This document shows, in pieces, positions 1-36,679 of a stretch of 36,679 nucleotides of DNA. The stretch lies in NCBI RefSeq assembly GCF_000003605.2, contig NW_003147281.1, forward strand, positions 42,941-79,619, written 5' to 3'. How positions within the stretch are numbered: position 1 is the stretch's first letter; each line of letters opens with the position of its first letter. The notes under the pieces are model-generated. The model was not told where the DNA came from and ran no database searches. It saw only the letters and a program-made list of their open reading frames with translations. The translations under genes were made by a program, and so were the position numbers. This DNA comes from Saccoglossus kowalevskii (taxonomy: Eukaryota > Hemichordata > Enteropneusta > Harrimaniidae).

Positions 1-2254
1 ATGACACCATAGTATGCATGTTGACTGATGACATAGTATGTATGTTGACTCATGACACCATAGTATGCATGTTAACTGATGACATCGTAGTATGCACGTT
101 GACTGATGACATAGTATGTATGTTGACTCATGACATCATAGTATGCATGTTGACTGATGACCACCATGGTATGCATGTTGACTGATGACACCATGGTATG
201 CATGTTGACTGATGACCACCATGGTTTGTAGGTTGACTGATGACATAGTATGTATGTTGATTGATGACACCATAGTATGCATGTTGACTGATGACACCAT
301 AGTATGCATGTTGACTGATGACCACCATGGTATGCATGTTGACTGATGACCACCATGGTATGTAGGTTGACTGATGACATAGTATGTATGTTGACTTATG
401 CCACCATAGTATGCATGTTGACTTATGACATAGTATGTATGTTGACTTATGCCACCATAGTATGCATGTTGACTTATGATACCATAGTATGTATGTTGAC
501 TCATGACATCATAGTATGTATGTTGGCTGATGACACCATAGTATGCATGTTGACTGATGACATAGTATGTATGTTGGCTGATGACATCATAGTATGTATG
601 TTGACTTATGCCACCATAGTTAGCATGTTGGCTGATAACACCATAGTATGTATGTTGGCTGATGACATCATAGTATCTATGTTGACTAATGACACCATAA
701 TATGCATGTTGGCTGATAACACCATAGTATGCATGTTGGCTGATGACATCATAGTATGTATGTTGACTCATGACACCATAGTACGTATGTTGGCTGATGA
801 CATCGTAGTATGTATGTTGACTGATGACATCGTAGTATGTATGTTGACTCATGACATCATAGTATGTATGTTGACTGATGACGCCATAGTATGCATGTTG
901 ACCCAATAGATGATACCATACTATGCATATTGACTGATGACATCATAGTATGCATGTTGACTGATGACACCGTAGTTTGCACGTTGACTGGTGACATCAT
1001 TGTATGTATGTTGACTGATGACATCATAGTATGCATGTTGACTGATGACACCATAGTATGCATGTTGACTGATGACATCATAGTATGTATGTTGACTGAT
1101 GACACCATAGTATGCATGTTGACCCAATAGATGATACCATACTATGCATATTGACTGATGACACCGCAGTTTGCACGTTGACTGGTGACATCATAGTATG
1201 TATGTTGACTGATGACATCATAGTATGCATGTTGACTGATGACACCATAGTATGCATGTTGACTGATGACACCATGGTATGTATGTTGACTGATGACCAC
1301 CATGGTATGCATGTTGACTGATGACCACCATGGTATGTAGGTTGACTGATGACATAGTATGTATGTTGACTTATGCCACCATAGTATGCATGTTGACTTA
1401 TGACACCATAGTATGTATGTTGACTGATGATGCCATAGTATGCATGTTGACCGATGACACCATAGTATGTATGTTGGCTGATGACATTGTAGTATGTTGA
1501 CTGATGACATTGTAGTAGCATGTTGACTCATAACACCATAGTATGTATGTTGACTGGTGACATCATAATATGTATGTTGACTGATGACACCATAGTATGT
1601 ACGTTGACTGATGGCATCATAGTATGCATGTTGACTGATGACATCATAGTATGTATGTTGACTGATGACACCATAGTATGTATGTTGGCTGATGACATCA
1701 TAATATATATGTTGACTGATGACATAGTATGTATGTTGACTGATGACATCATAGTATGTATGTTGACTGATGACACCATAGTATGCATGTTGATGTTGAC
1801 TGATGACACCATAGTATGCATGTTGACTTATGACCACCATGGTATGTAGGTTGACTGATGACACCATAGTATGCATGTTGACTGATGACATAGTATTATG
1901 TTGATTGATGACACCATAGTAATACATGTTGACTGATGACATCGTAGTATGTATGTTGACTAATGACACCATAGTATGTATGTTGACTCATGACATCATA
2001 GTATGTATGTTGGCTGATGACATCATAATATATATGTTAATTGATGACATCATAGTATGTATGTTGACTAATGACACCATAGTATGCATGTTGACTTATG
2101 CCACCATAGTATGCATGTTGACTTATGACATCATAGTATGTATGTTGACTGATGACATCATAGTATGCATGTTGACTGATGACTCCATAGTATGCATGTT
2201 GACTGATGACTCCATAGTATCCATGTTGACTGGTGACACCATAGTATGCATGTT
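1..2254. repeat. 27-bp minisatellite array, truncated at the left edge
   Basis: The stretch is tandem copies of a unit close to GATGACACCATAGTATGCAT followed by GTTGACT (27 bp). Common variants are 24 bp (missing ACC/ATC before ATAGT) and 28 bp (extra C, GACCACCATGG), giving roughly 85 copies. Recurrent substitutions are T/C in ATGT/CATG, GGCT for GACT, and TTATG or TCATG for TGATG. Because the main unit lengths 27 and 24 are multiples of three, long open frames run through both strands and encode only a repeated VCMLTDDTI-type peptide or its reverse frame. I do not treat these as genes. The array ends near 2254 in unique sequence; its left end is outside the window. Confidence 0.97.
893..1334. 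repeat. higher-order duplication inside the minisatellite
   Basis: A rare variant block, GACCCAATAGATGATACCAT, occurs at about 900 and again at about 1121. Both copies are followed by the unusual units with CTATGCATATT and TTTGCACGTTGACTGG. The second copy lacks one 27-bp unit. A second shared block, CATGGTATGTAGGTTGACTG with its neighbours, links about 321-430 to about 1296-1400. These show multi-unit duplication on top of single-unit expansion. Confidence 0.8.
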
Positions 2255-3649
2255 TTATGTTCAGTCATAAAAAGTTGTTTGGGTTATTGATGCAGTCTTG
2301 ACCTCACCCCCTCCCACACAAACGAAAAGTTATCAAGCTCCCTATTTCATCAGTAATTAATGTAGAGGGAGCTCTCAAAACAATCTTTCTATTAAGATTT
2401 ACACACATTTGTATAGTAATTACATTAGTTTTATTACTTTTTTTTCGATTTTACATATCTTAAGAGAAACAAAAAAAATCAAATCTCTTTATAAACTATC
2501 AACACAACTGCCTTTAAATGCAATGTGAAGTGAATCTAGTGCAGGTTTCATGCAAAGCTTCACAAATACAATTTATGTAAATCACCCCTGCCAATAAAAC
2601 AAGTTCTGAGCCCTGCTCATAAAGTACATCATTATAAAACATCAAATAAATTACAAAATAAACAGAAATACTTTGACTATCTATCACCTTGTCATTCTTG
2701 ATTGAAAATTGGGGCAAGGCGGTGATACTAATAGATCATAGATTCCCAAGTACCAGCATGCAATGCATCACACTCAATTACAACTAGGCTTATCCCTCAC
2801 TTAAATAACTTATTGTATAGCGCCCTCAACATATACAAAAACTAGGGATTCAAACTTGCAGCACAAAGTCAGAACTGCCATTTATTAAACCTTCCTACAT
2901 GGAATAGAATACTATTGCGTAACAGCCCCCACCCAACCTTTCCTAGAGATTGCCTAAACCATAATTAGATGACTCTGGGAGATCACACAACTTGAATACC
3001 TTAGTTTTAATAGAATATAAATACTGCAGTATACTAAAAACATTATATAAGTAATATTTAACAAATAAAATAAATATAATTGTAGCATATCTCTGCTAAC
3101 CTATTATTTTGATATGTTCAGCATGCACAAATGTATGAATGTAAGCATTTATATAATATGACGCGTTAGCTGGGTTATAATAGGTTTCACATAACAAAAA
3201 ATGTAGAACTGGAGTTTCTGATTGTGACAACTTAAAGTCCTTCTCATACAAACTCAAAATTCAAATACTGTACAACTGGAAAATTTCACACAAACTTATT
3301 TTCAGAAGATGCAAAAGTAGCACATTTTACAGGAAACACCTTTCCAAGTCATTTGCACGTCTCTTTATAGAAAAATCTCAGAAATTGATGTTGTTATATT
3401 TGTATAAACTAGTACAACAGAAATATAAATAAGTGAAAATTGCAAGTGTTGCACTTGCGAATTTTTGTTCATTTAAACTATATTATTATTTAATATAAAA
3501 AAAAATACTATTATTGGCAGACAAGCTACGGAATGTTGTTCTGAATTAGACTTTAACAGAGTTACTATCACATGTATGGTTAGTCTAAAAGATACAAACA
3601 TCGTACCAGAGATTAGCTGCAGCCTGATACACCTTTCAATGTGTCCAAT

Positions 3650-3903
3650 CGTAGATTATCACTATTGATTAGTACATGTAATTAACAATGACTCTGATGA
3701 TGGTTTAATCAAGACTAATAATGGTTTGACAACGCAGCCATTTGAAATCCATGAACTGATCCGTGAAAGGTGTTCCCGTAGATTATCACTATCGATTAGT
3801 ACATGTAATTAACAATGACTCTGATGATGGTTTAATCAAGACTAATAATGGTTTGACAACGCAGCCATTTGAAATCCATGAACTGATCCGTGAAAGGTGT
3901 TCC
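3650..3903. repeat. 127-bp tandem duplication, two nearly identical copies
   Basis: Copy 1 (3650-3776) and copy 2 (3777-3903) both start CGTAGATTATCACTA and end GAAAGGTGTTCC. I see a single difference, ATTGATT versus ATCGATT. The start of a third copy, CGTAGA, follows copy 2. Such identity next to heavily diverged repeats implies a recent event. Confidence 0.95.
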
Positions 3904-4383
3904 CGTAGACATTGTTGGTTCACATGTAACTTTAATCTAACAGCATTTATCAAATGACACTTAAAATCGTAACGATTATTCAGTTTGTTCGCTATTGAAG
4001 GGTATTAATTTTAACACCCTATTTTTTCACAAATTTGATACGATCTTAAGATTTTTATTTTTGAGCTGATCGTTTTTACCATGAATTACGCAACAATAAA
4101 ACTGTGCTAATAATTTCCAGTTCTACAGTATTAGAGTTTATCAGAAAAAACATAAGCAAACAGTCAACCATCCTTAAAACCAAACCAATAAATAATGCAG
4201 GACCTATAGTCACATAAGACATTATACTGTACATCACAGATGGACACGAAATATGAAAGAAAACAAAGTACATTTTATTAATAATTTCAGTTTACTTTGC
4301 ATTTTCATTTATATTATGTTACATACATGCTTTATTTGGATGTGAACCTGCATTATAAAATGTTATATGGGAAACTATATCTC

Positions 4384-4700
4384 GTATTTGCTCTATTAGA
4401 AGCACATATGAACCAGAAATTATATTTACTGTATACTCATTAAAATATGACTTACTGTAAAATACTTTATTTTAGCTGGAATTAATTTTTGCTGAAAAGA
4501 CTTTTTTAGTGTTTTGTATGGAATTTATTTTCACTGATCTTTGACAAGTTGAATGTAAAATATAGGAAAAAAGGTATATTCACTGTTTTTTATTTTCATT
4601 GAATCATTCCTTCAGCAAAAATATCGAAAATTTATTTCAAGCGAAAATAAAGTATTTTACAGTAATTTGGGAAAGTGCTACTAATAGAACAAATACAGTA
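4384..4700. mobile_element. MITE of the GTATTTGCTCTATTAGAAGC family, split by another MITE
   Basis: Left end GTATTTGCTCTATTAGAAGC at 4384 pairs with the reverse complement of the right end, GCTACTAATAGAACAAATAC, near 4678-4697. A different MITE (4453-4664) sits inside, so this element inserted first. There is no coding capacity, so it would depend on a transposase from elsewhere. Related copies are at 12959-13122, 14130-14267 and 33768-33927. Confidence 0.75.
4453..4664. mobile_element. MITE with TACTGTAAAATACTTTATTT terminal inverted repeats, copy 1
   Basis: The ends TACTGTAAAATACTTTATTT and its reverse complement AAATAAAGTATTTTACAGTA pair perfectly over about 21 bp. The interior is also largely self-complementary, with TTTTCGCTGAA and TTCAGCGAAAA-type blocks, so the 212-bp element is close to a long hairpin. 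Copies at 13312-13522 and 22272-22486 share the whole structure. Non-coding. Confidence 0.85.
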
Positions 4701-5477
4701 TACCGGTAATCTCGAGCAACGTAGAAAGTCTTTACTGACCAGGAAATGGACGGTAGGGAATATATAATAAACCAAAAAAAAACAACAGCACAAACTTAAA
4801 TTCTAAGGCTTGAAATCAACTGAGAGTAAGCTAGGGGTACTCAAAAGTCAGAACGACTCATGTAACAATAGAGCCCCTTAAGTCATGTGATTATAATTGT
4901 AAAACATATCATTATCAACAACTTTTTTCTGAAAGTATCAAACAGCTAGTACTTCATTATATAACATCTACAGCTATGTATTTGTATGAAACTTACTATA
5001 TTTAAATAATTAGCTATTCAATTTTCACCATATATTGATCTGATGTCAATTTTACCATAGAAATATGGACCACTCAGCTTTGAGGTGAAAGTAAACTGAC
5101 TCCCTGGTAGTTTGATTGTTTTCTGAGTCTAAAATGACCACACTGTTCAGTAATAATGAGAACACATAGCAGAATAAAACACTGACATACTTCTAAGCTT
5201 CACGATAACTTATAAATCAGTATTCATATTTGTTCACATATAAGGGTTTAGATGAATTTCAACAAGTCTTGGTTAATTTATGTGAATTTCATTAATATTA
5301 TTTTGGCTAAGTAAATATTTTGTAAACAATGTGTAAAATAGTCAGAATTTGGAAAATGTGGCAGCAAACTTGAAAATTAGTATTGGGACAGAGTGTCAGT
5401 TCTTAAAACAGCTGAATATGGAAACAAAGCCTTGTAAAATGATGTGAATACTAGTAATAGCAACTCATCTAGGTTTA

Positions 5478-5491
5478 GCCCCCTCTAGTGG
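5478..5491 (-). promoter_or_regulatory. possible CTCF binding site
   Basis: The minus strand reads CCACTAGAGGGGGC, close to the bilaterian CTCF core CCASYAGRKGGCRS with one core mismatch. It lies about 1.1 kb past the RABL2 stop codon. This is a motif match only, and a single site can arise by chance. Confidence 0.3.
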
Positions 5492-6057
5492 TGATACAGA
5501 AATGTGTCCTGTTTAAAATACCAGAAACAGCACATGCAATGTAACAAATGCCTGTCTTACAACTATTATAATTAACACTGAAAATGGGATAAAAAATGGA
5601 AATAACCCCCACTTCGCAATTACACTTGATAACATTCTCAAGAATTCACAATTGACTTAAGTACATGGTCTTAGAGTTTTCCTGCAATAATGCATGGACA
5701 CTATTTACAATTTACAGCGCTTGAAATAAATAATACTGCTTTTTACATGAAAACATTATGTATCAAAGATTCTGATTCGCTGACTTCAATCACATGACCT
5801 CACCAATAGTAGTATTTATATACACAATATCTCAATATGACTGGATCAACCAATCATGCCGAAAAAAATAAACATATTTAAGCTTATTCAAATTAACATA
5901 CATTTTCAAGCTTCTAAAATGGAATTTCACAAACAAAGCTGCAAGAAGGCTGATTTGCAGTTATATGTGAAACTCCCTCAAGTTTGTTTTCTCAAACGAA
6001 AATTATAGTATTGAATCTTAAACTAAAAGCAACTGACAATATTTGCTGTAATGTACC

Positions 6058-6180
6058 AGTACTGTGAATACATTAATTATTCACTGGGTTTTAATTTTGC
6101 CATTTTTAATGATAAGTGAAATTTGCTAAATTAACCCCACATTACCATGTGAAATAACAATAGAACTTATTGTTTCACTG
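6058..6180. mobile_element. degraded MITE relic, TTAATTATTCACTGGGTTTT family
   Basis: TACTGTGAATACATTAATTA followed by TTCACTGGGTTTTAATTTTG matches the left part of the element at 29489-29690 and a relic at 21419-21545. The right part (ACAATAGAACTTATTGTTTC) matches the 21419 copy. It probably lies within or just past the RABL2 3' UTR. Confidence 0.55.
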
Positions 6181-6619
6181 AAACAAATGCACCACAAATC
6201 CTTAAATCCTTGGACACATGCTCAAATAATCACCAAAAAAAGTACTGTTTACTGAGAACAGGGGCATAACTTTTAAAAACTATTAACTGAGCTAGAAATC
6301 TTAGAACTTAGAGTGAATCTTGGCAAGTTCTAATTAATACAAAGTATGTTGTTGTGAAAGATTATATAAGCCCTTGGTAAAAATGCTACAAAAAGTAGAT
6401 GGTGCAGTTAATAAATAGACACAGCTGACAAGAAAAAAAAATATATATCATTTATCATATGGGACCCTTAGAACTAAAAGACAGTAGATAACAAACAAGA
6501 GAATATAGATAAACATATTTGGTACAAATATTCAATTACAAGCATAGTTGTTGGTTTGACCTGAAAATATTGTGTAAAAAATAATGTACCACTTAAGTTG
6601 ATAAAAATGGACAGATCTC

Positions 6620-6703
6620 CTATGCTTCTTTTTCATCTTTTTCCTCTGAGTTTGGTGCTGTGTCTAGACCACTGTCTGATGATAAATTTAGTTCATCAAA
6701 ATT
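6620..6703 (-). CDS. RABL2: RABL2 coding exon 7 and stop
   Basis: Twenty-seven codons and TAG after acceptor GTTTTTTACAG. It reads NFDELNLSSDSGLDTAPNSE then EKDEKEA, the acidic, variable RABL2 tail. NFDEL follows ELD of exon 6, as ELENFSLE does in vertebrates. Confidence 0.92.
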   Translation of the reverse strand, partial: NFDELNLSSDSGLDTAPNSEEKDEKEA

Positions 6704-9700
6704 CTGTAAAAAACACAAATATTGCATATAATATTTTCCTGATAAAATAAATCTATGAACCAGCATATATAGAAAATTATTGTAAACTGCTATAATTTGG
6801 TGAATAACTAATTTTTATGAATTTGGGAATTGTGTGGACTTTAGGCAAGGTTAATTTTACCTGTGTAAGCAAATTATGCTGTAAAATCAAAGCTATGTTT
6901 TTTTATTATTACACTATAATAAGAGTGAAGTTAAAATGACTGTCATCTAGAACACTGTGTCTGGTCAGTAATTTTCATTAGTTGGTTTTCGTAAAAAATA
7001 AATAGCAGTCAAATTGTATCTGTTTACAGTATCCACTCATCTCATCCCATCATATCCCATCCCATCATATCCCATCCCATCATATCCCATTCCATCATAT
7101 CCCACCCCATCCCATAATATCCCATCCCATCATATCATATCCCATCCATCCTACCCCATCCCATCATATCCCATCTCATCCCATCATATCCCATTCCATC
7201 CCATCCCATCCATCATATCCCATCTCATCCCATCATATCCCATCCATCCCATCCCATCCATCCATTGATCACACACAATTATACAAAACGAAGAACCTTC
7301 AGATATAAAATAGTAGACTGGACTTACATCTAACTCTCTCATAACTTCATCCATAAAATCTGTTGAGTTTTCTTTATATTCTGTAGCTAATTTAATTGCA
7401 TTTCTAAATAACTGAAAGTAGAATAGATAATCAGGTTTACATTAGGCCAAGTACTTACAGTGAAAATGTGATTGTGTGTAATGTATGTAACCATCTTATC
7501 AAAATACTGGTGTTGTAAATGGTTGACAAGATTCATGACAAAATTATTTGTAGATGCGAGAAATTTCAAACTTCAAACACAAATTTTATTATCGTTATTA
7601 AGTGTAAGTTTCTTCTGTTCCAAAGATTGAATTATATATAACATTAATATTTCACTCACTGAACAATATTTCACTAAAATATGTGATTAAAAAGCAGCTT
7701 AGATATTGAAAGTATCAAGTTCTGTGTATAAACACTAGTGTAAAAAGGCAGCTATTTTAACCAAAGTCTGCTTATAAGGCGTCATAATGACACAGGGTTG
7801 TGCTGGGACAGTGCTTCCTATGACGACAAATGAGTTGGGACTTATTGCATGCAAGACTTCACATGGAACTTTCTTGTCCCTCTAATGTTTGTCGTAATTT
7901 CATTCTTGTCCCTGTATTCTCCAGTGTCTTTGCTTTGATAAATTACCACATAATATTAATAATTATTTTGACCCAATATGCAAATAGAAAGCTGATACCT
8001 TACCTTTACTACATTAGTACCATCTGAAGCTGATACAAAATAGAAGGGCATATTGTGTTTCTTGGCAAAATTGAAAGCTTTCTTTGTAACATTGTAATCC
8101 ACGTCAATTTTATTTGCTGCGCATATACACGGAATGGAGGGTCTGTATTCTCGTAATTCTTTAAACCAGTTTGGAAGATTTTTATACGTAATTTTTCTAG
8201 TTATGTCAAATACCTGGAATGGAAAAGAAGGAGGAAATAATGATCGAGTCAAGTTAAATAAGAAATATATCTGGCAGGAAAAACCTCAAACTTTAGCCGC
8301 ATGTGAAATGGGTGTGTTTGAAAGTATTATACACTTTTTCCTTATTTGGACAATGTATGTCATAATCACAGTTTAGGGGGGAATATTACGTTAATTCTTG
8401 TTTCATGAAGTGAGTTGTGTTATAATTTCCACATAGATCTATTAACACTTTGACAATGAGGAAATACAAATGTTCACAAAATATGTGCACATTTTATTGC
8501 AATATTAATAATGTACCATCATAATTTACAATGTAAAACAAATATAAGGGTGTGTGGAAAAATAAGATCTTCATCCTTATCTTAATACTTTTGATGAAAA
8601 ACAATTTTTGACATGATGTTTTCCTACATACTTGTCTGACAACAACATCCTCTGACCTGACCTGACCTGTGTTGTACTGACTGCATTTTTTATAATGTAA
8701 TGTGGACGTGAATTACCGATGTTAAATTACGATCTGTTGCGATGATCTTTTACACCCTATTTACAACAGTCACAATGAACACTGTAATTATTCAGAAAAG
8801 TAAAATGATGTTCAATGACGAAGTGCATTTTGAAAGGGGTGGGGGATAAGTTAAACTTAAACAAAAATAGGAAAATCCCCAAAAACTGAGAAGTACTTAG
8901 TTGAGCATGGGCACAAAGTCGGTCAAGTACAGGTTTTCAGTACAGTACAAGTCAGGTTAACAAAGACAGGCAATTATCATAAAATCCACTGTTATTTCGG
9001 CCATCAGTATATGTTATCATTAAATTGCATGTGATAATAAAAGACAGATAAAAACTCAACAAATATAAAATACTTACAAGTATACAACAATGTGCTTGAT
9101 GATAATATGATGGATGCATGCTACTAAATCTTTCCTGTCCGGCTGTATCCCAAAAATCTAACAAGAAATACAAATCATAGTTACCAGTGAGCATTATCTA
9201 TCAATACTACAGCCAACAATAACCAATTTTGAACAATAGATAACCAAATATTTCTCATATGAGTATATGCTCTATTTGAAGCCGCATTTCCTCTTTTGCA
9301 CTGTCTCATTTTAATAGAAGCCAAAGATTCCAATCCAGATTTTAGAGAGTTATGCAAATTGCAAAATGTTTGAGGGGAAGTTCATTTATGCAAATGTGTA
9401 CACCCTTTAGAGCGTAAAGTAGTGGGTTTCTATTTCCTGATTCTATAGCCTAACAATGCGTGAAGAGTTTCAACCAATATAGAATCCATAAACTGGACCA
9501 TAAATGCATGCATTCGAATTACGTGATACATACTACCATAGTTAGCATTGACGGATATTTATTTTTAGTGACACAAAACTGACTTTTAGAAAGTACATTC
9601 AGTAAAATCATTATTTTACTACAAAACAATAAAAAACATTGCACAACAGAAACAAATTACAAAGTTTAAAATTTACAAGATTCAGCAATTTATAAACATA

Positions 9701-12700
9701 TGAAAATACATTACAATATTTCTATAGTTATACTCCTTCTATGAGGTGTTGCTGTATTACTTGAACACATCGTCTACTGAGGTCCTTTCTTTTACCATGC
9801 AATTTGGTTTTCTGTGTACAGTGAAGGCTTTCAACAGGCAATGTTTTAAAGCAATGTTTAATCATTTGTGTTGTATTGATCAATGTACTGCAAAAACTCA
9901 TTATAGAGATAAATTGAAATGTAAACTAACAAGCTATTGAAATTATTTAGTCATATCCTCAACTAGAAATTGTCTTTGGACTTGACATTAAATGGAATTC
10001 ATCATCAATTTCCTCTGTTATCAGTACATGAAGGTCATATTCTCTTTTCAACTGGTGTTTCCTAATCTAAATATAAATCTTGTTCACACAGTTCAATATT
10101 GTCAATGTCTGTACCCTTATTTATTAGATGTTTTTAATTCCTTTAGGTATCTGATGTTCTTTATTTTTTCCCTGTGGAGTGTTTGTTGCCATTGTAAATG
10201 TCCAATGTCACATGTCTTATTTATTTCCTTGACTTTTGCGTTCAAAATTATTTTATCAGTATTTTCATTACAGTTTGATCTATTTTTGTTGGTTAAGTTT
10301 TCACTTTGAAAAACCATTCACTGTTTCTTTATTTACTTGAGCTGGTTCTTTTAGTAGGAAATTGTCTGGAGTCAGTACACGGTTGTTATATTTAATAAGT
10401 GTTTTTGTTTCATAACAAGTACCCACACATATCAACAATTATATCTCAAATGTTAATATTTGTGGTATATTTTAAGCCTAATCGGACCGGAAGTGAGAAT
10501 TTGTTACTAAATGTCCAAACATATTTTAGTATGTAGTAAATACTGCAGTAGTGTGTGTTAGCATTGATACTCACCTACAACTACTTCTTTACTATTAACT
10601 GTTGTATTATATCGGAATAACGTCAGTGCATATGTTGATAACTGTTGTGGTTGGCTGAAGAAAATCATCAAGGAAAACAGTATACAATAGTAGTCTCATA
10701 CTAGCACTATGCTAAGCATCATTTTACTTTTGACTATCATATTTGCTATCAGGCTTCTCATCACCATGTATGTTGTTTGAAATCTGCACCTCACATGCTT
10801 TTTTTGTTTTTTGGAACTTTGCATATTGGTGATGTGCACTACAACGGTGGAATGGGGAAATGTTTTTGTTTTAGAAGATGTTCTGTGGATTCAAATAAAC
10901 CTTTAATGATTTTATTCAAAAGCACTACTAGTATTTAATAATAATTGTTGAACATATATATCTTCTTCTCGTGGTTATGAATAATCTTAATATAACAACA
11001 AATTACTGCATCACTGATTCATTTGTCAATGTTCCCTTGGATGAGAAACAAGACCATAGGGGGGGGGGGCAATTCTTCAGTAGTGCATATGCTTCCATGA
11101 AAGACAGATCAAAACAAGTTAATATGGTTAAGCATACAATAAAAAAAAATACAATTTTTGGTGTATGTGTTTTTCTATTGGAGATGAGCCCCTACTAGAG
11201 TAAATGCTATATTTGTAAATTACTGTGATATTAACAACCAACTGCCAAGTAGTTCCAAGCAGTAAATGAATTAGTGAGAGATTTATAACAAACACAATCA
11301 GGTTCTTTAATTAAAAGGATACTATCCATCCATTAAAAAACGCTCCACTAATCTGTAACAAAGAAAAAAACACAACATCATTAAAATGATTAAATAAAAC
11401 TCAATATGGCAACACTTTACACACAAAAATATCAAGTATATATCTTATAATCTTTTCAATATCATAACCTTGGATTATTCAGTTACCATGGTAACAATTA
11501 ATCAATGCAACAAGTTCAAGTACAATAATTTCATTACAAATTTCTTGTAAGGAGTAATACCATTAGAAACTACAAGTAGATTTATGGAAGAAAAACAATT
11601 TATATATTTTATTACAGAAAATAATGCAATAAAACATTGTTTTTGGATTTTTTCAATAGGGGATTTTCCGTACAATTGCGAGATCTCGCGAGATGCATGA
11701 AAGACGCGCGTCGAACGTCTGCCGCAAAAATAGAACGATTTGATTTTGAACTCGAATTTCCTTATTTCGTAGCTCACACCAACCGGCCGATCTTCGACAG
11801 AGGAATATTGCTTCCGAATACCCTTACTTAATCGAAATTGCCTATCATCAAATGTGGACAGCACATTATTAAGCATGGAAATGTCCCCAAAATACTTTCG
11901 CGTTTGTCGAATCCCACGCGATGTTTGATGCCACTACGACGCTATGACCTTTGTTTGTCCTGTTTTTACGTTCGATTTCACGCATAACGCGTGATTCTCG
12001 CAGTGTACGGAAAATGGTCTATTAAATAAGTGTAGGGTAGTTTTTTTTTTTTTATATAATTTTCACTGCAGAATTTTGTTTCTAACATTTCCTTGGAGCA
12101 GGTCATTTTTTTCAATCCCCTCCCAATTTCGAAAGATCAACCCTTATGACAAATTCATCAGCTGTGTTCTCAACAGAAAATAAATACGAGGGGTGGAATT
12201 GCTTCATCAGTTTAAAAAAGTACATGTATGAGGCTATTACCTATCCATGTGAAACATAAGACAGAGACATAAAGTATGTTGTACCCTTCTTAGCGGAAAG
12301 TACATCCTGAATTGTTTAACTGTTTCACCACCAGTTCCTACTTTTCATCACAAATTCACAAAATAGTTCTGTTTATATTCTGCACTTTTCTTTACAAGAT
12401 TAGGACAAAAATAGCCAAACTTTTTAAGTAAAAACTGAAAATTGACTCTAATTTTGTCTGTTGGCTCCAAAATTAGGGTTCATTTCCAAAAATATTAAAG
12501 AACATGAAAAAAAAATGCTGAAAAATTTGGTCTGGTGGTGAAAAGATTAAAGATGAATTAGTAAAAATGAAAACTAATTCACCTCTCATTATACATTCAT
12601 AAATTGCCACTTGTATTTTCTTTCATTTTGTAGATAACCTTTAAGAAAATAAACCTTGAGGCAAATCTATTGTGTCTCATATCTGATGAGAACACTGCAT

Positions 12701-15700
12701 TAGATTCATGTGATATATAAATACATATGTACAGTGTATGACATGTACAATTTGTTTTATACAAAATAACATTTTCAAGAAAGATTTTTCCTTTTTTTCA
12801 GAGAAACAATATTTTTGAAATTTTTGTTTTGATTCAAGACCAGTTTTCAGATTACATAATACATTACAAATTTATCAATGTTTGTTTTTGCTGTGTTTTG
12901 AATATTTGAATTCAACGACAAAATATACTGAATTTTAATCAATGTGTTTACTGATATACCATATTTGCTCTATTAGAAGTGTACCCCAATCAAAGCACAT
13001 GTACAGGTGAACTCAAAATCGCATTTGTTTTATACAGAATAATTAAAACATTATTTATTTTGACTCTAGAAACTCCTCAGTAATTAAGATATTTGTATGC
13101 GCTACTAAAAGAGCAAACACAGAAATCACATTGCCATGATGTATCAGGCAACATCGCCTGAAGAAAAAAAAAAAAAAAAAAATAGTTCAGACAACTAGTC
13201 GCCCGCCAGCTTGTCACCACAATTAGTTGCCATGTGTAACAGTTATTGTCACAGAGTTGCCTCTTTTGTTGCTGGATGCATTGTCTCAAAAATTGCCTCT
13301 TGCAAACTGAGTACTGTAAAATCCTTTATTTTAGCTAGAATTAATTTTCGCTGAAAAAACTTTTTGTGTGTTTTATATGGAATTTATTTTCACTGATTTT
13401 CAACGAGTTGAATGTAAAATATAGGGTAAAAGGTATATTCGCTGGATTTTATTTTCACTGAATCATTCCTTCAGCGAAAATAGCGAAAATAAATTCCAAG
13501 CGAAAATAAAGTATTTTACAATATACAAGACATCGTTTCTAAGTATCAGACCTTTAAATGTCATGCAGTAAAAATAGCAATGCCTGCAAGATAGTATTAG
13601 CCATGATAACAAAGTAATTGTTGATACATTAAATGGTTTCTCTCAAAAACCAAGGCATTCTACAGTGTATTGGCAGAGAACCAGAAAATTTTAAGCACCA
13701 GAAAAGACCTACATTGTGGATGGCGCACAATATTAATAACTAAATGATGAGTAAATTAGACATGAAGTCACATGTCAACAAAAGTAGAACAAGCTAGATT
13801 AACATCATTAGGTAAATGAATGACAATACCGATAATATAAAGGGACCACCACTAAGAAATTATAAATAGGTCAAGGTTTGATGGTTATCTATTGAATAAT
13901 GACATCACCAAAGCTAAAAGGTAAAAAAAGTCAGTATGTTTCCAGTAACCCAATTCTACATTTTGTTCGACAAGCCTGGAATGTTTTATGGCTGAGCTTT
14001 AAAGTGGCCACTTGAGGGCATTCACTTCCTGTTTCCAGTTGCATGCTGAACTAATTATTCATGTCTTGAGAAAATTTTATTTGAAAAAGAATCCCATATT
14101 TAAGATTATAGATCAACAATGTTGTCATCGTAAAATCTGTATTAGAAGCTGCATTCCTTTTGAACAATTGAGAACCAAAAATTCACCATTTCTCATATGT
14201 GTCGATGCTTGTAGAAGCCGCAAGCCCTCATTTTAATAGTAGCCGCAGCTTTTAATACAGATTTTACAGTAATAATCAGAAGCTACAAAAGATGATGTAC
14301 TAGTATGCCTCTAATCATCCTAATTATTTTGAATGCTTTCAGACTGTATTGGCTCTATTAGTAGCACATGTTCTTAGATAAATTACACAAGAGTGTCTAT
14401 GATCAAAATAAATCATATTTTAATGATTCTGAATACAATAAATGCAATTTTTGGTTTCTATTTGAGATGCACGTTATTCATTTATTTGGTCTATGAGTGT
14501 AAGTAACATGAAATCCTAACATGTGCAAGTAATAATCATAAGTCAGCTAAATTAAATAAAAAATTTACATTTAACCAAGAATGCTGGTACATGACCTAAA
14601 CTATACATGGTTGTAAATTGTAAACAATCTAGTGACACATACAAAAAATAATATCTTGTCTCCCCTCACAGCCTTTCAAGCACTGTGGAGATAATGCCTC
14701 GATTTTTTAGAAAAACGCCATAATTGCATTTACCTCCACTTTACTTTAATCAATACACTTACTACATACACTGTATACTTATATTATTCTCCCAATAACC
14801 TTATATTATTTACAACACATCCTAAATGGATCTTAAACAACATTTTTTTGACAATGTTTATTAAGTGTAGATTTTAATATACATTTGTAAATAAATTCAA
14901 CCAACAATCACACATGTTTCTCCAATAATAATGTCATTGTGGTGATTATTGCACAGAACTAAAACACAACAGTAGCTCAGAAGAACAGAATTTTTATCAA
15001 GCCATGAAACAGGTATGTATTTATTAATTGTGGAAACAGAGAATGTAAACCATTAATGAAATCCAAATACATCTATGGCCCCAAAATATTCATGTTTATA
15101 TCATAGGTGACAGTTAAAAACATGCGCATCACATTTTTTTCCCAGAATTTTAGAAAAAATCAGTCTTCATGAAAAATTATAAATGTACATGTAATGACAA
15201 ATTAAAAAACAAGACAACCTGCACGTGTTGATTTTAGTAAACAAATTTAATTGACCAGAATATTTGTTTTCGCCTAATACTCTACTAGTAGCTTGACATT
15301 TGAATAAGCAGCAACAAACAGTACAGACTAAGCATAACTAGTTTTAAGCTGGCCATAAGCTAGATTAGCTTTCTGTCACTTATCTAAGCCATGCAGAGTG
15401 ATCTGTCTAAATATGTCTCATCCCGAATATTACAAAGAATATGTTGAAATAATTGATACTTGTTTTAGAAAATATAGTCATATCTTGCCAATACGGCGTG
15501 ACATAATATATACATGTACATGTATGTACAGGCTACATGTACATTTAGTGATTAATGCTATACTGCAAACTGTTTAATTTATTTTATGTTATCAATTTCG
15601 TGTAAAATAATCTAACATTTAGTTGACCTTTCAACATCAAAGTAAATTTTTCTTCTTTTTTTAAATTAATAAAATAAAACAATCATTTTTTTCAAAATAT

Positions 15701-18700
15701 TGAGCATGACTTGTAGACAATTATGAATCATGTCCATTTTGACGAAAATTATGCAAAACAATTATAAAAGCAAATTTTTTGCGGAAAAAAATTTTAGCAC
15801 TTGAAGAATTTAAAGTCATACTTTTTTGGTGTCTGACACACAAAAAATTTTTTCTTGTGAAAAAAAATCAGTTTACAATATTCTGTGATAGCTGTAAAGA
15901 AATAATAGTGTAGGTCAGTGTGACTTCTAACAAAACCAAGTCACAATGAAATTCCAAAAATCAAGTTTTGTCTCCTTGGTGACTGCTGGGGAGAGATGTA
16001 TTCAAGATAAAAATAAATATGATATGTGGCTTTAAAGAACTTCTGAAGGCATGAACTAAACTATTGTGACTTGATCATGATTTTTTTTATTTTTAAAGTT
16101 ATTTTGATTATAAAATATCAGGGATTTTTTTAAACAAAAGGGAAGCACCCTCATGCCATGCGCCCCCTTACCCTGGGGAGCAGATTCTCTGCCAACCATA
16201 AAATTCTGATTGATCAGGGATCACATGTGGCCACAGTTTTCAACTGTGACCTGTCTGAGAGTAATTTTGGTACCATTTTAACTTAGAATTATCCAAAACT
16301 CCACACCCTGGTAGGGAGAACCCTATCTCCCCCATTTGATAACGCCGCTGAATTGCAGTGCTCCCTTCTTGCAGTTTTTTTTTCTAGAAAAACCCTGAAA
16401 TATAACTAATTTATTCAACTTTAAACACATCCTCAGCAGAAAGTCTCTAGCTGAATGGGAAACAAAAACGCATCATCAAATGATGCGATGATCGGTTATT
16501 TTTAAAGGTTACTATCAATCTATGATTTTTGTTGCGCCATTGGTGCACCAGAAATTGAGCATAACGAGTTGCATCATGGGAAAATCTTTGTGCGTCGGTG
16601 ACAGCCAAGATTGCACCGGTGAAGGTATATCAAAATGAAACAGCAAGTGGAGCAACTAGATGCAATAAATAACCTCATTACAGTTACCTTTAAAAGACAA
16701 CATGGCCATTAACAAGTAATATACAGTGTTAGTGATAGAAAATTGCACCTGCTTCCTCATCCAGAGTGACGTAGTGAGTACACAAGGATAACATTCTGAT
16801 TGCACTTGTTTATATATGCAGGCCATATAGCAAAAGAAAAATATCTGATGTGAGGTTTTAGTTACAAAGTATATCACATAAGATTTGCCTATAACCACAA
16901 ACAGTGTGATGGGATTTGATGTAATTACAGCACCATAGGGCACAGGGTTATTTTCATATAAATTGTCTCTCTGCATGCAAGCATCCAATTACATGTCAGT
17001 ACTGTAATATAGCAGTATTTTATCATGAAATTCAGTTATTATTTCTCTTTGATAAATGAATTATTAAATATATGAACCAGAAAATGAAAGAATAATTTAC
17101 AAAAGATGAAATATGAATGCTACTTTGTGTTGCATGGCTGTTGATTATCAATAATAATTGGTTTAGATGTACACTTAACACAACATATCACGACAGTCAT
17201 CTTGGTTAAAACACAACGTCAGCTCCTATCAGGGGTTTCACTAAAAACTAAAAAGTCAAACTCTAATGTTCAAAGTTTAATGGCCATATTTCAGAAACAC
17301 CATGGCTAAACACAAACAAAATGTAGCATAGGCTATAATTTAAATGTTGACACAAGCTGAATTTCAAGAACCCATCAGCCACAATGTACATATGTATAAT
17401 AAAATTAGGCATTATTGAAAACAAAATAGCCGTCAAACAGCCACTTTGAATCAAATTTATGCATGTGTTTGGGTGTACCGGTATTCTAATTATGTTTAAC
17501 TGAACACGACCTTTGACCCACATCTGTACATGCTGCTACGTGTAGCATGGGACCTATATCAAACGCACATAGGATGACAACTGCCATAATTATTATGTTA
17601 GAGCCCCACCTCCTCCTGTGATGCATCCCACAATGCAACAGGTTTCAAAGTAACTACATATAACATATGTGCAATGTGCTCCAATTAATCACGTCTTAAC
17701 TCATGTCAAGTAGTACCGGGTAATAATAAACCATGTTTTTCCATTAATATCATTAATTTATCTCAGATAAAGTAATTTGGTGTAAAATGTACTGACGATT
17801 GTAATTTAGACCAAATACCGATAAGAGATCATTCTGTGTCTGAACATATTGCTCTAAATAATGGAGTTTTGATCAAGTTTTCCCAGTAGAGGAGAGCATT
17901 ATCTAGTAGTTACATATACATGTTAGGTTTTGAACAATACAAGGCAATATATCTAAAAAAACTGTCAACAAGTTGATTGGGATGACTGTTAGTTCTTAAA
18001 ATAAAGCATAATAGCTACATTGTAGATATATTTCTTGGTAGAGAATAGCGTCCTTGTCGTATAGCGAACATTCACATGTACATGTAATATAAACAAACAA
18101 ATGGTACCATTACTTATTCATGAAGCCCATACCACAACACAATGGAGCACAATGACAGTTAGTCTGAGAGTACTGCAAAATTTACTTTCAAGGTGCAACT
18201 AACGTTTTTTTTTTACAAAGCCATGAGAGCGTTGGATACTTTCACTGTGCATGCATATTATCGCTAATTGATGAAATACTTGAGTGTCATGAGAGTCAGT
18301 AATGCACTCGGCTGCAATATTGTTGAACAGTAATTCACAATAATGTGGAAGGAAACAGTAATGTACTTCAAGTAGTGGACAATACTCTTGACTGTCATAG
18401 CTGATTTGAGAAAAGATAAATGACATATCCTCGGGGGCGGACATCCGGGCATTTTCTATCGCCTGGCAATCCTCGCGGTGAAAACAAAGACCAAAAACTC
18501 ACAGAAAACGGTACTTTGCGATGGTTGATGAGAGTCCCCTGAACAGTGTAACAAGATTAGCCCTACGTGTGTAACATATATGAATTTGGTTGTTCAGGAT
18601 TACTTCAAAGTTGAGTTTGTGTTGTTTTCTCGAGTTTTTACCGGCCCCACCGGCGTTCCACAGCAGCGCACACAAAGCCCATAGAAATACGTGGTACAGT

Positions 18701-21700
18701 GGTGCCTTAGCAACGTAGAACGTCTGTGACGTAGCTCCGCCCCCGAGGATACATGTATGCTGTTGCTTGGGAATTCCAGCGCTAAGCAACATACCTATAT
18801 TTGCAGTATTTGTCAACAAATAAATCAACAAATGTCACATTTAGATTTTTGTCTCAACTACAATAAATCTCAACATAAATTGCAGCTTGAATTTTTTTCA
18901 CATTACGTGATAATACACAACTAATTTAAGTATGTGGTGTTCAAAGTTTACTCAAACATAGCGATGGTTATGCGAGTACATGTAAAATAGTTGTCATACA
19001 TATATGAATTCAAAAGGAAGAAACCTAAAGGTTATACAGTCAAGAGACTGGTTTGCATCTTAATGGAATATGCTTCACACAAAATATTGATTTTGAAATA
19101 ACAGTCCATGTTCGACTAATGAATAGAGAATCCTGGTGCGATTCTGTGACTTGAAGACACTCTAAGAGATTGTAAACTCAATTACAACTGAACCCAGAGA
19201 AATGCTCAGTGGTGTATGGATATTGGCAAAAAACTACTGATGTGAATACTTTATGAATACCATAAATGTTGCAATAATTACAATCCACAATATTGCTTGG
19301 CATGTCAAAGGCTTCAAACACAAAATGCCGACAATACATCTTTATGATATACCAATAAGTGAGTTGTTGTCATGGTTACATGAACATATACATGTACAAG
19401 TACTGAAACATTTTTTATTTATACAGGAATGATACGGTCATATTAATGCTTCAGTTCACTCGCATTATTAAATTTTTAGTTTTACTTCTTAATTCAGTTA
19501 ACTTTTAAAATATGCATATTTATTCGATTTATTCCCAACACTACGCAAATACAGAACCAATTAAACATGACAGATAACGATTATTTACCCAAATGCTATA
19601 ACACATTGAATTCTGTCGTATTTTACATGCATAGGCAAGCAGTATACATTCCCTAGGCCTTTTAGTTAAGTGTGAACAGTTTCACCATGCGTTGTGACTG
19701 AAATGCCAGGTTTTGAACTTCCAAAATATAATAAAAGGTATTAATATGTTATTAGTAATTATTACAAAATATGAATGTAACAAAATGAATAGTGTTATTA
19801 AATTACTTGACATGCTTGGAGATTTACCTGGAAAAACACTGGTCAGGATCATAATAATAAATTTTAAACATGTATATGATTTAATAAAAAAAAACTGAAG
19901 AATGCAGCTTGGTTTAATTACTGCTTAATATTAGATGATAAAAAAATATTTTTTCCTGGCTTTAAAACTGAACAAGAGCACAGACAAATGATCATTATGC
20001 TACATTGTACCACATACATTAGAGGACGGGAAACTGTGTCAAACATTAACATGACAGAACGATGTTCCGTGTGACGTCTCTTGGTGCGTCATAATTGCTC
20101 TATTATGTTAGTGTCATGATGCGTTCAATATTAAAAAATACCCAATCGAATACATTCCCATGACTAATTTACATGACAATACAACACGTTAATTACTTTT
20201 ATTGTATTCAACATCATGCCAAATGAGGTCCATTGTTTATCGAAAATTCCAGAGTAGAAGGCCCTACTCTACATTTGTATAGTGATTGTTTGGAGTGCCC
20301 TGCCAACCATGTATATCACAAGCAATCAGTAGTTATATGTAACCTGTTGTTAAAACATGCTTTATCAAATATGTTCACAGCAGACAAGATTAGACAAGAC
20401 TGGTTTTTTTTTAAAAGATATCTTATTATCGTTTCCTTCCTGCTCAACAAGTGCTGTGCAAGGATATTTGTGTTTTGAAATTTATTCACTGAAAACCGAA
20501 TTAATGTTTTTTTTTAATTTTGTAAGTGATGAAACTTGTTTTGGAATATGTGAAAGCAATCTCACATGGTGAATGTTTGAGAAACATTACCATATATCAA
20601 ATACTTGATTCATCTTTCCCCGTGTTTTCTTGTTTCTTTGATTACACTATATAGCAAACACATTGACTATTGATAATTAAAAACTGTGAGTCCCATGAAA
20701 TGTACATGTTGAGTACTAGAACTACAATGTACATTATGTACATTTACGGGGAGGACAATATATTTCAGACTTTGGCATCAATACCTTGGTAACGTAATTT
20801 ACAGGTTTTACCCTCTAAGAAACAGAGATGAGAGTTGATCCATGTGGAAAATCAACTTTACATGTGCTCGCCAATTGTAATGAGAAAATAATCCTAACCT
20901 CCGCAGATCCGCAGTCCTCATTAATAAACCAAATTTCAAATATCATGACTTCTGTACCTAGATCATTTCTAACAGGGTATTATTGTCATTTCTTAAAAGA
21001 AACTAGTATCTAATAAAGAGTACCGGTAACTGACTTTCCTAGAAACTATTAACAGATCAGTTACATGTAACATAAGATGTATTTGTAACTTTCACATACA
21101 CACAATTTAAATTCATATTTCCTCAGATTAATGTTGTACCAGGGTTGTCCACTGAAAACCATGCCATAATTTACAAGACACATAAACCTTTTTACCACCA
21201 GTTTACAATATAGTCCTGTTGATAGTGTGCATTTTCCTTCAGAAGATTAAACAAAAATAGCCCTTTTTTTTTGAGTGAAACTGTTTCAAATTGACTCAAA
21301 TTGTGTTTGTTGGCTCATTTCAGGTTCATTTCCAGAAATATTGAAAAATATAAGAAAAAAAGTGCAGAAAAATTTGGTTGAGAAAGACTGGTGGTGAAAA
21401 GGTTAAATATTGATACTGTAAGTGCATTAACTATTCACTTATTTTAAATTTTGCAATTTTTTCTGGAATTAAATCCATCTATTATATAAAAACATGTAAA
21501 ATAACAATAAAACTCATTGTTTCTTTGTCAAATTTGTGAAATTAAAAATAAATGATTTCACACTACGTAATTTTTATCTATTGTAACAAAAAGAGTATGC
21601 AAATTATATAGTAATATTAGGAATTCACAGCAGATTATAAGAATATGATGTTCTTACTTGTACAAAAAATACAGGTAAAATCCAGAGTTCCTGTAGTGTG

Positions 21701-24455
21701 CAATCCTTATCAAAAAACACGGACTACCCGACAGTGATATAGGTTAGTTTGAAATGAAAAGGCTACACTACATGTACACCCAAGGCACCAAACATGTAGA
21801 TAAATCATTTAAAAAAAAATGATGCATAAAACATAAAAATATTCCAATGTTCTTTACCTCTCATATTGCCGGAAAATACATGTTGAATACAATGAATGAC
21901 AATGCTATATTTACTGTTAGAAGCACATTTCCAAAACTGTGTAAAATAAAATAGGAAAGCTGCCAATGACTTAATAATTTCAGTCCATCAGCTTTGAATC
22001 ATTTGAATTGAGTAACAATGCTGGGTTAAACTTGAACCACTGTGATGTATGAAAAGACGTGCAATTGTGACACAGGCATTGTAATTTACTCTATAGCATG
22101 TAAAAACAGGCCAGGCTCTAAAAAAATCAAAATATCAATATGAAGAGATCACAGCAGCAGAGAAAATTGAAATTATGAAAGGTTTCAACCAAGCAATTTT
22201 CATCACGAGTTTTGAGCCCTGCAGCAGACACACTATTTCACCCAGACAAACATTTCCTATCTCAGTCACAATACTGTGGAATACTTTATTTTCGCTGGAA
22301 TTAATTTTCGCTGAAAAGGTATTTTAGGGGGTTTTGTATGGAATTTATTTTCACTGATTTTTAATGAGTTTAATGTGAAATATAGGAAAAAAAGTATATT
22401 CGCTTGGATTTTATTTTCACTTGATTCATTCCTTCAGTGAAAATGGCGAAAATAAATTCCAAGCGAAAATAAAGTATTCTACAGTATCATGTATATGTCA
22501 GAAAAACAATTCACATACAATGAGTGTGGGATTTCCAACACATTATTCAGAGTACTGTGATTGATCTATTACAAGAAAATCTGCAATAGAAACCCATACA
22601 AATAAAAAATTTGAATCATTTAGACATAAATTATTTTTACAATAAAAACATTTCTGTAATTTACGTAAGCACATATGCTACTAAAATAGCATATATGATA
22701 TTACCGAGTACCGGTATACATCATGTAGCTTCCAAAATAAACCTATTATTATTATCTATTTTAAGAGAACCGAACATTCATACTTCCAAAATTGTCTGAA
22801 CAGAATGTTTGTTTTACTCTATTTAGTGCAGGCTTGTAGCTTTTCAAAATAATTTAATTGAGACAAGCAATTGTCTGAAACTAATTCAACACACTCTTCA
22901 GTAGATAACGTTAACAAATCTGTTCGCCCAAGGGTGATTATCTGATTACTTTGAGTTGTGCCATTTACTTTCCCAGAGCCGACTACTGACAAAATCTAGT
23001 TAATTGCGCTATAAATAATAGAAATGTTCAGATATAAAGATAATAATATAGAAAACATAAAAGTTTATTAGGCCAAATAAAAGAAATTTGCTGTGTTCGA
23101 TAAAATGGTAAATAAAAAACACAGAATAGGTAAGTAAATTTTATTTTTATATTCCCAAATGTGCAGTACTCAGGTTATTGTTAGAACATATCATGATCTA
23201 CAGATATGAAAACAGACATGCAAATTGACTAATTCTCATGTCAGATTTCCTTTGTAGAAGTCACCATTGAAGTAAATAAAACAAAAAATTACAACAGTGT
23301 TTATTCGCATAAAGGAAATATCATATTGTCTGCCTTGAAACAGCATATCTTCACTACGTGGTGAATTAGATAAACCTAAGACAGTCATTTTAAAGACTTG
23401 CATGGCTATTTGAAATATATACATTATGTATATATTTATACATATATATAAGTATGTACCTTGTCAATTTTTATGAAAATTATGCTTAAAACTTGCCCAG
23501 CTAGTAAACTAACAACAACAATTTGTTCTACAATTTAACAAATATTTATTACAGAAAAGTAAAATATCACTGAAAATATCAATTTCATAGTTCACTTCAT
23601 ATTTCATATTTAGTTTAAGGCATTGATTAAAAACATGTACCAGTACTCTCATTATTCAAACATATTACAAAATGTACAATGCCACATTTATGCCATGCCA
23701 TGTTTACAACAAATAAGGAAATTATTATATCAAGTAATTTACTTGACTACACAAGTTTATATCAACGTCAGCTACAATGTAATGTGGTGACTGTTACACC
23801 ACGTAACAAAACACAACAGGTAAGCCGATTACGATTGTTGTTGTTTTTGACAAAACACCACGAATCAATCAATACCCTGTTAGTGATGGCATGTTCACTG
23901 ATTGACTCGTGTAAAAGACAATACAGTGAACAGGATAACAGAGGAAAATGTCATTTCAAGGCACTGGCGTAACATAAAAATAAATGTATTACTGTGTTGA
24001 TTCCATGACGCAGCTCGCTAAACGGAGCGTCGTCGTTGTCATGAACAACAGAGCGTGAACATGAAGAACAAAATTGCGAAACTCTTCATATCTGCGGCAA
24101 TTGTAGTCTCTATAAGACATCCCGGACATGAGATCACAAATATCCGGCTAAATAGCCATTTGCATTGTTTTGTGAAGACATTGCATGAACGGAAGTACAG
24201 TGGCAACGTTCACAGCATTCCCAAAGTACATGTCTGTTTTCATTCAGATCTCACCGGTAAAGACAAACCGTTAGCCGACAACACACTGACCATAACTAAA
24301 CCACATACCATACGTCAACCAAATTTCGCCTGTATACAAAAAGTATATACTTACTTCGATTTTCCTACAGCAGAATCTCCTAAACATATGATTTTCACAG
24401 AATTTTCCCTGTCTATCTTGGCGTTTTCCGGGTCCATAGGTGCTGTCTCCGCCAT
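6620..24455 (-). CDS. RABL2: Rab-like protein 2 (RABL2), seven coding exons
   Basis: The exons are 24355-24455, 11323-11352, 10575-10654, 9078-9157, 8004-8213, 7328-7411 and 6620-6703. Joined, they give 669 nt, or 222 residues plus a TAG stop; the human protein is slightly longer. GTPase motifs are complete: P-loop GDSAVGKS (26-33), WDTAGQE (73-79), NKID (131-134) and SAS-DG (158-160). The RABL2-specific block QPQQLSTYALTL (from residue 45) replaces the usual Rab switch I. The C-terminus EEKDEKEA has no cysteine, so it would not be prenylated, as known for RABL2. In other animals and algae RABL2 is a ciliary GTPase that works with CEP19 to start intraflagellar transport at the basal body. Intron phases are 2, 2, 1, 0, 0, 0 and every junction is GT-AG. 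The start MAETAP was chosen for its strong Kozak context and conserved distance to the P-loop; the open frame continues upstream, so an earlier start is possible. I recognise the family with high confidence. Confidence 0.95.
7031..7266. repeat. CCCATCATAT-type microsatellite in RABL2 intron 6
   Basis: About 235 bp of irregular CATCCC and CATCATATCCC units. The plus strand is C-rich, so the RABL2 transcript strand is G-rich with regularly spaced GGG runs. It sits in the 624-bp last intron, about 60 bp from the exon 6 donor. Confidence 0.95.
7328..7411 (-). CDS. RABL2: RABL2 coding exon 6
   Basis: Twenty-eight codons after acceptor CTACTTTCAG, starting LFRNAIKLATEYKENSTDFM and ending DEVMRELD before donor GTAAGTCC. 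It matches the last helix of the GTPase fold (family form FMDEIFQELE). Confidence 0.93.
8004..8213 (-). CDS. RABL2: RABL2 coding exon 5 (NKID and SAS motifs)
   Basis: Seventy codons between acceptor TTCCATTCCAG and donor GTAAGGTATC, phase 0 on both sides. It begins VFDITRKITYKNLPNWFKEL, contains CAANKID (guanine specificity) and ends FVSASDGTNVVK. It is the longest and best conserved exon. Confidence 0.95.
9078..9157 (-). CDS. RABL2: RABL2 coding exon 4 (switch II, WDTAGQE)
   Basis: It starts with AT of Asp71 after acceptor TTGTTAG, then FWDTAGQERFSSMHPSYYHQ and AHCCIL, and ends at donor GTAAGTATT in phase 0. It carries the catalytic Gln of DxxGQ and the family's YYHxAHxCI signature. Confidence 0.94.
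9266..9345. mobile_element. probable MITE fragment in RABL2 intron 3
   Basis: TATGCTCTATTTGAAGCCGC and TTTTAATAGAAGCC resemble ends of the CTCTATTAGAAGC family found at 14130-14267, but intact paired ends are not visible. Confidence 0.35.
10575..10654 (-). CDS. RABL2: RABL2 coding exon 3 (switch I region)
   Basis: Acceptor TTTCTTCAG, then C completing Tyr44, 26 codons beginning QPQQLSTYALTLFRYNTT and ending KEVVV, then G of Asp71, followed by donor GTGAGTATC. It matches the family's diagnostic STYALTL segment and the two following beta strands. Confidence 0.93.
10655..11322 (-). other. RABL2 intron 2, U12-type (minor spliceosome) intron
   Basis: On the minus strand the donor reads GTATCCTTTT (11313-11322), an exact match to the U12 5' splice site RTATCCTTT. 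TTCCTTGAT (10667-10675) fits the U12 branch consensus TTCCTTRAY. Its branch A is 13 nt before the 3' splice-site G, within the usual 10-16 nt. The last 20 bases lack a long polypyrimidine tract. All other introns of the gene have ordinary GTAAGT/GTGAGT donors. Confidence 0.88.
11059..11069. repeat. G homopolymer, 11 bases
   Basis: A run of about 11 G inside RABL2 intron 2 (C on the transcript strand). It is prone to length variation and sequencing error; no function is assigned. Confidence 0.8.
11323..11352 (-). CDS. RABL2: RABL2 coding exon 2, 30-nt microexon (LVERFLMDG)
   Basis: After acceptor TTGTTACAG the exon supplies A (completing Lys34), nine codons for LVERFLMDG, then TA of Tyr44. 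This is the conserved helix after the P-loop. An in-frame TAG overlaps the donor, so splicing must occur exactly here. Phase 2 at both ends. It is too short for ordinary ORF finding; homology and matching splice phases identify it. Confidence 0.9.
11482..11495. promoter_or_regulatory. RFX X-box-like palindrome GTTACCATGGTAAC
   Basis: A perfect 14-bp palindrome that matches the RFX X-box RYYNYYWWRRNRAC. It lies in RABL2 intron 1, 130 bp upstream of microexon 2. RFX factors drive ciliary genes in animals, and RABL2 is ciliary. An intronic site is less usual than a promoter site, so the role is inferred. Confidence 0.45.
11655..12023. mobile_element. CpG-rich non-autonomous TIR element
   Basis: Left end AATAGGGGATTTTCCGTACA continues ATTGCGAGA. 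The right end, reverse-complemented, reads AATAGACCATTTTCCGTACA then CTGCGAGA. That gives about 28-bp imperfect inverted repeats bounding 369 bp. The interior is unusually rich in CpG for this window and lacks a convincing protein. The overlapping open frames across it (about 11502-11876 and 11637-11831) are therefore dismissed. Confidence 0.7.
12315..12551. mobile_element. MITE with TTTCACCACCAG ends, copy 1
   Basis: Starts TTTAACTGTTTCACCACCAG and ends CTGGTGGTGAAAAGATTAAA, 20-bp inverted repeats with two mismatches. The interior shares GTTGGCTC and GGTTCATTTCCA-type blocks with the copy at 21183-21407. Non-coding, 237 bp. Confidence 0.85.
12959..13122. mobile_element. MITE of the ATTTGCTCTATTAGAAG family
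   Basis: CATATTTGCTCTATTAGAAG at the left pairs with GCGCTACTAAAAGAGCAAAC at the right when reverse-complemented. Short and non-coding. It lies directly before the TACTGTAAAA MITE at 13312, as at 4384-4700 where the same two families are nested. Confidence 0.65.
13312..13522. mobile_element. MITE with TACTGTAAAAT ends, copy 2
   Basis: Begins TACTGTAAAATCCTTTATTT and ends AAATAAAGTATTTTACAATA. The interior GAATTTATTTTCACTGATTT and ATTCCTTCAGCGAAAATAGC match copies 1 and 3. Length 211 bp. Confidence 0.85.
14130..14267. mobile_element. short MITE, GTAAAATCTGTATTAGAAGC ends
   Basis: GTAAAATCTGTATTAGAAGC (14130) pairs with GCAGCTTTTAATACAGATTT plus TAC at the right, about 23-bp inverted repeats around 138 bp. 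Its termini resemble a hybrid of the TACTGTAAAA and CTCTATTAGAAGC families. A further CTCTATTAGTAGCACAT end lies at about 14352. Confidence 0.7.
16119..16397. mobile_element. hAT-like non-autonomous element, copy 1 (CAGGG...CCCTG)
   Basis: Starts CAGGGATTTTTTT and ends TCTAGAAAAACCCTG, flanked on both sides by AAATAT. The body (GGATCACATGTGGCCACAGT, GGTAGGGAGAACCCTATCTC) is shared with 30462-30756. CAGGG ends are typical of hAT elements, but hAT normally makes 8-bp duplications and I see only 6, so the superfamily is tentative. Confidence 0.7.
18428..18749. mobile_element. TA-flanked MITE with TCCTCGGGGGCGGA inverted repeats
   Basis: A perfect 14-bp inverted repeat, TCCTCGGGGGCGGA at 18428 and TCCGCCCCCGAGGA at 18736, bounds 322 bp and is flanked by TA on each side. 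That is the target duplication of Tc1/mariner-type transposases. The interior is GC-richer than its surroundings. No transposase is encoded, and open frames of 60-110 codons on the minus strand cross its borders and look spurious. Confidence 0.78.
21183..21407. mobile_element. MITE with TTTCACCACCAG ends, copy 2
   Basis: Begins AAACCTTTTTACCACCAG and ends CTGGTGGTGAAAAGGTTAAA. The interior matches copy 1 at 12315-12551 with moderate divergence and small indels. Immediately followed by a relic of the TTCACTGGGTTTT family (21419-21545). Confidence 0.82.
21419..21545. mobile_element. degraded MITE relic, TTCACTGGGTTTT family
   Basis: TACTGTAAGTGCATTAACTA then TTCACTTATTTTAAATTTTG aligns with 6058-6180 and with the left half of 29489-29690. 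ACAATAAAACTCATTGTTTC matches the 6058 relic's right part. Confidence 0.5.
22272..22486. mobile_element. MITE with TACTGTAAAAT ends, copy 3
   Basis: Begins TACTGTGGAATACTTTATTT and ends AAATAAAGTATTCTACAGTA. TGG near the left end and TCT near the right end are single changes from the perfect ends of copy 1. The interior TTTTCGCTGGAATTAATTTT is the least degraded of the three copies. Confidence 0.85.
24355..24455 (-). CDS. RABL2: RABL2 coding exon 1 (residues 1-33 plus two bases)
   Basis: It encodes MAETAPMDPENAKIDRENSV followed by KIICLGDSAVGKS, the first beta strand and P-loop. It ends AA before donor GTAAGTATA, phase 2, so Lys34 is split. ATG at 24453-24455 has A at -3 and G at +4. Confidence 0.93.
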
Positions 24456-24460
24456 CTTTG
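24449..24460 (-). promoter_or_regulatory. YY1-like site overlapping the RABL2 start codon
   Basis: The minus strand reads CAAAGATGGCGG across the ATG. It resembles the YY1 core AANATGGCGGC that in many animal housekeeping-type genes lies just downstream of TSSs and often includes the start codon. This suggests a TATA-less promoter with a short 5' UTR. The match also arises from a Kozak ATGGCG start, so evidence is modest. Confidence 0.4.
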
Positions 24461-25410
24461 AACCACCAAATATGTACGCAAAGGATGTCGGGAGAAGAGA
24501 GGATTTATGTTCGGTACACAATTGACGCCGGAGGGCGGTCGTTATTTCCTGGCTACTGAATTCCTGTTGATTAAAATAAGAACTGCGTGAGGTAATTTCG
24601 TTATTTCTTCCCATCCCCATTAATTTTTGTGTCACTTTATTTTACTAAATACATTCATAAATCAAAAATCAAATAAGTAAATTTGAATACAAAATAAACA
24701 ACACTTGATGTGGATACCTCTTCACGCTTCGTATCATAAAGTATATAACTAATTTATCTATTTTGTTACATGCAGATTCAGCAGTAATACAAGTTTCTTG
24801 TTCCACAAATATCTATACTTATTCACATGGAAAATAAATTAGATTTCCTGAGCCTTGATTGAAGAAATTCGTCTAAATACATGTTATAAACCTTGGGAAA
24901 TTGATTTTTTTTAGTGATTTTCGATCACAGTTATTGGCATAATAATATTTACTTTCAGAGAATATACAAGTAAAACGGATTGTAAAACTTACTCATGAAA
25001 ATGTTTGTGCGGCTGTATTTGTCTCAGATAATAATAACAATCTTTTTATTGTTATATGAGGTTTTGCAGAGGGATTCAAAATAACATTTGACCTAACTGT
25101 AACTATAGTGACAACACTTGGATTGGTAGAATTATTATCACAAACTGACCTGGCTACATTGAAATAACATTATGTGTATTTTTAACACATACTAGTATTT
25201 AGGAAAAATGTCAACCTGAAAAAAAAAAGTAGAAAGTCGCACGAGTCCAGATTATCGAATAAAATTGCTTGAGAGATGAACACTTATGAAAACCGAGACA
25301 CACATACAATGTAACAACATACCAGATGTGTTTGTATGGCGACTACTAGTATTATGAAATGTACCGGTTCCATAACGTGATATCTCATACTGTAAAACCT
25401 TTATTAGCTA

Positions 25411-25870
25411 GACTGTATTTTTGAATGAGTAGAGATGTTCTTCGGATTTTCAAGTGTTGAGTTAAACCCCATCTTTAAGAATTAAATTTGAATCATGTCC
25501 TAGGTCTTCTTACTACTTGTTGTGTTAACCCATTCTCGCCCGCCAGAGTATTTTTTCCGCCCCAGTTGCCGAAAGAGGGCGTGGTTTGCGATGATGTGTA
25601 CACCATGCGAGGCTTCGGGGGAATGCTACCCCTTAAAAATGTTGAAATCTCGACCCTCTGAAACGCTATTTCCTGCATTTTGAGGGGCGAATTTTGCTGA
25701 CAATAGGTTTCAGTTTGATTTTGGACTGTATTCTGGAATGAGTAGAGATGCTCTTCGGATTCTCAAATGTTGAGTTAAACCCCATCTTGAAGAATTAAAT
25801 TTGAATTTATATGTCCTAGTTCTAGTCCTAGAAAATATCGGGTCTTCTGAATACTTGTTGTGTAAACCAT
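25411..25870. repeat. diverged direct repeat, two copies about 313 bp apart
   Basis: Copy 1 (25411-25531) and copy 2 (25724-25870) share GAATGAGTAGAGATG, TGTTGAGTTAAACCCCATCT, AAGAATTAAATTTGAAT and TACTTGTTGTGT. Copy 2 has an extra 25-30 bp around CCTAGTTCTAGTCCTAG. The sequence after each copy is also distantly similar (AAAAATGTTG, then CGACCCT or CGCCCCT), so the duplicated unit is probably about 313 bp. Confidence 0.85.
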
Positions 25871-26066
25871 GCATGACCGAAACCATAAATCGTCAGCGGC
25901 GGCGGCAAAGGTGGGTGTGTGTGTGAGGGGGTGGCCTCGAAAAAAATGTTGGAGTTGTCGCCCCTCCAAAATCATCGATCTGAAACCTTTGTGTCAACAA
26001 AATTTGCCTCTCAAAATGCAGGAAATAGTGTTTCAGAGGGTCTAGATTTCAACATTTTTAAGGGGG
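25626..26066. repeat. inverted repeat with 87-bp arms and 266-bp spacer
   Basis: The left arm 25626-25713 contains CCCTCTGAAACGCTATTTCC and TGCATTTTGAGG. The right arm 25980-26066 contains GGAAATAGTGTTTCAGAGGG and CCTCTCAAAATGCA. They are reverse complements at roughly 80-85 percent by eye. The spacer is the second direct-repeat copy. The layout suggests a foldback-type element or rearranged repeat. Confidence 0.85.
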
Positions 26067-28158
26067 CATGCTAGTAAGGTCGCGCCTGGTGAGCAAATCC
26101 CGCATGCCTGATTCTCTCGGATCGTAAAATGTTTTCCAATGGCCCGATACAAGTTATGAAGACAATTAGTAGTTATCACAAGAGGGCGTGGTAACCGTTG
26201 ATGCTTTGTACTTGACGCGACTCATATGCGTTGGGTATGCTTGATTCACCAATGAACACAGTTGACCTAATAACTTCTATCTTGGAAACTATGCTGTGAT
26301 TTGGATCGGTCGGTGTAGGTAGTGTTTGGGGACCGTTCACAGTGGCCGAGTTAAAGACACGCCATGTCGTGTAGCTCTTTGGTAGTACGTTAACTTTTAC
26401 ACTTCCCGTGTCATGTACTCAGTGTACCGCTTTGTGCTTGTCTGAGGGGTTTTATCATATTAGAATCAGTTGTTGTTCTTACAGCTGTTTAAAATCTAGA
26501 ATTTTAAAAATCAAAACAACTGAAATAATATGAAGAAAATGTGTTGAAACATTGTCCGATTACTATACTGCACAACGCAACACAACTGAATCTCGTCCCA
26601 ACACATATGCATCAACTGAATAGCCAAGATTTCAAGACCTCGTAAGAATAGCTCGAGCCAACATGTTTCTCAAACCTCAAATAAAAAACAAACAAAAACT
26701 ATTTATTTTGATTAAATTAGTAAATAAAATAAAGCCTTGACACTCGGAACCGCCTTCAATACAGAGTAAAATTTAAGTTAAACGAACCAAGACCCCGGAT
26801 CCCTGGCCAACTTAAAACCTGAAACGGACGATACGTTTGCAGACTGTCACAGTAACAGAATTATTTGGAGCAAAATATGACCAGAATCAAGATTCCCTGA
26901 ACTCACATACATACTCATGTTTTCGGTGAGTCCATCGAGGAGAAAAGAATTCGGCATAAGTCCCCTAGAAAGTAGAGATACGTCTGCATAAATATTGAAA
27001 ATGTTGTTCTTGTAGCACACAACGGAGTTTTCATTGGATAAAATAATCTAATAAGCATGTGGACTGGTTATTTTGTGCATTTTTTGCACATGCGTATTAT
27101 TTGTTTTGAATTCCTATTCAACGAATACTGGTGTGTGCCATGCAGATGCAACACCTTTCGTTTATGATAAATCATCGACCGATTTAGTTTACAGGATGGA
27201 GAATCAAAAAACAATACTAAAATATATATGTTTTTTCCATATTACATATTTAATAGGAATTATTAACGGTATACATCGTGTTGCTGGCGTAATCATAAAC
27301 AGTATAGTCCTCGAGTGTTTATTATAAAGTACGTACCTCATTTGTTATTGTAAAACGAGTCGATAGTTGTCGTAAAACGCGTAGACATTATAAACGCAGA
27401 AGACAAATACAAAACGCGTACGTTTTAATTGATTACAAAATGCCGCATATCGAATTTTGTAAATAAATTGACCCACGTGTGCTTTATCAATGCATCGACT
27501 GGGCAATGAGTGCGCCGAACTCGTAAGTGATTCAAGCACGCCACCAACGGCAGTATTCAGTCGCGGCTTGGGAATGATGTATGTACGGAACTCGTAACGT
27601 GAACGACCACGACAACAACTATCCAAACCCCTTCACAGAGAAATTCAAATTCGGTCTCTTAAAAAGTAGCCGAATTATCAAAACCGACACATGAAAACGC
27701 AAATAAGGAACACACGTGAAAAGTTAGATTTTGTTTCACATATTATGAACACTTCAATACTTATTGTAGCGCAGGTTTCGTCAAGTGTGGTTTTCATGCA
27801 CTTGAATCGTAAATAATATAAAACTTGTATAAACAAGTAAAAATACATAGGCCCTCACTGTCAATGTGGATTGGTATACACCGAACACTCCGCGGAATAC
27901 GATGTACAGAACGAAACACCTAAAAGGTCTCAATAACAGCATCTGTTCCGTCTGGGAAGAGTATAATTTCGTACCAACTTTTTATCCATATTCATGTTGT
28001 GAATTAGTATGAACTAATTTGAATAACGGGAAAATAATTGATCATAAATTGGAATCTGTCTTTGTGTGATGTTGGTTTCATTCGAATACCAAAGTTGGAT
28101 TGTTGTAGTATTTAAATTGTAGTAATTTATCCGGCGCCGTGGCCACCCTAACTTCACG

Positions 28159-28239
28159 ATGACTACATGGCTACAAATATCAGTGTTCCTTTCTTTACTG
28201 CTGCTTTTGTCACTTGTTTTGAAGGAAGCTCCTAGATGA
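28159..28239 (+). CDS. possible hydrophobic micropeptide, 26 residues
   Basis: ATG to TGA encodes MTTWLQISVFLSLLLLLSLV followed by LKEAPR: one predicted membrane segment (about residues 5-22) with a short basic-acidic tail. The ATG has A at -3, and an in-frame TAA lies 36 nt upstream, so the frame cannot extend. A GC-rich run, CCGGCGCCGTGGCCACCC, precedes it and an AATAAA follows 49 nt after the stop. I do not recognise a family. T-rich DNA makes short Leu-rich frames easily, so this may be chance; alternatively it is a signal-anchor micropeptide. Confidence 0.25.
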   Translation: MTTWLQISVFLSLLLLLSLVLKEAPR

Positions 28240-28287
28240 TTTATCCAACTAAACTAATCTCAACTGAACTAATATTTATAATAATAC

Positions 28288-28293
28288 AATAAA
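28288..28293 (+). terminator. candidate polyadenylation signal AATAAA
   Basis: AATAAA on the plus strand 49 nt after the micropeptide stop codon. Hexamers of this kind are frequent in AT-rich DNA, so weight is small unless transcripts end here. Confidence 0.25.
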
Positions 28294-28320
28294 CAAAACA
28301 TTTGACCCGTATACATATAT

Positions 28321-28379
28321 GTTGCCATGGAATCGAATAGTTTACTAATATGACCCTGAGTGAGTTACTATGGCAACAT
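28321..28379. promoter_or_regulatory. pair of RFX X-box-like sites upstream of the plus-strand gene
   Basis: GTTACTATGGCAAC (28366-28379) fully fits the RFX X-box RYYNYYWWRRNRAC. GTTGCCATGGAATC (28321-28334) matches the classic half GTTGCCATGG with a broken second half. They are 45 bp apart and about 340-400 bp upstream of the ATG at 28722, a common distance for ciliary X-boxes. Confidence 0.45.
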
Positions 28380-28654
28380 CGAGTCAGTAGACGATTAGTT
28401 AAATCTTCATGAAATATTGAATAATATTTCATAAATGTCATCTATTTTGACAAATTTATACAAACAAATACGGCAGTGTTCAGCGCGACATTGTATGAAT
28501 GGCACTGAAGCCGTAGTGTGTACTCTGTTGTTTGACATTGGTGTTGAAACATAGATACCAATATGTTTAATTATTAACTTTCATGAACGGGGCAACAGTT
28601 TAGTTGTGAAGAGACCATATGATACACCAAAACGTTGCTTCAGTATTCACGCGG

Positions 28655-28752
28655 CCGACAAGGCAGGAACCTTCTGCGATAAACTTTTACTTTCGGCTCA
28701 CCAATTAATTATTTCCGAAGAATGCCGAAGCGAAGTTCAAACAGAGTCGGCG
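28655..28752 (+). repeat. exon 1 segment that is repeated inverted at 31793-31891
   Basis: From CCGACAAGGCAGGAACCTT through the start codon to CAGAGTCGGCG. It covers the last 67 bases of the presumed 5' UTR and the first ten codons. The partner copy is on the opposite strand 3 kb away, with about four differences. Confidence 0.9.
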
Positions 28753-28926
28753 CAGACGCAAACTCGTCAAAAGGATTGCTAAGGTCGGAGAGTGATTCCG
28801 CTGATCGTCCAGTGTCCTATGCTGGTTTCGGTGGGTTTAGTGACGAGGACATTGCGAAAATGGCAGGATATAGCGACTATCACATGCAAGACATGTCAGG
28901 GGGAGGGGTGCATCCACCGCCTGTCG
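28722..28926 (+). CDS. first coding exon of an unrecognised gene (68 residues plus one base)
   Basis: ATG in context GAAGAATGC begins MPKRSSNRVGADANSSKGLL. The exon continues through a Ser/Asp-rich stretch, YAGFGGFSDEDIAKMAGYSD, and a Gly/Pro end (SGGGVHPPPV). Bases CTGTCG lead directly into a strong donor GTAAGTAAAC at 28927, phase 1. Higher GC than its surroundings and balanced codon use support real coding. There is no signal peptide or membrane segment; it looks like a disordered, acidic N-terminus. I find no second exon before 36679, so the first intron is probably longer than 7.7 kb. I do not recognise the protein. Neighbouring X-box-like sites hint at a ciliary role, which is inference only. 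Confidence 0.6.
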
Positions 28927-29488
28927 GTAAGTAAACTCAGATTGCATACAATGTGCCGTGTCTCGCATTTCTTCTCACGGTGTCAATGACTGGCTTGGGT
29001 GTGTACATTTCTCGTATGGCCGCCTTTATAATGAGTAAATAGGAATGGCCATGAAGTGAACTAATTTTTGAATACTATGTTTACGAATATTATATATTCT
29101 AAATATCATAACTCGATACACAAATATCTTGTATATCTTTACTCGATACATAACATACTGAACTGTTACTGTATACAGATGGTCTGTGCTAGGATGTAAA
29201 CACAAACAAACCCACATGCCCCTGTTTCTGACAGTGGACAGCAAATACTAGTAGCCGTCGACTGGTCAGGGAACACCACCATCATAATAATAATAATTCG
29301 ATCATAATAACAGGCCTTGTTTTTGTTGCTGGTCGTATTCAAATTGCTACACACGTCTACAATAATATATTATTAAATCAAATATTATACTATTTAATAT
29401 TATTATACACCAAAATAAAAATATTTATTTGACTTAAAATTTGTTTTAAAAGTCTACTGGTTCTTGAACTAGTGAAATTTATTATTCA

Positions 29489-29690
29489 CTAATGTAAAAA
29501 GGGTTAATTATTCACTGGGTTTTATTTCATTTATTTCGCTGACTGAAAAATTAAAACCCAGTGAATTTGTAAAATTTAGCATAGAACACATTATCTAAAT
29601 GATAAAACCGTGAATTGATAACACACTGAATATGCCTGAAATGGTAAATTAGCGAAATTCAAACCCAGTGAAAATTAGTCATTTTACAGT
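29489..29690. mobile_element. MITE with TTCACTGGGTTTT subterminal repeats
   Basis: The left end reads CTAATGTAAAAAGGGTTAAT then TATTCACTGGGTTTTATTTC. The right end, reverse-complemented, reads ACTGTAAAATGACTAATTTT then CACTGGGTTTGAATTTCGCT. A further internal AAAACCCAGTGAAT at about 29556 makes a local hairpin with the left copy. Related relics are at 6058 and 21419. Confidence 0.7.
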
Positions 29691-30461
29691 AGTCCATAAT
29701 GTTGGAAAATAGTCAAATTGTTGACAAGTTTTCAAACTTTGACATTGAAATTACAAAGCATGGAAATCATACCACTATTTTGACAGTTCTTTAAAACCAA
29801 TTTTTTTTTTATGTAGTGAAGTATGAGATGACCTTGATGGACAATATGATTAAAAATAATACTGTAAAGTCACTTACCTCGGTATAAATGACAAATACCC
29901 AGATAAACAAATTTATCCAAAATATATACATGTAACTATAAAACTTCAATTGATCACTGTACCTGTCATCTTTATAATTCAATTGAAATTGGAAGCTTAT
30001 TCTATTCTGAATTGTACAGAACAAAAAATTTAGAATTAAAGGAAAAATTTATTTAAGGGAATAATAAGATTTCCAGAGTTTCAGAAATTGGGAAATAAAT
30101 GAGGAAAATAAACCTATTTGAATTTGCACACTTATATGTGTTATTTATAGCACAGTGTTTTACTGTTAAAAGGTTATAGGCTGATTCATAATCATAGTTT
30201 ACATGCTATCAAATGATTAAGAGTTTACAAATGTACATGTATATATTCTATATCTGTTTTTAGCAATGTCATAACTGACAATTTATGAGCAAAATATTCC
30301 AGTTGTTCTTAAAATTTTTCATAAGACGTTTAATACGTCAACATTTTTGAAATAAGAAAGTAATTCTTGCGATTTTTCCAATTTTTAGAAAAGCATGTTT
30401 TATTCGCACTTCAAGCATGGCTTTTATTTTCACCTTGGTGATGTCAATATTATTATGTTCT

Positions 30462-30756
30462 CAGGGATCTTTGTAAACAAAGGAACAGGAGCGCAGCGCC
30501 CTCATGCCATGGCCATGCACCTCATTACCCTGGGGAGCAGATCATCTAGCAACCATAGAAGAGATCACATGTGGCCACAGTCTTCAACTGTGACCTGTCT
30601 GTAATTTTGGCCCCAAGGAAGCCATAGAATGCTCCATTTTAACTTAGAATTATCAAAAACTCCACACCCTTGTAGGGAGAACCCTATCTCCCCCACTTGG
30701 TAGCACTGCTGAATTGCAGTGCTCCCTCTTGCAGTTTTTTTCTAGAAAAAACCCTG
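30462..30756. mobile_element. hAT-like non-autonomous element, copy 2 (CAGGG...CCCTG)
   Basis: Starts CAGGGATCTTTGTAAACAAA and ends TCTAGAAAAAACCCTG, with GTTCT directly on each side. The body is clearly homologous to 16119-16397 (CTCATGCCATG, ACCCTGGGGAGCAGAT, GCTGAATTGCAGTGCTCCCT). It has about 30 bp absent from copy 1 (around CCCCAAGGAAGCCATAGAAT). The 69-codon open frame across it is not a gene. Confidence 0.7.
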
Positions 30757-31130
30757 GTTCTGATCTGATTCACAAATTTTTGTCAGATTTTGGTAGTTAG
30801 TGTTGGTTGTTGCTGCCATTCATACAATTCATTCACTACATGGAAGTAAATGAAATAAAAAACATTAGTATAGAATGATCGTAGCTAATTTACATAGCCA
30901 TAAATAATTTTATGTCACATAAAATTAACTTTTAGATATCTCTCAAAATATTGGTACATGTAGGTAGGGATAGTAGAAACACAAAATTTGTTTTATTTGG
31001 TGTAATTATGATGTCACAAACTTGCATGTACCTGATATGATTTATAACGAATCAATATACATATTAATTATCTATGAAGTCAGAAATTTGCAGCCCTGAC
31101 ATTGCTGCTACTATACCATCCCATATGCAT

Positions 31131-31235
31131 GTATGTATGTATGTCCTTCTGTTAATGTTTGAGTGGGAGGTGGGGTACATACCTTGGGTGTGGGTTACAT
31201 ACCTTGGGTGTGGGTTACATACTTTAGGTGTGTGT
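31131..31235. repeat. GTAT microsatellite and three 20-bp tandem units
   Basis: GTATGTATGTATG at about 31131 is followed by three copies of TACATACCTTGGGTGTGGGT starting at 31176, 31196 and 31216. The third copy has ACTTTAGGTGTGTG variants. Confidence 0.9.
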
Positions 31236-31792
31236 TTAACTATTAGTCACTTGCTTCTCTGTGGTAACCGAGTGTTCGTCTAACCACTACCGTAATGACC
31301 CACACAGAAAAACAGCAATTAACACGTTAAAAGTTTATTTGTGGAACTGCAAACTACAACTTAAAAGCTTTGCCGCCATTACAAAACTCAAAAGTGGTCA
31401 TGTGACCACTAACAAAAGAACATCTAGCATACTAAATATAGATACAAAGTTATCACATCCTCAAAGAAAACGTTGGAAATGTTTGAAATTCATGTTCCTA
31501 GTTGGCATTCTTGGCATGACTTGTTAATTGATGGTAAACTGTTTTCATTTGATGCGATTATCAGAGTAAGGGAAACATAAATTACTAGTATCTGGTTTTG
31601 AGAACAATATGCCATATATGCTTTAAATATTAGTAACACATTTTTTGTAGTAAATACAACTGTTGGTTTACGTTTCAATTGATGCGTTTCAATTGATGAT
31701 GTGCTTCTAATAGAGCTTCCATATAATATAATATAATCAAAATACATTTGATTGATCAAAAATGTGCAATCTAGCAAGCCAAAACAAATTTT

Positions 31793-31891
31793 CGCCGACT
31801 CTGTTTGAACTTCGCTTCGGCATTCTTCGGAAATGATTTAATTAGTGAGCCGAAAGTAAAAGTTTATCGCACAAGGTTCCTGCCTTGTCGG
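31793..31891 (-). pseudogene. inverted partial copy of the plus-strand gene's exon 1
   Basis: On the minus strand this 99-bp segment repeats 28655-28752, including CCGACAAGGCAGGAACCTT, the ATG and codons for MPKRSSNRVG. Differences by eye are C to G in CTTCTGCG, C to T in CTCACCAAT and a small indel in ATTAATTATTT. After GTCGGCG the sequence diverges, and the frame meets a stop within about 25 codons. It is a partial duplicate without the rest of the exon or the splice donor. It lies in the gene's presumed first intron. Confidence 0.85.
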
Positions 31892-32821
31892 TTGAAATGG
31901 TAATGATAGTTTTTACAGCCCAGTGGTTTGAAAATACTATTACTAGTACATGTCAAAGGAAGTATGGTCAGTGAAATGTGGCCATATCTCTAGGGGTATT
32001 GGAAATTACCAATTTGGTATCTTTTAAACAGCATAGCTTAGTTTAATGTTGAAATTGACAACATTGTTGTAGTGAGATGAACTGTGACGTCATATGTTTA
32101 CATTTTTGCAACCAGCTCTTGATCGGTTGTGACAACATTGTCTATAATTGTTTTACCACAGCAACACGTGCATGTATATTTTATAACAACCATAGTGCAC
32201 AACGTTGTATCCTCAGGTGCCAGTCACTGCGCATACATATGTAAACAAATAGGACGGCCTATAAGAGTTTCAACTGGTAAAATCTCAACTTGAAATCACA
32301 CAAATTGTTTGATAATCTCAAAATTGCAAAATAATGTAAATTTCTAGAAATACTAATGCAAACGAGATCTTTCTGTGAGATCTATTGTACCAATGCTTGT
32401 AGCGGGTAAATAAACCGTTGACTTTTTCCGATAAGTATTGTGAAAGTGACAATGTATAGTGTAGCATTGGTAACGTGATCCAATATTTGTGTGCATATCA
32501 CGACAGATCTTTGTACATTGTATTTGTGCATATTCTCCAACCATATTAATTAAAATCAAGAAACATAAAAGTTATTTGGGGATTTTGTCAATTTAGTAAT
32601 CTAATTCAATATAAAAATAAAATTACACTACGGTACCAATTTGATGGAGTTTTGTTATTTACTCGTAATTGAGGCAGAATCTTGCACTACATTTATACAT
32701 CCTTTGTCAAAACTGTGATACACCTTGTACAAAATGAAAGGCATACTTGTTAGGACATACAGTACTATGAATGCATGTCTGCCTGTCACATGACAAGTAG
32801 AAAATTTTATTTGACAAGCTA

Positions 32822-32851
32822 AATATATATATATATTAACCCCCCCCCCCC
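32822..32851. repeat. AT dinucleotide run followed by 12 C
   Basis: ATATATATATATATT, AA, then about 12 consecutive C. Simple sequence likely to vary in length; no function is assigned. Confidence 0.85.
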
Positions 32852-33318
32852 GTACCAGTTAATTACAAAATAACAACAAAATAAAACATTTGTAATTAAC
32901 AACAAGTATTTACAGTCATTTTGATGCTATAGAGATGTTTTTTGAATTAAACTGTCTTTCAAATTATTTATTTTTCTAGTTTCATTAGAGTATAGCAGGT
33001 GTAGGAACATTGCAGACATCACAACGTATTCAAACACAATACATGTACAATGTAAGCTCATGGTTTCCCAAAGTGAATAATGTTTTACTGTCGAAATGTG
33101 AAATAATTGAAATTTATTCATCAAATACATGTAGGTTTCTTGCACTGGCGTTTTCATCAATAGTTCTGAGTTCTGGGTATAGTGATAATTATACTCATTT
33201 CTGTTTATGTTATCAAACCTTTTAAAGTGTCCAGGGCAATTGGGTTAGTGTATTTTGCTTTGATGCATGTATGGAACTGACATGCAATGCATTATTCATC
33301 CCGTACAAATAGTTATCT

Positions 33319-33734
33319 AAGTTGCTTACCCAAGTTCAAATCCTACCTTAAGCTGAACACCAAAAATGGTCGACCCCTACCCTGGGAGAGTGTGCCACAG
33401 ACTCAATGGGAAGGCCAATTCCACTGGCCAAGATTCATTCACTAAAGAATGCGACTTTTGGGGTAATCATGGTTAATGTCCGCAGGTGCTTGTGTTCGAC
33501 CGAGCCTGGTTGATGCCAAGATAGCGCATTAAATTGCCATTTGATAGAGAAATGGTCGCACAGCCCTGTCATGTGTGTAGTCCCAAAACATGAATATGAC
33601 TTCTGTGGCAAAAATGCACTATATGTCAGCACTTGCAACTTGCACATACAAACAAAATTCAGGAGAGACAACAGTGACATTCAATGTCCAGAACTGTCGC
33701 CAGGCACAAAAAAAAAAAAAAAAGTTGCTTACCC
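33319..33734 (+). mobile_element. retroposon with 13-bp target-site duplication and poly-A tail
   Basis: AAGTTGCTTACCC occurs at 33319-33331 and again at 33722-33734. Between them, 33332-33721 ends in a run of about 16 A (33708-33723, partly shared with the second repeat). That is the hallmark of LINE-driven target-primed insertion. Near its 5' end, AGTTCAAATCC resembles a tRNA B-box (GGTTCRANNCC), which suggests a 5'-truncated tRNA-derived SINE of about 390 bp. The body has no long conserved frame; open frames of 70-81 codons on both strands look incidental. Alternatives are a truncated LINE tail or a processed pseudogene. Confidence 0.8.
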
Positions 33735-33767
33735 TTATCTTACATATCCTTGAATATAATGAACTAT

Positions 33768-33927
33768 AATACTGTGTTAGAAGTGCGTCTCCAATAGAAG
33801 CACTGGTAAAACAAAAATTGCATTTAATGTATCCAGGTTTATTAATGAAAAATATTTTTACCATAGGTATCCCATTATTACGCTCCGTAAGCGTACATGT
33901 ATGTGCAAATAATAGAGCAAATACAGT
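33768..33927. mobile_element. MITE of the CTCTATTAGAAGC family
   Basis: Left end AATACTGTGTTAGAAGTGCG pairs loosely with right end GTGCAAATAATAGAGCAAAT then ACAGT. Length is about 160 bp; it begins 34 bp after the retroposon. The ends are less perfect than in the 4384 copy. Confidence 0.55.
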
Positions 33928-35170
33928 TTTTTGTGAATATTTTCAATCTTCTGTTTAATTCTTAATAATTCATGATGGCCATTTGAGTCTGATACATATT
34001 TAGCATCTAAGCATAAGATATGGCTGTATGGAAGGTAATAGAAATAAATTATCGGGTATACTGAATATTTAAAATGGCGTATGGTATTCAAAGCATTTAA
34101 TGATGCTGTTATTTCTCAGTATTAAATTATTGCATATTTAATTATTCATGGAATAGTCTGAATTCCATGAAGTGATATATTCAGACTAATTATACAGTCT
34201 CAGAATGAATCAAAAATATTTTATTAATAGGTATTGGGGTTGGTTTAAATTGTTCCATAATGCAAATGTCTTGACTTGACATGAATATTTCATGTGAAAA
34301 TACCTTGTCTTTACTGCCAATCATATTTTCAATTGATGATGATATTATCTGTCATAGACACTTTTTCCAATTTTTCCCCAGACACCGTTGTAATTGTTTT
34401 CTAATTATCTATGACTACCTTTTCTGTATTGTTGTAGTACCAAATTGGTAATCAGATTTTACTACTGTCCCTCCCACAGTACATGCTTATGTATTATGTT
34501 TAAGGTCAAAGTTCACCGTGAACAAATTCCCATTACACAGTACATGAGCATGAACTAGTAAATCATGCAACTATAAAACACTGCACACTTAAAGTAGAAG
34601 TATACTCATAAATTAAAATACCCCGAATTTATTCATTTTGCAATAAACTGTACTCCAAGGTAATATAAGGATATTGACCTAAAAAAAGTTGGGGATCACC
34701 AGATTTTTTTTCGAGAAATTGATGGATGTATTTTAGTGGAAAGTCGCCATTTTGACACTTTTGTAACACTTGTTCTACAGGTTTCTATAGCAGAGATATT
34801 ATGCATTATCTCAAAATCTAGCCTGGTGACATACCTGAATAAAATCGTATATTGTTAATAATGGGGTACTATTTGTTCTGAATTATTTAAAAATTCTGGG
34901 TTTTAAAAAGTGTAAAAAAATGCAATTTTTTTTTTTAACATTGTGTTCTATGGAATTGTTCTAAAAATAGCAATTTTCAAGAAATATTTGGACACGTTTC
35001 TCAAAAAGCTTAACTGTAACACAAAATAATGCTATTTCAATTTACCATGGGACAATAGCTTCATGATTGTACATAATAAACTAATGAACATTGTCATGCG
35101 ATTTATGACCAATTTGTCAAAATTATTACTAGGCTTGTACTTTAAGACTCATTTTAAAATGTCTAGTATG

Positions 35171-35184
35171 GTTGCTATGGAAAC
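35171..35184. promoter_or_regulatory. RFX X-box-like sequence GTTGCTATGGAAAC
   Basis: Fits RYYNYYWWRRNRAC and the stricter GTTNCYATGGNAAC. No gene start is recognised nearby. It would be about 6.4 kb downstream of the plus-strand gene's start, within its presumed intron. Confidence 0.3.
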
Positions 35185-35472
35185 AAGCTATCATTTTGAC
35201 CATTTGTCATTATTTTCTTTTATTTTTTGAAATTTATTTTTAGCATAAAAATGTCTTCTTAACGCATCAAATGCTGAAAGCCTGCACAGACATACAGACA
35301 TACCAACAATAATGGGCACCATCAAGACAATTTGTTAAAGAGCTAATACTGAAGAAGAAAATATTCACTGTGTTTAATTTTAGTAGATTTAATAGTGAGA
35401 GATAGGCACTAAGTTTTAATTTAGTATTACCAGCTCGGCTTATTGTTATATTTAAATATCTGACATCACTTT

Positions 35473-35568
35473 TTAATATTTCTGGAACATTACCGGTAAC
35501 TTTTGTCTTTCCTTTTGGCACCTCATACATTCCATGATGAAATGTTCTTCATTATCAGTTTTGATTTC
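35473..35568 (-). pseudogene. possible relic of a LINE reverse-transcriptase C-terminus
   Basis: One minus-strand frame reads EIKTDNEEHFIMECMRCQKE then RQKLPVMFQKY and a stop. The EHFxxEC pattern followed by a basic QKERQKL stretch resembles the C-terminal His/Cys motif after the RT domain of jockey/CR1-type and related elements. The flanking sequence is frameshifted and stop-ridden. The match is short, so this is tentative. Confidence 0.25.
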
Positions 35569-35659
35569 TTACAGGTTGTGTTTTCCAAGTTTTTTTTTTC
35601 AGTTGGGCGCGTGTATGTCTTCTGTATTTCTAATACATGTCGTGTGTTGAGGAATTTGG

Positions 35660-36679
35660 CTTAAACTTGATACATACTATACATTGAACACAATGGGGTC
35701 TTGATGCACATAATTTTTCAGATCAAGTTGGAAACGGCTAACTGGCAGCCATTTTGTTTTACAGAATGCTGTTCTGGATTTATATACCTGGACTGATCAA
35801 ATTCAAACTTAACACATACGCCATACGTCATACCGGACATGTGCACATGTATTTGTTTGATGATCCAATTCAAGATGGATGAATTACAACTATTTTAAGA
35901 CCAAAAATGTGTCAAAATAACGCATATTCCCCTTAACTGAATCTCAGATGTGCATGGATGAATTTTGTTCAAATATGGTACATACGTTGAACACAATGGG
36001 ACAATGATGTACTACATTTCATTTTGCTGATTAGGTTTGAAATGACAGACTGGTGGCCATATTTTTTTACTAATTCATTTTTGACATGACGGGACCGAAA
36101 TATTTATGGTGGAATCAGTTGAATGTACGTGTTTGACCAGTATGTACATTTTTGTATACTCATACGATGGTATAAGATGATGTATTGTAAGACAGGCAAT
36201 GTACGTGACATGATATGCATCATAGAGATACTGAACATGCGTTGTTCCGAATGATTGCACTCCAGTTGTGCGACATGTTGTGCCCTTTATCACAACAAAT
36301 GCAGAATTAGTCTTCCCCTCCTACGAGTCCTTAAAAATAAATTCTCTTTTCCTAAAATTTGTTGTATCTTAATGATTTGATAACAGACACTGTAAGGTGA
36401 GTTGCTGTCATGTTGTAAAGTACAATCATTCAGCATAAAGCCACTGTAGTTGATTTCTGACCACTTTCTGGAAAAACTTCATTTCTTTTATCTGCCTTTG
36501 CTGTTCATAATGTTTATATTCAGTTTATCAGATCAATTTTTCAGATCAAGTTGGAAATGGCTAACTGGCAGCCATTTTGTTTTTGAGAATGCAGTTCTGG
36601 ATCTACATGTATTTATCTTACATGCCTGGACTGATCAAATTCACATATGCCGTACATCTTACTGGACATGTGCACATGC
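35660..36679. repeat. degenerate repeat family, three copies, cut by the right edge
   Basis: Copy A (35660-35850) and copy C (36534-36679) share TTTTTCAGATCAAGTTGGAA, GGCTAACTGGCAGCCATTTT, CTGGACTGATCAAATTCA and GGACATGTGCACATG. Copy B (35938-36075) is older and shares TGAACACAATGGG, TGATG-AC and GGTTTGAAATG-CAGACTGG-GGCCAT with copy A. Same orientation throughout. Copy C runs off the window. Confidence 0.8.

Follow-up and report, generated by a model that had tools for sequence, protein, structure and literature searches.

The question raised by this locus is whether the second coding intron of a hemichordate RABL2 gene is a genuine U12-type intron and, if so, how far the full-length protein would depend on the minor spliceosome. 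The window (the whole stretch of Saccoglossus kowalevskii DNA that was analysed, 36,679 nt, 33% G+C) contains an intact RABL2 gene on the minus strand. Seven coding exons form a 669-nt open reading frame, stop codon included, that encodes 222 residues, and all six coding introns have GT-AG ends. The gene is laid out as follows:

24355..24455, minus strand: RABL2 coding exon 1, from the ATG, with the P-loop GDSAVGKS
11353..24354, minus strand: intron 1, 13,002 nt, GTAAGT...TTACAG, U2-like, phase 2
11323..11352, minus strand: coding exon 2, a 30-nt microexon, LVERFLMDG plus the TA of Tyr44
10655..11322, minus strand: intron 2, 668 nt, U12-type GT-AG, phase 2
11313..11322, minus strand: U12-type 5' splice site GTATCCTTTT, 9/9 to GTATCCTTT (consensus RTATCCTTT)
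10667..10675, minus strand: U12-type branch site TTCCTTGAT, 9/9 to TTCCTTRAY, branch A at 10668, 13 nt from the exon
10655..10656, minus strand: 3' splice site AG of intron 2 (CTTCAG)
10575..10654, minus strand: coding exon 3, beginning QPQQLSTYALTL, with the G2 motif TYA
9158..10574, minus strand: intron 3, U2-like, phase 1 in Asp71
9078..9157, minus strand: coding exon 4, beginning DFWDTAGQ
8004..8213, minus strand: coding exon 5
7328..7411, minus strand: coding exon 6
6620..6703, minus strand: coding exon 7 and stop codon

The encoded protein contained a Ras-superfamily GTPase domain (Pfam Ras, 1.1e-39). RABL2 proteins are marked by a T(Y/F)A G2 motif and by the lack of a C-terminal prenylation motif (PMC4736243, available text); here TYA lies at residue 51 and the protein ends in EKEA, with no prenylation motif. 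Asp71 and Gln78 sit two residues short of mouse Asp73 (PMC3464206) and of the Gln80 altered in the GTP-locked mutant (PMC10356136), respectively. Intron 3 splits the codon of Asp71, the counterpart of mouse Asp73, whose codon opens mouse exon 5 (PMC3464206), and the substitution and primers printed there suggest that the mouse intron is likewise in phase 1. Five NCBIfam families matched the protein, with small_GTP alone scoring above its cut-off. The best 60 of 824 matches to PDB sequences were Ran/Gsp1 and Rab/Sec4 chains, and the name RABL2 was absent among these 60. Six RABL2 peptide patterns had no DNA match in the viral contig set; in the genome contig set 14 stretches matched a RABL2 peptide pattern, and none of the 14 encoded a relative (tblastn).

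Elsewhere in the window, Rfam gave no matches at gathering scores, and none of 10 other long reading frames, picked by eye, matched Pfam at E 0.01. Three repeats were observed: a tandem array of a 27-bp unit at 1-2254 (approximately 84 copies, 84% match), two copies of a 127-bp unit at 3650-3909 (99% match), and a CATCC/GGATG pentamer array at 7038-7263 within RABL2 intron 6.

By its sequence signals, intron 2 is a real and well-formed U12-type intron. It starts with GTATCCTTTT and ends with TTTTCCTTGATGATTTTCTTCAG, and it splits the Tyr44 codon (TA/C) directly upstream of QPQQ. As the bases on either side of the boundary differ, the junction cannot shift by one base, and the coordinates and the phase-2 position inside Tyr44 given for this intron in the earlier note were exact. 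That note had also assigned U12 consensus motifs to the 5' splice site and the branch site, and both assignments stood, with every position of each nine-base consensus matched. The branch region reads TTTTCCTTGATG, and the 13-nt spacing from branch A to exon falls within the reported 11-13 nt optimum (PMC3584512). Phase 2 agrees with the bias of U12 introns against phase 0 (PMC7367187). Some features count against the U12 reading. The base preceding the 5' splice site is A, and phase-2 GT-AG U12 introns disfavour A and G at that position (PMC7367187). The tail of intron 2 has eight pyrimidines in the 12 positions ahead of the final three bases, vs. 9-11 of 12 in the other five RABL2 introns; it is thus fairly pyrimidine-rich, and the absence of a polypyrimidine tract is not clear.

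The earlier note had proposed scoring the intron with U12 position weight matrices, and scoring favoured the U12 assignment. A matrix was built from the 12 U12-type rows among the 19 introns in Table 1 of PMC7367187, the seven U2-type rows being left out. Because several of the 12 rows are orthologues, a second matrix of six non-redundant rows was also used; both matrices contain a row with ten bases identical to the 5' end of intron 2. The 5' splice site scored +11.6 bits as U12 and -6.2 bits as U2, the U2 scores here and below resting on assumed U2 frequencies, and the branch site scored +11.3 bits as U12. With the 12-row matrix, the two ends of intron 2 had the top score among the 4,435 GT and 3,402 AG sites in the window (one site each). 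With the 6-row matrix, one of the 4,435 GT sites and eight of the 3,402 AG sites reached the intron 2 scores, and a single GT..AG pair in the window passed both. The top-scoring GT and AG both belong to a single intron, as its start and its end, and the protein reading frame fixes its bounds.

Expected motif counts were taken from 60 simulated copies of the window under a first-order Markov model. Exact GTATCCTTT occurred once in the window, both strands taken together, at intron 2 (0.38 expected). Exact TTCCTTRAY occurred twice (1.7 expected), and only the intron 2 copy had an AG 10-16 nt downstream. The other five introns carried four to six mismatches to GTATCCTTT, and at the 5' splice site all five scored below zero as U12 and, with assumed U2 frequencies, above zero as U2; the remark in the earlier note that the remaining introns look U2-type agrees with their 5' splice sites. 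The branch region of intron 4, an intron with a U2-like 5' end, nonetheless resembles the U12 type fairly well (6.4 bits vs. 11.3 in intron 2), and intron type could not be settled from the branch score by itself.

The explanation that we favour as a whole, and hold with very high confidence, is that intron 2 is of the U12 type and would be removed by the minor spliceosome, that exon 2 would be defined by a bridge across it, that failure of minor splicing would give defective products, and that RABL2 would depend on minor splicing as a result. The 5' end of intron 2 would be recognised by U11 and its branch site by U12, with removal of the intron by the minor spliceosome. Exon 2, only 30 nt long, sits between the 13-kb major intron 1 and the minor intron 2. 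Its acceptor site is U2-type and its donor site U12-type, so a bridge linking the major and minor machineries probably defines it. The predicted bridge is U11-59K with U2AF, an arrangement described in other genes. U11-59K has been found bound to the U2AF complex, and exons beside minor introns were skipped upon inhibition of minor snRNAs (PMC8034651).

The product of each join was read by translation (intron 2 retention, exon 1 joined to exon 4 or to exon 5, exon 2 skipping and exon 3 skipping). Retention of intron 2 creates a TAG at 11324-11322, formed by the TA of the Tyr44 codon and the first G of the intron, and stops the protein after 43 residues. Joining exon 1 to exon 4 shifts the frame with a stop after 44 residues, joining exon 1 to exon 5 shifts it with a stop after 37, and skipping exon 3 gives a stop after 43. 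Exon 2 is symmetric, with phase 2 at both sides, and its skipping alone stays in frame to give 212 residues, ten fewer after the P-loop. On failure of minor splicing, then, three outcomes may arise. Intron 2 may stay in the transcript, which meets the TAG at the junction. Exon 1 may be spliced by the major machinery to exon 4 or exon 5, ending the frame no later than residue 44. The major machinery may instead use the U12 3' site and leave out exon 2 without a frameshift. Such a pairing of a U2 5' site with a U12 3' site has a precedent in MAPK12, for which a U12 snRNA-mutant cell line is reported to splice a U2 5' site to the 3' end of a U12 intron further downstream (PMC8329584). A predicted mouse isoform 3 lacks exons 3-5 (PMC3464206); mouse exons 3-5 probably correspond to exons 2-4 here, in which case isoform 3 would be the exon 1 to exon 5 detour made by the major machinery only. 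Since the failure products are either truncated or lose ten residues, full-length RABL2 should depend on minor splicing. Aberrant isoforms with premature stops have been reported to evade nonsense-mediated decay (PMC8034651), so truncated products rather than mRNA loss may be the outcome here.

Two explanations would deny that intron 2 is a working minor intron. An ordinary U2-type intron with a chance resemblance to U12 introns could use the 3' end, which is pyrimidine-rich and ends in CAG. However, the U2 score of its 5' splice site contrasts with 2.4, 3.5, 3.6, 7.0 and 7.5 bits in the other five introns (assumed frequencies), and the chance of both U12 motifs in a GT-AG intron is approximately 1.4e-8 under the first-order Markov model. 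A U2 assignment was rejected on these scores and is very improbable. That the gene is a decayed copy with intron 2 unused is more improbable still: nothing was found in its favour, and the open frame and the six GT-AG coding introns stand against it.

A further possibility adds to the U12-type assignment without excluding it, namely that slow or competing splicing of intron 2 acts as a regulatory switch, with in-frame skipping of exon 2 (giving the 212-residue RABL2) or retention tuning the amount of protein. The symmetry of exon 2, the MAPK12 precedent and the predicted mouse isoform would be consistent with such a switch, as would the 165- and 229-residue forms of human RABL2A (PMC9714508). 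Against it, the form that skips exon 2 would probably be a poor GTPase, and we regard a switch as improbable. A U12-type intron 2 on which full-length RABL2 would depend thus remains the preferred reading.

Components of the minor spliceosome were sought in the same genome (572 Mb, 4,830 contigs). For U12 snRNA (RF00007), with 44 of 18,940 first-look candidates scored, there were no matches, and 14 control genomes likewise gave none. PF05253 (zf-U11-48K) had one match, and one of the 14 control genomes also matched. This match, which we take to be a GTSF1-like tandem CHHC protein, was not counted as U11-48K, because another open frame close by carries a second CHHC block, the arrangement known from GTSF1. 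The two CHHC zinc-finger blocks lie in two nearby open frames on the minus strand of a separate locus (L001, 940-1656), and the second was spotted by eye, having no Pfam match.

As to the age of the intron, seven ancestral RABL2 introns have been inferred (PMC4736243, available text), vs. six coding introns here, the last of them just ahead of the C-terminal tail. One ancestral intron seems to have been lost here or to lie outside the coding part. The terms 'U12' and 'spliceosom' each had no occurrences in the main text of PMC4736243. A speculative extension, which we consider rather unlikely, is that the phase-2 intron in Tyr44 has been U12-type since the last eukaryotic common ancestor and was kept in ciliated animals, with the 30-nt exon serving as a built-in reporter of minor-spliceosome activity. 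The reporter idea arises because intron 2 retention, like either detour from exon 1 (to exon 4 or to exon 5), would cut the protein short near residue 40, with exon 2 skipping as the sole route to a nearly full-length form. Were this true, the amount and form of RABL2 would signal minor-spliceosome activity to the cilium. Dependence of RABL2 on minor splicing may be old, a testable claim raised by intron 2.

Among known systems, RNF121 offers a close match at the level of the splice site. The RNF121 U12 introns of maize and opossum (PMC7367187, Table 1) share their first ten bases with intron 2, an identity that is not independent of the matrix score because both RNF121 rows are in the matrix. 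The opossum intron is also GT-AG and in phase 2. U12 introns favour T at the exon end (PMC7367187), whereas RABL2 exon 2 ends in A.

The closest known system at the level of the gene is human RABL2B. In the literature searched, the tie between RABL2 and minor splicing was found in one report only, on human cells and zebrafish (PMC13216214). No tie between RABL2A and a minor intron was found in that literature. Likewise, no report of this intron in an invertebrate, or of its codon position, was found in the main text of the articles searched; U12 intron databases may already hold it for other species. The available text of PMC13216214 counts RABL2B as a minor-intron gene and places it with those showing retention events in human cells heterozygous for ZCRB1; a figure legend lists exon skipping together with mutually exclusive exons for RABL2B, and its protein was reduced after ZCRB1 siRNA. 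The link between cilia, minor splicing and RABL2 drawn in the earlier note is thus already in print for the human gene. Like the gene here, RABL2B is a RABL2 gene, one reported to contain a minor intron and to respond when a U11/U12 factor is lost; the likeness is at gene level. A minor intron in RABL2 is therefore already known at gene level and intron 2 is not new in kind: it is a clean new example of a minor intron in a ciliary RABL2 gene rather than a surprise.
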